Assembly: GCF_003206715.1 (NCBI RefSeq)
Contig: NZ_PZJU01000024.1
Location: forward strand, 1 to 64,000
Source: Salinicola peritrichatus
GTDB lineage: Bacteria; Pseudomonadota; Gammaproteobacteria; Pseudomonadales; Halomonadaceae
Direction of reading: 5' to 3'
Length of the DNA stretch: 64,000 bases
Shown here: positions 1 to 64,000 of the stretch, one piece after another
Numbering within the stretch: the first letter of the stretch is position 1
Layout of the letters: each line of letters opens with the position of its first letter
Notes under the pieces: model-generated
Database searches by the model: none
What the model saw: the letters and a program-made list of their open reading frames with translations, nothing else
What the model was told of the DNA's origin: nothing
Translations under genes and position numbers: made by a program

Positions 1-43
1 TAATCTCGGTCATAGCGTATCCGGTAAATTCACAGGTATTGGT

Positions 44-188
<145 letters not shown>

Positions 189-189
189 T

Positions 190-831
190 TCAGATCCGAT
201 AAACGCTCTTCGTCATCACCTTCGACACCAGCCGCATGCCCCAATTCACCGGTAGCGGGAAGCGGCTGCCGCCGGATTCCAGCGCCCAGCGTTCGTGCTG
301 GGCCTCGTCGATGGACATCTGCTCGAGTATCGCCCGCGAACGCTTGTCGTCGATCGGCAGCTTGCGCAGGTGCGACTCCAGATGGCGTCCGACCTGCTCC
401 TCGGTGGCGGCGACGAAGCCGAGGCTGACGCGATCGCCCACCGCTCCCGCCAGCGCGCCCAGCCCGAAGGAGGCAGCGTAGAACGCCGGGTTGAGGTAGC
501 TGGTGCGGCTGTCGAGCTCCTGCAGGCGCTGGTCGCACCACGCCAGATGGTCGATCTCCTCGGCGGCGGCCTCTTCCATGCGTGCCCGCGTATCGCTCAG
601 CTTGGCGGTCAGCCCCTGCCCCTGGTAGAGCGCCTGGGCGCAGACCTCGCCGGTGTGATTGATACGCATCAGCCCGGCCACGTGGCGGCGCTGTTCGTCG
701 TTCAGTGCACCTTCGGGCTGGACGTTGGCCGGTGATGGCCGGCTTGGCTGGGCCGCTTTCGGCACCAGCGTACGCAGTACGGTATCGAACTGATGAATCA
801 GATTGTCGACGCGGGAAATCTGGCGAGTCAT
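190..831 (-). CDS. coq7: 3-demethoxyubiquinol (DMQ) 3-hydroxylase Coq7
   Basis: This is a carboxylate-bridged di-iron hydroxylase that performs the last ring hydroxylation in ubiquinone biosynthesis at the inner membrane. The 213-residue product carries the expected ligands: E62 (HTGEVCAQ), the EEIDH motif at 91-95, E144/E145 in TEEQVGRH, and EAQH at 176-179. Hydrophobic helix 121-135 fits the membrane-interacting segment. The reading frame is open further upstream, but the ATG at 831 is chosen because AAGGAGG precedes it and the family normally begins near this point. It is the last gene of a same-strand run after prkB and hinT, 62 bases downstream of hinT. Coq7-type enzymes occur in a subset of gammaproteobacteria. 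Identification is firm. Confidence 0.95.
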
Positions 832-893
832 GGAAGCCTCCTTGGAAAACACTACCTGAATGTCTGCGCTTCCCTTGCGCTTTTCAGGTCGGT

Positions 894-1238
894 TCAGCCC
901 GGCGGCCACTGCATCCGACGACCGCCGAGCAAATGCATGTGGATATGATAGACCGACTGCCCGCCGTGTTCGTTGCAGTTCATCACCACCCGGTAGCCGT
1001 CTTCGGCGAAGCCGAACTGCTTGGCCAGCTTGGCCGCGGTGTATGTGAGCCGACCCACCAGCGCCAGGTCACTTTCCCCGATGTCGTTGAGGGTGGCGAT
1101 CGGTTTCTTGGGGATTATCAGCACATGCGTCGGTGCCTGCGGATTGATGTCGTTGAAGGCCAGCACGTGTTCGTCTTCGTAGACGATGTCGGCCGAGATC
1201 TCGCGGTCGATGATCTTGCTGAACAGTGTCGGTTCCAT
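894..1238 (-). CDS. hinT: HIT-family purine nucleoside phosphoramidase (HinT-like)
   Basis: The product is a 114-residue histidine-triad protein, the normal length for HinT. The triad HIHMH lies at 98-102, preceded by the conserved [12 protein letters not shown] region. Family members hydrolyse AMP-lysine and related phosphoramidates as cytoplasmic homodimers. The start is supported by GAAGGAGT eight bases upstream. The gene follows prkB after 49 bases and precedes coq7, so the three may be cotranscribed, although no functional link is apparent. Confidence 0.9.
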
Positions 1239-1287
1239 CGGTACTCCTTCGTCGAAGTTCGCAAATGCCCGCCAACCGCCCCGGCGA

Positions 1288-2160
1288 TCAGCGGAAGCGC
1301 CGCTGGGCCAGCAACTGGCGCACCTGCGGCGCGAGAATCAGATCCATCGCCAGCGACAGTCGCGCACCGGGTACCACCAGCGTATTGGGGCGACTCATGA
1401 ACGAATCATGGATCATGGTCACCAGATAGGGAAAGTCGACCGCCTCCGAGTCGCGGAAGCGGATCACGACGAAGGATTCGCCGTCGTTGGGCACGTCCTG
1501 ATGCTCGAACGGGTTGGAGGTATCGACCGTCGGCACGCGCTGGAAGTTGATGTGGGTGCGCGACAGCTGCGGCTGAATGTAGCGCACGTAGTCCTGCATG
1601 CGCCCGAGGATGGTGTCGATCACCGCCTCCTGGGAGTAGCCGCGCAGCTTGGTGTCGCGATCGATCTTCTGCAGCCATTCCAGGTTGATGGTCGGCGCCA
1701 CGCCGATCAGCATGTCGACGTGGCGCGCGATATCGAATTCGTGCGTCACCAGACCACCATGCAGGCCCTCGTAGAGCATCAGGTCGGTGCCGCTGGGAAT
1801 CGGCTGCCAGTCGGTGAAGGTGCCGACCTGCCAGCCGGCCTCGATCATGCGCTTGTCCTCGGCGTGGATGTAGTGCCGATAAGTGCCCTTGCCGCTCTCG
1901 CCATACTCCTGGAACAGCGCGTCGAGGCGGTCGATCAGGTTGGCATCGACCGAGAAGTGGGACAGTTCCGCCTTGCGCTCCGGTTCGGCCTGCAGAATCT
2001 GCGCCAGTTCCGCCCGCGAGTAACGATGGAAAGCGTCGCCGTCGATAAAGGCCGCGTGCACATCCTCGCGCGCGAACATGCGCTCGAAAGTACGTTTGAC
2101 GGTGGTGGTGCCGGCTCCCGAAGAGCCGGTGACCGCGATGATCGGGAACTCACGCGACAT
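1288..2160 (-). CDS. prkB: Phosphoribulokinase-family protein (non-Calvin PrkB type)
   Basis: The 290-residue protein has a P-loop, GSSGAGTT at 12-19, and resembles the short phosphoribulokinase/uridine-kinase proteins found in enterics and pseudomonads that lack a Calvin cycle. The family phosphorylates ribulose 5-phosphate or a related substrate, but the physiological role of the non-Calvin branch is not settled. No RubisCO gene is present in the window. A GGAGG ribosome binding site precedes the ATG. It is followed by hinT and lies 191 bases downstream of purD; that gap shows no convincing terminator. Confidence 0.88.
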
Positions 2161-2351
2161 GCCGTGCCTCCGCCTCGGTGTGAACGCGAGCGCGCGAGTC
2201 CGGAGTCTTCCGCCAGCCGGCGGCTTCGAAATGTCGTGTTGTCATTCGCGGCATGCAGAGTTCCCTTGTGCCAGGCGTAACTTCGGGCGCCAAGAACAGG
2301 CGCGGTTGCGGGCGCCCATCGAGCAGACGCAGGGAGAGTCCCCGGCCCTTT

Positions 2352-3647
2352 TTAGCGTTGCCGACGCTCGCGGGCAATCGCGCGGTGGGCGATATCGCGA
2401 CGGTAGCCGGCACCCTCCCAGCGTACGACATTGATGCCAGCATAGGCGCGCTCGGCGGCGGCGGCGACGCTATCGCCCAAAGCGGTCACACATAGCACAC
2501 GCCCGCCGCTGGTGACGACGCGACCATCGTCGCTGAGCGCGGTACCGGCATGGAATACCTTGCACCCGGCCGCGTCCGCCGCCTCGAAGCCACGAATCTC
2601 GTCGCCCTTGCGATAGCTGCCCGGATAGCCTTCCGCTGCCATCACCACGCCGACCGCAGCGCGCGCGTCCCACTCGCACTCGGCCCGATCCAGACGTGCT
2701 TCAAGCGCCGCCTGGCATAGCGCGACCAGATCGCTCTTCAGGCGCATCAGGATCGGCTGGGTTTCCGGATCGCCGAAACGGCAGTTGTACTCGATCACCT
2801 TCGGTGCGCCCCCGGCGTCGATCATCAGGCCGGCGTAGAGGAAGCCGGTATAAGGATGCCCCTCGGCGGCCATGCCCTCGACCGTCGGTAGAATCACCTC
2901 GTCCATGATCCGCTGATGAACGCTCGGGGTGACCACCGGCGCGGGCGAATAGGCACCCATACCGCCGGTGTTGGGGCCGGTGTCGCCGTCGCCGGCGCGC
3001 TTGTGATCCTGGCTGGTGGCCATCGGCAACACGTGCTCGCCGTCGACCATGACGATGAAGCTCGCCTCCTCGCCTTCGAGGAATTCCTCGATCACCACCC
3101 GCGCGCCGGCATCGCCGAAGGCGTTGTCCTCGAGCATGTCGCGAATCGCCGCCTCGGCCTCTTCTCGGGTCATGGCCACCACCACGCCCTTGCCGGCGGC
3201 CAGGCCGTCGGCCTTGATCACGATCGGCGCGCCCTTCTCCTGGAGATAGGCCAACGCCGGCGCCACTTCGCTGAAGGTTCGATATTCCGCGGTCGGAATC
3301 GAGTGCCGGGCCAGGAAATCCTTGGTGAACGCCTTGGAACCTTCCAGTTGCGCGGCGCCTTGCGACGGGCCGAAAATCGCCAGCCCGGCGGCCTGGAAGC
3401 GGTCGACGATACCGGCCACCAGCGGCGCCTCGGGGCCGACGATGGTGAGATCGATGGCGTTGTCGCCGGCAAAGGCGAGCAGCGCTTCGAAATCCATCAT
3501 GTCGATGGCGACGTTGGTCAGCCCCGGCTCCCGCGCCGTGCCGGCGTTGCCCGGCGCGACGAATACCGTTTCGACCTGTGGCGATTGTGCCGCCTTCCAC
3601 GCCAGGGCGTGCTCGCGCCCGCCCCCGCCGATGATCAGAACCTTCAT
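2352..3647 (-). CDS. purD: Phosphoribosylamine-glycine ligase (GAR synthetase)
   Basis: PurD joins glycine to phosphoribosylamine with ATP in step two of de novo purine synthesis. The 431-residue protein is of normal length. It starts with the N-domain motif GGGGREHALAWK, has the ATP-grasp lysine segment VIKADGLAAGKGVV near the middle, and the typical EYNCRFGDPE metal/ATP motif in the C-terminal half. The frame is open for 38 further codons upstream, but the chosen ATG at 3647 matches the family N-terminus MKVLIIG and has AAAGG upstream. purD often follows purH; here it is alone and divergent from rsmE, so a promoter should lie in the 149 bases between them. Confidence 0.95.
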   Translation of the reverse strand: MKVLIIGGGGREHALAWKAAQSPQVETVFVAPGNAGTAREPGLTNVAIDMMDFEALLAFAGDNAIDLTIVGPEAPLVAGIVDRFQAAGLAIFGPSQGAAQLEGSKAFTKDFLARHSIPTAEYRTFSEVAPALAYLQEKGAPIVIKADGLAAGKGVVVAMTREEAEAAIRDMLEDNAFGDAGARVVIEEFLEGEEASFIVMVDGEHVLPMATSQDHKRAGDGDTGPNTGGMGAYSPAPVVTPSVHQRIMDEVILPTVEGMAAEGHPYTGFLYAGLMIDAGGAPKVIEYNCRFGDPETQPILMRLKSDLVALCQAALEARLDRAECEWDARAAVGVVMAAEGYPGSYRKGDEIRGFEAADAAGCKVFHAGTALSDDGRVVTSGGRVLCVTALGDSVAAAAERAYAGINVVRWEGAGYRRDIAHRAIARERRQR

Positions 3648-3796
3648 TGCTAACCTTTCTACGGTGTAATGGATGGTACGGTGTGATTGATGCGCCGTGA
3701 CCGAGCGGATCGATGAATCGGGCATTATGTCAGAAAGGCAGGCACAATGGCGCCCGTTCATTCCTTGCGCCCAAACGCGGAAAGATTGCGACCGCC

Positions 3797-4507
3797 ATGA
3801 ACCTGATCCTGCTGGAACCCGAAGACTGGGTGGACGAGAACCACGCCTGCGTGCGAGACACCCGACGCTTGCGTCATCTCAGCGATATCCACCACGCCGC
3901 ACCCGGCGATCGCCTGACGGTCGGCGCGCTCGATGGCCAACTTGGGCATGGCGAACTGTTGTCGCTGACTCCTCTGGAGGCACGCTTCCGGGTGACGCTG
4001 GAGCGCGAGCCACCATCACCGCTGCCGGTCCACCTGCTGCTGGCGCTGCCGCGGCCACGCATGCTGGCGCGCACGCTCGAACACATCGCCGCGCTGGGGG
4101 TGAAACGGTTGACGCTGCTGCACACGCGGCGGGTGGAAAAAAGTTACTGGCAATCGCCGGAACTCCGGCCCGACAAGATCCGCCAGCATCTATTGTTGGG
4201 CCTCGAGCAGGCACGGGATACGCGCCTGCCGGAAATCACGCTCGAACCACGCTTCAAACCCTTCGTCGAGGATCGGCTACCCACGCTGATGGCGGGGCGT
4301 CGCGCGCTGCTGGCGCACCCGGGAATGGACATGGCCTGCCCCCGGGGCATCGATACACCGACGCTGCTGGCGATCGGCCCCGAGGGCGGTTTCATCGACT
4401 ACGAGGTCGAGCGGCTGCTCGGCCTGGGTTTCGAGGGAGTTCACCTGGGCGAGCGCATTCTGCGTGTCGAGACCGCCGTGACCGCGCTGCTGGCACGGCT
4501 ATTTTAA
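3797..4507 (+). CDS. rsmE: 16S rRNA m3U1498 methyltransferase RsmE
   Basis: The 236-residue SPOUT methyltransferase methylates U1498 of 16S rRNA using S-adenosylmethionine. The C-terminal knot motif LAIGPEGGFIDYEVE and the closing RILRVETAVTALLA segment are characteristic. The N-terminal PUA-like RNA-binding region spans about residues 1-75. The ATG at 3797 gives the family N-terminus; an upstream in-frame extension of 28 codons looks non-coding. The gene ends tail-to-tail with the minus-strand gene at 4504, and the two stop codons share one TTAA palindrome. Confidence 0.93.
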   Translation: MNLILLEPEDWVDENHACVRDTRRLRHLSDIHHAAPGDRLTVGALDGQLGHGELLSLTPLEARFRVTLEREPPSPLPVHLLLALPRPRMLARTLEHIAALGVKRLTLLHTRRVEKSYWQSPELRPDKIRQHLLLGLEQARDTRLPEITLEPRFKPFVEDRLPTLMAGRRALLAHPGMDMACPRGIDTPTLLAIGPEGGFIDYEVERLLGLGFEGVHLGERILRVETAVTALLARLF

Positions 4508-4911
4508 ACCGCGCCGCGAGCCAGCCAGGTTCGCGGATTGCGGATCAGTTCGACGCCGAGAAAACGGCGTGCCGCCATCCCGAGCTTGTCGAGCCGTGCT
4601 GCTGCCTCGCCGTCCCCGCCATCCAGCCACAACAGCGTGGGCAGCCGTCCGACTTCGACGGTCATCCGCTTGAGTTGGCGATAGTCGGCGGTGATGTCCG
4701 CCTGCCATGCGTCGAGCCACAGCAGGGCGTAGGATGGCGCCCGACCAGGCGCTTGCGTCAATCCCACCGCTTGCCAGCCTTTCCCGCCCGGCGATGGCAA
4801 CCGCGCCAGGGCTCGTTCGAGCGCCACCGGCTCCGGCCGGCCCAGCACCAGCAGCGTTGCGTTGTCATGTTGCTGGTGCCAGGCGCGCAGCCCAGCGGCC
4901 TGATCGCTCAT
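4504..4911 (-). CDS. Small protein translationally coupled to FlhF, unknown function
   Basis: The 135-residue product is not recognised. It begins at an ATG that overlaps the flhF stop codon (ATGA), a strong sign of translational coupling. It is Leu/Trp-rich with no signal peptide or clear membrane segment. It shows alternating strand-like stretches (TLLVLGRPEP, YALLWLDAW, LPTLLWLDGG) that could fit a small alpha/beta domain. No Walker motif is present, so it does not look like the FleN/FlhG ATPase that normally partners FlhF. The pairing with a C-terminally enlarged FlhF suggests a joint role, but that is inference. Confidence 0.6.
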   Translation of the reverse strand: MSDQAAGLRAWHQQHDNATLLVLGRPEPVALERALARLPSPGGKGWQAVGLTQAPGRAPSYALLWLDAWQADITADYRQLKRMTVEVGRLPTLLWLDGGDGEAAARLDKLGMAARRFLGVELIRNPRTWLARGAV

Positions 4912-7184
4912 GCTGCGGGAACGCTCGGCTGCGGCTTGACCACACCGGTCCGGCTCAGAGTTTCATGCGCGCTGAATACGTCCAGCAACCCTTCCAGCAG
5001 CGCCTTGGGGCGGCGGCCGCAGCGACGCTGGGCGATCCCCGATATTCGCGCGCGAACGTCCATCGCCCAGGGGGCTTCTTCCTGCGCCAGACGCAGAGCC
5101 AAGGCTGCCAGCGCGGCGGCCAGTTGCCAGCGCTGGGCGCGGTCTTCGAGCGCCGGCCGGCGCGCCGCCAGCAGCTGGTTGGCCTGACGCGCCAGACCCG
5201 GCAGCGCTTCCAGCGCCAGCGCCGAGGCCAGGCGCGAAGCCGTGTCGAAGCCAGGCTGGGCGTTGCTGAGCCAGTAGCGGCAGCCGAGCCGGCGGCCATC
5301 GTCGGCATCGTGCCAGACGCCCTGCCAGGCGATCACCGGCAGACCATCGGGGTCGTCGCACCGGCGGCTCAGGGTGGTTTCCAGCCGCCACACTCGCAAG
5401 CTGGCACGCCGTCCGCGATGAAGTACATCCTGCGCGGCCTGTTCTTCGCCCAGTTTCAGTGCCTCGGACAGCGGCAGCCACTCGCCGGCATGGCGCACGC
5501 GGCGACTGCCCGTGACGCTGGAGAGCCAGCCCTGCCGGCGCGCATCGAGGCGGGCGAGAGTAGCGAGATCCGGCAGTTGCCCCAGCAGATGCCACTGCGC
5601 ACCCAGCGACTCGGCCCACTCGAACTGCGCTTCGCTGCCGGCGGGTAGCCGGTAACGCGGCCACACCAGCGGCTGCGGCATTCCCTGCCAATCCAGCGTG
5701 ACCAACGGCATCGCCTGCTCGATGCCGCTCACGGCAGTGGATTTCGACCACCACAGCGCGTGTTCCGCCTGGCTGCCCACCAGCAGGTTCTTCTGGGTCA
5801 TGTCGGCCATCAGCCGTGCGAACGTCTTGCCCGGGTCGCCCTCGCCACGGCGCTGCGTGTCTTCTGCCTGGCCGGCCTGGGCCCAGACCTGCTCCAGCAA
5901 GGTCGTGCCGAGGAGGTGGCTGCGCAGGCTGGCAAGGGTCGCTTCCAGCGCATCGCCCTGGCGCAGGATGCCTCGAGACAGCGCCTGCTGGCGCCCCTGA
6001 GCCGGCGGCAACCGCTGTGCCGAGAAATCCGGTAAAAACGGCGATTCGCCCCCTTGCACCAACGCTTCGGCCAGCAGGGCCTCGGTATTCACCGTTTCCA
6101 GATCCTCCGGTACGCGCTGGCCGCGCGAGAGATAGCAGAGCTTGAGCCGGTGACGGATGACCACATCCAGCACCGGCCCCAGGCGGGCGGCTTCGTCTAG
6201 CTTGGTCAGGATGCAGCCCCACAGCGGCTCGCCGGCTTCGGTGGAGGCCTGCTGCCAGGCTTCGATCACCTGCTCCAGCGTGTCGCCATGGCGGGCCGCG
6301 TCCAGCACCAGCAGCCGGCGTACCGTCACCGGCGCGCTTCCTAGGCGGGATATCTCCCCCATCAGACGCTGGTCGCGCTGGCTCATGCCGACGGTGTCGA
6401 CGACCATCATGCGCTTGCCGTCGGAGCGTCCCATCAGGGATCGCCGCGGCTGCACCAGACGGCCGAGCAGGCCACCCAGATCGCCCTGCTCGTCCAGCGC
6501 ATGGATTTCGACCCCGAGCAGGCGGGCATAGATACGCAACTGCTCGGCGGCACCGATACGGTAGCTGTCCGTGGTCACCAGCGCGGTCTCCCGCGGGCCG
6601 TGACGCATCACATAGCGCGAAGCCAGCTTGGCGGTGGTGGTGGTCTTGCCGGCGCCGGTCGGGCCGACCAGCGCGAACACGCCGCCCTGATCGAACAGGG
6701 CATCTTCGCGTTCGAGCCGCTCGAGCCGGGCGGCGAGCTGGCGTACCAGCCAGGCATCTCGCACAGACTCGGCGGACTCTCCGGGAGCCAGCACTTCCTC
6801 GGGAATATCCTGCACCAGCTCCTCGGTCAGCAGCGCACTGAAGCCGGCCTGGAGCAGGCGGTGACGCATCCACGCCAGAGCGTCCCGGCGGGGGTCTCCG
6901 ATCGACGGCGCAACCGTCTCGCGCAGCAGCGTGCGCATCTCGTCGAGCATCCGGCGGTTGAATGCCTGCCAGTCCGGCGGCACTGCCACCGCTTCGGGCT
7001 CGGCGCCGGCGGCTTGCGGCGAGGCCGTGAGTGCCTGTTCGTGCGCCTGCTCGGACATGGCGATGATCTCGACGCCGCCCTCGACCATGCGATTGGACAG
7101 GATCAGGACATCTTCGCCCAGCGCCATGCGTACCTGACGCATGGCATCGCGACTGTTGGCTCCCGTGAATCGTTGCACTCCCAT
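4908..7184 (-). CDS. flhF: FlhF-type SRP-GTPase with long C-terminal extension
   Basis: FlhF is the SRP-family GTPase that places polar flagella. The 758-residue protein opens with the FlhF signature (RFTGANSRDAMRQVRMALG, 5-23). It has P-loop GPTGAGKTTTT (174-184), DTVGMSQRD (263-271) and TKLD (327-330), so the NG domain looks intact. Typical FlhF proteins are about 400-500 residues; here about 370 residues follow residue 390. The tail is Trp-rich (ALWWSK, LDWQGMPQP, FEWAESLGAQWHLLG) and ends in Ala/Leu-rich helices. No flhA, fleN or fliA flanks the gene. It sits between a lytic transglycosylase gene and the small ORF at 4504. The ATG has GGGGCAAG upstream. Family membership is firm; the tail's function is unknown. 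Confidence 0.85.
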   Translation of the reverse strand: MGVQRFTGANSRDAMRQVRMALGEDVLILSNRMVEGGVEIIAMSEQAHEQALTASPQAAGAEPEAVAVPPDWQAFNRRMLDEMRTLLRETVAPSIGDPRRDALAWMRHRLLQAGFSALLTEELVQDIPEEVLAPGESAESVRDAWLVRQLAARLERLEREDALFDQGGVFALVGPTGAGKTTTTAKLASRYVMRHGPRETALVTTDSYRIGAAEQLRIYARLLGVEIHALDEQGDLGGLLGRLVQPRRSLMGRSDGKRMMVVDTVGMSQRDQRLMGEISRLGSAPVTVRRLLVLDAARHGDTLEQVIEAWQQASTEAGEPLWGCILTKLDEAARLGPVLDVVIRHRLKLCYLSRGQRVPEDLETVNTEALLAEALVQGGESPFLPDFSAQRLPPAQGRQQALSRGILRQGDALEATLASLRSHLLGTTLLEQVWAQAGQAEDTQRRGEGDPGKTFARLMADMTQKNLLVGSQAEHALWWSKSTAVSGIEQAMPLVTLDWQGMPQPLVWPRYRLPAGSEAQFEWAESLGAQWHLLGQLPDLATLARLDARRQGWLSSVTGSRRVRHAGEWLPLSEALKLGEEQAAQDVLHRGRRASLRVWRLETTLSRRCDDPDGLPVIAWQGVWHDADDGRRLGCRYWLSNAQPGFDTASRLASALALEALPGLARQANQLLAARRPALEDRAQRWQLAAALAALALRLAQEEAPWAMDVRARISGIAQRRCGRRPKALLEGLLDVFSAHETLSRTGVVKPQPSVPAA

Positions 7185-7354
7185 GACTTGCCCCGTGGCG
7201 CGCCGGCGCCGATATGCTCCGCCGCCGGCTGCAGCGCTCTCATCAACGAAAGCGCCCAGTGTGGCACGGCGGGAAAGGGATCAAATAACGGAAAACGCGT
7301 CGAACCGATGCCAATTCGGCGGCGCTGGGCGTCGGATCGAATTCAGCCGCCCTC

Positions 7355-8725
7355 TTAACTCTCGGTGAGACGCTGGATCAGCGCTTGCGTGGGATAACCG
7401 TCGGGGATCGCGCCGATGCTGCGCTGATAGGCGCGCAGCCCCGCGCGGGTATTGGGGCCGACCAGGCCGTCCGGGGTGCCGACATCGAAGCCATGATCGT
7501 TGAGCGCCTGCTGCATCCGGCGAATCTGGCTGCGCGACAGCGCCGGTTCGGCGCGCGGCCACTCGCCTTGTATACCCGGCCGACCGGCGATGCGATCGGC
7601 CAGCGTCGCCACCGCCAGCGCATAGCTGGTCGAGGCATTGTAGCGCATGATCACGCGGAAGTTCGGGCCGACCAGAAAGGCCGGCCCCTTGGCACCGGCC
7701 GGCGCGATCACCGCGGCTTGATCGAAGTTCGGCAGCGGCTCTCCAGTGACGCTCTTCACCCCCTGGGCGGCCCACTCACGGCTGTCGTGACGCACCGAAA
7801 GCTCGGTCTGGGCGTAGTCGAAACCGGGCGGTAGCGTGACTTCGGTCCCCCAGCGCTGGTCACGCTGCCAGCCGGACTTGGCCAGGTAGTTGGCGGTCGA
7901 TGCCATGACATCGGGGATGCTGCCCCAGATATCCCGTCGGCCGTCACCGTCGTTGTCCACGGCATACGCCAGGAAACTGCTCGGAATGAATTGGGTATGT
8001 CCCATGGCCCCGGCCCAGGAGCCGCGCATCCGCTCACGGTCGATATCGCCGTCCTGCAGGATCTTCAATGCCGCCATCAGCTCACCGCGGGCGAAGGACT
8101 GTCGGCGGCCGTCGTAACCCAGCGTCGCCAGCGCGTCGATGGTTTCGAAATCGCCGAAGTTGCTGCCGTAATTGCTTTCGATTCCCCAGATGGCCACGAT
8201 GATTTCACTGGGCACACCGTACTGCCGTGCCACGGAGGTCGCCGTGTCCCGATTGGCCTCGAGGCGTTCGCGGCCGTTGGCCACGCGCTGCGGCGACACG
8301 GCGGTATCCAGATAGCTCCAGATCTGGCGGGTGAACTCCGGCTGCGAGCGGTCCAGTTCGAGAATGCGCGGCTGGAAACTGGCCCGATCGAAGGCTTCCG
8401 CCAGGGTCGTCTGATCGATCCCCTCGGCCGCCGCCTGGCGCCGAAAGTCGTTGACCCATGCCTCGAAGCCGGCAGCGTCCCGGTTCGGGACCTGCTCGGG
8501 CGACCCGACGCCGGTATCGGAAGATGCCGTCGGCGTACCCGATGATGTCGAACCTTGCTGCTGCTGTGCCGCGGGAGCATCGCCATCCTGCGCCGTGGAG
8601 GAAGCTGCGGGCGCCGTGGCCGCCGACGGGGGGTGGGTGTCGGCGACACTTTGACAACCCGCCAGGGCCAGCGACAGACACAGCGAGAGGGTGGCAGAAC
8701 CTCTGATCGGAGTTACACGCTTCAC
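7355..8725 (-). CDS. Lytic murein transglycosylase lipoprotein, MltB/SltB type
   Basis: The 456-residue protein cleaves peptidoglycan glycan strands to 1,6-anhydromuropeptides. It begins with a lipoprotein signal whose lipobox LALAGC places the lipidated cysteine at residue 24; Gln at +2 predicts outer-membrane sorting. A low-complexity Ala/Ser/Gln linker (28-80) precedes the SLT_2 domain (about 85-385), with catalytic E183 in WGIESNYG and the downstream GAMGHTQFIPSSF motif. A PG_binding_1 domain occupies the last 65 residues. The start is GTG at 8725 with AGGAAG upstream. It is separated from flhF by 170 bases on the same strand. Confidence 0.92.
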   Translation of the reverse strand: MKRVTPIRGSATLSLCLSLALAGCQSVADTHPPSAATAPAASSTAQDGDAPAAQQQQGSTSSGTPTASSDTGVGSPEQVPNRDAAGFEAWVNDFRRQAAAEGIDQTTLAEAFDRASFQPRILELDRSQPEFTRQIWSYLDTAVSPQRVANGRERLEANRDTATSVARQYGVPSEIIVAIWGIESNYGSNFGDFETIDALATLGYDGRRQSFARGELMAALKILQDGDIDRERMRGSWAGAMGHTQFIPSSFLAYAVDNDGDGRRDIWGSIPDVMASTANYLAKSGWQRDQRWGTEVTLPPGFDYAQTELSVRHDSREWAAQGVKSVTGEPLPNFDQAAVIAPAGAKGPAFLVGPNFRVIMRYNASTSYALAVATLADRIAGRPGIQGEWPRAEPALSRSQIRRMQQALNDHGFDVGTPDGLVGPNTRAGLRAYQRSIGAIPDGYPTQALIQRLTES

Positions 8726-8871
8726 GGAGCTTCTTCCTTAATGCCGGGTATCCTTGGGAACCACCGTCATCCCGCTTCCGGTGACGGTCGCGTCAGCAGT
8801 GTAGCGCATCCCGGCCAGGAGGAAATCCCGGCCGAGTCACTGCGACCGATTGCCTCAGGAGGGCGATTCGA

Positions 8872-9032
8872 AGCTATGGCTAGGCACAGACCGGCGTGAT
8901 AGAGTCGGTCGAAAGCTACCGCTCGGCTCCCACAAATATCTAACATTTTCAATAATCTTGCCGGATACGGCCAATCGCCGAGCGTTCTGAAGGGAGGAGA
9001 GACACCATGCCGGGCCACATGCCTAGCCAGCT
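8872..9032 (+). other. Nested inverted repeat, possible structured leader
   Basis: AGCTATGGCTAGGCA (8872-8886) pairs with TGCCTAGCCAGCT (9020-9032), interrupted by two bases. Inside, CGCTCGGC (8920-8927) pairs perfectly with GCCGAGCG (8977-8984). The AT-rich loop 8928-8976 contrasts with the GC-rich surroundings. The strong ribosome binding site at 8991-8999 and the start of a small ORF lie between the inner and outer right arms, so folding could control their access. No known RNA family is recognised. Confidence 0.35.
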
Positions 9033-9183
9033 ATCGCTGACATGCGCGACCTGCCGTATCGGTGCCCAGACTCTGTCGTCCGATGCCGGCACGATGACGG
9101 TTCAGGACAGAACCCCTGCCTGGATGCTGGCACCCCGCGGCGTTCGCCGCCCCTATCTGACCGATCCTCCCCAAGGTCGCTGA
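9007..9183 (+). CDS. Possible 58-residue small protein with CxxC motif
   Basis: An ATG at 9007 is preceded by AGGGAGGAG with nine bases spacing, a near-ideal ribosome binding site, and the frame runs 58 codons to TGA. The product contains CATC (a CxxC pair near residues 13-16), no membrane segment and no recognised family. Third-position GC is about 70 percent, lower than in neighbouring genes, which argues against strong coding selection. It may instead be a leader peptide or chance. Confidence 0.28.
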   Translation: MPGHMPSQLSLTCATCRIGAQTLSSDAGTMTVQDRTPAWMLAPRGVRRPYLTDPPQGR

Positions 9184-9507
9184 CTGGCGTGGCGGTCGTC
9201 CGACGCCAACCGGCGAATGCTCGCCGTGGCGCGGCCGCACCTGTATAGCAACACGTCCGTTCCTGTGACGAATGCTCGTGCCGCCTAGTGCGGAAAAGAT
9301 CATCAGGCCATCGCATCCAGCATAACGGAAGGCCGTCTGCCTTGTGCTTGACGCCATGCGCTGCGAGCGACATCGCATACACTTAACGCGAACGATGTCC
9401 GGAACATCGGGATGCCTGCGAGAGAAGGGAATGCCAACCACCGGTTGCCGTCGTTTGGCGGGGCCGATGGCCGAACTCTTCTGGCCCAATAATAGAGCGA
9501 CACTTTC

Positions 9508-12312
9508 ATGTCATTGCCGCTGATCGTCCTGCTACCGCTGCTGGGTAGCTTGATGCCACTGCTGAGTTCGAACCGGCAACGCAATCTGAATGCGTTGTCC
9601 TCCGCCCTGCTTCCCGCCATCGCACTCGGCATCGTCATCGCTCACGCACCAAGCGTTCTCGCGGGTCAGGTCCTGCGCTTCAGCCTGAGCTGGATTCCTC
9701 AGCTCGGACTCGATCTGGCCTTCCGTCTGGATGGGCTTTCGCTGCTCTTCGTGCTGCTGATTCTCGGCATCGGGCTGCTGATCATTCTCTATGCGCGCTA
9801 TTACCTGTCACCGGAAGACAGCATGCCGCGTTTCTACTCCTACCTGATGCTGTTCATGACCTCGATGATCGGCATCGTGATGGCGGACAATCTGCTGCTG
9901 CTGTGGGTATTCTGGGAGCTGACCAGCCTCTCTTCTTTCCTGCTCATCGGGTACTGGTATCAGCAGAGCGAGGCGCGCCGCGGCGCACGCATGGCGCTGG
10001 CGATCACCGGCATGGGCGGTCTGGCGATGCTGGCCGGCTTCCTGCTGATCGGCCACGTCGTGGGCACCTTCGACCTGCAGACGGTGCTCGACAGCCGCGA
10101 GCTGATCCAGGCCGATCCGCGCTACCTGCCAGCGCTGCTGCTGATCCTGCTGGGTGCCTTCACCAAATCGGCCCAGTTCCCGTTTCACTTCTGGCTGCCC
10201 CACGCCATGGCCGCGCCGACTCCGGTCTCGGCGTTTTTGCATTCGGCGACCATGGTCAAGGCCGGGGTGTTTCTGCTGGCCCGGCTGCATCCGGCATTGG
10301 CGGGCTCCCAGCTATGGCTCTACATCGTCACCCTTACCGGCCTGGTGACGATGATCTACGCGGCCTATTTCGCCTTGCTCAAGTATGACCTCAAGGGCGT
10401 GCTGGCGTTTTCCACCGTGAGCCACCTGGGGCTGATCACCATGTTGTTCGGGCTCGACAGCAAGATGGCGGTGGTCGCCGGGCTGTTTCACATCATCAAT
10501 CATGCGCTGTTCAAGGCCTCGCTGTTCATGTCTGCGGGCATCGTCGACCATGAGGCCGGTAGTCGGGATATCCGCAAGCTCAGCGGGCTGCGCCGCAGCA
10601 TGCCGATGACCGCGGCACTGGCCGGGCTCGCCGCGGCGTCGATGGCCGGCGTGCCACTGCTCAACGGCTTCCTGTCGAAGGAAATGATGCTCACCGAAAC
10701 GCTGGAAACCGGCATTCTCGGCGGGCTGGCATGGCTGATCCCGGTGCTGGCGACCGTGGGCAGCCTGCTCTCGGCGGCCTATTCGCTGCGCTACGTGCGC
10801 AACGTGTTCTTCGGCCCCGAAGCCAAGGAGCTACCCAAGACCCCGCACGAGGCACCGTTCATGATGCGCTTGCCGATGCTGGTGATGGTGACGCTGTGTG
10901 TCGTTATCGGCCTGCTACCCGCGTTGATGGTCACCGGCATTCTCGAGGCGGCGGCGCAGGCGACTCTCCTCCCACCACGGCCCGAACTGCATCTGGCCCT
11001 CTGGCACGGGTTCAATCTGCCGCTGCTGATGAGCGTCATCGCACTGGCCGGCGGTATCGGGCTCTATACGGTGCGCCGTAACCTGTTCAGCTTCCAGCGT
11101 CAGTTCACGCAGCGTAACGCGCTGATGACCTTCGAGTTCAACGTGCGCCGGCTACTGGGCTGGACCCAACTGGGCATCGACCGGCTGGAGAATGGCTCGC
11201 TGCAACGCTACATGCTGTGGCTGATCGTGGTGGTGCTGTTTCTGACCGCCAGCGGCCTACTCGACTTGAGCCAGTTGAAAGGCTCCCGCGAACTGCAGCC
11301 GCTTGATGGCTTGCTGATCGTCGGCGGTGTGATCACCATCCTCGCCGGGTTGGGCACGGCGATCCTGCATCGCCGTCGCCTGGTCTCGCTGATGATGCTG
11401 TCGGTCGTCGGCCTGATGGTGTCGCTCGCCTTCGCCCGCTTCTCCGCCCCCGACCTGGCACTGACCCAGTTGGCGGTCGAGGTGGTGACGGTGATCCTGC
11501 TGATGCTGGCGCTGTTCTTCCTGCCCCAGCGTACGCCGAAGGAGTCCAGCGGTACCCGCATCGTGCGCGATGTACTGCTGGCGGCCGGCTTCGGCGGCAT
11601 CGTCGCCAGTCTCAATTACGCATTGCTGACGCGCCCGCTCGAGAGCATATCCAGCTTCTTTCTGGAGAACAGTGTCAGCGGCGGCGGCGGCCACAACGTG
11701 GTCAACGTCATTCTGGTCGACTTCCGTGGTTTCGATACGCTGGGCGAGATCACGGTGCTGTGTATCGCCGCCGTCGGTATCTACAAGTTACTCAACCGCC
11801 TGCGGCTGTTCATGCCCTCGAGCGACAGCGAAGGACGCCCCTGGTCGAGGGACCTCCATCCCATGCTGCTGGCGACCGTCTCCCAGACCCTGCTGCCGCT
11901 GGCGCTGCTGGTATCGGTGTTCATCTTCTTGCGCGGCCACAACGAACCCGGCGGCGGTTTCATCGCCGGCCTGGTGACGGCGGTGGCGCTGATTCTGCTG
12001 TACATCGCCCGTGGCGTCGACTGGGCCCAGGAGCGATTGTCGTTCCAGTATCAGCCGATCGCCGTCGCCGGCGTCGTCATCGCCGCGCTGACCGGCCTCG
12101 GCAGTTGGTTCTTCGGACACAATTTCCTGACCTCGGCCTTCGGCCACTTCTCGATTCCTTACATCGGCGAGGTCGAACTCGCGACCGCGATGCTGTTCGA
12201 CCTCGGGGTCTACCTGACCGTCGTCGGCGCCACGCTGATGATTCTGGCCAATCTGGGCAAGCTGACCACACGGCACCGGCCCAGCAAAGAGAACGAAAAG
12301 GAGACCCTTTGA
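9508..12312 (+). CDS. mrpA: Na+/H+ antiporter subunit MrpA with fused MrpB domain
   Basis: The 934-residue polytopic protein is the largest subunit of the Mrp (Mnh/Sha/Pha) antiporter, which exports Na+ in exchange for H+. The N-terminal 500 residues are NuoL-like, with the conserved TM5 glutamate E137 (FWELTSLSS) and TM7 lysine K220 ([16 protein letters not shown]). An MbhD/MbhE-like middle follows. Residues about 780-925 correspond to MrpB ([20 protein letters not shown]), so no separate mrpB gene exists, as in the Pha-type proteins of other proteobacteria. It opens the operon mrpA-C-D-E-F-G. The ribosome binding site is weak. Its TGA overlaps the mrpC ATG by one base. Confidence 0.95.
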
Positions 12313-12662
12313 TGGAAGCGCTGTTTGCCGCCGTGACCGGTTTCCTCGCCGCCAGCGGCCTCTATCTGGCCTTGCGCGGACGAACCTTTCCCGTCGTCGT
12401 CGGGCTGACCTTGCTCTCCTACGCGGTCAATCTGTTCCTGTTCTCCACCGGCGGACTCACCACCGATGGCGCCGCCGTGATACAGCAAGGCGTGAGCCAC
12501 TATGCCGATCCGCTGCCCCAGGCCCTGGTGTTGACGGCGATCGTCATCGGCTTCGCCATGACCGCCTTCTCGGTGATTCTCGCCATGCGCGTACGCGGCG
12601 ACCTGGGTAGCGATCAGGTCAACGACCAGCGTGCCGAAGAGTCCCGGGAGGACAAGTCGTGA
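12312..12662 (+). CDS. mrpC: Na+/H+ antiporter subunit MrpC
   Basis: The 116-residue NuoK-like subunit has three hydrophobic helices and the MrpC pattern (AASGLYLALRGRTFPVVVGL; LLSYAVNLFLFSTG). It starts in TGATG overlap with mrpA, indicating translational coupling. The C-terminus (about residues 95-116) is charged and cytoplasmic. Length and order in the operon match the family. Confidence 0.93.
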   Translation: MEALFAAVTGFLAASGLYLALRGRTFPVVVGLTLLSYAVNLFLFSTGGLTTDGAAVIQQGVSHYADPLPQALVLTAIVIGFAMTAFSVILAMRVRGDLGSDQVNDQRAEESREDKS

Positions 12663-14176
12663 TGCAGCATCTGATCGTCCTCCCGATTCTGCTACCGCTG
12701 TTGAGCGGGCTTGCGATGCTGGCCAAGCGCGATGCGAGCGTATTGCCGCGACGTGCCATTGGCATGATCAGCACCGGGTTGCTGGTGGTTGTCGGCATGC
12801 TCCTGGTCGCCCAGAGCGCCGGTGGCCAGATCACCTATTACGCTCTGGGCGACTGGCAGCCGCCGTTCGGCATCATCCTGGTGCTCGACCGGCTCTCGGC
12901 ATTGATGGTGTGCCTGACCAGCTTCCTGGCGCTGGGCAGCCTGGCTTATGCCTGCGCCGGTGACGACATGAAGGGCAGTAATTTCCATGGGCTGTTCCAG
13001 CTACAGTTGATGGGGGTCAACGGGGCCTTCCTGACCGGCGATATCTTCAACCTGTTCGTGTTCTTCGAGATCCTGCTGATCGCCTCCTATTCGCTATTGA
13101 TGCACGGTGGCGGCAAGGAGCGCACGCAGGCGGGCTTCCACTACGTGGCGCTCAACCTGGCCGGTTCGGCGATGTTCTTGATTGCGCTTGGGGTGCTCTA
13201 CGGCACTACCGGCACGCTCAATATGGCGGACATGTCGCTCAAGGTGGCGGAGCTCGATCCCAACCGGCTGGGCCTGCTCAAGGCCGGCGCTTTCATGCTG
13301 CTGGTGGTATTCGGCTTGAAGGCGGCGATCCTGCCGCTCTATTTCTGGTTGCCCCGCGCCTACAGCAACGCACCGGCACCGGTGGCGGCGCTGTTCGCGA
13401 TCATGACCAAGGTCGGGGTCTACGCCATCCTGCGCGTCTATACCCTGATCTTCGGCGGCAAGGCCGGCGAGCTCGCCGATTTCGTCCAGCCCTGGCTGTG
13501 GTGGTTCGCGCTGGCCACGCTGGCGTTGGGCGGCGTCGGCGTGCTGTCGGCTCGCGACTTGCGCAGCCAGGTTACCTATCTGCTGTTGATTTCGGTGGGA
13601 ACGTTGCTGGTCGGCGTGAGCATGAACCGTGAGGCGCCGATCGCCGCCCTGCTCTACTACATGATCCATACCACGCTGGTCAGTGGCGGCCTGTTCCTGC
13701 TCGCCGACGCCATCGGCGAACAGCGAGGCAAGGCCAGTGCGCGTATCGTGCCCGGACGCGGCGTCACCCAGCCGGCGCTGCTGGGGCTGTTCTACTGCGT
13801 GGGTGCCGTTACCGTGGTCGGCTTACCGCCACTCTCCGGCGCCATTGGCAAGGCCTTGTTGCTCGAATCGGCACTACCCGATGAACAGCCCTGGCTGTGG
13901 TCGATACTGCTGCTCAGTAGTCTGGCGGGATTGGTGGCGATGTCCCGCAGCGGCTCGACCGTGTTCTGGAAGGCGGGCCGGAGAGACAGCGAGGGGCCGC
14001 GCCTGAAAGCCATGATGCTGACAGGCCTGATCCTGCTGCTTGGCGCGTCACCGATACTGTCGATCCTGGCCGGACCGATCACCGAGTTCACTCGGGCCAG
14101 CGCCGTGCAACTGCTCAATCACGGCGCCTATGTCGAAGCGATCCTGCCCCACAACGTTGCCGGAGGTGGCCCATGA
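12662..14176 (+). CDS. mrpD: Na+/H+ antiporter subunit MrpD
   Basis: This is a roughly 504-residue NuoM/NuoN-like subunit that forms a proton channel module of the Mrp complex. The conserved TM5 glutamate is E136 (FFEILLIASY), and the TM7 lysine lies in VFGLKAAILPLYFWLP. The ATG at 12662 overlaps the mrpC stop; a GTG one codon earlier, seven bases after GGGAGG, is an equally plausible start. The stop overlaps the mrpE ATG. Fourteen or so membrane helices are predicted from hydrophobicity. Confidence 0.93.
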   Translation: MQHLIVLPILLPLLSGLAMLAKRDASVLPRRAIGMISTGLLVVVGMLLVAQSAGGQITYYALGDWQPPFGIILVLDRLSALMVCLTSFLALGSLAYACAGDDMKGSNFHGLFQLQLMGVNGAFLTGDIFNLFVFFEILLIASYSLLMHGGGKERTQAGFHYVALNLAGSAMFLIALGVLYGTTGTLNMADMSLKVAELDPNRLGLLKAGAFMLLVVFGLKAAILPLYFWLPRAYSNAPAPVAALFAIMTKVGVYAILRVYTLIFGGKAGELADFVQPWLWWFALATLALGGVGVLSARDLRSQVTYLLLISVGTLLVGVSMNREAPIAALLYYMIHTTLVSGGLFLLADAIGEQRGKASARIVPGRGVTQPALLGLFYCVGAVTVVGLPPLSGAIGKALLLESALPDEQPWLWSILLLSSLAGLVAMSRSGSTVFWKAGRRDSEGPRLKAMMLTGLILLLGASPILSILAGPITEFTRASAVQLLNHGAYVEAILPHNVAGGGP

Positions 14177-14670
14177 TTCCTCCCACTCGCTGGCTGCCGA
14201 TGCCGGTGCTGTCACTGTTGCTGTTAATCGTGTGGCTGTTGCTGCAGCAGAGCATCGCGTTGGGCCAATGGATTCTCGGTGGCGCGCTGGCCATTGTCAT
14301 TCCCGTCGTCTGCCGTCCCTTCTGGGAGCGTCAGCCGACGATCAAGCGGCCATGGAAGCTGATCGTGTATATCCTGCGCGCACTGAAGGACATCGTGGTG
14401 GCCAACCTGCAAGTGTCCAAGCTGATCCTTGATCCGCGCGGCCGCATGCGCCCGGCTTTCGTCGAGTACCCGCTGACGCTGAAGGAAAACTTTCCGATCA
14501 CGATTCTCGCCAGCACCATTACCCTGACGCCGGGGACCGTCTCCGCGCATTTGCGACTCGATGGCCGGACACTGTTGATCCATGCCCTCGACGTCGCCGA
14601 CATCGACAATCTGGTCGACGAGATTCACCAGCGCTACGAGCGCCCCCTGATGGAGATCTTCGAATCATGA
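14173..14670 (+). CDS. mrpE: Na+/H+ antiporter subunit MrpE
   Basis: The 165-residue subunit has two N-terminal membrane helices and a soluble C-terminal domain with the family motif TILASTITLTPGTVSA. It is required for full antiport in characterised Mrp systems. Both ends overlap neighbouring genes by four bases (ATGA), so the operon is tightly coupled. Confidence 0.92.
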   Translation: MIPPTRWLPMPVLSLLLLIVWLLLQQSIALGQWILGGALAIVIPVVCRPFWERQPTIKRPWKLIVYILRALKDIVVANLQVSKLILDPRGRMRPAFVEYPLTLKENFPITILASTITLTPGTVSAHLRLDGRTLLIHALDVADIDNLVDEIHQRYERPLMEIFES

Positions 14671-14936
14671 TCGATATCGCCCTGTGGATCGCCCTGGCGC
14701 TGTTCTGCGCCGCGGTGGCACTCAATTTCTATCGCGTGGTGATCGGTCCCAGCCTGCCGGACCGGATTCTCGCCGTGGATACCATGTACATGAACTCGAT
14801 CGCGCTGATCGTGCTGTTCGGCATCTGGCTAAATGGCAAGAACTACTTCGAGGCGGCACTGCTGATCGCCATGCTCGGCTTCGTCAGCACCGTCGCCGTC
14901 TGCAAGTACCTGCTGCGCGGCGATATCATCGAATAG
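14667..14936 (+). CDS. mrpF: Na+/H+ antiporter subunit MrpF
   Basis: The 89-residue three-helix subunit shows the MrpF signature around YRVVIGPSLPDRILAVDTM. It begins inside the mrpE stop (ATGA overlap). In some species the MrpF subunit has additionally been linked to cholate and Na+ efflux. Confidence 0.92.
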   Translation: MIDIALWIALALFCAAVALNFYRVVIGPSLPDRILAVDTMYMNSIALIVLFGIWLNGKNYFEAALLIAMLGFVSTVAVCKYLLRGDIIE

Positions 14937-14947
14937 GAGAGGCAAGC

Positions 14948-15340
14948 ATGCTCGATAGCATTCTGGAAGGCGTGATCGCTTTCATGCTGGTGGCCGGCGG
15001 TGCCTTCGCGTTCATCGGCTCGCTCGGCCTGACGCACCTGAAGGATTTCTATATGCGCCTGCATGGGCCATCGAAGACCACCACCCTGGGCGTCGGCTGC
15101 ACGCTAATCGGTTCGCTGATCTATTTCAGCCTGCGGGAAGGCCCGGTGGTCCAGGAATTCTTGATCACCATCTTCGCCTTCATCACCACGCCGGTCTCCG
15201 CGCATATGCTGGCCAAGAGCGCACTACACCACAAGCTGGAACCGGACCCGCGCACTCGCGGCAGGCCGATGGAGCTCGAAAACGAAAGGCCCAAGCATAC
15301 CATCGAGGAAGCGCCGCAGGGCAAGTCGCCACTGCCCTGA
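14948..15340 (+). CDS. mrpG: Na+/H+ antiporter subunit MrpG
   Basis: The 130-residue subunit has three membrane helices and the MrpG motif GLTHLKDFYMRLHGPSKTTT. GGAGAGG precedes the ATG. It closes the operon and faces hemH across only 15 bases, with no hairpin terminator visible in that gap. The last 35 residues are hydrophilic and probably cytoplasmic. Confidence 0.92.
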   Translation: MLDSILEGVIAFMLVAGGAFAFIGSLGLTHLKDFYMRLHGPSKTTTLGVGCTLIGSLIYFSLREGPVVQEFLITIFAFITTPVSAHMLAKSALHHKLEPDPRTRGRPMELENERPKHTIEEAPQGKSPLP

Positions 15341-15355
15341 CCGGCATACGGCAGC

Positions 15356-16339
15356 TCACCAGCCGATGGTGTGCTGCTCGACGAGATTACCCAGCAGTTC
15401 GATGTGCTCGGGGCGGTCGTTCAGCGCCGGAATGTAGCGGTAGCGGCCACCACCCGCTTCCTGGAAGTAATGCCGATTCTCGGCGTCGATCTCCTCGAGC
15501 GTCTCCAGGCAGTCGGCGGCGAAGGCCGGACTGATGACATCCACGCACTCGGTTTTGGCTTCTCCCCAGGCTTTCAGCGTCTCGTCGGTATACGGCTTGA
15601 GCCACTCCTCGCGTCCGAAGCGGGACTGATAGCTCTGGAACCACTCATCCTCGCTCAGGCCCAGCGCTTCGGCCAGCAGATGACTGGTGGTCTCGCAGTG
15701 TTGCGCGTAGGGGTCGCCCTGATCGACGTAACGTTTGGGAATTCCGTGGTAGGACATCAGCAGGCGACCGCGATCGCCCTGGGTCTCCCAGTGCTGGCGA
15801 ACACTGGCAGCCAGTGCCGCGATGTAATCAGGATGATCGTGGTAGTCGCGCACGAAACGCAGCTCGGGCAGATTCGGACAGGCATCCAGAGCCTTGGCGA
15901 GGCGCTGGAATACCGCCCCGGTGGTCGTGCGGGAGAACTGCGGATAGAGCGGCAGCACCAGAATGCGCTCCACGCCGGCCTCGCGCAGCCTGAGCCCGGC
16001 TTCTTCCATGCTCGGCTTGCCGTAGGTCATCGCCAGCTCGACCGGGATCGACTCGCCGTTGCGCGCGGCGAGATCCGCTGCAAGCGCCCGCTCCTGCTTG
16101 CGCCCGATGGCCAACAGCGGCGAGCCCTCCTGTTGCCAGACCGAAGCGTACGCCTTGGCGACCCGCGGTGGACGGATGCGCAGGATCACGCCGTGCAATA
16201 TCGGCCACCACAACCAGCGTGGGGCATCGATGACCCGAGGGTCCCCCAGAAACTCGGCCAGGTAACGCCTGACCGCCTTGGGGGTCGGCGCCTCGGGCGT
16301 TCCCAGATTGACCAGCAGCACTCCGTAACGGGCCGCCAT
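15356..16339 (-). CDS. hemH: Ferrochelatase
   Basis: Ferrochelatase inserts Fe2+ into protoporphyrin IX, the last step of protoheme synthesis. The 327-residue protein has the active-site histidine H198 in LLMSYHGIPKRYVDQGDPY and the conserved glutamate E279 in PAFAADCLETLEEID. The N-terminal motif VLLVNLGTPEAPT is typical. The ATG at 16339 is chosen over an upstream in-frame one because AAAGGAG precedes it and the family starts here. It is transcribed toward the mrp operon. Confidence 0.95.
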   Translation of the reverse strand: MAARYGVLLVNLGTPEAPTPKAVRRYLAEFLGDPRVIDAPRWLWWPILHGVILRIRPPRVAKAYASVWQQEGSPLLAIGRKQERALAADLAARNGESIPVELAMTYGKPSMEEAGLRLREAGVERILVLPLYPQFSRTTTGAVFQRLAKALDACPNLPELRFVRDYHDHPDYIAALAASVRQHWETQGDRGRLLMSYHGIPKRYVDQGDPYAQHCETTSHLLAEALGLSEDEWFQSYQSRFGREEWLKPYTDETLKAWGEAKTECVDVISPAFAADCLETLEEIDAENRHYFQEAGGGRYRYIPALNDRPEHIELLGNLVEQHTIGW

Positions 16340-16602
16340 AACTGCTCCTTTCCCGGTTTTCGACCGCCGCAATTCTAGCATTGCCGACCCGCTCACGGCC
16401 CATCGGCTTATCTCATCATGCCCATGCGCACGGGTTATGACGGTTCATACCGTTCGCGCGAAGGCCGCCGGTAATGGCGACAATATCGAGTGGTGGGAAC
16501 GCAGGAGTTTCCCTCCGTGATCGGCCAAGTCAGCGTTCGACTTGGCGGAGGGATGTCGGTTGGGTTGGGGGCAGGATAATGATGGGGGTAATGGACGCCG
16601 AA

Positions 16603-16905
16603 TCAGAAGACCAGCGGCATCCGCGACAGCATCGGATCGTGGTAATGCGGCTCGTGGCCCACGATCTCGTCGTTGGCGGCCTGCTGCACCAGATAGGCAC
16701 GATGAACGCCGGCCTGCTTCAACTCGCCGTAGACGTCGTCGAGCGAACGAAACAGCATCGGCTTGCCGCGCCGCGTCAGCACCTGGGTGGGGCCGTCTTC
16801 CGGTTCCAGCACGAGCTGGTAATAACGACTTCCGGCATGCGCAATGACGCGAATTTCGAAGTTGTCGTGATGTTGGGTATAACTTTTGAGCTCCTTGAGT
16901 TCCAT
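16603..16905 (-). CDS. Small conserved protein, DUF6482-like
   Basis: The 100-residue protein resembles the small DUF6482 group of pseudomonads and halomonads: an N-terminal MELKEL start, a central beta-rich stretch (YYQLVLEPEDG), the LTRRGKPMLFRSLDDV segment and a C-terminal Tyr/Val/His region. Function is unknown. There is no signal peptide or membrane helix. AGGAGGG eight bases before the ATG predicts good translation. It stands alone between hemH and a cyclic-di-GMP gene. Confidence 0.7.
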   Translation of the reverse strand: MELKELKSYTQHHDNFEIRVIAHAGSRYYQLVLEPEDGPTQVLTRRGKPMLFRSLDDVYGELKQAGVHRAYLVQQAANDEIVGHEPHYHDPMLSRMPLVF

Positions 16906-17074
16906 GGTTCCCTCCTGTGGGTGTGAATGGAATCGTTATTCATGGAGATCGGCCTTCCCTGCCGCTCTCTCTGCGGGCGATGTCGTCGGCAATCCGGGCA
17001 TTCGCGCCCATGGCCAGACGCCATCCAGACCATTAGGTCCGATGATTGTTAAGACTATGTTGCACCATAAGAGT

Positions 17075-18853
17075 TCATTGTTCCCTGTCTTGCGGGCCGG
17101 CTTTCAGCGTCACTACCACTCGTCCGCTCTCGGCACGCTTGGCGGTCGGCTTGAAACGGCTCCAGAAGTCGCCGCAACTGTGCTCCCGGGCCTCGGGCAG
17201 AATCCTCAGCGCGGTGATCGAGACCCGGGTCAGCGGAAAGAACCGCAGTTGACCGAAGCGATCCTTGGCGTGGAAGCCACCGGACCGACGTTCCGACTCC
17301 GGCAGCAGCGCCAGGCTCTCGTCGGCGAAACGGCGCTGTAGCGAGCCTAGCCGGGCGTGCAGGTCGTGGTCGCTGTCGAGTAGCAGGACGAAGTCGTCGC
17401 CGCCCAGATGACCGAGGAAGTCGTCACGTTCCAGCGCTTCACTCAGCACTCGGGCCAGTGTCAGGATCATCTGATCACCCAGGGCATAGCCGAAGCGATC
17501 GTTGAATGGCTTGAAGTGATCGAGATCCAGGTAGCAGGCGACGAAGGACCGCGACCGGCGCTGGTAATGCTCCAGCGCGGTTCGAATCGGGCGATTGCCC
17601 GGCAGTTGGGTCAGTGGATTGGCCTGACGGGCGATCTGAACCTGCTGCTCGGTGACCAGTTGCAGCAGGTTGATGACATGGCCGATACCCAGATAGCGTC
17701 CACCGTCGGTGATGACGAAATCTTCGTCCCGCGTTGCCTCGTCGCGGCCGGTCACCTTGCGCGAAACCCGTTCCAGGGGCTCGTTTGCCTCGACGCACAG
17801 CACCCTGGTCTGCATGACCTTGCCGATCGGCTGGCGACCGTAGAGGTCGAAACCGAATCGCTTGCCCAACAGCGCCATCAACTGCTGGCGACCGAGCAGG
17901 CCGACCGGCAGCTGGCGTTCGTCCACCACGGCCAGGGCATTCACTTCCGGCATACGACTGAAGCGCTCGGCGGCAGTGGCCACGCTCAGCGTGGTTTCCA
18001 GCGCCGGCAGCGTGACGCAAAGCCGCCGGATCTCGGTTGCGGCGACACTGGGGCGACGCGACGCCGCCAGAGCGACAAGACAGGAATCCAGCTTCTCCCG
18101 TGCCAGATGGGGCGCTGGATTGGGGCGCGCGAACAGCCACCCCTGGCAGTAGTCGGCGCCGAGTTCCAACAGCGCATCCAGTTCCCCTTCCTGTTCGACG
18201 CCCTCGGCGATCACGCGGCTGCCCAGACTGTGGGCGATATCGATGATCGAGCGCACGAAGCGACGCTTGACCCGATCGTGATCGAGGCCGCTGACGAAGT
18301 GCCGATCGAGCTTGACGTAGTCGGGATCGAGCTGGGACCAGAGGCGCAGCCCGGCGTAGCCGTCGCCCAGGTCATCGAGGGCGATCGAGAAGCCCATCGA
18401 CTGATAGTGTTCGGCGGCCTCGGCCATGAGGCCCGGGTCGATACCCGGCGACTGTTCGGTGATCTCGATGACGATGTGCGGGGGCGTCAGACCGTGATCC
18501 GCCAGCAGCTGAATCGTGATGCCACTGATATGCGACGGATCGATCAGCACTTCGGGGCTCACGTTGAGAAACAACAACTCGCTCAAGCCGGTATCGACCC
18601 AGCTCTCGATCGCCCGTTCGCGACAGACCCGTTCCAGCGACGCCAGCAGGCCATGCTCGCGTGCGGCTTGGAACATCGGTAACGGATTGGCATAGGCGGA
18701 GCCTTGCGGCCCGCGGGAAAGCGCTTCGTAGGCGAGCACGCGGCCGGTAGGCACGGACACGATGGGCTGGAAATGCACACGCAGAGCGCGACGTGCTATC
18801 ACGTCTGCCAGGGTCGCGGGCTCAGCGGCGGTATCGGGGTTCATGAGTGCCAT
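17075..18853 (-). CDS. EAL-CBS-GGDEF cyclic-di-GMP signalling protein
   Basis: The 592-residue cytoplasmic protein carries an N-terminal EAL phosphodiesterase domain (about 20-260), a CBS pair (about 275-400) and a C-terminal GGDEF domain (about 415-575). The EAL site looks complete: E43 in YEALSRG, N97, E130/E133, D160-D161, K181, E217 and Q237. The cyclase signature is GGDDF at 484-488 and no RxxD inhibitory site sits at the usual distance, so cyclase activity is uncertain. The CBS pair may bind adenine nucleotides. The domain order, EAL first, is the reverse of the common one. No membrane helix is present. Confidence 0.88.
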   Translation of the reverse strand: MALMNPDTAAEPATLADVIARRALRVHFQPIVSVPTGRVLAYEALSRGPQGSAYANPLPMFQAAREHGLLASLERVCRERAIESWVDTGLSELLFLNVSPEVLIDPSHISGITIQLLADHGLTPPHIVIEITEQSPGIDPGLMAEAAEHYQSMGFSIALDDLGDGYAGLRLWSQLDPDYVKLDRHFVSGLDHDRVKRRFVRSIIDIAHSLGSRVIAEGVEQEGELDALLELGADYCQGWLFARPNPAPHLAREKLDSCLVALAASRRPSVAATEIRRLCVTLPALETTLSVATAAERFSRMPEVNALAVVDERQLPVGLLGRQQLMALLGKRFGFDLYGRQPIGKVMQTRVLCVEANEPLERVSRKVTGRDEATRDEDFVITDGGRYLGIGHVINLLQLVTEQQVQIARQANPLTQLPGNRPIRTALEHYQRRSRSFVACYLDLDHFKPFNDRFGYALGDQMILTLARVLSEALERDDFLGHLGGDDFVLLLDSDHDLHARLGSLQRRFADESLALLPESERRSGGFHAKDRFGQLRFFPLTRVSITALRILPEAREHSCGDFWSRFKPTAKRAESGRVVVTLKAGPQDREQ

Positions 18854-18942
18854 TAACAGGCAACATCATGACAACCAAATTACACAAAAACTTACAATAA
18901 TGAAAAAATGGTAAACCCCACCGTTCCGAGCCCGCAGGAGGC

Positions 18943-19236
18943 TCACTGGTAACCCGATGGATCGATCGCCTTGCCCAGCGAGTTGCGGTCGATCCACTTG
19001 CCGGCCTTGGCTTCCTTGTAGCGGAAGACCACCCGGTCGCCGACCGCGACCGGCAACTCGGCATCTTCCGTCTGGTAGCTGTAAAGCTCGCCATCGACGG
19101 TCAGCCAGTGCCGATAGAGATCCGGCATGCCCAGCCACTCCTTGAACGGCCCTTCCCGCTCGAGCTTCTCCAGTTGGCCACGCACCTCGATCTTGGGCGT
19201 GCGTTGACGACGACCACGCTGAAAACCGCCTGCCAT
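18943..19236 (-). CDS. Small conserved hypothetical protein
   Basis: The 97-residue protein is not recognised. It has a basic N-terminus (QRGRRQRTPK) and a beta-rich body with DGELYSYQTED, VAVGDRVVFRYKEAKAG and a Trp-containing end, which could fold as a small barrel-like nucleic-acid-binding domain; that is inference. AAGGAGT precedes the ATG by seven bases, supporting translation. It lies 39 bases downstream of dnaB on the same strand and may be cotranscribed with it. Confidence 0.65.
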   Translation of the reverse strand: MAGGFQRGRRQRTPKIEVRGQLEKLEREGPFKEWLGMPDLYRHWLTVDGELYSYQTEDAELPVAVGDRVVFRYKEAKAGKWIDRNSLGKAIDPSGYQ

Positions 19237-19275
19237 GTATGACTCCTTGATATCGCGCCGGTGGCCCGGCGATGC

Positions 19276-20661
19276 TTACTCGTAGTGTTGACCGTAGCTG
19301 TCCGGTGCCAGGTCCTCGAACCGGGTATACTTGCCGATGAAGGCCATGTGGACGGTGCCGATGGGACCGTTACGCTGCTTGCCGATGATCAACTCCGCCA
19401 ACCCCTTGTTGTCGGGATTGTCGGTATTGTAGACCTCGTCACGGTAAACGAAGGCGATGACGTCGGCATCCTGCTCGATGGCTCCGGATTCGCGCAGATC
19501 CGACATCACCGGACGCTTGTTGGGGCGTTGCTCCAGCGAGCGGTTGAGCTGGGAGAGCGACACTACCGGGCAGTTGAACTCCTTGGCCACGCCCTTGAGC
19601 GAGCGCGATATCTCGGAGATTTCGGCGGTACGGTTCTCGGAAAGCCCCGGTACCTGCATCAATTGCAGGTAGTCGATCATGATCATGCCGATATTGCCGT
19701 GCTCACGGGCGATACGTCGCACCCGCGAACGCAGCTCATTGGGCGACAACGCCGGCGTGTCGTCGATGAACAGTTGGCGATCCTTGAGCAGGTTGACCGC
19801 CGAGGTCAAGCGTGGCCAGTCCTCGTCCTCGAGCTGGCCGGTACGCACCCGGGTCTGATCGATCCGCCCCAGCGACGATAGCATGCGCAGCATCAACGAC
19901 TCCGCCGGCATCTCCATCGAGAACACCACCACCGGTTTGTCGCCGGAGACCACCGCATGCTCGACCAGATTCATGGCGAAGGTGGTCTTACCCATCGAGG
20001 GGCGCCCGGCAATGATGATCAGGTCCGACGGCTGCAATCCCGAGGTCATCTCGTCGAGATCGCGAAAGCCGGTCGAGATACCGGTCATCTCGCCCTTCAT
20101 GTTGAACAATTCGTCGATGCGATCGACCGCCTTCGTCAGCAGCTGACTCATGCCGATCGGTCCGCCGAACTTGGGCCGCGACTCGCTGATCTGAAACACC
20201 AGCCGTTCGGCTTCGTTGACCAGTTCGTCCGATGCCCTGCCCTCCGGGGCGTAGGCGCTGTCGGCGATCTGGCGCGAGGCCTGGATCAGCTTGCGCAGGG
20301 TCGCCCGCTCGCGAACGATGTCGGCGTAGGCACGAATGTTGCCAGCCGAGGGCGTGTTGCGTGCCAGCTCGGCGAGATAGGCGAGCCCGCCCACGCTCTC
20401 GAGCTGGTCGCGGCGTTCCAGCGCCTCCGAGAGCGTCACCACGTCCAGCGGCTGCGCGCTTTCGGCGAGCTCGGACATGGCATTGAAGGTCAAACGATGC
20501 TCGTGGCGATAGAAATCGTCCGCCACCAGGCGTTCCGATACCGTATCCCAACTGCTGTTATCGAGCATCAGCCCGCCCAGCACCGACTGCTCCGCTTCCA
20601 GCGAATGCGGCGGTACCTTGAGCTGCGCGGTCTCCTGATCGTTGTCGACGCTTTGGTTCAT
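19276..20661 (-). CDS. dnaB: Replicative DNA helicase DnaB
   Basis: DnaB is the hexameric 5'-3' helicase of the replication fork. The 461-residue protein has the N-terminal primase-interacting domain (PPHSLEAEQSVLGGLMLD), Walker A AGRPSMGKTTFA, Walker B region IGMIMIDYLQLM, and the C-terminal arginine and DRDEVYNTDN-type RecA elements. It follows rplI, as in Pseudomonas, but a strong terminator lies between them. No intein is present. Confidence 0.96.
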   Translation of the reverse strand: MNQSVDNDQETAQLKVPPHSLEAEQSVLGGLMLDNSSWDTVSERLVADDFYRHEHRLTFNAMSELAESAQPLDVVTLSEALERRDQLESVGGLAYLAELARNTPSAGNIRAYADIVRERATLRKLIQASRQIADSAYAPEGRASDELVNEAERLVFQISESRPKFGGPIGMSQLLTKAVDRIDELFNMKGEMTGISTGFRDLDEMTSGLQPSDLIIIAGRPSMGKTTFAMNLVEHAVVSGDKPVVVFSMEMPAESLMLRMLSSLGRIDQTRVRTGQLEDEDWPRLTSAVNLLKDRQLFIDDTPALSPNELRSRVRRIAREHGNIGMIMIDYLQLMQVPGLSENRTAEISEISRSLKGVAKEFNCPVVSLSQLNRSLEQRPNKRPVMSDLRESGAIEQDADVIAFVYRDEVYNTDNPDNKGLAELIIGKQRNGPIGTVHMAFIGKYTRFEDLAPDSYGQHYE

Positions 20662-20760
20662 GCTTGGCTGCTACCTTCGGTTGCACAGCTGGCGCGCAAG
20701 AGCTGTTTGCCGCTCATTCTACTCAGTCGGTCGCGATGCCTGCCACGACCGCCAGCCATG

Positions 20761-20795
20761 AAAAAGGCACGCAGGGCGTGAACCCTGCGTGCCTT
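20761..20795 (-). terminator. Intrinsic terminator after rplI
   Basis: GGCACGCAGGG (20766-20776) pairs perfectly with CCCTGCGTGCC (20783-20793) around a six-base loop. In minus-strand sense the stem is followed by five U residues. It lies 34 bases after the rplI stop and should end the rpsF-rpsR-rplI transcript before dnaB. Confidence 0.9.
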
Positions 20796-20829
20796 GCGCC
20801 AGGCATTGCTTCGCGGCGATGGTCGAGAC

Positions 20830-21276
20830 TTACTCGGCGACCACCACGACACGAACGCTGGCGGTGACTTCGGCATGCAGCTGCAGCGCGATGTCGTATT
20901 CGCCGGTCTGGCGAATCGGGCCTTCCGGCATGCGCACTTCGCTCTTGGCGACGTCGATGCCGGCCTGGGCCATGGCTTCGGCCAGGTCGCGCGGACCGAT
21001 GGAACCGAACAGCTTGCCTTCGTCACCGGCCTTGGCGACCAGCGACAGTTCGATCTCGGACAGCTGCTCCGCGCGGGCTTCGGCCTGGGCCTTGCGTTCG
21101 GCGGCTTGTGCTTCGAGTTCGGCGCGCTGGGTTTCGAACGCTTCGACGTTGTCTTTGGTCGCCGGTACGGCCAGACCGTAGGGCACCAGATAGTTACGGC
21201 CGTAACCGGGTTTGACGGTGACCTTGTCACCCAGATCGCCCAGCTTGCCGATGTTATCGAGCAGAATGACTTCCAT
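20830..21276 (-). CDS. rplI: 50S ribosomal protein bL9
   Basis: The 148-residue bL9 has the conserved N-terminal RNA-binding start [19 protein letters not shown], the central connecting helix rich in Glu/Ala/Arg, and the C-terminal domain. Translation starts at the ATG at 21276, preceded by GAGGTTC; an upstream in-frame ATG adds an unlikely eight residues. It closes the rpsF-rpsR-membrane protein-rplI operon. Confidence 0.96.
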
Positions 21277-21292
21277 TCTCGTGAACCTCTCG

Positions 21293-22144
21293 TCAATCAC
21301 TGCGTGTCAGGCGACCGCGAAAATCCGCGAAGGTATCCACCAACGCCAACAGCAGTACAATCAAAATCGTGGGCCAGGTGGTCAACAAAAGCGCATAGAA
21401 GCCAACCAGCCAGAACCCGCTCATTCCCTTCAAACCAACAAAACCGTGAACCAGCGCCACGCCGGCGACCAGCAGCGGCACCCAGGCCAGCAAACTGGCG
21501 GCAGGAATGGCCAGGACCATACCCAGCACCATCAGCCCCACCAGCAACAGCAGCTGTTTGCGAGAGAGTCTCAGGGCGTGAAACTCCTCGCGAAAGCCAC
21601 CGGGGTTGTAGAGCCCCGCCTGCCAGCTGCGCGCCAGCGCCAGACAGGCGATGCCGGCGAGCAATACCACCAGGCCGGTCACCCCGCCGATCACCAGCGT
21701 CGCCATCAGCTCGGTGTCGACGCCCTGCGCCGAGAGCTGATCCAGCATGCCGGAAACCTCGGAAGAACTCCGGCGAAGCTCCGCCAACAGCGGCCCCGCC
21801 CCGCCGGCCGGCACGAAGATCCCCAGGTGGACCAGTACCATGCAGACCACGCTGCCGACGATCAGTGTTTCCGACCAGCGCATGCGCGCGCGCAGGACGG
21901 TGGCCATCAACGTTACCAGCAGAATGCTCGCCAGCGGCACCGAATCGCCCTGCATCCACCACCAGCCGGCGGGGAGCGCAGCGGCGATCAGTACCGGCGC
22001 CGCCGTGGTCAGGCCGCGGCGCAGCGTGACCAGTCCGGTAACGGCTGCGCTGAACCAGAACAGCCACGGCACCAACGCTGTCAGGGCAGCCGCCACGATC
22101 GCTTGTGGCGCACCGCGCATGATCCAACGGGCCAGTGCCAGCAT
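21293..22144 (-). CDS. Integral membrane protein between rpsR and rplI (DUF2232/YybS-like)
   Basis: The 283-residue protein is almost entirely hydrophobic, with about eight to nine membrane helices and a short periplasmic loop near residues 118-140. A membrane protein of this kind sits between rpsR and rplI in Pseudomonas and relatives, and the sequence resembles DUF2232/YybS proteins of unknown function. It starts 43 bases after rpsR and ends 16 bases before rplI, so it belongs to the ribosomal operon. Family assignment is moderate. Confidence 0.75.
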
Positions 22145-22187
22145 GATGCCTCGCTATGCTTACCGGACGCAGACGACCGGATCGGGT

Positions 22188-22415
22188 TTACTGGTGGCTG
22201 TCGGAGTACGGCAGCAGCGCCAGGTAGCGCGCCCGCTTGATCGCGGTGGACAGCTGACGCTGATAACGCGCCTGGGTACCGGTGATGCGGCTGGGAACGA
22301 TCTTGCCGGTCTCGGTGACGTAGGCTTTCAGCGTATCGATGTCTTTGTAGTCGATGTACTTCACGCCTTCGGCGGTGAAGCGGCAGAACTTACGACGACG
22401 GAAAAAACGTGCCAT
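22188..22415 (-). CDS. rpsR: 30S ribosomal protein bS18
   Basis: The 75-residue protein has the bS18 pattern [30 protein letters not shown] and [10 protein letters not shown]. It lies 26 bases after rpsF. bS18 binds next to bS6 on the 30S platform, which explains the operon pairing. Confidence 0.97.
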
Positions 22416-22441
22416 GCGAGTCTCTCCTTACGCGAAATGAA

Positions 22442-22852
22442 TCAGTTGGCTTCGGCGGCGGTTTCGGAACGCTCGGAACGCTCGCGGTCGCCACGCTCGG
22501 AGGACTTGTCGTCACGGCGACGGCTCTTCTCTTCGGCCGGCTTCATCATCGGCGAAGCTTCGGTGACGGCTTCTTTGTTGCGCACGATCAGGCTGCGGAT
22601 GATGGCATCGTTGAAGCGGAAGATGTTCTCGATCTCGTCGAGAGTCTCGCCGCTGCACTCGATATTCATCAGCACGTAGTGCGCCTTGTGGATCTTGTTG
22701 ATCGGGTAAGCCAGATGACGGCGACCCCAATCCTCGAGGCGATGCACGGTACCGCCGTTCTCGGTCACGAGGCTGGTATAGCGCTCGACCATGGCCGGAA
22801 CCTGCTCGCTCTGGTCCGGATGGACCATGAACACGATTTCGTAATGACGCAT
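22442..22852 (-). CDS. rpsF: 30S ribosomal protein bS6
   Basis: The 136-residue bS6 begins [18 protein letters not shown] and carries the family segment [15 protein letters not shown]. The C-terminus has a charged tail ([19 protein letters not shown]), the region that in enterics receives glutamates from RimK. GGAGC precedes the ATG. It opens the operon; the 218 bases upstream probably hold its promoter, but no clear pair of boxes was assigned. Confidence 0.97.
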
Positions 22853-23070
22853 GTTAGCTCCTTTCGGTTTGGCAGCTTCCGCGCGGTGCGCTCACCGCGA
22901 GAAGCAAGGAGTCAATATCGGACCACCGCGTCTCGAACTGCCCGCGTGCCGGATATTCAGACCTTAAGAGGGCTTTCCGCGCGGAGGATACCACGCGCAA
23001 GCCACGCTCCATGAGCATAGCCTGCCCATAGAACCGCGCAATTGTAGAGATTGGGCGGGCTCGACGCAAG

Positions 23071-23892
23071 TCAGCCGGGCATCGCGCCGGCACGCTGGCG
23101 TAGCGCTTCGAACAGACAGATACCAGTGGCCACCGAGACGTTGAGGCTCGAGACACTGCCCAGCATCGGTAGCTTGACCAGGCCGTCGCAGGCTTCGCGG
23201 GTCAGGCGCCGCATGCCCTTGCCCTCCGCTCCCATGACCAGCGCACAAGGCCCGGTAAAATCGGCCTCGAACAGCAGTGCATCGGCTTCACCGGCGGTAC
23301 CGGTGATCCAGACGCCCAACTGCTTGAGCTTCTCCATGCAGCGCGCCAGATTGGTAACCTGGAATACCGGCACGCTCTCCGCCGCCCCGCAAGCGACCTT
23401 GCGCACGGTGGCATTGAGCGGCGCCGACTTGTCCTTGGGCACGATCACGCCGTGCACGCCGGCGGCGTCGGCACTGCGCAGACAGGCGCCGAGATTGTGG
23501 GGATCGGTCACGCCATCGAGGATCAACAACAGCGGCGGACGCTCGTCCCGCCACTGCTCCAGGCGCCACCACAACGCGGTTTCGTTCTCGGCGACCAGCG
23601 GCTCACAGAAGCCGATCACGCCCTGGTGTGCGGCCTGACCCGAGAGCGCATCGAGAGTTTCGCGGGGAACGCGCTTCAGCTCGCATCCGGCCGCCCGAGC
23701 CCGTTCCAGCAGCGCCTCCAGACGCTGCTCGGCGTGTCCCTGCTGGATCCACAGCGCCCGCGGCGGCTGGCCACGCTCGAACAGTGCACGTACGGCATGC
23801 ACTCCATGGATCGGCTCCAGCCCGGCCGGCGTGCGCGGCATCGCCGAGGCATGTTGCTGACGCCGCCCCATGCGGGGTTTCTCGCGCGGCAT
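23071..23892 (-). CDS. rlmB: 23S rRNA Gm2251 2'-O-methyltransferase RlmB
   Basis: RlmB is a SPOUT (TrmH-type) enzyme that methylates the ribose of G2251 in the 23S P-loop. Conserved knot motifs are LILDGVTDPHNLGACLRSA, VMGAEGKGMRRLT and LGSVSSLNVSVATGI. The product is 273 residues with a basic N-terminal extension of about 20 residues relative to E. coli; an internal ATG (MPRTPAG) could be the real start. The annotated ATG overlaps the rnr stop by one base (TGATG), giving the usual rnr-rlmB pair. Confidence 0.93.
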   Translation of the reverse strand: MPREKPRMGRRQQHASAMPRTPAGLEPIHGVHAVRALFERGQPPRALWIQQGHAEQRLEALLERARAAGCELKRVPRETLDALSGQAAHQGVIGFCEPLVAENETALWWRLEQWRDERPPLLLILDGVTDPHNLGACLRSADAAGVHGVIVPKDKSAPLNATVRKVACGAAESVPVFQVTNLARCMEKLKQLGVWITGTAGEADALLFEADFTGPCALVMGAEGKGMRRLTREACDGLVKLPMLGSVSSLNVSVATGICLFEALRQRAGAMPG

Positions 23893-26333
23893 CAGCGTTT
23901 ACCGCGATTCTGGCGGGACTTGCGCGAGCGACCCGCAGCGGAGCCGTCATCGTTGCCGCCCTGGCGTTCACGCTTGCCCGGACGCTGCTTGCGCCGGCGC
24001 GGCGGATTCTTGGCCTGGGAGTCGGACTCCGCACCACCGCCCGCCGCGGCGCCCGGCTTGCGGGATCTCGGCGTGCGGCGGTGGCGCGGGGTCGCGTCGG
24101 CCAGGTCGAAGTCGATCTTGCGATCATCGAGATCGACCCGTGCCACGCGCACCGTGACACCATCGCCGAGCCGGTAGGCGACACCGCTGCGCTCACCCTT
24201 GAGGCGATGCTTCTCGGCCTCGTAGTGATAGTAATCGGACGGCAGCGAGGTGACGTGGACCAGCCCCTCGACATAGACGTCGTCCAGGCGCACGAAAATG
24301 CCGAACTGGGTGACGGAGGCAATGGTCCCTTCATAGACCTCGCCGACCTTGTCGGAGAGGAACTCGCACTTGAGCCAGTCGGTGACGTCGCGGGTGGCGT
24401 CGTCGGCGCGGCGTTCGGTCATCGAGCAGTGTTCGCCGAGCTCCACCATCTGCTCGAAGGTGTAGGGGCACCAGGTGGAGGGTTTCTCCACCGGCGCGCC
24501 TTCGGCACGCAGTACCGTCTGGGTCTGACGTGGCCCACGAATGACCGAGCGGATGGCGCGATGCACCAGCAGGTCGGGATAGCGCCGAATCGGCGAGGTG
24601 AAGTGGGCGTAGGCCTGGTAGGCCAGACCGAAGTGTCCTTCGTTATGCGGCGAATAGACCGCCTGGCTCATCGAGCGCAGCATCACGGTCTGGATGATGT
24701 CGGCATCCGGACGGTCCTTGATCACCTCGCGCAAGGCCTGATAGTCCTGTGGCGAGGGCTTTTCGCCGCCCCCCAGCGTCAGCCCCAGCTCGCCCAGGAA
24801 CAAACGCAGGTTTTCCAACCGCTCCGGTGCCGGCGGCTGATGCACGCGATAGAGCGCCGGCAAATCGTGCTTGTCGAGGAAGCGTGCGGTAGCAACGTTG
24901 GCCGCGAGCATGCACTCCTCGATCAGCTTGTGGGCATCGTTGCGGGTGCGCGGCACGATCTTCTCGATCTTGCGATCGTCGTTGAACACGATCTGGGTTT
25001 CGGTGGTCTCGAAATCGATCGCCCCTCGCGCTTCGCGTGCCTTGCGCAACACCTTGTAGAGCGCGTGGAGATTTTCCAACGACGGCACCAGATCGCGATA
25101 GCGCTCACGCAGCGCCTGCCCTTCCTCGCTCTCTGGTGCCTGCAGCATGGCACCGACCTGGTTGTAGGTCAGGCGCGCATGGGAGCGCATCACCGCCTCG
25201 TAGAACTTGTAGCGACTGATCGTGCCGTTTTGCGAGATGTTCATCTCGCACACCATGGTCAGGCGGTCGACCTGCGGGTTGAGCGAGCAGAGCCCGTTGG
25301 AGAGCAACTCCGGCAACATCGGCACGACCTGCCCAGGGAAGTAGACCGAGTTGCCGCGAATGTAGGCCTCGTTGTCGAGTGCGCTGCCGCCACGTACGTA
25401 GTGGGAGACATCGGCAATCGCCACGACCAGCTTCCAACTGCCGGACTTGGTCTTCCAGGCGCAGACCGCGTCATCGAAATCCTTGGCATCCTCGCCGTCG
25501 ATGGTGACCAGGGGCATCTCGCGCAGGTCGATGCGGGCCTGCTTGTCGGCCTCCTGAACCTCGGCGGACATGCCGGCGATCTGCCGTTCGACTTCGGGCG
25601 GGAATTCGGCGGGAATATCGTGGGAGCGAATCGCAATGTCGATCTCGAGACCGGGATCCATGCGCTCGCCGAGAATCTCCACCACTTCGCCCACCGGCTG
25701 CTTGCGCGTTTCCGGCTGCTGGGTGATGTTGACCGAGACGATCTGCCCGTCCTTGGCTCCCCCGCTGGCGCTATGCGGGATGATCACCTCCTGGCTGATA
25801 CGCGAGTTCTCGGGAATCAGAATGGCGAACTCCGAGCTGTTCTGGCGAAACACCCCGACCAGCGTCTGCGTATTGCGTACCAGCACCTCGGCAATCGTCG
25901 CCTCGTCGCGGCCGCGGCGATCGCGTCCACTGACGCGGGCCAGCACGATGTCGCCATCGAATACCCGACGCATCTGTCGCGGCGGCAATACCAGGTCGGG
26001 TTTGACGTTGTCGTGGCGAATCAGGAATCCCATGCCGTCACGGTGGCCCTGTACCCGTCCCTTGATCAGGTCGAGCTTGTCGATCAGCGCGTAGGCGCCC
26101 TTGCGGTCGCGCAGGATTTGGCCGTCACGCTCCATCGCCGCTAGGCGCCGACGCACGGCCTCCTGCTGGTTCTCGTCTTCGAGCCCCAGCATGGCGCTCA
26201 TGTTTTCATGGGTGATCGGCTTGCCATAGGCCTCGAGACGCGACAGCAGATATTCGCGGCTGGGCACGGGATTGGCGTATTTTTCCGCTTCACGAGCCGC
26301 GTGCGGATCGTCATCCAACGTCCAATGAGTCAT
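23892..26333 (-). CDS. rnr: Ribonuclease R
   Basis: RNase R is a processive 3'-5' exoribonuclease able to unwind structured RNA, active in rRNA quality control and stress. The 813-residue protein has an N-terminal winged-helix region (about 25-90), cold-shock domains, the RNB catalytic domain with the aspartates in DGEDAKDFDDAV, an S1 domain (VYEGTIASVTQFGIFVRL) and a long Lys/Arg-rich tail. The tail is a family hallmark. It is followed by rlmB in overlap. The ribosome binding site before the ATG at 26333 is weak. Confidence 0.95.
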   Translation of the reverse strand: MTHWTLDDDPHAAREAEKYANPVPSREYLLSRLEAYGKPITHENMSAMLGLEDENQQEAVRRRLAAMERDGQILRDRKGAYALIDKLDLIKGRVQGHRDGMGFLIRHDNVKPDLVLPPRQMRRVFDGDIVLARVSGRDRRGRDEATIAEVLVRNTQTLVGVFRQNSSEFAILIPENSRISQEVIIPHSASGGAKDGQIVSVNITQQPETRKQPVGEVVEILGERMDPGLEIDIAIRSHDIPAEFPPEVERQIAGMSAEVQEADKQARIDLREMPLVTIDGEDAKDFDDAVCAWKTKSGSWKLVVAIADVSHYVRGGSALDNEAYIRGNSVYFPGQVVPMLPELLSNGLCSLNPQVDRLTMVCEMNISQNGTISRYKFYEAVMRSHARLTYNQVGAMLQAPESEEGQALRERYRDLVPSLENLHALYKVLRKAREARGAIDFETTETQIVFNDDRKIEKIVPRTRNDAHKLIEECMLAANVATARFLDKHDLPALYRVHQPPAPERLENLRLFLGELGLTLGGGEKPSPQDYQALREVIKDRPDADIIQTVMLRSMSQAVYSPHNEGHFGLAYQAYAHFTSPIRRYPDLLVHRAIRSVIRGPRQTQTVLRAEGAPVEKPSTWCPYTFEQMVELGEHCSMTERRADDATRDVTDWLKCEFLSDKVGEVYEGTIASVTQFGIFVRLDDVYVEGLVHVTSLPSDYYHYEAEKHRLKGERSGVAYRLGDGVTVRVARVDLDDRKIDFDLADATPRHRRTPRSRKPGAAAGGGAESDSQAKNPPRRRKQRPGKRERQGGNDDGSAAGRSRKSRQNRGKR

Positions 26334-26513
26334 GCAACCATCGTCCTTGCGTTGGGCCGGCTGGGCCCGAATTGGGTAAAGAGAGCACGCGGCAGGCGGC
26401 TTGTGCCGTTACAGCTTTTATAGGTCATGGCATGAGTATAGCGGTCACGCCTGCCCGACCCAACCATGCAACACACATGAGCCGGAAACGACGCCGACTG
26501 ACCAAGTACTGAG

Positions 26514-26572
26514 TTTTAGGGGCTGTCGACGTTTCGGCATGGCCGTGGATGAAACCTCGATAGCCCTGAAAA
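26514..26572. repeat. Dispersed palindrome, copy B (degenerate)
   Basis: The left arm TTTTAGGGGCTGTCGACG and its continuation GTTTC pair with GAAACCTCGATAGCCCTG and AAAA, with four mismatches, around the centre GGCATGGCCGTGGAT. The arm sequence matches the element between rpsU and dnaG, where the palindrome is perfect. No U-tract follows, so it is not a standard terminator. Confidence 0.65.
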
Positions 26573-26613
26573 ACCGGTATAGAACATCGCTTGGGGAGCC
26601 GCAAAATAGACGC

Positions 26614-26641
26614 TTGCATTCGAACGCAGAGTCGGTATCAT
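26614..26641 (+). promoter_or_regulatory. Sigma-70 promoter of the tRNA-Leu cluster
   Basis: TTGCAT (26614-26619) and TATCAT (26636-26641) are separated by 16 bases and lie 13 bases before the first tRNA. The sequence after the -10 box, GCATCGCGCC, is GC-rich, as in stringently controlled stable-RNA promoters. Confidence 0.7.
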
Positions 26642-26654
26642 GCATCGCGCCTTG

Positions 26655-26741
26655 GCCCAGATGGCGGAATTGGTAGACGCGCTAGCTTCAGGTGCTAGTG
26701 TCCTTACGGACGTGGAGGTTCAAGTCCTCTTCTGGGCACCA
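26655..26741 (+). tRNA. tRNA-Leu(CAG), copy 1
   Basis: An 87-base class II tRNA with acceptor GCCCAGA/TCTGGGC, anticodon loop TTCAGGT (anticodon CAG, codon CUG), long variable arm, TTCAAGT T-loop and encoded CCA. It is the first of three near-identical copies. Confidence 0.97.
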
Positions 26742-26790
26742 TCGAATCCATTCGATGGCGTCTCTTTCGACGGAAACAGGGCCGAATAAA

Positions 26791-26877
26791 GCCCGGATGG
26801 CGGAATTGGTAGACGCGCTAGCTTCAGGTGCTAGTGTCCTTACGGACGTGGAGGTTCAAGTCCTCTTCCGGGCACCA
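26791..26877 (+). tRNA. tRNA-Leu(CAG), copy 2
   Basis: Identical to copy 1 except for the compensated acceptor pair that makes GCCCGGA/TCCGGGC. CCA is encoded. A 49-base spacer separates it from copy 1. Confidence 0.97.
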
Positions 26878-26895
26878 TCGAAAGACACATGACAC

Positions 26896-26982
26896 GCCCA
26901 GGTGGCGGAATTGGTAGACGCGCTAGCTTCAGGTGCTAGTGTCCTTACGGACGTGGAGGTTCAAGTCCTCTCCTGGGCACCA
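26896..26982 (+). tRNA. tRNA-Leu(CAG), copy 3
   Basis: Identical to copy 1 except for the compensated acceptor pair GCCCAGG/CCTGGGC. CCA is encoded. Only 18 bases separate it from copy 2. Confidence 0.97.
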
Positions 26983-27089
26983 GGTGTCATGCTTATCGCT
27001 ATTTTCCTCTCGCTGCTTCCCGCTTCCCCTTGTCGATAGCGATATCCCGCGACGATACGGGATTATTGTCGTGGCGCTGGCGCGCGAAG

Positions 27090-27113
27090 CCATGGATTGT
27101 TGTGAATCCATGG
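27090..27113 (-). terminator. Hairpin directly after the nuclease stop codon
   Basis: CCATGGATT (27090-27098) and AATCCATGG (27105-27113) form a perfect 9-bp stem with a six-base loop, abutting the stop codon at 27114. No U-run follows, so intrinsic termination is uncertain. Two further palindromes lie between it and the tRNAs (26994-27044 and 27045-27063). Confidence 0.45.
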
Positions 27114-27968
27114 TTATTGATAGCGCCCCGGCTGGTCGGCAATCGCCTCCAACCCCCATCCCGAGGTTTCGACGCGCCCTTCGAGTCGACGCTCGACGGC
27201 ATCGTCCAATAGCGGAAAGAAATCCAGCCCCGTACGCGCCTCGACCTCATCGATGGTGACCAGAAAACGATCGAGCGGCTCCTTGCCGTTGACGTTCTGC
27301 GGCATGAGAAATGCCAGCGCCCGTGGTGTCGTGCCCGGCACGACCAGAATCTTGTAGAAGGCCACCGGTACCTGGGAAAAGCCGATACGGTGCAGCCACT
27401 GGTTGTCGTAGACCGGTCCGGTCATGACCCAGACGCCGCCGAAGCGTGGCACGAAGTCATCGATGACCGCCTCTTCCAGGCGCTGCCAGAGCTGGCGATT
27501 GAGCTTGGGCCGCTGCGGCGTGATGTTGGTCATCAGAAAGCTGGCGGCCTGCGCGTCACGGCCATACACCACCGACATGGCATAATTCGGCGCCATGTGG
27601 CCGCGATCGTAACCGCTGCCGGTATAGTCATCGCTGATTATGGGCCACAGGCTGCGCCAATCCTGCTCGAAATGGTCGGGACGCGGCAGACTGCGCGGAT
27701 CGTCGACCCGTTTCAGGGCGTAGCCGACCCACAACGGCCCGGCACGAAGGTCCGACCATCCCAGCAGAAAACCGTCATTGCGCAGGACCCGATTCCAGCC
27801 GCGCCAATCGTCCCACTGCCAGTCGGGCACGCCCATCCAGCTCAGCTGGTCGCGGACATCGCTTTCGTGCCAGTACCACAACCCGCCGATGACGACGACG
27901 AACAACAGGGAAATCTTCGAGGTGCGAGCCAGCCGCGCCAGCGGCCCTCGCCGTTGACCACGCGCCAC
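27114..27968 (-). CDS. Membrane-anchored DNA/RNA non-specific endonuclease (NUC1/EndA family)
   Basis: The 284-residue protein has a single N-terminal membrane helix (about 19-34) after a basic stretch, predicting an anchored periplasmic domain. The beta-beta-alpha-metal nuclease motif is D121-R122-G123-H124 in YDRGHMAPNYAM. The Mg-ligand asparagine N148 lies in MTNITPQ, and the family motif FGGVWVMTGPVYD follows. Such enzymes cut DNA and RNA without sequence specificity. The start is a GTG at 27968, five bases after the stop of the RAM-domain gene, so they form a two-gene operon. Substrate and trigger are unknown. Confidence 0.88.
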   Translation of the reverse strand: MARGQRRGPLARLARTSKISLLFVVVIGGLWYWHESDVRDQLSWMGVPDWQWDDWRGWNRVLRNDGFLLGWSDLRAGPLWVGYALKRVDDPRSLPRPDHFEQDWRSLWPIISDDYTGSGYDRGHMAPNYAMSVVYGRDAQAASFLMTNITPQRPKLNRQLWQRLEEAVIDDFVPRFGGVWVMTGPVYDNQWLHRIGFSQVPVAFYKILVVPGTTPRALAFLMPQNVNGKEPLDRFLVTIDEVEARTGLDFFPLLDDAVERRLEGRVETSGWGLEAIADQPGRYQ

Positions 27969-27973
27969 CCGAC

Positions 27974-28249
27974 TCAGAGGCCGACGGAGAACATGGCGTC
28001 GAGGTCGTGGCGCGAATGCACCTGCATGGCATTGAGGGTTTCGGTATCGCGTATCCCCTCGACGCTCATCAGGCGTTCGGTGACCAGGGTGGCCAGGGAT
28101 TCGAAATCGCGGGTACGGGCGATGGCAATGAGATCGTAACGACCGCAGGTCGAATAGACCTCGCTGATTCCCTCGAGATCAGCCAGCCGCTCGGCAACAC
28201 CGCGGATCCGGCCTTTTTCGACATTGATCAGAATGACGGCGTTCTGCAT
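27974..28249 (-). CDS. Stand-alone Lrp/AsnC RAM (ligand-binding) domain protein
   Basis: The 91-residue protein matches only the C-terminal RAM domain of Lrp/AsnC regulators: MQNAVILINVEKG start, GISEVYSTCGRYDLIAIA core, and the closing helix. It has no helix-turn-helix, so it cannot bind DNA in the usual way. Single-domain RAM proteins bind amino acids or pair with full-length Lrp proteins. It is upstream of, and coupled to, the nuclease gene. Its length and intact start argue against a truncated remnant. Confidence 0.85.
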   Translation of the reverse strand: MQNAVILINVEKGRIRGVAERLADLEGISEVYSTCGRYDLIAIARTRDFESLATLVTERLMSVEGIRDTETLNAMQVHSRHDLDAMFSVGL

Positions 28250-28349
28250 TTCCCTCTCCCACCGGCGTTTGGCCCCACATCGTGCGGACCGTAAAAGAAC
28301 GAATCGGCACGGAGTATACCAGTTCCTCGGCCGACCGCCCGCAGGGAAG

Positions 28350-29906
28350 TCAGGCGGACTCCCGCGCCGGCTCGGGGATCGGCCACTGGTAGCGGCGGAC
28401 GATGTCGTTATTCTCGACCGATTCCAGCTTGATCGGGAAACCCCATAGTTGATGCAGATGGCGCAGCACCGGGAACAGGCTCTGCCCCAACGGGCGCCGA
28501 CGATCCTGCACGTGGCGCAGGGTCAACGAACGATCGCCGCGTATGTCCGCCTCCCATACCTGGATGTTGGGCTCCCGCGCCGATAACGCGTACTGCACGC
28601 TGAGCGCCTCGCGAATCCTACGGTAACCGCGATCGTCGTGGATCGCCTCGACCTGCAGGCTGTCGTCGCGGTCGTCGTCGACCAGGCTGAACAGGCGCAG
28701 ATCGCGAATCACCTTGGGCGACAGGAACTGCTGAATGAAGGACTCGTCCTTGAAGTTGTGCATGGCGAAATGCAGCGTCTCCAGCCAGTCGCTGCCGGCG
28801 ATCTCCGGGAACCATTCCCGGTCCTCGTCGGTCGGTGCCTCGCAGATCCGCTTGATGTCGCTGAACATGGCAAAGCCCAGCGCATACGGATTGATGCCGT
28901 TGAAGTAGGGACTATCGAAGTCCTGCTGACTGACCACCGAGGTATGCGACTGCAGGAATTCCAGCATCAGGCCTTCGTCGATCAGCCCATCGTCGTACAT
29001 GCGATTCATCAGGGTGTAGTGCCAGAAGGTCGCCCACCCTTCGTTCATCACCTGGGTCTGGCGCTGCGGGTAGAAGTACTGCGCCAGCTTGCGCACGATA
29101 CGCACGATCTCGCGCTGCCAGGATTCCAGCAGCGGTGCGTTCTTCTCCAGAAAATAGAGCAGGTTTTCCTGCGGTTCGCTGGGGTAACGGCCATGACGGT
29201 GAAGCCCCAGCGGATCGTTCTCGTGGTCGTGCCAGGACTCGGCGTCTTGCCCGCCGGCCCGCGTCGGAATGGTACTCCAGAGCGTGTTGACCTGGGTTTG
29301 CAGATACGCCTCGCGCTCCTCCTGACGCCGCGCCTCCTCTTCGGCAGAGATCGGCGACGGCCGCTTGTAACGATCGACGCCATAGTTTTGCAAGGCATGG
29401 CAGGCATCCAGCAGTTGTTCGACCGCCTCGACACCGTGACGCTCTTCGCACTTGGCAATGTATTTGCGTGCGAAGACCAGATAATCGACGATCGCCGATG
29501 CATCCGTCCAGGTCTGGAACAGGTAATTGCCCTTGAAGAAGGAGTTGTGGCCATAACAGGCGTGGGCGATTACCAGCACCTGCATCATCAGCGAGTTCTC
29601 CTCCATCAGATAGGCGATGCAGGGGTTGGAGTTGATCACCAGCTCATACGCCAATCCCATCTGGCCGCGACGATACGCCTGCTCGACCGACAGGAACTGC
29701 TTGCCGAACGACCAGTGATGGTAGCCGATCGGCATACCGACACTGGCGTAGGCGTCCATCATCTGTTCGGAGGTGATGATCTCGATCTGATTGGGATAAA
29801 TGTCCAGACGATACTCGCGGGCCAGCTCGGCGATCGCGCGCTCGTACGCTTCGAGCACTTCGAAATTCCAGTCCGACCCGGTGGCGATGGGCTTGCGTCG
29901 CGTCAT
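28350..29906 (-). CDS. ycgB: SpoVR family protein (YcgB-like)
   Basis: The 518-residue cytoplasmic protein belongs to the SpoVR family, named for a Bacillus spore-cortex protein but widespread in non-sporulating bacteria. Motifs include YDIYPNQIEIITSEQMMD-like N-terminal text, HACYGHNSFFKGNYLF and the C-terminal SVENNDIVRRYQWP. Its biochemical activity is unknown. It is the third gene of prkA-yeaH-spoVR, a conserved set in proteobacteria linked to stationary phase and nitrogen stress. The gap after yeaH is 42 bases. Confidence 0.92.
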   Translation of the reverse strand: MTRRKPIATGSDWNFEVLEAYERAIAELAREYRLDIYPNQIEIITSEQMMDAYASVGMPIGYHHWSFGKQFLSVEQAYRRGQMGLAYELVINSNPCIAYLMEENSLMMQVLVIAHACYGHNSFFKGNYLFQTWTDASAIVDYLVFARKYIAKCEERHGVEAVEQLLDACHALQNYGVDRYKRPSPISAEEEARRQEEREAYLQTQVNTLWSTIPTRAGGQDAESWHDHENDPLGLHRHGRYPSEPQENLLYFLEKNAPLLESWQREIVRIVRKLAQYFYPQRQTQVMNEGWATFWHYTLMNRMYDDGLIDEGLMLEFLQSHTSVVSQQDFDSPYFNGINPYALGFAMFSDIKRICEAPTDEDREWFPEIAGSDWLETLHFAMHNFKDESFIQQFLSPKVIRDLRLFSLVDDDRDDSLQVEAIHDDRGYRRIREALSVQYALSAREPNIQVWEADIRGDRSLTLRHVQDRRRPLGQSLFPVLRHLHQLWGFPIKLESVENNDIVRRYQWPIPEPARESA

Positions 29907-29948
29907 TGATCTCTCCTCATCCGTTCCCGTTTCGATGAGTGCATCGAT

Positions 29949-31232
29949 TCAGGCTTGAGAGCGCTGGCGGAAAAGCTCGCGAAAGACCGGATAAATATCT
30001 TCCGGCTGAACGATCTGCTGCATGGCGAAACGCTCGGGATAGGCAGCCCTGACCATATCATAGGCCTCCCACAGCGCCTGATGCGCGTGCGGAGTGATCT
30101 CAACGTAGGTGAAATACTGCAACTTGTGCATCAGCGATTCGTCGAGCAGTTCCAGGCAGGTCGAAGAGTCGTCGTCCCAGTTGTCGCCATCGCTGGCCTG
30201 GGCGACATACAGATTCCACTGCTCCGGCGAATAACGCGCCTCGATGATGCTGTCGACCAGGCTGAGCGCGCTGGACACGATCGTGCCGCCGGTCTCGCGC
30301 GAATAGAAGAACTCCTCCTCGTCGACCTCCTTGGCCACCGTGTGGTGGCGCACGAACACCAACTCGACCTTCTCGTAGTTGCGCTCCAGGAACAGGTAGA
30401 GCAGCAGGAAAAAGCGCTTGGCGATGTCCTTGTGGGCCTGGGTCATCGAGCCGGAGACGTCCATGACGCAGAACATCACCGCTTGATTGGACGGCATCGG
30501 CTGGTTGGTCAGATGGTTGTAACGCAGATCATAGGTGTCCAGGAACGGAATCGCCTCGATGCGTTTCTCCAACCGTTCGATCTCGGCCTTGAGCTCGTCG
30601 ATCCGCGACGGGTTGCGCAGTACGGGATCCTTGCGTTCCTCCGTCTCCAGGGCATCGCGGGCTTCGCGCAGAGCGCGCTTGAGCGGCGCCCGCATGCCGA
30701 TACGTCGGGCATGCGCCTCGCGCATCGAGCGCACGATGTTGATTCTGGCCGGCACTCCTTCCCGAGAAATTCCCGCCCGCACCGGTCGCGTCTCCTCGAG
30801 CACCCGCAACTGCTTGCGCTCCAGATGCGGCAGCTCGAGACCGTCGAAGACGAAGTCGAGAAACTCTTCGCGGGATAGCGAGAAGACGAATTCATCCATC
30901 CCCTCGCCCTGGTTGGAGGCCTGACCCTCGCCGCTGCCACCACCACCGCCCCCACCGCTAGGGCGGCGCAACCGATCGCCTTCGGCAAACTCCTTGTTGC
31001 CCGGGCTGACCACCGTGCGCCGCCCGCCGGGCCCGTGCTGGAACACCGGCTCGGAAATGTCCTTGGTGGGAATCGAAACCTTCTCGCCGCGCTCCATGTC
31101 GGTGATCGAGCGCCGGTTGACCGACTCTTCCACCGCCCGCTTGATGTGGGAACGGTAACGCTTGAGAAACCGCTGACGATTGACCGCGCTCTTGTTGCGC
31201 GCGTTGGGGCGTCGATCGATGAAGTAGCTCAT
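29949..31232 (-). CDS. yeaH: UPF0229 protein YeaH (VWA-like)
   Basis: The 427-residue protein begins [26 protein letters not shown], a conserved basic N-terminus. It carries a Gly-rich linker near residues 95-105 and a von Willebrand A-like C-terminal domain with the metal-site motif [19 protein letters not shown] precedes the ATG at 31232; an upstream in-frame extension is rejected. YeaH acts with the kinase PrkA/YeaG in stress responses of enterics. It begins 109 bases after prkA on the same strand. Confidence 0.93.
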
Positions 31233-31340
31233 GGCACCTCCCGCAGACTGGCTGCGACAATGGCCACCGCAAGATGGCCTCTGTCTATTGGGGCCGCCGG
31301 CTCGAGGCGACGGCTCCGATGACACCGACTGATTGAGCGA

Positions 31341-33263
31341 TCACTGCGATTTACGCACCCGCAGATACCACTCGGACAACAAGCGGACCTGTTTCTCGGT
31401 ATAGCCCCGCTGCACCATGCGATCGACGAAATCCTCGTGCTTGCGCTGATCCGAGGCCGACGCCTTGGCGTTGAACGAGATCACCGGCAGCAGCTCCTCG
31501 GTATTGGCGAACATCTTGTGCTCGATCACACCCTTGAGCTTCTCGTAGGACTGCCAGTTGGGATTCATGCCGTTATTGTGGGCGCGGGCCCTGAGCACGA
31601 AGTTGACCACCTCGTGGCGAAAGTCCTTGGGATTGGAGATTCCCGCCGGCTTCTCGATCTTCTCGAGATCCTCGTTGAGCGCCTGGCGATCGAACAGCTC
31701 GCCGGTCTCGGGATCGCGATACTCCTGATCCTGAATCCAGAAATCGGCGTAGGTGACGTAGCGATCGAAGATGTTCTGCCCATACTCGGTATAGGACTCG
31801 AGATAGGCAGTTTGAATCTCCTTGCCGATGAAATCGACATAACGCGGCGCCAGGTACTCCTTGATGAAGCGCAGGTAGCGCTCGTGAGTCTCCTTGGGCA
31901 ACTGCTCGCGCTCCAGCGCCTGTTCCAGCACGTAGAGCAGATGCACCGGGTTGGCAGCGATCTCATGAGCGTCGAAGTTGAACACCTTGGAAAGGATCTT
32001 GAAGGCGAAGCGGGTGGAGAGCCCGTCCATCCCCTCGTCGACCCCGGCCGCGTCGCGATACTCCTGAATCGACTTGGCCTTGGGATCGGTATCCTTCAGG
32101 TTCTCGCCGTCGTAGACCCGCATCTTGGAGTAGATGCTGGAATTCTCCGGCTCCTTGAGCCGCGACAATACCGAGAACTGCGCCAGCATGCGCAGCGTAT
32201 CCGGCGCGCAGGGCGATTGGCTGAGCGAGGAGTGCTCGAGCAGCTTCTGGTAGATCTTGATCTCCTCGGAGACGCGCAGGCAGTACGGCACCTTGACGAT
32301 ATAGACGCGATCGAGAAATGCCTCGTTGTTACGATTATTGCGGAACTGCTGCCACTCGCTCTCGTTGGAGTGAGCCATGATGATCCCTTCGAAGGGAATC
32401 GCGCCCATCCCCTCGGTCGGGTTGTAATTGCCTTCCTGGGTGGCGGTCAGCAATGGATGCAGCACCTTGATCGGTGCCTTGAACATCTCGACGAACTCCA
32501 TCAGCCCCTGGTTGGCCTTGCACAAGCCACCGGAGAAGCTGTAGGCGTCGGGATCGTCCTGGGAATAGAGCTCGAGCTGACGGATGTCGACCTTGCCCAC
32601 CAGCGAAGAAATGTCCTGATTGTTCTCGTCGCCCGGCTCGGTCTTGGACAAGGCGATCTGATTGAGCCGCGACGGGTGCAGCCGTACCACGCGGAACTGC
32701 GACAGATCGCCGCCGAACTCCTTGAGTCGTTTGGCCGCCCAGGGAGACATCGGCCCGCGCAGATAACGTTGCGGGACGTTGTACTCCTTCTCCAGCAGTT
32801 CGCCATCCTCCTCCGGCGAGAACAGCCCGAGCGGCGACTCGAACACCGGGGAGCCCTTGATGGCGTAGAACGGCACTCGCTCCATCAACAGTTTCAAGCG
32901 CTCCGCCAGCGACGACTTGCCGCCGCCCACCGGACCCAGCAGGTAGAGGATCTGCTTGCGCTCCTCCAGTCCCTGAGCGGCATGACGGAAATAGGCCACG
33001 ATCTGCTCGATCGCCTCTTCCATGCCATAGAACTCGGCAAAGGCGGGATAACGCCGGATGACCTTGTTGGAGAAAATTCGTGACAAGCGGGGGTCTTTCG
33101 CCGTATCGATCGTCTGCGGCTCACCGATGGCGGCAAGCATGCGCTCGGCGGCGTTGGCGTAGACGCTGGGATCCTTCCGGCACAGCTCTAGATATTCCTG
33201 CAGGCTCATCTCTTCCTGTTGAACCTGCTCGTAACGGCTCTGCACGTGATCGAAGATGCTCAT
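31341..33263 (-). CDS. prkA: PrkA/YeaG family serine kinase
   Basis: The 640-residue protein, close in length to E. coli YeaG, has an AAA+-type N-terminal domain with P-loop LLGPVGGGKSSLAERL (near residue 110) and a C-terminal PrkA kinase-like domain. Family members phosphorylate Ser residues and in E. coli help survival under sustained nitrogen starvation. AGGAGG lies before the ATG at 33263; an open extension upstream of it has no support. It opens the prkA-yeaH-spoVR operon. E. coli yeaGH depends on RpoS; the promoter here was not resolved. Confidence 0.94.
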   Translation of the reverse strand: MSIFDHVQSRYEQVQQEEMSLQEYLELCRKDPSVYANAAERMLAAIGEPQTIDTAKDPRLSRIFSNKVIRRYPAFAEFYGMEEAIEQIVAYFRHAAQGLEERKQILYLLGPVGGGKSSLAERLKLLMERVPFYAIKGSPVFESPLGLFSPEEDGELLEKEYNVPQRYLRGPMSPWAAKRLKEFGGDLSQFRVVRLHPSRLNQIALSKTEPGDENNQDISSLVGKVDIRQLELYSQDDPDAYSFSGGLCKANQGLMEFVEMFKAPIKVLHPLLTATQEGNYNPTEGMGAIPFEGIIMAHSNESEWQQFRNNRNNEAFLDRVYIVKVPYCLRVSEEIKIYQKLLEHSSLSQSPCAPDTLRMLAQFSVLSRLKEPENSSIYSKMRVYDGENLKDTDPKAKSIQEYRDAAGVDEGMDGLSTRFAFKILSKVFNFDAHEIAANPVHLLYVLEQALEREQLPKETHERYLRFIKEYLAPRYVDFIGKEIQTAYLESYTEYGQNIFDRYVTYADFWIQDQEYRDPETGELFDRQALNEDLEKIEKPAGISNPKDFRHEVVNFVLRARAHNNGMNPNWQSYEKLKGVIEHKMFANTEELLPVISFNAKASASDQRKHEDFVDRMVQRGYTEKQVRLLSEWYLRVRKSQ

Positions 33264-33589
33264 GGAAGCCTCCTGGTCGTGACCCCCAACCGGACAAGGC
33301 GAGCGCCTCGTCAGCCGGGTTAGCTGACTATCAGCATAGACAGATGCACGAAGCGTCGGGTAGACCCATTTTGCGAGTCTTTTCAACGCAGCGTCGGAAT
33401 ATACGCTTTAGAACACGCTACCACGATCCAGGTTCGATGCACGGGGATTTTGCGTCGGAAAACCACGCAATCCTGCCCGACCGTCTGTAAGCCAAGGAAA
33501 TGGCAGCAGAAACCGGCCGGCGTGAAAAGATGTAAGAGGCAGAAAAGCGACGCCCGCCTGGGCGAGCGCCGGAGTCACGAATACGGCGG
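33264..33589. other. 326-base gap between prkA and the threonine aldolase gene
   Basis: No gene is seen. The left end should contain the prkA promoter; CTATGCT at about 33332-33338 (minus sense) resembles a sigma-S type -10 box, a weak suggestion only. The right end contains the aldolase terminator. Confidence 0.5.
33543..33569 (-). terminator. Probable terminator of the threonine aldolase gene
   Basis: In minus-strand sense GCGCTCGCCC and GGGCGTCGC form a stem with a small bulge and a four-base loop, followed by UUUU. It lies 20 bases after the aldolase stop codon. Confidence 0.6.
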
Positions 33590-34639
33590 TCAGGCGCCGT
33601 CGAACGCGGCCCGCGCATCCGTCAGCAATTGGTCGAGAAGCTCGGTGGTGGTGTTCCAGGAGCAGACGAAACGGGCACCGCCGGCACCGATGAAGGTATA
33701 GAAGGTCCAGCCTTTCGCTCGCAGCTGACCGATGACCGGCGCCGGCAGGCTGACGAAGACACTGTTGGCCTGGGTCGGGAACATCGGCTCGGCCCCCGGC
33801 AACGAGGCCAGGCCGTCGGCCAGATAGCGCGCCATGGCGTTGGCATGCTCGGCATTGCGGCGCCAGGCACCCGACTCCAGAAGCCCCAGCCAGGGCGCGG
33901 CGATGAAACGCATCTTGGAGGCCAGTTGACCGGCCTGCTTGCAGCGATAGGCGAAATCCTCGGCCAGCTCCTTGTTGAAGAACAGAATCGCTTCGCCCAT
34001 CGGCAGGCCGTTCTTGGTGCCCGAGAAGCACAGCACATCGACGCCCACCTGCCAGGTCAATTCCGCCGGCGAGGCATCCAGCGCGCTACAGGCGTTGGCG
34101 AAGCGCGCGCCGTCCATATGAACGCGCAAGTCGTACTTGTCGGCGACCGTACGGATCGCCAGCAGCTCCTCGCGGGAATAGACGGTCCCCACCTCGGTGG
34201 CCTGGGTGATGGAGACCACCCGCGGCTTGGGGTAGTGAATGTCGCTGCGGCGCACGACCAGGCGCTCGATGCCCTCGGGCGTCAGCTTGCCCTCTTCGCC
34301 CGGGCTGGTCAGCAGCTTGGAGCCGTTCGAGAAGAACTCCGGTCCGCCGCATTCGTCGGTTTCGATGTGTGCCAGTTCGTGGCAGATCACGCTGTGATAA
34401 CTCTGTCCCAGTGCCGCCAGCGAGAGCGAGTTGGCAGCGGTGCCGTTGAACACGAAAAAGACATCGCAATCGTAGTCGAACAGTTCGCGGAAGCGATCGG
34501 CGGCGCGATGGGTCCAGACGTCATTGCCATAGGCGAGATCGTCGCTGGCATTGGCCTGGATCAGGTAATCGAGGGCTTCGGGACAGATACCGGAGGTGTT
34601 GTCACTGGCCAGAAAGCGAGGGCTACAGTCAGGTGTCAT
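33590..34639 (-). CDS. ltaE: Low-specificity L-threonine aldolase
   Basis: This PLP enzyme splits L-threonine or L-allo-threonine into glycine and acetaldehyde. The 349-residue protein carries the PLP lysine K209 in CFSGTKNGLPMGEA, the aspartate D176 in HMDGARF, and the N-terminal ASDNTSG motif; it resembles the pseudomonad LtaA/GlyA-type aldolases. The ATG at 34639 has AAGGA eight bases upstream and is preferred over ATGs at 34666 and 34750. It is monocistronic, with a terminator downstream. Confidence 0.9.
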   Translation of the reverse strand: MTPDCSPRFLASDNTSGICPEALDYLIQANASDDLAYGNDVWTHRAADRFRELFDYDCDVFFVFNGTAANSLSLAALGQSYHSVICHELAHIETDECGGPEFFSNGSKLLTSPGEEGKLTPEGIERLVVRRSDIHYPKPRVVSITQATEVGTVYSREELLAIRTVADKYDLRVHMDGARFANACSALDASPAELTWQVGVDVLCFSGTKNGLPMGEAILFFNKELAEDFAYRCKQAGQLASKMRFIAAPWLGLLESGAWRRNAEHANAMARYLADGLASLPGAEPMFPTQANSVFVSLPAPVIGQLRAKGWTFYTFIGAGGARFVCSWNTTTELLDQLLTDARAAFDGA

Positions 34640-34882
34640 TTGGGGGTCCTTGTACGATCCCTCCATCGAGAAAAGCTCGACGACCGGTGACCGCCGCCGA
34701 GTTTTCCGGGGGCCAGGCAAAATGGCCTGGATAACGAAAAAACGCGACACCGCACCGATGGGATCGCCATCGAACGGGCACGCTCCGTGGAGAACGTTTC
34801 TAGTCTAACACCTGACTTACAGGCTCGGCAGCGGATCGCGTCTCGCCGCCCACGCTGGCTCAACGCGACGTGTCGGCACCGC

Positions 34883-36907
34883 TCAGAGCCGCGCCGCCAA
34901 CCGCGTGCCCTGATCGATCGCGCGCTTGGCATCGAGTTCGGCGGCAACGTCCGCTCCGCCAATGCGATGGACGGTGATACCGGCAGCCTCCAGGGCTTCG
35001 ACGAGTTCGAGCTGTGACTGTTGACCAGCGCACACGACGATGGTGTCGACCGCCAGCTGGCGCCGCTCGCCATCGACACTGACATGCAATCCCTGGTCAT
35101 CGATCCGCCGGTAGACGCATCCCGCCAGCATTTTCACGTTTCTCGCCCGCAGCGCGGCGCGATGCACCCATCCGGTCGTCACGCCAAGCCCGGCGCCGGG
35201 TTTCTCCCGCTTGCGTTGCAGCAGCGTGATCCGGCGCGGCACCGCCGGCGGCACGCGCGGCTTCAATCCTCCCGGGTTGCTGACCTCGAGATCGACGCCC
35301 CACTCATCGCACCAGCGTTCGGTATCCAGCGTCGGCTGCCCGGTGTGAGAGAGCAGCTCGGCCACGTCGAAGCCGATCCCTCCGGCGCCAATGATCGCCA
35401 CCCGCCGCCCGACCCGCTCAGGGTGCAGGATCGCCATCGGATAGCTGAGCACGCTGGGGTGGTCGATGCCTTCGAGTTCGATCCGACGCGGCTTGACACC
35501 GGTCGCCAGAACGACCTCGTCGAAACCGCGAAGCTGCTGCACATCGGCCGCGCACTCCAGATGCAGTTCTACGCCCCGACGCACCAGCTGGGTCGAAAAA
35601 TAGCGCAACGTCTCGGCGAACTCCTCCTTGCCGGGAATACGGCGCGCGAGCCGGAACTGGCCACCGATCTCGGGCTCGCGTTCGAATAGCGTGACCCGGT
35701 GCCCCCGCTCGGCGCAGGCGAGCGCCGCCGCCAGCCCCGCCGGACCGGCGCCGACCACCGCCACCCGCTTGGGCGTCGCGACCGGCACCAGCACCAGTTC
35801 CGTCTCATGGCAGGCGCGGGGATTGACCAGACACGAGGTGAGCTTGCCCTGGAAGGTATGGTCGAGACAGGCCTGGTTGCAGGCGATACAGGTGTTGATC
35901 TCCTCGATCCGGCCCTGCTCGGCCTTGGCGACCCACGCCGGATCGGCGAGGAACGGGCGCGCCAGCGACACCAGATCGGCATGCCCGTCCGCCAGCACGC
36001 GCTCGGCGACCTCCGGCATGTTGATCCGGTTGGTGGCAATGGTGGGAATCGAGACCGCTGCCCGTACCGCCTGCGACACGCCGACGAAGGCCGCCCGCGG
36101 CACGCTGGTGACGATGGTCGGCACCCGCGCCTCGTGCCAGCCGATCCCCGTATCGATCGCATCGGCTCCGGCTGCCTCGACATCGCGAGCCAGCGCCACG
36201 ATCTCCTCCCGCGTACTGCCCTCTTCCACCAGATCGATCATTGACAGGCGGAAGATCAGCAGAAAATCCTCGCCGCACGCGGCACGAATGCGGCGCAATA
36301 TCTCGCGCGCAAAGCGCCGGCGACGTGCGCCATCGCCACCCCAGGCGTCGTCGCGATGATTGGTGCGGCGGCACAGGAACTGGTTGATCAGATAGCCTTC
36401 GGAGCCCATCACCTCGACGCCGTCGTAGCCGGCACGCCGGGCGAGCGTGGCGCAGCGCACGAAATCCTCGATCTGGCGGTCGATCTCGCCTTCGCCCAAT
36501 GCACGCGGCGTGTAGCGGTTGATCGGCGCAGCGATCGCCGACGGCGCCACCAGATCCGACGAGTAGGCGTAGCGTCCGGCGTGCAGAATCTGCAGGCAGA
36601 TACGGCCGCCTTCGGCGTGTACCGCCTCGATCACCGGCCGGTGTCGCTCGGCTTCTGCTGCATCGGTCAGCTTGGCGGCACCAGGAAAGACCGCACCCTC
36701 GGCGTTCGGCGCGATGCCACCGGTCACGATCAGCGCCACGCCATGCCGGGCGCGCTCGGCATAGAAAGCCGCCAGGCGGGCGAAACCGTCCGGCGCCTCC
36801 TCGAGATTGGTATGCATCGACCCCATCACCACGCGATTGCGCAGCGTCAGAGAGCCGACCCGCAAAGGACGAAAGAGATGGGGGAAGCCGGTCACGATCA
36901 GTTCCAT
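34883..36907 (-). CDS. fadH: NADPH-dependent 2,4-dienoyl-CoA reductase-type flavoenzyme (FadH family)
   Basis: The 674-residue protein has an N-terminal old-yellow-enzyme TIM barrel (about 10-340) binding FMN, with YLINQFLC and RTNHRDDAWGG motifs. It also has a 4Fe-4S site (C340, C343, C347, C359), an FAD motif GAGPAGLAAA at 387 onward and a second dinucleotide motif IIGAGGIGFDVAE. FadH reduces 2,4-dienoyl-CoA during beta-oxidation of unsaturated fatty acids; close relatives reduce other enals or demethylate amines, so the exact substrate is inferred. The gene is isolated between ltaE and a tRNA array. Confidence 0.88.
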   Translation of the reverse strand: MELIVTGFPHLFRPLRVGSLTLRNRVVMGSMHTNLEEAPDGFARLAAFYAERARHGVALIVTGGIAPNAEGAVFPGAAKLTDAAEAERHRPVIEAVHAEGGRICLQILHAGRYAYSSDLVAPSAIAAPINRYTPRALGEGEIDRQIEDFVRCATLARRAGYDGVEVMGSEGYLINQFLCRRTNHRDDAWGGDGARRRRFAREILRRIRAACGEDFLLIFRLSMIDLVEEGSTREEIVALARDVEAAGADAIDTGIGWHEARVPTIVTSVPRAAFVGVSQAVRAAVSIPTIATNRINMPEVAERVLADGHADLVSLARPFLADPAWVAKAEQGRIEEINTCIACNQACLDHTFQGKLTSCLVNPRACHETELVLVPVATPKRVAVVGAGPAGLAAALACAERGHRVTLFEREPEIGGQFRLARRIPGKEEFAETLRYFSTQLVRRGVELHLECAADVQQLRGFDEVVLATGVKPRRIELEGIDHPSVLSYPMAILHPERVGRRVAIIGAGGIGFDVAELLSHTGQPTLDTERWCDEWGVDLEVSNPGGLKPRVPPAVPRRITLLQRKREKPGAGLGVTTGWVHRAALRARNVKMLAGCVYRRIDDQGLHVSVDGERRQLAVDTIVVCAGQQSQLELVEALEAAGITVHRIGGADVAAELDAKRAIDQGTRLAARL

Positions 36908-37124
36908 TTATCGTCGTGCTGCCAACGCACGGTTCGGTGGCGCGCCAGCATTCAAACGCGCGTATGAATGCCAGTGTAACGCAATCCCGGCGCGGGACTA
37001 TTCCACCAAAGCGGCATCGAACATGGCTAACGGATACGAAGACGACGATGCATACGGCGCGGCATCGGCGTGTATGGAATCGGCAAAGGGAAAAGCGTCA
37101 CGAGAGGCAGGCAGTGGACGTCAA

Positions 37125-37201
37125 TGGCGGACCGGACGGGACTCGAACCCGCGACCTCCGGCGTGACAGGCCGGCATTCTAACCGACTGAACTACCGGTC
37201 C
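37125..37201 (-). tRNA. tRNA-Asp(GTC), copy 3
   Basis: A 77-base tRNA with acceptor GGACCGG/CCGGTCC, anticodon loop CTGTCAC (anticodon GTC) and encoded CCA. Its D-arm reads AGTTCAGTCGG, differing from the AGTTCAGCTGG of the other two copies. It is last in the array and only four bases after tRNA-Val(CAC). Confidence 0.97.
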
Positions 37202-37205
37202 GTCG

Positions 37206-37282
37206 TGGTGGGTGGTACAGGACTCGAACCTGTGACCCCCAGCATGTGAGGCTGGTGCTCTAACCAGCTGAGCTAACCACCC
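37206..37282 (-). tRNA. tRNA-Val(CAC)
   Basis: A 77-base tRNA with acceptor GGGTGGT and encoded CCA. The anticodon loop CTCACAT gives anticodon CAC for codon GUG. Confidence 0.96.
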
Positions 37283-37341
37283 AGACGTCAAACGATGCTT
37301 GGCAAAACCAGGCTTGATACAACAATGCTCGGCGCGAAGCG

Positions 37342-37418
37342 TGGCGGACCGGACGGGACTCGAACCCGCGACCTCCGGCGTGACAGGCCGGCATTCTAAC
37401 CAGCTGAACTACCGGTCC
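37342..37418 (-). tRNA. tRNA-Asp(GTC), copy 2
   Basis: A 77-base tRNA with anticodon GTC and encoded CCA, identical to the copy at 37506-37582. Confidence 0.97.
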
Positions 37419-37505
37419 ACTCGATGCATCGGGTCTGAGTCGAGACACACACCATCGATACGGCTACGCGACTAGCGGTGATACTCTTGCGAATATCGGT
37501 GGAAA

Positions 37506-37582
37506 TGGCGGACCGGACGGGACTCGAACCCGCGACCTCCGGCGTGACAGGCCGGCATTCTAACCAGCTGAACTACCGGTCC
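37506..37582 (-). tRNA. tRNA-Asp(GTC), copy 1
   Basis: A 77-base tRNA with anticodon GTC and encoded CCA. It is the second gene transcribed in the array. Confidence 0.97.
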
Positions 37583-37622
37583 GCATGTTCCATTACGTGA
37601 ACCCGGACACCGCGCGAGGCGA

Positions 37623-37698
37623 TGGTGGGTGGTACAGGGTTCGAACCTGTGACCCCCAGCTTGTAAGGCTGGTGCTCTCCCAGCTGAGCTAACCACCC
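37623..37698 (-). tRNA. tRNA-Val(TAC)
   Basis: A 76-base tRNA with acceptor GGGTGGT, anticodon loop CTTACAA (anticodon TAC) and encoded CCA. It is promoter-proximal in the array. Confidence 0.97.
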
Positions 37699-37716
37699 GT
37701 GGTCACGTGGCGCTGC

Positions 37717-37744
37717 ATTCTACCTGTGGGCGGTTGAAAGTCAA
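37717..37744 (-). promoter_or_regulatory. Sigma-70 promoter of the tRNA-Val/Asp array
   Basis: On the minus strand TTGACT (37739-37744) and TAGAAT (37717-37722) are separated by 16 bases and lie 18 bases before the first tRNA. The following GCAGCGCC is a GC-rich discriminator typical of stable-RNA promoters under stringent control. Confidence 0.8.
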
Positions 37745-37775
37745 CCGCTTTTAGCACTGCGTTTCTCCATCCGGA

Positions 37776-38503
37776 TCATCGACTTGCGCACAGGCGCCGC
37801 GCGATCAGCGCTGCCGCCTGATCGATCAGCGTTGCCTGCGTCTGCGGCTGGCGTTTCGGCGGCTGCCAGTCATGATCTCCGCCCTCCAGAAAGTGGCATT
37901 CGACGTGTGCCGGCAGTGTGTAGTTTTCGACCTCCTCGCGGCGGCCGAACGGGTCCCGCGTGCCCTGCAGGAGCATCAGCGGACAGTCGATCGCCGGCCA
38001 GTGGTCGAGCCGCAGCCGTTCCGGCTTGCCCGGCGGATGGAAGGGGTAGCCGCACAACACCAACCCGGCCGCCCCCGACCGGGAGGCCATCAGGCTCGCC
38101 ACGCGTCCGCCCATCGACTTGCCGCCCAGCTACAGCGGCGTGACGGCATCCAGTGCCGTCAGAGCCCGTTGCCATGCGGCGAGTTCGGTCACCAGCGTAT
38201 CGACTTCGGCGGCGGGCGACGCCGGCCTTCCCGGCGGATTCTCGCCATGTAGCCGAACTCCACCGCGACGACCTGAATCCCCGCGGCCAGCCGTTGCCGC
38301 AGCCGAGTCAGAAACACGGAGTCATGTCCGGCGCCGGCGCCGTGACACAGCAGCAATCGGCCATGCTCGTCCCGGCCGCGCACCTGGAAACCGCCCAGCG
38401 TCGTTTCATGCAACCGATCGTCGGCTTGGTCCAGCGCCTGCCGCAAGCGCTCGATATCCGCCGTGTCCAGCCCGGTCGCCTGGCACTCCGTCGACATTCC
38501 CAT
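37776..38503 (-). pseudogene. Broken KANL3/Tex30-type alpha/beta hydrolase gene
   Basis: Two pieces together rebuild one hydrolase of about 240 residues. The first (38503 to about 38205) gives HGAGAGHDSVFL and VEFGYMARIRREGR. A one-base frameshift near 38205-38230 then moves the reading into the frame that continues AEVDTLVTELAAW. That frame is stopped by TAG at 38130-38132, where the family has the tyrosine of LYLGGKSMGGR. After the stop, the nucleophile-elbow text GGKSMGGR and the rest to GGDHDWQPPKRQ are intact. Two independent lesions argue for a true pseudogene rather than one sequencing error. A downstream fragment from the ATG at 38114 could still be translated but lacks half the fold. 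Confidence 0.85.
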
Positions 38504-38593
38504 GTACCCTCGTTTTTGCGTAGGATAAAAAACCTGTTCGATCGGTCAGCTTTGCGAACGATCCCATTCCAACGACAACACCCAGGACATCGA

Positions 38594-39766
38594 ATGGCTT
38601 TAGACATCCTCGTGATCGGCGCTGGCATGGGCGGCTTGACCGCTGCCTTGGCGCTGCAACAGTCCGGCCACCGGGTACGCGTGGTCGACCGCGTCGCCGA
38701 GTTGCGCCCGGTGGGCGCGGCGATCTCGGTGTGGTCCAACGGCGTCAAGGTGCTCAAGGCGCTCGGCATCGGCGATGCGGTCGAAGACGTCAGCGGCCGC
38801 ATGAACCATATGCGCTATATGAGCCGTGACGGCGAGCTGCTCACCGACTTCAGCCTTCAGCCCCTCTACGACCAGGTCGGCCAGCGCGCCTGCCCCATCG
38901 CCCGTGCCGCACTACAGCAACTGCTGCTCGAGGCGGTGGGCGAGGACAACGTCACCCTCGGCCTCGCCTGCAGCGACTATCACGCCGGCGACAGCGGCGT
39001 GACCGCCCGCTTCGCCGATGGCAGCCAGCGCCGGGCGGATCTGATCGTGATCGCCGACGGCACCCATTCGAAGCTGCGCGAGCGCGCGTTAGGCCGTCAG
39101 GTCGACCGTCGCTATTGCGGTTACGTCAACTGGAACGTGCGCGTGCCGGCCAGCGCCGATCTCGCTCCGCTCGATCACTGGGTGCAGTATGTCGGCGATC
39201 ATCAGCGCGTCTCGATGATGCCGATGAGCGGCGATGCCGAGGCGCCGGAATTCTACTGTTTCTTCGACGTTCCCCTGCCCGCCGGCACGCCCAACGACCC
39301 CGCTGGCTATCGCGACGAACTCGCACGGCATTTCGCCGGCTGGGCGGCACCGGTGCAGCGGTTGATCGAACGCTTCGACCCCGCCGCCATGGCCCGGGTG
39401 GAGATCCACGACATCGAACCGCTCGAAACGCTGATCGGTCCACGCGCCGCCATTCTCGGCGACGCCGCCCACGGCATGGCGCCGGATCTCGGTCAGGGCG
39501 GCTGTCAGGCGATGGAGGATGCCTGGGTGCTGGCACGAACCCTCGACAATGCCGCCGGAGACATTCCCAGGGCACTGACGGCCTATGACGCTGCCCGTAG
39601 CGAACGAGTCGGCGAGATCGTCGCCCGCGCACGCAAACGCGCCGAGACCACCCACGGCGCCGATCCCGCCGCGACCCAGGCATGGTATGCCGAACTCGCC
39701 GACGAGGATGGCAGCCATATCATGGCGGGGATGAGCAAGACGATTCTGGGCGGCCCGCTGGGTTAG
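38594..39766 (+). CDS. hpxO: FAD-dependent urate hydroxylase HpxO
   Basis: HpxO oxidises urate to 5-hydroxyisourate with NADH and O2, replacing uricase. The 390-residue protein has the FAD motif VIGAGMGGLTAALAL at the N-terminus and the second FAD motif ILGDAAHGMAPDLGQGG. It matches Klebsiella HpxO along its length as I recall it (PVGAAISVW-NGVK, YVNWN, CFFDVPLPAG, HFAGWA-PVQ, closing with GPLG). No other purine-degradation gene is adjacent; neighbours are a broken hydrolase and ttcA. A longer open frame upstream is not coding. A bidirectional terminator follows. Confidence 0.85.
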   Translation: MALDILVIGAGMGGLTAALALQQSGHRVRVVDRVAELRPVGAAISVWSNGVKVLKALGIGDAVEDVSGRMNHMRYMSRDGELLTDFSLQPLYDQVGQRACPIARAALQQLLLEAVGEDNVTLGLACSDYHAGDSGVTARFADGSQRRADLIVIADGTHSKLRERALGRQVDRRYCGYVNWNVRVPASADLAPLDHWVQYVGDHQRVSMMPMSGDAEAPEFYCFFDVPLPAGTPNDPAGYRDELARHFAGWAAPVQRLIERFDPAAMARVEIHDIEPLETLIGPRAAILGDAAHGMAPDLGQGGCQAMEDAWVLARTLDNAAGDIPRALTAYDAARSERVGEIVARARKRAETTHGADPAATQAWYAELADEDGSHIMAGMSKTILGGPLG

Positions 39767-39791
39767 GTATTGACCAGCAAGGCCCAACGCA

Positions 39792-39824
39792 AAGGCCCGC
39801 CGGAAACCACATTTGGCGGGCCTT
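39792..39824. terminator. Bidirectional terminator between hpxO and ttcA
   Basis: AAGGCCCGCC (39792-39801) and GGCGGGCCTT (39815-39824) form a perfect 10-bp stem with a 13-base loop. It lies 25 bases after hpxO and 17 bases after ttcA on the opposite strand, so it can serve both convergent genes. Confidence 0.8.
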
Positions 39825-39841
39825 CTGGACTCCGAACTCGC

Positions 39842-40768
39842 TCAGGCTTCGCGGGCGAGCAGATCGAAGGCCTCGATCCGCGTCTCCTGCATCTGCTGCT
39901 GCTTCGCTTCCAATCCCTCGAAATCGAACAGGTTGCGATCGGCGAGCTGTGACGGCGCCACGTTGGTGACCGCCTTGAACATGGTTTCCAGCCGTCCCGG
40001 ATGCTTGACCTCCCATTCCGCCAGCATCTCCTTGACCACCTGGCGCTGCAGGTTGGGCTGCGAGCCGCACAGATTGCAGGGAATGATCGGGAAGGCCATC
40101 TGGCGCGCGTACTCGGCGATATCCGCTTCGCGGCAGTAGGCCAGTGGACGGATGACGATGTTCTTGCCGTCGTCGGAAAGCAGCTTGGGCGGCATCGCCT
40201 TGAGCGTGCCGCCGAAGAACATGTTGAGGAACAGCGTCTCGAGAATGTCCTCGCGATGGTGGCCAAGCGCCACCTTGGTCGCCCCGATCTCCTCGGCGAA
40301 GCCGTATAGCGAACCGCGCCGCAGCCGCGAGCAGAGCGCGCAGGTGGTCTTGCCTTCCGGTGTCTTTTCCTTGACCACCGAATAGGTATTGCGCTCGAGG
40401 ATATGAAACGGCACGCCCCTGGCGCTCAGGTACTCGGGCAGCACATGCTCGGGAAAGCCCGGCTGCTTCTGGTCGAGGTTGACCGCCACCAGTTCGAAAT
40501 CGACCGGCGCGTTGCGCTGCAGATTGAGCAGGATCTCCAGCATGGTATAGGAGTCCTTGCCGCCGGACAGACACACCATCACCTTGTCGCCGTCGTGGAT
40601 CATGCCGTAGTCGATGATCGCATTGCCGACCTGGCGCCGCAGACGTTTCTGCAGCTTGTTGAACTCGCGTTTTTCCCTGGCCGCGCTGGCGGACGATAGC
40701 GCCTCGCCGTCGGCGTCGGTGGCAGTCGCGGCCTGCCGGCTCTCGATGGGATCGCTGGCTCGTTGCAT
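39842..40768 (-). CDS. ttcA: tRNA 2-thiocytidine(32) synthetase TtcA
   Basis: TtcA thiolates C32 of certain tRNAs using ATP and a 4Fe-4S cluster. The 308-residue protein has the PP-loop SGGKDS at 68-73, the first cysteine pair CALC at C143/C146, and the second pair CNLC near residue 235, all required in the family. An N-terminal extension of about 30 Ala/Ser-rich residues precedes the conserved start region; a shorter start is possible. Confidence 0.94.
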
Positions 40769-41004
40769 GGTTCGCTCTTTCGCGCCCGGCGGGCCGACGC
40801 CTCGTGGATCGGCATCGCCTCGCGCCCTCTTGCGCGGGTCTCATTCGTGGGGCGCCTATGCTAACACCGCCTGGGACCGGGGCGAAGTGCCCACCGCGGC
40901 GACCGCAGCGAGAAGTGATCGAGTTAGCCGAATTGATTATCGCCATAATTATCGACAATACCCAGAATGGCTCTCCCCCTTAAGATCGCGAGAGCGACGA
41001 CGCC
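40769..41004. promoter_or_regulatory. Divergent ttcA/amidohydrolase control region
   Basis: An AT-rich patch at 40931-40960 stands out from the GC-rich surroundings and contains two direct copies of ATTATCG (about 40936 and 40949) 13 bases apart. This could be an operator for the amidohydrolase cluster; no linked regulator gene is seen. No convincing -35/-10 pair was assigned. Confidence 0.3.
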
Positions 41005-41901
41005 ATGCTCGAGCCACGCCAGTATCGCCATGGGTTGCCCTGCCCCGGTCCCGATCCGTGGATCGAACCAGCCAGTTTCAGCGTGCCCGAGGGTGCCTGC
41101 GACTGCCACGCCCATGTCATCGACGACGGCAGCCGCTTTCCCCTCTCCGCCGAGCGCAGCTACACCCCGCCCCCGGCCTCGGAGCGCGACTACCTGGCGA
41201 TGTTGGATGCCACCGGCATGACCTACGGCGTCCTGGTCCAGGTCAGCGTCCACGGTCTCGACAATCGCTTCATGCTGGAAGTACTCGCACGCCATCCCGA
41301 GCGCCTGAGAGGCGTCGCCGTGATCGACGACAGCTTTTCACCGTCCACCTTGGCCGCCATGCACGAGCTCGGCGTTCGCGGTACCCGGGTCAACGTGCTG
41401 TTCGGCGGCGGCGTCGCACTGGACCAGTTGGAGACGCTGGCGACGCTGATCGCGCCCTACGGCTGGCACCTGCAGCTGCTAGTGGGTGCCGAGCAGTTAC
41501 CATCGCTGCTGCCGCGCCTGGTGCGTTTGCAGACACCACTGGTGATCGACCACATGGGCCATCCTGCCGCCGCGGCCGGGGTGGAGAGCGAGGGCTTCCG
41601 TGCCCTCTGTCGATTGATCGGCGACCATGGCCACTGGGTCAAGCTTTCGGCGCCCTACCGCCTGGAGCCCGAACACGACGACTACGCCGCCTCGCGGACC
41701 ATGGCACGGCGGCTGGCGGCTATCGCGCCGGAGCGGGTGCTCTACGGCAGCGACTGGCCGCATGTCGCCATTCCCTATCAACGGCCGAACACCGGCCACA
41801 TGCGCAACCTCGTCGGCGAATGGTTCGACGACGCCCAGATCCAACGCCTGCTGGTGAGCAACCCGGCCACGCTCTACGGCTTCGGCAGCGACGCCGGCTA
41901 G
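41005..41901 (+). CDS. Amidohydrolase-2 family hydrolase (pyrone-dicarboxylate lactonase-like)
   Basis: The 298-residue TIM-barrel hydrolase has the metal motif DCHAH (33-37), the barrel motif LVIDHMGHP and the terminal LYGSDWPH motif of the amidohydrolase-2 family. The best-known relatives open the lactone ring of 2-pyrone-4,6-dicarboxylate (LigI); others act on sugar or aromatic lactones, so the substrate is uncertain. It is first of three same-strand genes, followed after 26 bases by an MBL-fold hydrolase and then a transporter, which suggests uptake and hydrolysis of one organic acid or lactone. Confidence 0.85.
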   Translation: MLEPRQYRHGLPCPGPDPWIEPASFSVPEGACDCHAHVIDDGSRFPLSAERSYTPPPASERDYLAMLDATGMTYGVLVQVSVHGLDNRFMLEVLARHPERLRGVAVIDDSFSPSTLAAMHELGVRGTRVNVLFGGGVALDQLETLATLIAPYGWHLQLLVGAEQLPSLLPRLVRLQTPLVIDHMGHPAAAAGVESEGFRALCRLIGDHGHWVKLSAPYRLEPEHDDYAASRTMARRLAAIAPERVLYGSDWPHVAIPYQRPNTGHMRNLVGEWFDDAQIQRLLVSNPATLYGFGSDAG

Positions 41902-41927
41902 CCCATTCCCCACGACATGGAGCGATC

Positions 41928-42692
41928 ATGACTTCCCGATACCGGCTTCACCCGCTGTTCTCCGGCATTCCCGTGGCCGGCAGTCAACGCGGGCCATTGG
42001 GCTGGAGCAGCGCCTTTCTGATCGAGGTGACGACGGCAACACGCCAGCGCCACGTGCTGTTCGACACCGCCGGCTACAACGAGCGCCAGGAGTTGCTGAA
42101 GCGCCTGTCGGCCCTGCGGCTCTCGCCTGCGGACATCGATGCGGTGGTGATCAGCCACCTCCATTTCGATCATGCCGTCAACTGGCCGCTGTTTCCCGAT
42201 GCCGAGATCTACCTGCCGCGCAAGGAGCTCGAACCGCCCGAGCCGTTCGACGACTTCGCCGTGCCCGAACTGCACCGCGGAGCCCTGGCCAGGCATCCGC
42301 GGCTGCACCTGATCGAGGACGACGACCGCATCGAAGGCATGCAGGTCATCGAGGCCCCCGGCCATACCCAGGGATTGATCGCGCTGGCGTTCGACGACGT
42401 CATTCTCGCCAGCGATGCGATCAAGAACCGCCACGAGCTGCACCCCGACGCCGAGCTGAGCAATACCTGGAACCGCCAGGTCGCCCGCGATTCCATACGC
42501 CGGCTCTGCGCCCGGGCGGCCACGCTCCATCCCGGACACGATGCGCCGCTGCACCGGATCGAGGGTCGCTGGCAGGTGCTGGATGAACTCACTGCGACCA
42601 TTCGTCTTTCCGAATCCCTCACCGACACCGCCGGCGAACGCCAGTGGCGGATGACAATACCGCCGGGCCCCTGCGGCGCTATCGACCCATAA
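41928..42692 (+). CDS. Metallo-beta-lactamase-fold hydrolase
   Basis: The 254-residue protein has the MBL zinc motif HLHFDH (77-82), a later metal histidine in EAPGHTQG, the bridging aspartate in LASDA and the closing histidine in LHPGHD. Similar stand-alone members hydrolyse lactones or thioesters. No signal peptide is seen, so it is cytoplasmic. The start at 41928 has TGGAG upstream. It is the middle gene of the amidohydrolase-MBL-transporter cluster and may act on the same substrate. Confidence 0.85.
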   Translation: MTSRYRLHPLFSGIPVAGSQRGPLGWSSAFLIEVTTATRQRHVLFDTAGYNERQELLKRLSALRLSPADIDAVVISHLHFDHAVNWPLFPDAEIYLPRKELEPPEPFDDFAVPELHRGALARHPRLHLIEDDDRIEGMQVIEAPGHTQGLIALAFDDVILASDAIKNRHELHPDAELSNTWNRQVARDSIRRLCARAATLHPGHDAPLHRIEGRWQVLDELTATIRLSESLTDTAGERQWRMTIPPGPCGAIDP

Positions 42693-42704
42693 GGAGAAAC
42701 CGTC

Positions 42705-43955
42705 ATGGCACAGGAATCGAAGTCATGGACGATCGGCGGCATGCTGCGCCAGCTCGGCCCGGGAATGCTGGTCACCGGTGCCTTCATCGGCACCGGCACC
42801 ATCACCACCAGCATCGTCGCGGGAACCAACAACGGCTACACCCTGCTGTGGGCCTCGGTCACCCTGGCGATCATCATGGTCATGGTGTTGCAGGAGATGG
42901 TGGCGCGCCTGTCCCTGGCGACGGGCCTGTCGCTGGGCCAACTGATACGCGACAAGATCGGTCTATGGGCCAGCATCATTGCCGTGCTGGCGATCACGGG
43001 AGGCAACACCATCTACTCGGTGGGCAACCTGGCGGGGGTCAATCTCTCCCTGGACGGCCTGATACCGGGCGTTTCCGGCACCCTGTGGATGGCGATCGTG
43101 ACCCTGCTCTACTGGATCCTGCTGATGCTGGGGCGCTATGCGTTGCTGGAGAAGACCATCATGCTGCTGGTCGGCGTGATGAGCCTGACCTTTCTGTTCA
43201 ACATGTTCTACGTCACGCCGGACTATCCGGCGGTGTTCAAGGGCCTGATCACGCCGCGCTTTGCGCTTTCCGACACCATGCTGGTGCTGGGGCTGATCGG
43301 CACCACGGTAGTGCCCTACAACCTGTATCTGCACTCATCGGGGGTCATCGAGCGGCAGTGGCACCGCAATCCCCAACACTATTTCCGGCTGATGCGTTTC
43401 GACACCTTCGTACCGATCTTCCTCGGCGGCATCGTGACCATGTCGGTGGGCGTGGTCGCTGCCGCCGTACTGCATCCGCTGCATGAGTCCCAGGGTCTGG
43501 AAATCACCAGCGCGCGGGAGATGGCGATGTCGCTGGAACCGTTCCTGGGGCCCGCCGCCTATACCTTCTTCCGCATCGGCCTGTTCGCGGCAGCGGTTTC
43601 CTGCATGCCGATGGCGGCGCTTTCCGCGGCCTACGTCTTCACCCAGAGCTTCAAGCTCTCCACCGATCTCAAGAGCACGCCTTTCCGCCTGGTCTTTTCG
43701 TTCGTGGCCTGGGTGCCGCTGCTGCTCGCACTCAGTATCGAACGCCCGGTCTGGACCATCATCCTGGCCCAGACGGTCAACGGCATGCTGCTGCCGATAT
43801 CGGCGGTGCTGATTCTCTATCTGATCAACAAGAAAGGCATGGTCGGCGAGCAGTACCGCAACGGATGGATTACCAACACGCTGGGCGGCATCGCCGTGCT
43901 ATTCGCCATCTATATGGGCATCACCAACATTCTGTCGTCGCTTGGCCTGGTCTAA
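42705..43955 (+). CDS. Nramp-fold transporter lacking the metal-binding residues
   Basis: The 416-residue protein has about 11 membrane helices and aligns with Nramp/MntH, for example GPGMLVTGAFIGTGTITT against the family TM1 and VVPYNLYLHSS against TM6. The metal ligands are missing: TM1 DPGN is GTGT (29-32) and TM6 MPH is VPY (203-205). Known Nramp metal transporters need these residues, so metal transport is unlikely. Context with two hydrolases suggests an organic acid substrate; Nramp-like YcsG in the Bacillus oxoprolinase cluster is a possible parallel. AAGGAG precedes the ATG. Confidence 0.85.
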   Translation: MAQESKSWTIGGMLRQLGPGMLVTGAFIGTGTITTSIVAGTNNGYTLLWASVTLAIIMVMVLQEMVARLSLATGLSLGQLIRDKIGLWASIIAVLAITGGNTIYSVGNLAGVNLSLDGLIPGVSGTLWMAIVTLLYWILLMLGRYALLEKTIMLLVGVMSLTFLFNMFYVTPDYPAVFKGLITPRFALSDTMLVLGLIGTTVVPYNLYLHSSGVIERQWHRNPQHYFRLMRFDTFVPIFLGGIVTMSVGVVAAAVLHPLHESQGLEITSAREMAMSLEPFLGPAAYTFFRIGLFAAAVSCMPMAALSAAYVFTQSFKLSTDLKSTPFRLVFSFVAWVPLLLALSIERPVWTIILAQTVNGMLLPISAVLILYLINKKGMVGEQYRNGWITNTLGGIAVLFAIYMGITNILSSLGLV

Positions 43956-44013
43956 GGCCTGTTGCCGTTTCAGCGCGAGCCGCGTTGCCGCGTGAAACGA
44001 CAACGGATCCCAG
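43956..44013. repeat. Dispersed palindrome, copy C (degenerate)
   Basis: Directly after the transporter stop codon, GGCCTGTTGCCGTTTCA and TGAAACGACAACGGATCC form an imperfect inverted repeat around a CGCG-rich centre. The core GTTGnCGTTTCAGCGCG is shared with the copy at 57575. It may double as a 3'-end structure for the transporter mRNA. Confidence 0.6.
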
Positions 44014-44027
44014 GACACCGTACCGCG

Positions 44028-44252
44028 CTACGCCAGGTGCACGATGTTGGCGTAGCGCAACAGGATGCCCACGAACAGAATCACGATGCCGGCCCGCTGC
44101 AGCTTGAACTCTCCCGGCGACAGGGCCATGCGCCGCAGCCAGAACAGCATGAGACCGCGCAGGTCACGGGTGCGCCAGATGTAATGCAGATAGCTCGCGC
44201 AAACCACCATCAGGCCACCGAGCAGCGCTGTCTTCTCCATCCACTCCATCAT
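44028..44252 (-). CDS. Small two-helix membrane protein, unknown function
   Basis: The 74-residue protein has two hydrophobic segments (about 8-24 and 54-70) separated by a basic loop (WRTRDLRGLMLFWLRRM). GGGAGGAAGG precedes two consecutive ATG codons; either could be the start. It follows the exonuclease gene by 41 bases on the same strand, at the end of the acetate-type module. No family is recognised. Confidence 0.6.
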   Translation of the reverse strand: MMEWMEKTALLGGLMVVCASYLHYIWRTRDLRGLMLFWLRRMALSPGEFKLQRAGIVILFVGILLRYANIVHLA

Positions 44253-44293
44253 CCTTCCTCCCAGAGAATCGAACCCACTCGCGTCACGTGTCG

Positions 44294-44938
44294 TCAGACT
44301 TCCCGTTCGAGGCGCAGATGAATCAACGCCGCGGTCACGGCATCGCCGATGGCGGTGTGTCGGCCCAGCATCGGCAGATCCAACGCCGCCGCCACCGCTT
44401 CGAAGCGCAGGTCCGGTTCGACCGACGGTCGAGCCCGGCGATACCATCGGGCATAGCGACGGCGCACGTCGACCCGCCGATTGGGCAGCGCGAAGCCGAA
44501 GCGTGGCCGCAGTTGGCGGTCGATGACGGCCAGGTCGTAGTCGATGCACCAGCCGAGCAGCGGCCGATTGCCGATGAAGCCGAGCAGGCGCGCCAGGGCA
44601 TCGCCCACCGTTTCACCGCCGAGCAGGTCGACGCCGCGCAAGCCGTGAATGCATATCGAATCGGCCGACAAACTCTCCGGACGCTGCAGGCGCAGATCCA
44701 GTGCCTGGCTGGTCTGGATCCGGTCGCCGACCACCTTCACCGCCGCCAGCGACACCAACTCGGCCCGGCGCCGGTCGAGTCCCGTGGTCTCGCAATCCAG
44801 CGCCACCCACTCGTCTCCCTCGTAGGGCTCGAACAGGTGCCGATAGCGAAGATCGCAGACCTGTCGTCCACGCCGACGACGCCAGCGCTCCATCAGCGTC
44901 ACGGCTTTACCCGATGCATTGGCGTCGGCGGCATTCAT
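44294..44938 (-). CDS. DEDDh 3'-5' exonuclease (DnaQ/epsilon-like)
   Basis: The 214-residue protein carries the exonuclease motifs ALDCETTGLD (D48, E50), IDYDLAVID and the DEDDh ending HTAIGDAV. It is not the polymerase III epsilon subunit, which is longer and differently organised. In Pseudomonas a similar exonuclease gene follows a DUF294 gene next to an acetate symporter. Here it starts three bases after the DUF294 stop, so the two are almost certainly cotranslated. A nucleotide-signal or RNA substrate is possible but unproven. Confidence 0.87.
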   Translation of the reverse strand: MNAADANASGKAVTLMERWRRRRGRQVCDLRYRHLFEPYEGDEWVALDCETTGLDRRRAELVSLAAVKVVGDRIQTSQALDLRLQRPESLSADSICIHGLRGVDLLGGETVGDALARLLGFIGNRPLLGWCIDYDLAVIDRQLRPRFGFALPNRRVDVRRRYARWYRRARPSVEPDLRFEAVAAALDLPMLGRHTAIGDAVTAALIHLRLEREV

Positions 44939-44941
44939 CGT

Positions 44942-46774
44942 TCAATACTCGAGGTGGTAGCGATGGGTCAGGCGCTGCTTGAACGCCCGCACCGTGTGCA
45001 GCGCTTCGCGTAGCAGGTCGCGCTCGAAACCGCTCAGACGCTGGACCACCACGCGATCGTCACCGACGCGGCCCCCGGCCCGTAACCGCTCCAGCTGCTG
45101 GCGCAATCGAAGCTCGACGAACAGCGCCAGCGCTTCCGCCAGGTCGTCGGCGAAGGCGCGATCCAGCCGCCCGTCGTCGACCAGCGCGTCGAGTCTGTCG
45201 AGGGTCGAGGTCGCCGCGATGCGCCGTTCCAGTGCCAGCGTGCGCACGCCGTGCACGATCGGAAACAGCCCCGCCTTCTTGACATCGACACCATGCTCGC
45301 GACGCTTGAGCGAGCCGAACAGCGTCAGCGGCGAGCCGAAGCGCAGTGCCGCGCGGGCGAAATGCGACAGCAGCAGTTCGTCGCGCGAGCAGCGCCGGAA
45401 GAGCGACTCGCGCAGCCCCTCCAGCAAGGTTGCCTGCCCCCCCACCGCGCGGGCATCGAGCAGGATCGCCAGCTGCATCAGCGAATGAGGGTCGCGGCTC
45501 GAGGCCCAGCGCGCGATCTTGCCCCGCCACACCGACTCGCTGGCCACCCAGGCCGGGTTGGAGACCATGATCTTCCCCGGACAGGGCGGATAGCCGAGCC
45601 GCTGGAGCCGCTCGCTGAAGTCCTGCATCACGGCCATCAACGGCTCCTGCCGGGTGGCGTCCGACCATGCGTTGCCATCGGTCAGAATCAAGCCGTTGTC
45701 CTGATCGGTCTTGAGGATCTGCTCGCCGCGTCCCTCGCTGCCCATGACCATCAGGCAGCTCTGGGCGCGCAACGATTCCGGCACGCCGAACTCGAAGGTC
45801 CTGTGAACGATCCTGGCGTTGAGCGCCGCCAGCAGCGCCATCACGAAGCGCAGTTTGACGCCCTGGGCCATCAGCCCCTCGACCAGCGCCGTCAACCCGC
45901 CCGCGGCGGCGACGAGATCGTCGAAGTCACGCGCCTGTTCGATCTGCAGGCCGACGACGTGGGCACGACTGGAGAAGTGGCTGAGCACGTCCGGCAGTTC
46001 GACCACGCCGGCCACCTCGCGGCCGTCGAAGACCACGACCCTGGCGATGCGATGCCGGGTCATCGCCACCAGCGCGGCGAACAGATAGTCGTCGATGTCC
46101 ACCTGGATCAGCGGGCGATGCCCCAGCTCGCCGATGGCGGACCGGGGAGTCGATCCGCCGTTCACCAGTGCGTCCAGCAGATCGCTCTTGGTGACCATGC
46201 CGAGGCGATTTCCCGCTCCCGTCAGCAGGCTGTCGACTCGGCGCTCGCGCAGCAGCGCCGTCGCCGTGGCGATGGAGGTCGCGCGGGACACGATCAGCGG
46301 CTCGCGCAGGCATTCCCGCACCTTCGCCAGCATGAAGCCGGCCAGGGTGGAACCGAATGCGCCACGGCGCGCCAGCAGGCGCTGGGTCTTGTCCGCCAGG
46401 CGCTGGCGGAAATAATCGGCGAATGCCGGGCACTCGTCGCACAAGGCGCGGAACAGCGCCGCCGGCAGCAGATGGCACAGCGCCTCCTGCTCGACCTGGA
46501 AGCGATAGCGGCTGTAACCGTTGAGCACGCTGATGCCACCGAACAGATCGCCAGGGGTGTAGTGGCCGATCCACGCCTCATCCCCCGTCTGCAGCGGATC
46601 CACCTCGGCGATCTCGCCTTTGAGGATCAGATAGACGCATTCGGGGCTGGCGCCAGCCTCCAGCAGCACCTGACCGGTGGCGTAGTAGCCGAGGTCCAAA
46701 CCTTCCAGCACCCGCCGACGCTGACCCGAATCCAGCAGCGTGAAGGGGATACGGTTCAGGTCGGGTTCTAGCAT
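44942..46774 (-). CDS. cNMP-binding/CBS/DUF294 nucleotidyltransferase-like protein
   Basis: The 610-residue cytoplasmic protein has a cyclic-nucleotide-binding domain (about 10-125), a CBS pair (about 160-275), a DUF294 nucleotidyltransferase-like domain with GSEGRGEQ and DQDNGL (345-362), and a DUF294_C domain to the end. The nucleotidyl transfer motif resembles GlnD and may act on a protein or small molecule. It lies between the SSS symporter and the exonuclease, an arrangement also found near acetate permease in pseudomonads, and may sense energy or acetate status; this is inference. Confidence 0.9.
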   Translation of the reverse strand: MLEPDLNRIPFTLLDSGQRRRVLEGLDLGYYATGQVLLEAGASPECVYLILKGEIAEVDPLQTGDEAWIGHYTPGDLFGGISVLNGYSRYRFQVEQEALCHLLPAALFRALCDECPAFADYFRQRLADKTQRLLARRGAFGSTLAGFMLAKVRECLREPLIVSRATSIATATALLRERRVDSLLTGAGNRLGMVTKSDLLDALVNGGSTPRSAIGELGHRPLIQVDIDDYLFAALVAMTRHRIARVVVFDGREVAGVVELPDVLSHFSSRAHVVGLQIEQARDFDDLVAAAGGLTALVEGLMAQGVKLRFVMALLAALNARIVHRTFEFGVPESLRAQSCLMVMGSEGRGEQILKTDQDNGLILTDGNAWSDATRQEPLMAVMQDFSERLQRLGYPPCPGKIMVSNPAWVASESVWRGKIARWASSRDPHSLMQLAILLDARAVGGQATLLEGLRESLFRRCSRDELLLSHFARAALRFGSPLTLFGSLKRREHGVDVKKAGLFPIVHGVRTLALERRIAATSTLDRLDALVDDGRLDRAFADDLAEALALFVELRLRQQLERLRAGGRVGDDRVVVQRLSGFERDLLREALHTVRAFKQRLTHRYHLEY

Positions 46775-46822
46775 GATCGCGATCTCGACGTTTCCGCCCC
46801 GGCGTACCGGGGCGGCACTCTC

Positions 46823-46888
46823 TTCAAGTGGCTAACGGCTTTCTTCAGTGACTGAAGGCTTTGTCAGTGGCTGAAGGCTCCGTCAGTG
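46823..46888. repeat. Imperfect 19-20 bp tandem repeat at the symporter 3' end
   Basis: In minus-strand sense the symporter ends GATCACTGA. It is followed by units ending CAGCCACTGA, CAGTCACTGA and TAGCCACTTGA, each preceded by GAGCCTT, AAGCCTT or AAGCCGT. The repeat period is 19-20 bases, and the first unit includes the stop codon, so the 3' end of the gene seems to have been duplicated in tandem. Confidence 0.6.
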
Positions 46889-48667
46889 ATCGACGGCCCC
46901 GCCGGCACCCCGCGGGACGCGGATGTCCTCGACGATATGCTGGATCGATTCCGGCGGCGGCGCGGTGAGCCTGGACACCACCAGCGCCACCACGAAGTTG
47001 AAGATCATCCCCAGCGTGCCGATGCCTTCCGGCGAGACGCCGAACCACCAGTGTTCGGGCGTGCTCATCTCCGGCGCGATGAACTTGAAGTAGACGATGT
47101 AGCTGAAGGTGAAGATCAGCCCCACCAGCATGCCGGCGATCGCCCCTTCCTTGTTCATCCGCTTGTAGAAGATCCCCATCAGGATGACCGGGAAGAAGCT
47201 CGACGCCGCCAATCCGAAGGCGAAGGCCACCACCTGGGCCACGAAGCCCGGTGGATTGATGCCGAAGTAGCCGGCAATGACGATCGCCACGGCGGCCGAG
47301 ATGCGCGCCGCCAGCAATTCGCCACGCTCGGAGATGTCCGGCTTCAACTGCTTCTTGAGCAGGTCGTGGGAGATCGCCGAAGAGATCACCAGCAACAGCC
47401 CCGCTGCGGTGGAGAGCGCCGCCGCCACGCCACCGGCCGCGACCAGCGCCACCACCCAGGCCGGCAAGTTACCGATCTCGGGGTTGGCGAGCACGATGAT
47501 GTCGCGGTCGATATAGACCTCGCCCGGATTGTCGGTCGGGGGGTTGCTCAGCAGCCGCTCGCCGTGGGGGCCACGCTCGCCGGTGTAGGCCGGAGTCCCG
47601 GCGAACGGATCGCCAGCGGACATCTGCACCTCACCGTCGCCATTCTTGTCGGTCCAGGCGATCAGCCCCGAGTTCTCCCAGTTATGGAACCACTCCGGCA
47701 GCGCTTCGTAGGCGGTGTCGTTGACGGTCTCGATCAGGTTGACGCGAGCGAAGGCACCGACCGCCGGCGCACTGGTGTAGAGAATGGCGATGAAGAACAG
47801 CGCCCAGCCGGCGCTGACACGGGCGTCGCGCACCCGCGGCACGGTGAAGAAGCGCACGATGACATGCGGCAGCCCGGCCGTCCCGCACATCAGCGCGGCG
47901 GTGATGAAGAAGACGTCGATGGTCGACTTGGTGCCGGAGGTGTATTCGCTAAAGCCCAGATCGGTCACCAACTGGTCCAGCCGCTCGAGCAGATAGACCC
48001 CCGAATCGTTGCCGGCGGCATCCAGCAGTGTGGCGCCGAAGCCGGTCTGCGGCAGGACATGGCCGGTCATCATGATCGACAGGAAGATGGCCGGCACGGT
48101 GAAGGCGAAGATCAGCACGCAGTATTGCGCCACCTGGGTGTAGGTGATGCCCTTCATGCCGCCGAGCACGGCGTAGAAGAACACGATCACCATGCCGATC
48201 ACCACGCCGACGTCCACGTCCACCTCGAGGAAGCGGGCGAAGACGATACCGGTACCGCGCATCTGGCCGGCGACGTAGGTGAACGAAACGAAGATCACGC
48301 AGATCACCGCCACCGTGCGCGCCACGTTGGAGTAATAGCGATCGCCGATGAAGTCGGGCACCGTGAACTTGCCGAACTTGCGCAGGTAGGGCGCCAGCAG
48401 CATCGCCAGCAGCACGTAGCCGCCGGTCCAGCCCATCAGGTAGACCGAGGCATCGTAACCGGAATAGGCGATGATCCCGGCCATCGAGATGAACGATGCC
48501 GCCGACATCCAGTCGGCCGCCGTGGCGGCACCGTTGGCGACCGGAGAAACACCGCCCCCGGCGACGTAGAACTCCTTGGTCGAGCCCACTCGCGACCAGA
48601 TCGCGATACCGATGTAGAGCACGAACGAGGCACCGACGAACAGGTAAGTCAGTAGTTGAACATCCAT
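46883..48667 (-). CDS. Sodium:solute symporter (ActP-type, acetate or short acid)
   Basis: The 594-residue SSS protein has 13 or so membrane helices with the Na-site region AADWMSAASFISMAGIIAYSG near the N-terminus and a TAGLPHVIVRFFTVP motif. An extracytoplasmic insert near residues 335-385 contains an EF-hand-like DKNGDGEVQ. It resembles the acetate/pyruvate symporters paired with DUF4212 proteins in Pseudomonas and Halomonas. The ATG at 48667 follows AAGGATCC; a GTG one codon upstream is an alternative. It is followed by the DUF294 gene. Confidence 0.88.
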   Translation of the reverse strand: MDVQLLTYLFVGASFVLYIGIAIWSRVGSTKEFYVAGGGVSPVANGAATAADWMSAASFISMAGIIAYSGYDASVYLMGWTGGYVLLAMLLAPYLRKFGKFTVPDFIGDRYYSNVARTVAVICVIFVSFTYVAGQMRGTGIVFARFLEVDVDVGVVIGMVIVFFYAVLGGMKGITYTQVAQYCVLIFAFTVPAIFLSIMMTGHVLPQTGFGATLLDAAGNDSGVYLLERLDQLVTDLGFSEYTSGTKSTIDVFFITAALMCGTAGLPHVIVRFFTVPRVRDARVSAGWALFFIAILYTSAPAVGAFARVNLIETVNDTAYEALPEWFHNWENSGLIAWTDKNGDGEVQMSAGDPFAGTPAYTGERGPHGERLLSNPPTDNPGEVYIDRDIIVLANPEIGNLPAWVVALVAAGGVAAALSTAAGLLLVISSAISHDLLKKQLKPDISERGELLAARISAAVAIVIAGYFGINPPGFVAQVVAFAFGLAASSFFPVILMGIFYKRMNKEGAIAGMLVGLIFTFSYIVYFKFIAPEMSTPEHWWFGVSPEGIGTLGMIFNFVVALVVSRLTAPPPESIQHIVEDIRVPRGAGGAVDH

Positions 48668-48715
48668 CACTCGGATCCTTTATCGTTTTTTGATTTGGGT
48701 TCGGGTGTATGCGCG

Positions 48716-48973
48716 TTACTGCTCTTCCACGTCGTGCCCACGGTCCAAGCGATTCATCGACCATGCATAGACCACGATCAACGCCAGAAAGACGTAGATC
48801 GAACCCTGCTGGGCGAACCAGAAGCCGAGCTTGAATCCGAAGAAGTGAATGGCATTGAGCGGCTCCACCAGGAGCACACCGAAGCCATAGGAGGCGATGA
48901 ACCAGATCACCAGCAAGGTGGCGATCAGGCGCATGTTGGCCTTCCAGTAGTCCTGTCTGTTTTTCCCCGTCAT
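48716..48973 (-). CDS. DUF4212 small symporter subunit
   Basis: The 85-residue protein has two membrane helices (about 15-35 and 55-75) and the family start YWKANMRLIATLLVIWF. DUF4212 proteins are encoded directly upstream of SSS symporters and act as their small subunit. It is separated from the symporter gene by 48 bases and opens the operon. Confidence 0.9.
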   Translation of the reverse strand: MTGKNRQDYWKANMRLIATLLVIWFIASYGFGVLLVEPLNAIHFFGFKLGFWFAQQGSIYVFLALIVVYAWSMNRLDRGHDVEEQ

Positions 48974-49392
48974 GGAAATTCCCCCTCGCCCTCGTCGGCA
49001 AATGCGTTAGCGTTCGAGAAATCAAAGATTTGTTATGCATGGACTCATGGCGAGCCTATGTCAGAGGGGAACGATGCTGTCAGGCGGACTTTAGTCGAGT
49101 GCTTGAACGAAGCCCCGGCTCCACTGCAAACGCTAATGAAAAACAAAGTCTTAGAAAAACCTTCCGGACGCTAAACCTTGGTCTATCAACCCAAAGCATG
49201 AGCTTGTCGCGGCGTTTGTCGTGCCTGCCATCCCCCCCTCCGGGCCGTCGGCGAGTCTTGGTTGGCGCACGGAACGCGCCATTACCGGATCTTTCGGCCT
49301 TCGGCAGCGGCGGCGGATGGTGTCTGTGAACGCCTGTGCTGGCAAACTATGAGCGTCAGGCGTCGGTGACGCCGGGAATCAGCGGGGGAAGC
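48974..49392. promoter_or_regulatory. 419-base divergent control region, symporter versus kinase
   Basis: No gene is seen. The motif (A/G)ACGCTAA occurs three times: 49007-49014 (minus), 49129-49136 and 49167-49174 (plus). These could be binding sites for a response regulator acting on the symporter operon. An AT-rich stretch near 49130-49165 is a likely promoter area; boxes were not assigned. Confidence 0.35.
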
Positions 49393-52300
49393 ATGTTCGA
49401 AGGCGGGTTGTTGATCGTCGTGGCGCTACTCTACGTCGCCACGCTGTTCGCCATTGCCTGGCGTGGCGATCGCCACGCCAGGCGCCATGGCCCGGCCAGT
49501 CGTCGGCCGATCGTCTACAGTCTGGCCCTGGCGGTCTACTGTACCTCATGGACGTTCTACGGCAGCGTCGGTCAGGCGGCGACCTCGGGCTGGTCCTTCG
49601 TCAGCATCTTCGTCGGCCCGGTGCTCACCTTCCTGCTGTTCTGGCCGGTGATCACCAAGATGATCCGGGTCGCCAAACGCCAGAACGTGACCTCGATCGC
49701 CGACTTCATCGCTTCGCGCTACGGCAAGTCGCAGTCGCTGGCGGCCTTCGCCAGCCTGATCGCGCTGATCGGCACGCTGCCTTATATCGCGCTGCAGCTG
49801 AAGGCGGTCTCCAGCGCCTTCCAGGTGATGACCAGCGACGGCAACACGATCAAGGCACCGATCGTCGACGATACCGCCTTCTACATCGCCATCGTGATGG
49901 CGGTGTTCGCGATCCTGTTCGGCACCCGCGACACCAACGCCACCGAGCACCACGAGGGCCTGATCCAGGCGATCGCCTTCGAATCGGTGGTCAAGCTGGT
50001 GGTCTTTCTGGTGCTCGGCGCCTATGTCACCTGGGGCATGTTCGACGGCTTGCAGACACTGTTCGTCCGTGCCGACGACTATCTGCAACTGCAACGGCAA
50101 CTGACCGAACAGAACTTCGACACCAGCTTCTGGACCCAGACGCTGCTGGCGATGCTGGCGGTCTTCTGCCTGCCACGACAGTTCCATATCACGGTGGTGG
50201 AGAATACTCATACCGACGACGCCAGGCGCGCCCGCTGGCTGTTTCCGCTCTATCTGATAGCCATCGGGTTTTTCGTCCTGCCGCTGGCCGCCGCCGGGCT
50301 CTCGCTGTTCCCCGGCGACGATCTTTCTCCCGACAGCTATGTGCTGGCATTGCCGATCGTCGCCGACCAGCCGTGGCTGGCGATGCTCACCTTCGTCGGC
50401 GGCCTATCGGCGGCCACCGGCATGGTGATCATGGCCGCGGTGTCGAACTCGATCATGATCTCCAACGAGATAGTGTTGCCGGCGTTGTTCCGGTTGCGCT
50501 GGTTCGAAGCGCAACCCCGCGATTACGGCCGCCTGGTACTGCGTGCCCGGCGCATCACCATCGTCGTCATCCTGATCCTGGCCTATCTGTTCTATCAGCT
50601 GGTGGCCGAATACAGCTCGCTGGCCGCCACAGGCATGCTGTCGCTGTCCGCCGCCGCCCAGTTCGCGCCGGCGCTGCTCGGCGGCCTGTACTGGAAACGC
50701 GGTAACCGTCTCGGCGTGGTCACCGGCCTCAACGTCGGTTTCGCGATCTGGGCCTACACCCTGCTGCTGCCGGCACTGATCCGCGCCGGACTGTTGCCGG
50801 AAGCGTGGCTGGCGGGCGGCCCGCTGGGCATCGAGTGGCTGTCGCCGCTGCAGCTCTTCGGCCTCAACGTCACCGACAGCTTCGCCCACGGCGTGATGCT
50901 GTCGCTGGCCTTCAATCTGTTCTTCTACATCTTCATTTCGCAACTGACACCACAGCGGGTGGTCGAGCGCATCCAGGCCTCGCTGTTCGTCGACAGCATC
51001 GAAACCCGCCAGACCACGGTCAACCGCCCCTGGACCGGCGCCACCACCGTCGGCGACCTGAAGGTGCTGTGCGAACGCTTCCTGGGCAAGTCGCAGGTCG
51101 AACGCGCCTTCGACGACTACGCCCGACGCAACGCCAAGCCGCTGGAGAACAACGCCCGCGCCTCGATCGACGTGATCCAGTTCACCGAGCGGCTACTCGC
51201 TTCGGTACTCGGGGCTTCGTCGGCACGCATCGTGGTCAACTCGGCGCTGCAGGGCCGCGGCATCGGTATTTCAGACGTCATCTCGATCGTCGACGAAGCC
51301 TCGCAGGTCCTGGAGTTCAACCGCGCCCTGCTGCAGGCCACCATCGAGAACATCAACCAGGGCATCGGCGTGGTCGACCAGAACCTCAACCTGGTGGTGT
51401 GGAACCAGCGCTATCTGGAGATCTTCCGCTTCCCCGACAATCTGATTCGCGTCGGCACGCCGATGGAAAAAGTGTTCCGCTACAACGCCCACAACGGCGA
51501 GTACGGTCCCGGCGATCCCGAAGAACACGTCGAGCAACTGATCGACAACATCCGCAGCGGCCAACCCCACCGCTACGAGCGATACCGTCCCGACGGCACC
51601 GTCCTGGAGGTACTCGGCAACCCGATGCCCGGCGGCGGCTTTGTCTACACCTACCAGGACATCACCCAGCAGAAGCGCACCGAAGAGGCGCTGATCCGCT
51701 CCGAGAGCAATATCCGCATCTATACCGACAACGTGCCGGCACTGATCGCCTATTTCGACAAGGATTGCCGCTATCTCTTCACCAACCGCGCCTATGAATC
51801 GGTGATGGGGATTGACCGCAACGCGGTGATCGGCGAGCGGGTCGAAAATGTCATGCCGCCACAGGCGGCGCGTCAGCGCGGCCCCTGGATGCGCCGCGCG
51901 CTGGACGGGGAACGTGTCACTTTCGAAATCTCGCTGGACGACGGCGACGGCGGCATCCGCTACATGCTGGTGACCTATACGCCACACTTCGGCGAGGGCG
52001 GACGCATTCTCGGTTTCTTCGCGCTCTACCAGGACATCACCGAGCGCCGCCTGGCCGAGATCGCCCTGCGCGAAACCAACGAGAATCTCGAGGAGCGCGT
52101 GCGCGAGCGCACCCAGGCGCTATCCAAGGCCAATGCCGCACTGCGCCAGGAAAACCGCGTGCGTGCCGAGGCCGAACAGGCGCTGCGCCAGGCCAAGCAG
52201 ACCGCCGAGGACGCCAACGCCTCCAAGACCCGCTTCCTCGCTGCCGCCAGTCACGACCTGCTGCAGCCGCTCAACGCCGCGCGCCTGTTCACCTCGGCGC

Positions 52301-53349
52301 TGGGCCAGCAGGTGGCGGATAGCGACCACAAGCGCACCATCGGGCATATCGACAACTCGCTGCAGGCCGCCGAGGAGCTGCTCGGCACCCTGCTCGACAT
52401 TTCCAAGCTCGATGCCGGCGCCCTCACCCCTCGCCGCAGCCAGTTTCCGCTGGCCGATATCCTGCGTCCGCTGCGCGCCGAATTCGAGGTCATGGCCGAT
52501 GATCGCGGCCTCGATCTCGACATGGTCGCGACCAGCCTGTGGGTCGACAGCGACGCCCAGATGCTGCGCCGGATCATCCAGAATTTCCTCTCCAACGCTC
52601 TGCGCTACACCCAGCAAGGCCGCGTATTGCTGGGCTGCCGGCGCCAGGGTGAACGGGTAGTGATCGAGGTATGGGACACCGGTCCCGGCATTCCGGAATC
52701 CAAGCTGAGCGAGATCTTCCAGGAGTTCCGGCGTCTCGATCAGGCCTCGCGCCACAAGGAGAGCGAGCGCGGACTTGGGCTGGGGCTGTCGATCGCCGAG
52801 CGCATGAGCCGGGTGCTCGATCACCCGATCCGGGTCCGCTCCAAGGTCGATGTCGGTACCGTGTTCTCGGTCTCCGTACCGCTGGTGGCCGACCGTCGTG
52901 GCGCGGCCAAACCGGAAGAGGTGGCACCGCGGCGCAGCGGCAACAAGCTCATCGGCACGCGGATCCTGTGCATCGACAACGAACGCCTGATTCTGGAAGG
53001 GATGAAGGCGATGCTGGAAGGGTGGGAGTGCGAGGTGTTCACCGCCACTTCGATCGGCGGCGCCAAGTCGGCGATCCGCAACATGGGCGGCGACCCCGAC
53101 GCCATCCTGGCCGATTACCATCTCGACAACGAAGTCACCGGCATGATGGCCCTCGAGGCATTGGAAGAGCTCTGCGAGCAGGCGGTACCGGGTATCGTCA
53201 TTACCGCCGACCGCACCGAGGAAGTCGCCGAGGAGGTCAAACGCAGCGGCTATCACTTGCTGCTCAAGCCGGTGCGGCCGGCAGCGCTGCGTGCCCTGCT
53301 GACACGCACGCTGCAGGCGAGTCGCGCGGCGAGGATTTCGGGGGATTAG
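49393..53349 (+). CDS. Symporter-fused hybrid histidine kinase (CrbS/CbrA type)
   Basis: The 1318-residue protein has an N-terminal SSS symporter-like membrane domain of about 13 helices (1-540) and a STAC-like linker. Two PAS domains follow (about 650-770 and 775-890), then a coiled-coil, HisKA with H954 in SHDLLQPLNA, HATPase motifs NFLSNALRYT, DTGPGIP and GLGLGLSI, and a receiver domain with D1241 in ILADYHLDNE and K in LLLKPVRP. CrbS controls acetate use with the LuxR-type CrbR; no crbR is in the window. It is divergent from an acetate-type symporter operon, supporting that role. The ATG at 49393 follows GGGGGAA. Confidence 0.9.
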   Translation: MFEGGLLIVVALLYVATLFAIAWRGDRHARRHGPASRRPIVYSLALAVYCTSWTFYGSVGQAATSGWSFVSIFVGPVLTFLLFWPVITKMIRVAKRQNVTSIADFIASRYGKSQSLAAFASLIALIGTLPYIALQLKAVSSAFQVMTSDGNTIKAPIVDDTAFYIAIVMAVFAILFGTRDTNATEHHEGLIQAIAFESVVKLVVFLVLGAYVTWGMFDGLQTLFVRADDYLQLQRQLTEQNFDTSFWTQTLLAMLAVFCLPRQFHITVVENTHTDDARRARWLFPLYLIAIGFFVLPLAAAGLSLFPGDDLSPDSYVLALPIVADQPWLAMLTFVGGLSAATGMVIMAAVSNSIMISNEIVLPALFRLRWFEAQPRDYGRLVLRARRITIVVILILAYLFYQLVAEYSSLAATGMLSLSAAAQFAPALLGGLYWKRGNRLGVVTGLNVGFAIWAYTLLLPALIRAGLLPEAWLAGGPLGIEWLSPLQLFGLNVTDSFAHGVMLSLAFNLFFYIFISQLTPQRVVERIQASLFVDSIETRQTTVNRPWTGATTVGDLKVLCERFLGKSQVERAFDDYARRNAKPLENNARASIDVIQFTERLLASVLGASSARIVVNSALQGRGIGISDVISIVDEASQVLEFNRALLQATIENINQGIGVVDQNLNLVVWNQRYLEIFRFPDNLIRVGTPMEKVFRYNAHNGEYGPGDPEEHVEQLIDNIRSGQPHRYERYRPDGTVLEVLGNPMPGGGFVYTYQDITQQKRTEEALIRSESNIRIYTDNVPALIAYFDKDCRYLFTNRAYESVMGIDRNAVIGERVENVMPPQAARQRGPWMRRALDGERVTFEISLDDGDGGIRYMLVTYTPHFGEGGRILGFFALYQDITERRLAEIALRETNENLEERVRERTQALSKANAALRQENRVRAEAEQALRQAKQTAEDANASKTRFLAAASHDLLQPLNAARLFTSALGQQVADSDHKRTIGHIDNSLQAAEELLGTLLDISKLDAGALTPRRSQFPLADILRPLRAEFEVMADDRGLDLDMVATSLWVDSDAQMLRRIIQNFLSNALRYTQQGRVLLGCRRQGERVVIEVWDTGPGIPESKLSEIFQEFRRLDQASRHKESERGLGLGLSIAERMSRVLDHPIRVRSKVDVGTVFSVSVPLVADRRGAAKPEEVAPRRSGNKLIGTRILCIDNERLILEGMKAMLEGWECEVFTATSIGGAKSAIRNMGGDPDAILADYHLDNEVTGMMALEALEELCEQAVPGIVITADRTEEVAEEVKRSGYHLLLKPVRPAALRALLTRTLQASRAARISGD

Positions 53350-53360
53350 GAATAGAGCAG

Positions 53361-53475
53361 GAAGAGGGAAGAGGGGAGAGAAATTGTCTTATCCCTTCAA
53401 GGTGCGAAGCACCGTTCTTCCCTCTTCTAGCCGCGCAGCGGCGCTTACCTCTTCTAACTCCCGGGCGAAGCCCGG
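53361..53475. repeat. Inverted heptamer-repeat element at the rpoD 3' end
   Basis: Two tandem GAAGAGG units (53361-53374) lie opposite inverted CCTCTTC units (53421-53427 and 53448-53454). Three hairpins sit inside or beside them: GGTGC-GAA-GCACC (53401-53413), GCCGC-GCA-GCGGC (53430-53442) and CCGGGC-GAA-GCCCGG (53461-53475). The last begins one base after the rpoD stop codon and is identical to the hairpin after coq7. The layout equals that of the element at 44-188, with a different heptamer. Confidence 0.7.
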
Positions 53476-53476
53476 A

Positions 53477-55330
<1,854 letters not shown>

Positions 55331-55397
55331 AGAAACCCTACTCGACGAAGAAGAATGAAGCACCTGGGGTGACAGCGCGACGCCCCAAAAGCCCGCT

Positions 55398-55428
55398 AGT
55401 ATAGCGCGTACCGCCATTTTGCTGCCAA
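55398..55428 (-). promoter_or_regulatory. Possible internal promoter for rpoD
   Basis: On the minus strand TTGGCA (55423-55428) and TATACT (55398-55403) are separated by 19 bases, longer than ideal, 68 bases before the rpoD ATG. Internal promoters between dnaG and rpoD are common in this operon. Confidence 0.35.
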
Positions 55429-55601
55429 CTTCTATTTGCCTTGCCTGCCAGGTGTGCTAGTGTGTTTGGTTACCCTATTTGGTGGCGATTGCCGCCATTT
55501 CAACCTTTTCGACACTCCTGTCGCTGCCCTTCACGCTTCCCTGTCGCTTGCCTTTCCGGCATGTCCGCCCGATTCAAGGCTTTGTTCGCGTTCGTCCCGT
55601 T

Positions 55602-57494
55602 TCAGGAGCCCGCGGTCAGCTTGCCGATCAATTCTCGCAGCCGCTGCTTCTCCTCGGCGCTCAGCGCGCCCGGTTGGCGGCTTTTTGCCAATAATTGCCG
55701 GTACTCTTCGGCCGGTGTCAGCCGCTCGCTCTCGCGTTGTAGATGGCGCACCCAGCTCTCCAGCTCGCTGGCCCGCACTTCCCGCGGGATCGCCAGTTCA
55801 CGTCGAGCCAGCTGGTCGAGGCGTTCGCCATCGGCACTGCCGTGGAAATGCGCCAATAGCACCTGCGGGCTGCGATAACGCCCGGCGCGCAGTAGTTGCA
55901 CCACGTCGCGGCAAAGGCGACCGTCGGGCACCTCTGGCGGGCACCAGTCGAGCGTCTCCGGCAGGGTTTCCGCCAATCCCGGCTCGTGCAGCAACAGATG
56001 CAAGATTCGCGCCGGGAGACTCAACGCAAGCGTAGCAGTTCCCGCGCGAGATGCCGCAAATCCCCGCTGCGGCCGATTGATGTCTCTATCGGCAGCGGCA
56101 GCCATCGCTGAACCGGCCTCGGCGTCACTCTCTGCCGACACCATCAACGCCTCATAGCCGCCGTCATCGACGCTCGGCGCAGGCTTGGCATGCGTCGACA
56201 GCCAGTCGGCAAAGTGCGACTGTTCAATGCCGCTGCGCACCGAAAGTTCTTTCAGCAGCAGCGATTTGAGCACCCCCTCGGGGAGACGCTTGAGCGCATC
56301 CAGGACCGCGGTGACGAAGCGCTCGCGACCTTCGACCTGCTTGAGATCGCGCCCTTCCGCCGCCTGTTCGAACAGGAATTCGGACAGCGGGCTCGCGCAG
56401 GTGACGCGGTCTTCGAACGCCTCGCGCCCTTCCCGGCGCACCAGCGTATCCGGATCCTCGCCTTCCGGCAGGAACAGGAAGCGCACCTGACGTCCGTCGA
56501 TCATCGCTGGCAGTGCTGTCTGCAACGAGCGACGCGCCGCCTGTCGACCGGCGTTGTCGCCATCGAAACAGAACACCACTTCATCGACCAGGCGAAACAG
56601 TCGCTGCAGATGATCCGAGGTCAGCGCCGTACCCAGGGTGGCGCAGGCGTTGCGAATGCCGAACTGGGCCAGCGCCACCACGTCCATATAGCCTTCGACC
56701 ACCAACAGCCGCGACAACTGCCGGTTGGCCTGGCGCGCCTCGAACAGGCCGTAGAGCTCGCGCCCCTTGTGAAAGACCGGCGTTTCCGGCGAGTTGAGAT
56801 ACTTGGGCTTGGCATCGCCCAGCACACGCCCACCGAAAGCGATGGTGCGCCCCTTCCAGTCGCGAATCGGGAACATCACGCGGTCGCGGAAACGGTCGTA
56901 GGTCCGTCCGCTCTCCTCACGATGCACCAACAGGCCGTATTCGACCTGAACCGCCTCGCTGATACCTTGTTGGAGCAGGTAGCGCTTGAGCGCCTCCCAC
57001 TCGTCCTCGGCGTAGCCGATGCCGAAGTCGCGAATCACCTCCGGCGTCAGGCCGCGACGCTCGAGGTACTCCCGCGCCTGACGTCCACCGCCCAGCGCCA
57101 GGCGTTCACGGAAGAAGCGCGAGGCCAATTCCAGCAGGTTGACGCCTTCCTCGCGTTTCTGCCGACGCTGATGCGCCCCGGGATCGTCGCCGCCTTCCCG
57201 CTCCACCTGCATGCCCGCGCGGGAGGCCAGTTGCTCCACCGCCTCGGGAAAGCGCAGGTTGTCGTACTCCATCAGGAAGCGCAGTGCATTGCCGTGAGCG
57301 CCGCAACCGAAACAGTGATAGAACTGCTTGTCGTGACTCACCGTGAACGACGGCGAATTTTCCTGGTGGAACGGACACAGGCCACTGTGGTTGCGCCCGC
57401 TCTTCTTGAGCTGGACCCGTTCGGAGACGACATCGACGATGTCGGTACGTGCCAGCAGGTCATCGATGAAACGCTGTGAAATCTGTCCGGCCAT
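55602..57494 (-). CDS. dnaG: DNA primase
   Basis: DnaG makes RNA primers at the replication fork and binds DnaB. The 630-residue protein has the CHC2 zinc-binding domain (C40, H43, C61, C64), the TOPRIM catalytic core with LLVVEGYMDVVAL and CFDGDNAG, and a C-terminal DnaB-binding helical region. A linker near 430-470 is Ala/Asp-rich. The ATG at 57494 is the family start. Confidence 0.96.
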   Translation of the reverse strand: MAGQISQRFIDDLLARTDIVDVVSERVQLKKSGRNHSGLCPFHQENSPSFTVSHDKQFYHCFGCGAHGNALRFLMEYDNLRFPEAVEQLASRAGMQVEREGGDDPGAHQRRQKREEGVNLLELASRFFRERLALGGGRQAREYLERRGLTPEVIRDFGIGYAEDEWEALKRYLLQQGISEAVQVEYGLLVHREESGRTYDRFRDRVMFPIRDWKGRTIAFGGRVLGDAKPKYLNSPETPVFHKGRELYGLFEARQANRQLSRLLVVEGYMDVVALAQFGIRNACATLGTALTSDHLQRLFRLVDEVVFCFDGDNAGRQAARRSLQTALPAMIDGRQVRFLFLPEGEDPDTLVRREGREAFEDRVTCASPLSEFLFEQAAEGRDLKQVEGRERFVTAVLDALKRLPEGVLKSLLLKELSVRSGIEQSHFADWLSTHAKPAPSVDDGGYEALMVSAESDAEAGSAMAAAADRDINRPQRGFAASRAGTATLALSLPARILHLLLHEPGLAETLPETLDWCPPEVPDGRLCRDVVQLLRAGRYRSPQVLLAHFHGSADGERLDQLARRELAIPREVRASELESWVRHLQRESERLTPAEEYRQLLAKSRQPGALSAEEKQRLRELIGKLTAGS

Positions 57495-57574
57495 GTCGTC
57501 AAGACGCTCTCGAGAGTCCGATCGTCAGCGACACGGCGGCCACTGCGATCCTTGTCATGAGGATAGGACAGTTA

Positions 57575-57623
57575 GGGGCTGTTGACGTTTCAGCGCGGCC
57601 GTGCGTGAAACGTCAACAGCCCC
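57575..57623. repeat. Dispersed palindrome, copy A (perfect 18-bp arms)
   Basis: GGGGCTGTTGACGTTTCA (57575-57592) and TGAAACGTCAACAGCCCC (57606-57623) are perfect reverse complements around the 13-base centre GCGCGGCCGTGCG. The element lies between the rpsU terminator and dnaG. Degenerate copies occur at 26514 and 43956. Confidence 0.85.
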
Positions 57624-57641
57624 TGGACGATGGCGAGAGAC

Positions 57642-57675
57642 AAAAACAAACGGCCACCGAAGTGGCGGCCGTTTG
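57642..57675 (-). terminator. Intrinsic terminator after rpsU
   Basis: In minus-strand sense CAAACGGCCGCC and GGTGGCCGTTTG form a 12-bp stem with one mismatch, followed by UUUUU. It lies 40 bases after the rpsU stop and should limit read-through into dnaG, giving rpsU excess. Confidence 0.85.
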
Positions 57676-57715
57676 ACTATCCCTCTGGAGCGGCCAAGGC
57701 CACCCTCAGTACGGA

Positions 57716-57931
57716 TCAATACAAGCGTTCGAAACGCTTACGCTCACGCTGCAGTTTCTTGGCGTGACGCTTCACCGCGGCCGCAGCTTTACGCTTGCGA
57801 ACGGCAGTGGGCTTTTCGTAAGTTTCGCGACGACGCACTTCGGACAGAATTCCGGCTTTTTCGCAGGAACGCTTGAAGCGACGCAGCGCGACGTCGAACG
57901 GCTCGTTATCACGTACTTTAACAGCGGGCAT
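57716..57931 (-). CDS. rpsU: 30S ribosomal protein bS21
   Basis: The 71-residue basic protein begins [27 protein letters not shown] and ends in the Arg/Lys-rich tail, matching bS21 exactly in length. It heads the rpsU-dnaG-rpoD operon and is transcribed from the promoter at 58086-58114. Confidence 0.97.
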
Positions 57932-58085
57932 GAAGCACTCACCTACCTTGGGAATCGAGTTCGGTTTGAACGCACGCCCAGACGATGACCCGAGGGAATT
58001 CGGACGGCGCTACGAAAGGCCAGAGCCGTTTCGCGTCGCAATCCCGGATCTTCGGAGCGCACGACCCAGTCCTACAGAGCAGCGT

Positions 58086-58114
58086 ATTCTAGACTTCGCT
58101 CCCAACCAATGCAA
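58086..58114 (-). promoter_or_regulatory. Sigma-70 promoter of rpsU-dnaG-rpoD
   Basis: On the minus strand TTGCAT (58109-58114) and TAGAAT (58086-58091) have ideal 17-base spacing. It implies a 5' leader of about 150 bases before rpsU. A separate TAGAAT on the plus strand at 58133-58138 may serve tsaD. Confidence 0.75.
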
Positions 58115-58189
58115 ACGACTTTTCGAGGGCGTAGAATGGCGCCCTTTTCCGCCTTCTCCGCCTTCACCATACCGACGGATTGACAGACC

Positions 58190-59233
58190 ATGCGCGTGCT
58201 GGGCATCGAAACCTCCTGCGACGAAACCGGCGTCGCCCTATACGACACCGACCGCGGGCTGCTGGCCGATGCGCTCTACAGCCAGATAGCGTTGCATGCC
58301 GAGTTCGGCGGCGTGGTGCCGGAACTCGCCTCCCGCGATCATACCCGCAAATTGCTGCCGCTGATCGATCAGGTACTCGCCGACGCCAGCCTCGACAAGC
58401 GCCAGCTCGACGCCATCGCCTACACCGCCGGACCCGGTCTGGTCGGCGCGCTGATGGTCGGCGCCTGCACCGCCCATGGCATGGCGCGGGCACTCGACAT
58501 CCCGGTGCTCGGCGTGCATCACATGGAAGGCCATCTGCTGGCGCCGATGCTCGAGACGGAAGCGCCGGCCTTCCCGTTCGTCGCGCTGCTGGTCTCCGGC
58601 GGCCATACCCAGTTGGTCGACGTGCGCGGCCTGGGCGACTACCGCTTGCTGGGCGAGTCGGTCGACGACGCCGCCGGCGAGGCCTTCGACAAGGTCGCCA
58701 AGATGCTCGGGCTGCCCTACCCCGGCGGCCCCCAGGTCGCCGCCCTGGCGGAAAAGGGCAATACGGAGCGCTTTCGTTTCCCCCGCCCGATGACCGCCCG
58801 CCCGGGGCTCGATTTCAGTTTCTCGGGCCTGAAGACGCACACGCTGACCGCACTACGCGCGCTCGAGGCCGACGGAGCGCTCGACGACCCAGCCCTGGAA
58901 GAACAGGCTCGTGCCGACATCGCCCGCGCCTTCGAGGACGCCGTCGTCGACACGCTGGTGATCAAGTGCCGTCGGGCGCTCAAGGCGAGCGGCCGGACGA
59001 GACTGGTCGTCGCCGGCGGAGTCAGCGCCAACCGACGGCTGCGCGAGACGCTGGACGCCGCGCTGGCCAGACAGGGCGCCCGAGCCTTTTATCCGCGCGG
59101 CCGTTTCTGCACCGACAACGGCGCGATGATCGCCTACGCCGGCGCCCAACGCCTGCTCGCCGGTCAGCGTAGCGAGACCATGCAGCCGCGCCCGCGCTGG
59201 CCACTGGCCGAGCTCACTCCTCCGGCCGCTTGA
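58190..59233 (+). CDS. tsaD: tRNA N6-threonylcarbamoyladenosine transferase subunit TsaD
   Basis: TsaD transfers the threonylcarbamoyl group to A37 of ANN-decoding tRNAs, working with TsaB, TsaE and TsaC. The 347-residue ASKHA-fold protein has the N-terminal ETSCDETG motif, the metal histidines H111 and H115 in HHMEGHLL, and C-terminal [10 protein letters not shown] and [12 protein letters not shown] motifs. It is divergent from rpsU, the widespread gammaproteobacterial arrangement. Its last 20 bases overlap the 3' end of plsY. Confidence 0.96.
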
Positions 59234-59861
59234 GCGCCCGCCTGTTGCGTAGCGCGTCCTCTTCGTCGAGCGGCGCGTGCGATCCATGACGTCGCTCGCG
59301 CCAAAGGCGGATGTTCCAGGCATGCCGCGCCAGTACCAGCAGCGAGAACACGCAGATCACGCCGGTCATCGCCGGCGTCAGCCAGTAGCTCAGCAGCGGC
59401 GCCACTAGCGCCGCCGACAACGACGCAACGGCAGCCGTACGTACCCGCCAGGCCAGCACGAACCAGCAAGCCGCACAGATCAGCGCCACCGGTGTCGCCA
59501 GCATCAACAACACACCGAAAGCGCTGGCCACCGCTTTTCCTCCGCGGCCGCGATGCCATAGCGGACAGCTATGCCCGAGCATCACGCTCAACCCCACCAG
59601 TCCCTGCGCCCACACCGACAGCGACGCCGCTCCCGCCAGCCACAGTACCGGCATGCCCTTGACCGTATCGATGACCAGCGTCACCAGCGCCGGACGCCAA
59701 CCATGGGCACGCAGCACGTTGGAGAAGCCGGGGTTGCCCGAACCCGCCCAGCGCGGATCGCGTAGTCCCCAGACACGGCATACCCAGATCGCCCCGAGCA
59801 GCGAACCGCTGAGATAACCGGCGCCAACCAGCAGGCCGGTCGTGAGAGTCGGTGGCAACAC
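59214..59861 (-). CDS. plsY: Glycerol-3-phosphate acyltransferase PlsY
   Basis: PlsY uses acyl-phosphate to acylate glycerol-3-phosphate in the inner membrane, the first step of phospholipid synthesis. The 215-residue protein has five or so membrane helices, the [12 protein letters not shown] motif, and [18 protein letters not shown] with the catalytic and phosphate-binding residues. The C-terminus extends about 15 charged residues beyond the usual family end and overlaps tsaD tail-to-tail by 20 bases. Confidence 0.92.
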
Positions 59862-59957
59862 GCATCTTCTCCTGAAGCGAGGCGATCGACGACGTTCGGG
59901 AAAACCGCGCCGCGAGCCCTGATTCTGCCACTCTCATGACGTACAATCGACGCCCAA

Positions 59958-60115
59958 GGAAATGCTGAATAAATCGGCGAGCAGGATGAAGCGCAAGGCG
60001 CACGCAGCGCAAAAACCGGAGTCTATGGGATATAGGTGAGGATTTTGACCGGGCTGACGCTCCAGCAGCGCGCAACGCAGCGATTCGCCTGCGCAGACAT
60101 TTATACAACGTTTCC
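59958..60115. mobile_element. 158-bp MITE-like element upstream of folB
   Basis: GGAAATGCTGAATAAAT (59958-59974) and ATTTATACAACGTTTCC (60099-60115) are terminal inverted repeats matching at 14 of 17 positions. CCAA flanks both ends (59954-59957 and 60116-60119), a possible 4-bp target duplication. The interior is GC-rich with GCGCAAGGCGCACGCAGCGC-type self-complementary stretches and contains no ORF. It ends 45 bases before folB. Confidence 0.6.
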
Positions 60116-60160
60116 CCAATGGGCCGTTGCCCCATCGTTTCATCCGGACGAGGAACTCGC

Positions 60161-60514
60161 GTGGACCAGGTATTGATCGAAGGCTTGACGCTGGAAACGG
60201 TGATTGGCGTCTACGACTGGGAACGCAACGTGCGTCAGCGCCTCGAGCTGGATCTCGAACTGGTGACCGACATCCGCCCGGCGGCGCAGCACGATGATCT
60301 CACCCGGACCCTCGACTACGCCGCCATCTGTCAGCGTCTTGCCGATTACGCCGACGCCAACGCTCACGGCCTGGTCGAAACCTTCGCCGAGCGCGTCGCG
60401 GCGCTACTGATCGACGAGTTCGGCGTGCGCCGGCTGCGCCTCACCGTACGCAAGCCCGGCGCCGTGGCCGCCGCCCGCGCCGTAGGGGTGCGGATCGAGC
60501 GCGAGGCCGGCTGA
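60161..60514 (+). CDS. folB: Dihydroneopterin aldolase
   Basis: FolB converts dihydroneopterin to 6-hydroxymethyl-dihydropterin and glycolaldehyde in folate synthesis. The 117-residue protein begins at GTG 60161 after GAGGAAC and shows the family pattern DQVLIEGLTLETVIGVYDWER, the catalytic glutamate region and LDYAAICQRL. A longer upstream frame would run into the MITE-like element and is rejected. It overlaps folK by one base (TGATG). Confidence 0.94.
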   Translation: MDQVLIEGLTLETVIGVYDWERNVRQRLELDLELVTDIRPAAQHDDLTRTLDYAAICQRLADYADANAHGLVETFAERVAALLIDEFGVRRLRLTVRKPGAVAAARAVGVRIEREAG

Positions 60515-61044
60515 TGGCCCTGGCGGTTCTCGGACTCGGCAGCAACATCGAGCGCGAGCGCCATCTGAGCCGGGCGCTCGACGCCCTGGCGACGCTGGCC
60601 GCTCCCGCGACGCTCCAGCCTTCGCGGGTGTTCGAAAGCCCGCCCGTCGGCTTCGAGGACGAGCGCCGTTTCTTCAACCTGGTCGTCGCCCTGGAAACCG
60701 AACTCGCTCCCACCGTGCTCAATGCGCGCTGCAAGGCGATCGAGCACGCCAACGGGCGCCCCAGCGGGCCGTCCAGATTCGTCGCACGCACCTTGGATAT
60801 CGACCTGCTGCTGTGGGGCGACAGCGTCGGCAAACAAGGCGGCGTAGTCCTGCCGCGCAGCGATATCGAACGCTACGCCTTCGTCCTGCACCCGCTGGCC
60901 GAACTGCTGCCGAACCACCGCCATCCGGCTCTCGGCGTGTCGTTCGCCGAACTATGGGCCGCGTTCGATGACAGCACACAGCCTCACTGGGCGGTCGATT
61001 TCATCTGGAACGGCACGGCGATCTCGCGTGCCGACCCCGACTGA
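60514..61044 (+). CDS. folK: 2-amino-4-hydroxy-6-hydroxymethyldihydropteridine pyrophosphokinase
   Basis: FolK transfers pyrophosphate from ATP to the FolB product. The 176-residue protein has GLGSNIERERHLSRAL, the pterin-binding Phe/Asn region RRFFNLVVALET, and the signature RTLDIDLLLWGD. It starts in overlap with folB, so the pair is translationally coupled. Confidence 0.95.
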   Translation: MALAVLGLGSNIERERHLSRALDALATLAAPATLQPSRVFESPPVGFEDERRFFNLVVALETELAPTVLNARCKAIEHANGRPSGPSRFVARTLDIDLLLWGDSVGKQGGVVLPRSDIERYAFVLHPLAELLPNHRHPALGVSFAELWAAFDDSTQPHWAVDFIWNGTAISRADPD

Positions 61045-61150
61045 CCATGGCGATGGCATCGGCAAACCGTCACAATCTCCATAATCTTTGCCCATTGCCT
61101 GAACCGTCGCTACATCGGCCTGCGACACACTCGGGAGATCGATCCGGTCC

Positions 61151-62641
61151 GTGAAAAAAACCGACCCCATGTTTCTATCGCTTAGTAGCCGACGCGACTG
61201 GCCCCGGCTGTCGCGCCTCAGTTTCAAGCTGTTCGCCATCATCCTGCTGACCAATGTTCTGATCAGCGGACTGGTTTTCGTATTCGTCTCGCGCAGCCTC
61301 GATCAGGGCTTCGTCAACTATCTCGAACGCAGCCAGACGACCCGCGCCGAGACGCTGGCCAACGCCCTCGGCGAGCAGTGGGCAAGCCGCGGCAGCTGGC
61401 AATGGCTGCGCGACAATCCGCGCGCCTGGCAGAGTCTGGTACGCAGTCAGCTGTGGCCGAGCGAGCGTCGCCCGCCCAGCGGGATCGACCGCGAACTCAG
61501 CGACGCCCGCGGCTATGTCCTGCTCGATGAATTGAGCAATCCCGTCATCGGCGAGCCGTTGCTCAACCCGCCGCCACGGGATCCCGACATGCCACCACCG
61601 CCTGAACCGCATTTCGTGCCCATCCGTAGTGGCGACAGACTGGTTGGACAGCTTGGCTACCTGCCACCGGAGCGGCTGATGGCGCGCATGGACCAGATCT
61701 TCCTCGAGCGCCAGCAGCGCAGCCTGATGATCATCGTCGGCTCACTGTTCCTGGCCTCGCTGCTGCTGGCCGGCGGCCTGGCCTGGTGGCTCGGTCGCCG
61801 CGCCCGCTACATGACCCTGGCGACACGACGACTGACGCTCGGCGACTACAGCGTGCGCCTCTCGGAGCGAGGCCGCGATGAACTCTCGCGACTGTCGGCC
61901 GACTTCAATCAGCTCGCCGAAACCCTCGAGGCCAACCGCCGTGCGCGTCAGCACTGGGTTGCCGACATCGCCCATGAGTTGCGCACGCCGCTGGCGGTGT
62001 TGCGTGGCGAAATCGAAGCGATGCAGGACGGCGTGCGGGCGTTGACGCCGGACAACCTCGGCTCGCTGCAGCAGGAAGTCGACCAGCTCGGCCATCTGGT
62101 CGAGGATCTGCGACTGCTGGCCCAGAGCGATGCCGGCGCCCTCGACATGCACCTGGTCCCGCTGGATCTCGAAGAGTCCCTGGTGCAACGCCTGGAGGAC
62201 AGCCGCCTGCGGCTGGAGAGCCACGGCCTCGAACTCTCGCTGGAGACGCAGTCGGCGCTGGTGCGCGCCGACAGCCAGCGCCTGCGCCAATTGTGGGACA
62301 ACCTGCTCTCCAATACCCTCGCCTATACCGACAGCCCCGGCAAGCTGAGAGTCACCCTGAGGCGTCGCCGACAACAGGCGGAGGTGATCTGGGAAGACAC
62401 CGCTCCCGGCGTGCCGGAGGCCGAACTTCCCCGCCTGACCGAGCGTCTTTACCGGATCGAGGCCTCGCGCAACCGCCGCAGTGGCGGCAGTGGCCTGGGA
62501 CTGTCGATCGCCAGCGCCCTGATCGAAGCCCAGGGCGGCACCCTGGTGCCCTCCACCTCGCCACTCGGCGGGCTACGCTGGACTCTCTCCTTTCCGCTGG
62601 AAATGGCGACCACGCCATCTGTCATGGAGCTGGCTAGATGA
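61151..62641 (+). CDS. baeS: BaeS-type sensor histidine kinase
   Basis: The 496-residue kinase has an N-terminal membrane helix (about 28-48), a periplasmic domain with a Pro-rich stretch (PPPRDPDMPPPPEP near 140), a second helix (about 197-217), HAMP, and HisKA with H275 in DIAHELRTPLAVL. ATPase motifs are DNLLSNTLAYT, DTAPGVP and GSGLGLSI. BaeSR systems respond to envelope stress and toxic compounds. The start is GTG at 61151; ATG at 61169 is an alternative. The stop overlaps baeR (ATGA). Confidence 0.88.
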   Translation: MKKTDPMFLSLSSRRDWPRLSRLSFKLFAIILLTNVLISGLVFVFVSRSLDQGFVNYLERSQTTRAETLANALGEQWASRGSWQWLRDNPRAWQSLVRSQLWPSERRPPSGIDRELSDARGYVLLDELSNPVIGEPLLNPPPRDPDMPPPPEPHFVPIRSGDRLVGQLGYLPPERLMARMDQIFLERQQRSLMIIVGSLFLASLLLAGGLAWWLGRRARYMTLATRRLTLGDYSVRLSERGRDELSRLSADFNQLAETLEANRRARQHWVADIAHELRTPLAVLRGEIEAMQDGVRALTPDNLGSLQQEVDQLGHLVEDLRLLAQSDAGALDMHLVPLDLEESLVQRLEDSRLRLESHGLELSLETQSALVRADSQRLRQLWDNLLSNTLAYTDSPGKLRVTLRRRRQQAEVIWEDTAPGVPEAELPRLTERLYRIEASRNRRSGGSGLGLSIASALIEAQGGTLVPSTSPLGGLRWTLSFPLEMATTPSVMELAR

Positions 62642-63327
62642 ACGACACCATCCTGATCGTCGAAGACGAACCCAAGATCGCGCGCCTGATCGCCGACTAT
62701 CTGTCGAAGAGCGGCTACGCCTCCGACCACATCGATCACGGCAATACCGTCATGGAGTGGCTCGAAGAGCAGACTCCGCTGCTGATCCTGCTCGACCTGA
62801 TGCTACCCGGCACCGACGGTCTGACCCTGTGCCGTCAGATTCGCGAGCGCTACCCGTCGCTGCCGGTGATCATGCTGACCGCCCGGGTCGAGGAAGTGGA
62901 CCGCCTGCTGGGACTGGAACTGGGTGCCGACGACTACATCTGCAAGCCCTTCAGCCCGCGCGAGGTCGTGGCACGGGTCAAGGCGGTACTGCGACGCACC
63001 CACGGCAGCGTCCTCGGCGAGTCCCCGGCGGAAGGCGATCGCCTGGTACTCGACGAGGACGGCTGGCGCGCGCTGGCGGGCGGCCAGGACCTGGGCCTCA
63101 CGGCGGTCGAGTTCCAACTGCTCAAGGTGATGATGCAGAGCCCCGGGCGCATCTTCTCGCGGGACCAGCTGATGGATCACATGTATCGCGACCACCGCAT
63201 CGTGTCGGAACGCACCGTCGACAGCCACGTCAAGAAGCTCAGACGCAAGATCGCCGACATCTGGCCGGAACGGGACATCATCCGCTCCGTCTACGGTGTG
63301 GGGTACAAGTACCAGCCGGAGGAGTAG
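62638..63327 (+). CDS. baeR: BaeR-type response regulator (OmpR family)
   Basis: The 229-residue regulator has a receiver domain with phospho-acceptor D53 in LILLDLMLPGTDG and the switch lysine in YICKPFSPREVV. An OmpR-type winged helix follows, with SRDQLMDHMYRDHRIVSERTVDSHVKKLR. It is translationally coupled to baeS. No efflux pump gene is adjacent, so targets lie elsewhere. Confidence 0.92.
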   Translation: MNDTILIVEDEPKIARLIADYLSKSGYASDHIDHGNTVMEWLEEQTPLLILLDLMLPGTDGLTLCRQIRERYPSLPVIMLTARVEEVDRLLGLELGADDYICKPFSPREVVARVKAVLRRTHGSVLGESPAEGDRLVLDEDGWRALAGGQDLGLTAVEFQLLKVMMQSPGRIFSRDQLMDHMYRDHRIVSERTVDSHVKKLRRKIADIWPERDIIRSVYGVGYKYQPEE

Positions 63328-63339
63328 GCGACACCGAGC

Positions 63340-63870
63340 CTAGGCATGGCGCAGATAGACTTCGGCATCCGCCGCCGAAAAGAACATCAGCGTCACCTCG
63401 AGGCCGGGAAGCGCGGGCAGCAGCTCGCGCATCACATCGGAGACGATACCAGCGGCGGCATCGGCCGGATAACCGTAGATGCCGGTGGAAATGGCGGGAA
63501 ACGCCAGGCGGGAAAAATGCCGCTCCGCGGCCACGCGAAGCGAGTTGCGATAGCAGTTGGCGAGCAGTTCGGAGCGGTCCTCGGACTTGGCGTAGACAGG
63601 GCCGACCGTATGGATCACATAGGCTGCCGGCAACCGAAACCCCGGCGTGATCGCGACTTCGCCCACCGGCAACCCATCCGGCCATTCACGCGCGCGTAGC
63701 TCGCGGCACGCCTCGAGCAGTTCGGGACCGGCCGCCCGGTGGATCGCGCCATCCACGCCGCCACCGCCCAGCAGGCTCTTGTTGGCGGCGTTGACGATGG
63801 CGTCGCCGTCGAAGCGGGTGATATCGCCCTCGGCGACGATCAGACGCTCGTTCTGCCAGTGGATCTTCAT
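63340..63870 (-). CDS. Macrodomain O-acetyl-ADP-ribose deacetylase-like protein
   Basis: The 176-residue protein is a single macrodomain of the YmdB/MacroD type: GDIT at 15-18, NAANKSLLGGGGVDGAIH (27-44, including N27, N30 and D40), and the phosphate loop FPAISTGIYGYP. Such enzymes remove ADP-ribose from proteins or deacetylate O-acetyl-ADP-ribose. GGAGGGAG precedes the ATG at 63870. The gene faces baeR across only 12 bases. No ADP-ribosyltransferase gene is nearby. Confidence 0.92.
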   Translation of the reverse strand: MKIHWQNERLIVAEGDITRFDGDAIVNAANKSLLGGGGVDGAIHRAAGPELLEACRELRAREWPDGLPVGEVAITPGFRLPAAYVIHTVGPVYAKSEDRSELLANCYRNSLRVAAERHFSRLAFPAISTGIYGYPADAAAGIVSDVMRELLPALPGLEVTLMFFSAADAEVYLRHA

Positions 63871-64000
63871 GCTCCCTCCAGCGTTGTTCGGGATTGTCTT
63901 TCCAGCATAGATCGTCCCGGGCGCCAAACACGAGCCGGCGGAAGTGGCGGGAGCCTCGCCCGGTCACGCCGGCGTCAGGAAGCCCTGCCCTCCGCCGGGG

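Follow-up and report, generated by a model that had tools for sequence, protein, structure and literature searches.

What does an Nramp-related protein carry once the metal ligands of its family are gone, and why would it be encoded beside two hydrolases of small molecules? These questions are raised by three genes in the window, the 64-kb stretch of Salinicola peritrichatus DNA analyzed here:

41005..41901, + strand: Amidohydro_2 hydrolase gene, 298 aa (PF04909, 171.9 bits)
41928..42692, + strand: MBL-fold hydrolase gene, 254 aa counted from ATG (PF00753, 62.3 bits; open reading frame from 41898)
42705..43955, + strand: Nramp-related carrier gene, 416 aa (PF01566, 265.3 bits)

The sequence-only reading had placed an amidohydrolase-2 gene, an MBL gene, and then the carrier on one strand, as the gene calls and Pfam scores bear out. 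Together they form a tight operon (41005 to 43955, amidohydrolase-MBL-carrier), with gaps of 26 nt between the hydrolase genes and 12 nt between the MBL and carrier genes. Ribosome-site-like motifs lie 5' of the MBL gene (GGAG) and of the carrier gene (AAGGAG).

The replacement of DPGN by GTGT in TM1 and of MPH by VPY in TM6, also claimed earlier, was confirmed by aligning the carrier with MntH proteins, among them a second Nramp of the host that keeps DPGN and MPH. The TM1 ligand positions D and N of MntH are G29 and T32 in the carrier, and the TM6 positions A, M, and H are T200, V203, and Y205; none of the replacement residues is acidic. At the proton-pathway positions of TM3 and TM9 the carrier has S105, N108, F327, and R328, with one Arg kept; the DraNramp equivalents are D131, E134, R352, and R353. 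The carrier scores above the PF01566 gathering threshold (265.3 versus 29.8 bits) and below the cut-off of the NCBIfam MntH model NF001923 (153.8 versus 430 bits). A more permissive model, NF037982 ("Nramp family divalent metal transporter"), is passed at 107 versus 50 bits, so automatic annotation will name the carrier a metal transporter. The AlphaFold2 model (pLDDT 93.5, pTM 0.92) has helices broken at residues 28-29 and 202-203 and aligns with DraNramp (6c3i) at a VIA Z of 48.6 (382 residues, 2.3 Å) and with EleNRMT (7qji) at 48.5; the predicted fold is that of Nramp and LeuT.

Carriers of this type are rare. Four were found, the window's included, and all four read GTGT and VPYN, whereas TM1 is GPGT in 85 and GPGS in 2 of the 87 wider relatives. 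The GTGT/VPY clade proved monophyletic, in line with the sequence-only reading: its support is 100/100 in a 67-row tree, which excludes chance and indicates that the motifs were inherited, and 100/99 without the long branches L018, L008, and L012. The 67-row tree makes it sister to the wider GPGT clade (97/93), a relation that drops to 66/79 without those branches. Both trees left out L061 (no ORF found), L011 (partial), L001 (a copy of the window), and near-identical rows (above 66% identity among pxp-linked rows only in the 67-row tree; above 55%, with unlinked and hyu rows treated likewise, in the second), and they contain neither B. subtilis YcsG nor C. glutamicum PxpT. Nine positions are common to the four members and absent from the 87 others (G25, T30, S105, Y136, A297, M301, M303, A305, and P338). 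The ligand loss is thus real and inherited, but it is not peculiar to this clade. Because the nearest large family already reads GPGT, the clade-specific step is Pro30 to Thr rather than metal-ligand loss.

The MBL gene lies directly upstream of the carrier in three of the four clade members: the window, L031, and L138. The latter two belong to Jeotgalicoccus and a relative (Bacillota); their MBL genes are 42 to 44% identical to the window's, and their operons run MBL, carrier, DUF6282, GntR, GlcD, GlcF, and L-2-hydroxyglutarate oxidase (LhgO), the gaps ranging from -19 to 75 nt. Both LhgO genes pass the NCBIfam cut-off (555 and 562 versus 299 bits). For the fourth member, from Gulosibacter, the contig ends 238 nt upstream of the carrier, no MBL homologue was found in the genome, and the gene after the carrier looks GAPDH-like by eye. 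The MBL-carrier link is seen in two independent lineages only. The proposal that neighbors of the clade are nonrandom is supported by the MBL gene; the amidohydrolase partner varies, being Amidohydro_2 in the window and DUF6282 in the two Bacillota. Within the 64-kb window, GlcD, LhgO, DUF6282, pxp (pxpA, pxpB, and pxpC by tblastn), and hyu have no match, and no LhgO orthologue was found in the host, where the best match (E 2.5e-5) is pipecolate-oxidase-like.

Among 201 genomes from the host's family the GTGT carrier was found in one, a sporadic distribution that suggests transfer at some time. Base composition gave no sign of a recent event, since the three genes match seven others from the window in GC (0.62 to 0.68 versus 0.63 to 0.68) and in GC3 (0.82 to 0.87 versus 0.79 to 0.89). 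Plasmid and phage origins were set aside: none of the clade lies on a plasmid (best plasmid match, 39.6% identical), seven phage records match, with 23 to 26% identity among the five matches listed, and nothing was confirmed for P0003 among viral contigs.

The amidohydrolase matches the PDC hydrolase 4d8l at E 2.3e-41 with HxH, His180, Asp248, Arg124, and Arg217 conserved, and it scores 169.1 bits against NF042924 (SlmHylase), below the cut-off of 500. Arg130 and Tyr156, substrate residues of LigI, are not conserved. The enzyme is a candidate lactonase of the LigI/4-sulfomuconolactone-hydrolase type, and its relatives adjoin hydroxy-acid oxidases or an Ldh-family oxidoreductase. The MBL protein has a complete di-metal site (HLHFDH, comprising H77, H79, D81, and H82, with H146, D163, and H204), kept in all three MBL genes. 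Among NCBIfam models it scores highest with AHL and pyridoxo-lactonases, at 29 to 52 bits versus cut-offs of 325 to 475 (AiiA, 51.6 versus 375). For its structural model, built from two sequences (pLDDT 78.9), ranks 2 to 32 comprise 31 structures, of which 28 are lactonases or belong to the MPH/OPH branch, with Z values close together. It is probably a lactonase-type MBL-fold hydrolase, with lactones as the putative substrate class. A Thermus relative is flanked by TRAP permease genes on one side and pxpA on the other, and a DUF6282 gene lies within a protocatechuate-type ring-cleavage cluster of Thermus oshimai, presumably in the slot of the PDC lactonase.

Among the 80 nearest loci kept, 78 fall outside the GTGT clade, read GPGT/VPY, and encode proteins 34 to 42% identical to the window carrier. 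Because ORF calls in GC-rich loci include antisense ORFs, linkage was recounted with tblastn: genes for 5-oxoprolinase (pxpABC) or hydantoinase (hyuAB) are linked in 64 of the 80 loci, at most 2.1 kb away (center to center) in 61, and absent from 14, besides L031 and L032. They occur in none of 12 canonical MntH loci, which all came from the host's family and were covered over shorter flanks (about 1.5 kb at most). Ring-opening enzymes for cyclic amides are linked to the wider GPGT family.

Our preferred reading, which we consider reasonably likely, is that the operon serves to take up a small cyclic organic acid and open its ring, the carrier moving an organic solute rather than a metal. As a secondary carrier of the LeuT fold, the protein would bind an organic solute bearing a carboxylate between the unwound parts of TM1 (GTGT) and TM6 (TTVVPYN). 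Ester (lactone) bonds would then be opened intracellularly by the two hydrolases, MBL-fold and amidohydrolase, and the hydroxy acid product would be oxidized to a keto acid, by GlcD/GlcF and LhgO of the same operon in the two Bacillota and by unlinked enzymes in the window's host. The computations show the operon structure, the ligand loss, the clade, its conserved neighbors, and the fold; we infer an organic solute, an uptake direction, and lactone chemistry. The carrier's substrate is probably a lactone-type carboxylate opened by the hydrolases, and 2-hydroxyglutarate gamma-lactone (5-oxotetrahydrofuran-2-carboxylate) is a doubtful specific guess. The reading is favored because metal ligands are absent from all four members, MBL lies upstream in three, and the Bacillota operon is conserved; because of the pxp/hyu linkage in 64 of 80 wider loci versus 0 of 12 MntH loci; and because of the Thermus MBL gene near pxpA, DUF6282 in the presumed PDC lactonase slot, and the amidohydrolase relatives beside hydroxy-acid oxidases. 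The requirement for PxpT in growth on 5-oxoproline, as given in the available text of PMC13274462, also favors it. Against it, YcsG was reported to raise cellular Mn2+ (available text of PMC10448178), and both hydrolases are metalloenzymes, beside which a metal importer would also be sensible. The Gulosibacter findings, the missing LhgO orthologue in the host, the window's lack of GlcD, LhgO, DUF6282, pxp, and hyu matches, the restriction of the MBL link to two lineages, and the 14 unlinked loci count against it as well.

The Bacillus YcsG context had been suggested as a possible precedent. YcsG was reportedly first described by Niehaus in 2017, and PDB entry 9a52 (title YCSG-FABL), which we take to be B. 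subtilis YcsG, is 16 to 20% identical to the window carrier in structural alignments, less than DraNramp (22 to 24%), which weakens the precedent by kinship. Its function is contested too. According to the available text of PMC13274462, the Nramp-family PxpT of Corynebacterium glutamicum, a 50% homologue of YcsG, is needed for growth on 5-oxoproline and is proposed to take it up, whereas that of PMC10448178 reports that B. subtilis YcsG (MntG) raises cellular Mn2+ and claims Mn2+ import.

That Mn2+ evidence feeds the main rival, which we judge improbable: the carrier would import Mn2+ or Mg2+ through other ligands (such as backbone carbonyls, N108, or waters) and so supply the two metallohydrolases. 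The Nramp fold, with a Z of 48.5 to the Mg2+ transporter EleNRMT, is consistent with this, as are the metal needs of the MBL, amidohydrolase, and arginase-family neighbors. In the available text of PMC12873925, Mn2+ is bound by BfraNramp E116, which our alignment places at N108 of the window carrier, and some Nramp-related clades have Asn there. However, every TM1/TM6 ligand is gone with no acidic replacement, the NRMT signature is absent too, and the wider family stands beside cyclic-amide catabolic enzymes as the MntH loci (host's family, short flanks) do not. Less probable still is a common carrier of 5-oxoproline (or hydantoin), as in the GPGT family, with the hydrolases as side-by-side passengers. 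The 34 to 42% identity to mostly pxp- or hyu-linked proteins and the sister relation (97/93 in one tree, only 66/79 in the other) speak for it, but the nine clade-specific residues, the absence of pxp/hyu matches from the window, the MBL neighbor retained in two lineages, and a separate GPGT paralogue in the Jeotgalicoccus genome argue against it. An aromatic ring-cleavage lactone or pyrone (e.g., 2-pyrone-4,6-dicarboxylate) or a sugar lactone, in place of a 2-hydroxyglutarate-type lactone, is very unlikely: the amidohydrolase most resembles PDC hydrolase and 4-sulfomuconolactone hydrolase and DUF6282 occurs in the T. oshimai cluster, but LigI Arg130 and Tyr156 are not conserved, no ring-cleavage dioxygenase was found among 12 flanking window genes scanned, and the presence of LhgO and GlcDF in the Bacillota operons suggests 2-hydroxy acids.

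A broader proposition, to which we give slightly less than an even chance, is that organic acids (cyclic amides, lactones, sugar acids, and hydroxy acids) are what most Nramp-related proteins carry, the canonical metal-transporting Nramps excepted. On this view, metal transport would be a derived trait, an organic-acid carrier having gained DPGN and MPH, and the GTGT clade would be the lactone-type branch. Of seven Nramp-related types examined (by TM1/TM6 type), five have gene neighborhoods that suggest organic substrates, and six of six further Nramp-related genes without DPGN/MPH on annotated plasmids lie next to genes of catabolism (aldolase, sugar oxidoreductase, hydroxy-acid oxidase, and polysaccharide lyase). 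Its odds are lowered because the GAGD/GTGD type (L018 and L173 to L175) retains an acidic TM1 residue (GxGD) and L170 retains Asn (GPGN); these lack DPGN/MPH yet not every possible ligand. If true, many genes annotated "divalent metal transporter" (the carrier has at least 586 relatives) would be misnamed, and metal transport in SLC11 (NRAMP1 and DMT1) would originate from an organic-acid carrier. The GTGT operon supplies enzymes for testing organic substrates of Nramp-related proteins. In its available text, the 2026 preprint PMC12873925 calls Nramp-related groups other than the NRMT-like and MntG groups "entirely uncharacterized" and treats metals and protons only as substrates. Earlier publications already describe Nramp-related proteins that lack metal ligands, as well as PxpT-mediated uptake of 5-oxoproline. 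Our literature search, in which absence is weak since few subscription papers were covered, found neither the lactonase-linked clade nor the general organic-acid link, no paper on a hydantoinase-linked Nramp transporter, only PMC13274462 for Nramp with lactam or oxoprolinase, and nothing on topic for 2-hydroxyglutarate lactone or its lactonase. Chemically, 2-hydroxyglutarate gamma-lactone is the oxygen analogue of the 5-oxoproline handled by the sister clade's neighbors.

Among known systems, the GPGT family, probably the sister clade, shares the metal-ligand loss at 34 to 42% identity. Its members have GPGT in TM1, mostly YE(A/T)GN in TM3 (mostly E or Q), and an AAG(L/I)TSAITAPL-type TM8; the window carrier departs from this pattern with GTGT, YSVGN (S105), and AAAVSCMPMAAL, the TM8 of its clade being of the AAAVSSMPMAAL type. 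The AGLTS motif in TM8 of the GPGT family may resemble the Na2 site of LeuT, and a putative Na+ site there is a lead. Partners differ as well, 5-oxoprolinase or hydantoinase in the GPGT family versus lactonase-type enzymes in the GTGT clade. The amidohydrolase shares its Amidohydro_2 family and catalytic residues with LigI and 4-sulfomuconolactone hydrolase but falls far below the SlmHylase cut-off and differs at two LigI substrate residues; the MBL protein has the fold and di-metal motif of AHL lactonases and 4-pyridoxolactonase, with scores far under their cut-offs. PxpT and YcsG, like the window carrier, are PF01566 proteins encoded beside enzymes that open cyclic carboxylates, but their partners are pxpABC rather than MBL and amidohydrolase. 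EleNRMT, an NRMT Mg2+ transporter, shares the fold (Z 48.5) and the loss of the TM6 Met, whereas the NRMT signature DxxG (TM1) and TxxA/T (TM6), as given in the available text of PMC8806188, is GxxT-TxxV in the window carrier (GTGT, T200-T-V-V203). Canonical Nramp, MntH, and SLC11 proteins share the fold, the Pfam family, and LHS after the TM6 break, but their DPGN and MPH are absent from the window carrier, which has S105 and N108 in place of the TM3 D and E and keeps one of the two TM9 Arg residues.

The cluster proposed by the sequence-only reading, in which an amidohydrolase, an MBL-fold protein, and an Nramp-fold carrier follow one another on the same strand, was confirmed by the gene coordinates in the window (contig C28:1-64000 of a 4.62-Mb genome). 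The genes are separated by gaps of 26 nt and then 12 nt, and good ribosome-binding sites precede the MBL and carrier genes. A scan of positions 40600-44400 found no sigma-70-like promoters or terminators.

Genes of the operon and its flanks
41005-41901, + strand: Amidohydro_2 protein (family profile match)
41928-42692, + strand: MBL-fold protein (family profile match)
42705-43955, + strand: PF01566 (Nramp) carrier (family profile match)
Upstream of the operon, opposite strand: ttcA (487.8 bits against a cut-off of 272)
Downstream of the operon, opposite strand: exonuclease-domain gene and DUF294 gene

Outside the operon, positions 38594-39766 (+) encode the FAD-dependent urate hydroxylase HpxO (581 bits, cut-off 500). 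An Abhydrolase_11 gene at 37776-38503 (-) is spread over two open reading frames in different frames (136.5 and 54.9 bits), reflecting either a broken gene or an assembly error.

Alignment with the host's second Nramp (L002, which carries DPGN and MPH) and eleven other MntH loci places Gly29 and Thr32 at the TM1 Asp and Asn, and Thr200, Val203, and Tyr205 at the TM6 Ala, Met, and His; GTGT thus replaces DPGN, VPY replaces MPH, and the loss of metal ligands noticed from the sequence holds. At the positions of the DraNramp proton pathway, the carrier has Ser105 and Asn108 (TM3) and Phe-Arg (TM9). Its AlphaFold2 model (52 sequences; pLDDT 93.5, pTM 0.92) breaks TM1 at 28-29 and TM6 at 202-203, and matches DraNramp (Z 48.6, 2.3 Å over 382 residues) and EleNRMT (Z 48.5). 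The carrier therefore has the Nramp fold but no longer the metal site.

Scanning 84,980 species genomes gave at least 586 relatives, of which the best 80 were kept; among these, proteins of Jeotgalicoccus halotolerans (locus L031, 63%) and Gulosibacter sediminis (57%) stand out. A profile built from these two and the window carrier identified a fourth member (locus L138, 709 bits) in one more of 33 Jeotgalicoccus-family genomes. At a comparable score, the profile picked up no further member among 369 genomes of the host's class, where the next-best hit scored 308 bits, nor among 201 genomes of the host's family, 299 of the Gulosibacter family, 394 of the Gulosibacter class, or 398 of the Jeotgalicoccus class, sets that overlap and are mostly samples of larger groups. 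The clade's hosts are a Bacillota pair, one actinomycete, and the window's host. The GTGT/VPY proteins are monophyletic, with supports of 100/100 in a 67-row tree and 100/99 in a 31-row tree without long branches. G25, T30, S105, Y136, A297, M301, M303, A305, and P338 are shared by all four members and absent from 87 wider relatives.

An MBL gene lies directly upstream of the carrier in the window, L031, and L138; the L031 protein has 44% and the L138 protein 42% identity to that of the window, and the di-metal site is complete in all three. The Gulosibacter genome, whose contig ends 238 nt upstream of the carrier, yielded no MBL homologue and is a negative case for this link. The L031 and L138 operons continue with DUF6282, a GntR regulator, GlcD, GlcF, and the L-2-hydroxyglutarate oxidase LhgO (gaps of -19 to 75 nt), followed in L138 by the TRAP genes DctP, DctQ, and DctM (named by eye); L031 5725-7090 is masked and was left out of the reading. 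The LhgO proteins pass their cut-off (555 and 562 versus 299 bits), whereas the GlcD proteins fall below theirs (467 and 484 versus 567.9 bits). Jeotgalicoccus also carries a GPGT Nramp-related paralogue (L139, 8533-9756) between arginase-family and aspartate-dehydrogenase-like genes, with relatives (E 1e-60 or better) in 27 of the 33 genomes of that family.

DUF6282 genes
9234-10115 in L031, and in L138, L143, L144, L147, and L148: recurring beside hydroxy-acid dehydrogenases and in the place of the 2-pyrone-4,6-dicarboxylate (PDC) lactonase

From such contexts we infer that DUF6282 is a lactonase-type hydrolase, which makes this Pfam DUF a candidate new lactonase family. In Thermus oshimai it accompanies a PIG-L protein, 4-carboxy-4-hydroxy-2-oxoadipate aldolase, and catechol 2,3-dioxygenase, filling what we take to be the slot of PDC lactonase. 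It is flanked by an FAD/Fe-S dehydrogenase and an amidohydrolase in Natronorubrum, and accompanied by two amidohydrolases in Roseomonas. In Priestia its neighbours are an alpha/beta hydrolase, an Fe-S protein, and a divergently oriented sodium:glutamate symporter. GntR and PIG-L neighbours recur in Alicyclobacillus; the Mameliella and Microvirga contexts are less telling.

The window amidohydrolase retains HxH, His180, Asp248, Arg124, and Arg217 of the PDC lactonase LigI in alignment and is without Arg130 and Tyr156. Its relatives adjoin an alpha-hydroxy-acid oxidase on two Sphingobium plasmids, an Ldh-family oxidoreductase in Methylobacterium, and an MFS transporter in Pseudoroseomonas. In the Sphingobium records the amidohydrolase-like gene itself is labelled "GntR family transcriptional regulator," which is contradicted by its tblastn match, spanning 95-100% of the query. 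For the MBL protein, the model (pLDDT 78.9, from two sequences only) best matches 1ztc (Z 19.1), which has no assigned function; 28 of the 31 structures at ranks 2-32 are lactonases or belong to the methyl-parathion-hydrolase branch, with weak discrimination, as Z is still 14.5 at rank 50. A Thermus thermophilus relative (38.5%) is flanked by TRAP genes and pxpA, and in Thermus brockianus TRAP genes precede the relative, with no pxpA annotated. The T. thermophilus cluster (L146, 7989-9440) has no annotated pxpB or pxpC alongside pxpA.

The wider GPGT/VPYN family is mostly linked to 5-oxoprolinase (pxp) or hydantoinase (hyu) genes. Among the best 80 of at least 586 relatives, 52 loci have pxpA, pxpB, and pxpC within 6 kb and on the carrier's strand, a partial set occurs at three, pxp lies on the other strand at one, and hyuA with hyuB occurs at eight. 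Fourteen loci have neither (among them L074, which runs into a contig end, and L061, which gave no open reading frame), and the remaining two are L031 and the Gulosibacter locus (contig end). A pxp or hyu gene is within 2.1 kb, centre to centre, at 61/80 loci. Annotated haloarchaeal plasmids (L003, L006, and L007) agree, with hydantoinase/oxoprolinase genes directly downstream; L004 is truncated where its record stops, and none is annotated at Pseudoalteromonas L005. In a control set of 12 MntH loci of the canonical type, each taken from the host's family and flanked by no more than about 1.5 kb, no pxp or hyu gene was found. Because this family is not close to Bacillus subtilis YcsG (16-20% identity), different Nramp-related lineages may each have acquired the 5-oxoprolinase association.

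A lactone acid would be opened by the hydrolases and then oxidised, which fits all the partner-gene contexts. One guess at the substrate is 2-hydroxyglutarate gamma-lactone, since this compound is the oxygen counterpart of 5-oxoproline and 2-hydroxyglutarate is a substrate of LhgO, but the host's genome has no LhgO orthologue, which counts against the guess, and we consider it improbable. For metal transport speaks the higher cellular Mn2+ upon YcsG overproduction in B. subtilis, after which the gene was renamed mntG (PMC10448178). For the window operon, the evidence favours a carrier of organic acids working with two ring-opening hydrolases over a metal transporter; this part of the earlier uptake-and-hydrolysis proposal stands, and the substrate's identity stays a candidate.

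Catabolic clusters also house other PF01566 proteins without DPGN/MPH. An FGPGA type in three host-family genomes has a DHDPS-family aldolase on one side and a DcaP-like porin on the other, together with a LacI-type regulator and, in both genomes where a wider region was fetched, a nearby IlvD/Edd-type dehydratase. The FGPGA/FGPGN type resembles a carrier for sugar acids or dicarboxylates. A GAGD type in one host-genus genome stands next to an amidase; close by are a 36% relative of the window amidohydrolase, a MatC-type carrier, and a gene resembling glucarate dehydratase. L012 (GPGS) and L008 (ETGN) have no telling neighbour. From sixteen listed plasmid rows, six annotated loci were read; the rows passed over were near-copies, a record without annotation, and haloarchaeal rows assumed to repeat kinds already covered.

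Nramp-related genes of the host's family (FGPGA) and of plasmids, with neighbours
L013 / L168 (6767-7951), L014 / L166, and L015: FGPGA type, host's family
Neorhizobium plasmid (L170): LacI, DHDPS
Haladaptatus plasmid: heparinase, Gfo/Idh
Halomontanus plasmid: Gfo/Idh on either side
Rhodococcus and Mycobacterium plasmids (L173, L174; GAGD in TM1): FCD-type regulator beside; FAD-linked oxidase and CoA transferase divergent
Croceibacterium plasmid (L175, 5887-7251): four-carbon acid sugar kinase, DHDPS, pectate lyase, pectinesterase

The Neorhizobium gene (FGPGN in TM1) and the host-family FGPGA genes represent a second Nramp-related type, in each case preceded by a DHDPS-family aldolase and accompanied by a LacI regulator, and the Croceibacterium gene sits between the kinase and the pectate lyase of a pectin-degradation cluster. 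All six plasmid genes are without DPGN and MPH, with Gly for the TM1 Asp in each, and all six contexts are catabolic in this small, non-random sample. The fourth motif place is Asp (GxGD) in L173-L175 and remains Asn (GPGN) in L170, so a cation site is possible in these proteins. We see a serious possibility, just short of an even call, that Nramps outside the canonical group mostly carry organic acids and that metal transport is the derived trait; this larger claim reaches beyond the window operon and is directly testable.

Within the literature searched, the GTGT clade and its operon are new. Already known are Nramp-fold proteins without metal ligands, described as "Nramp-related" (PMC12873925, PMC8806188, and PMC9606685), and one such protein needed for the use of an organic substrate: Corynebacterium glutamicum PxpT, 50% identical to YcsG and needed for growth on 5-oxoproline (PMC13274462).
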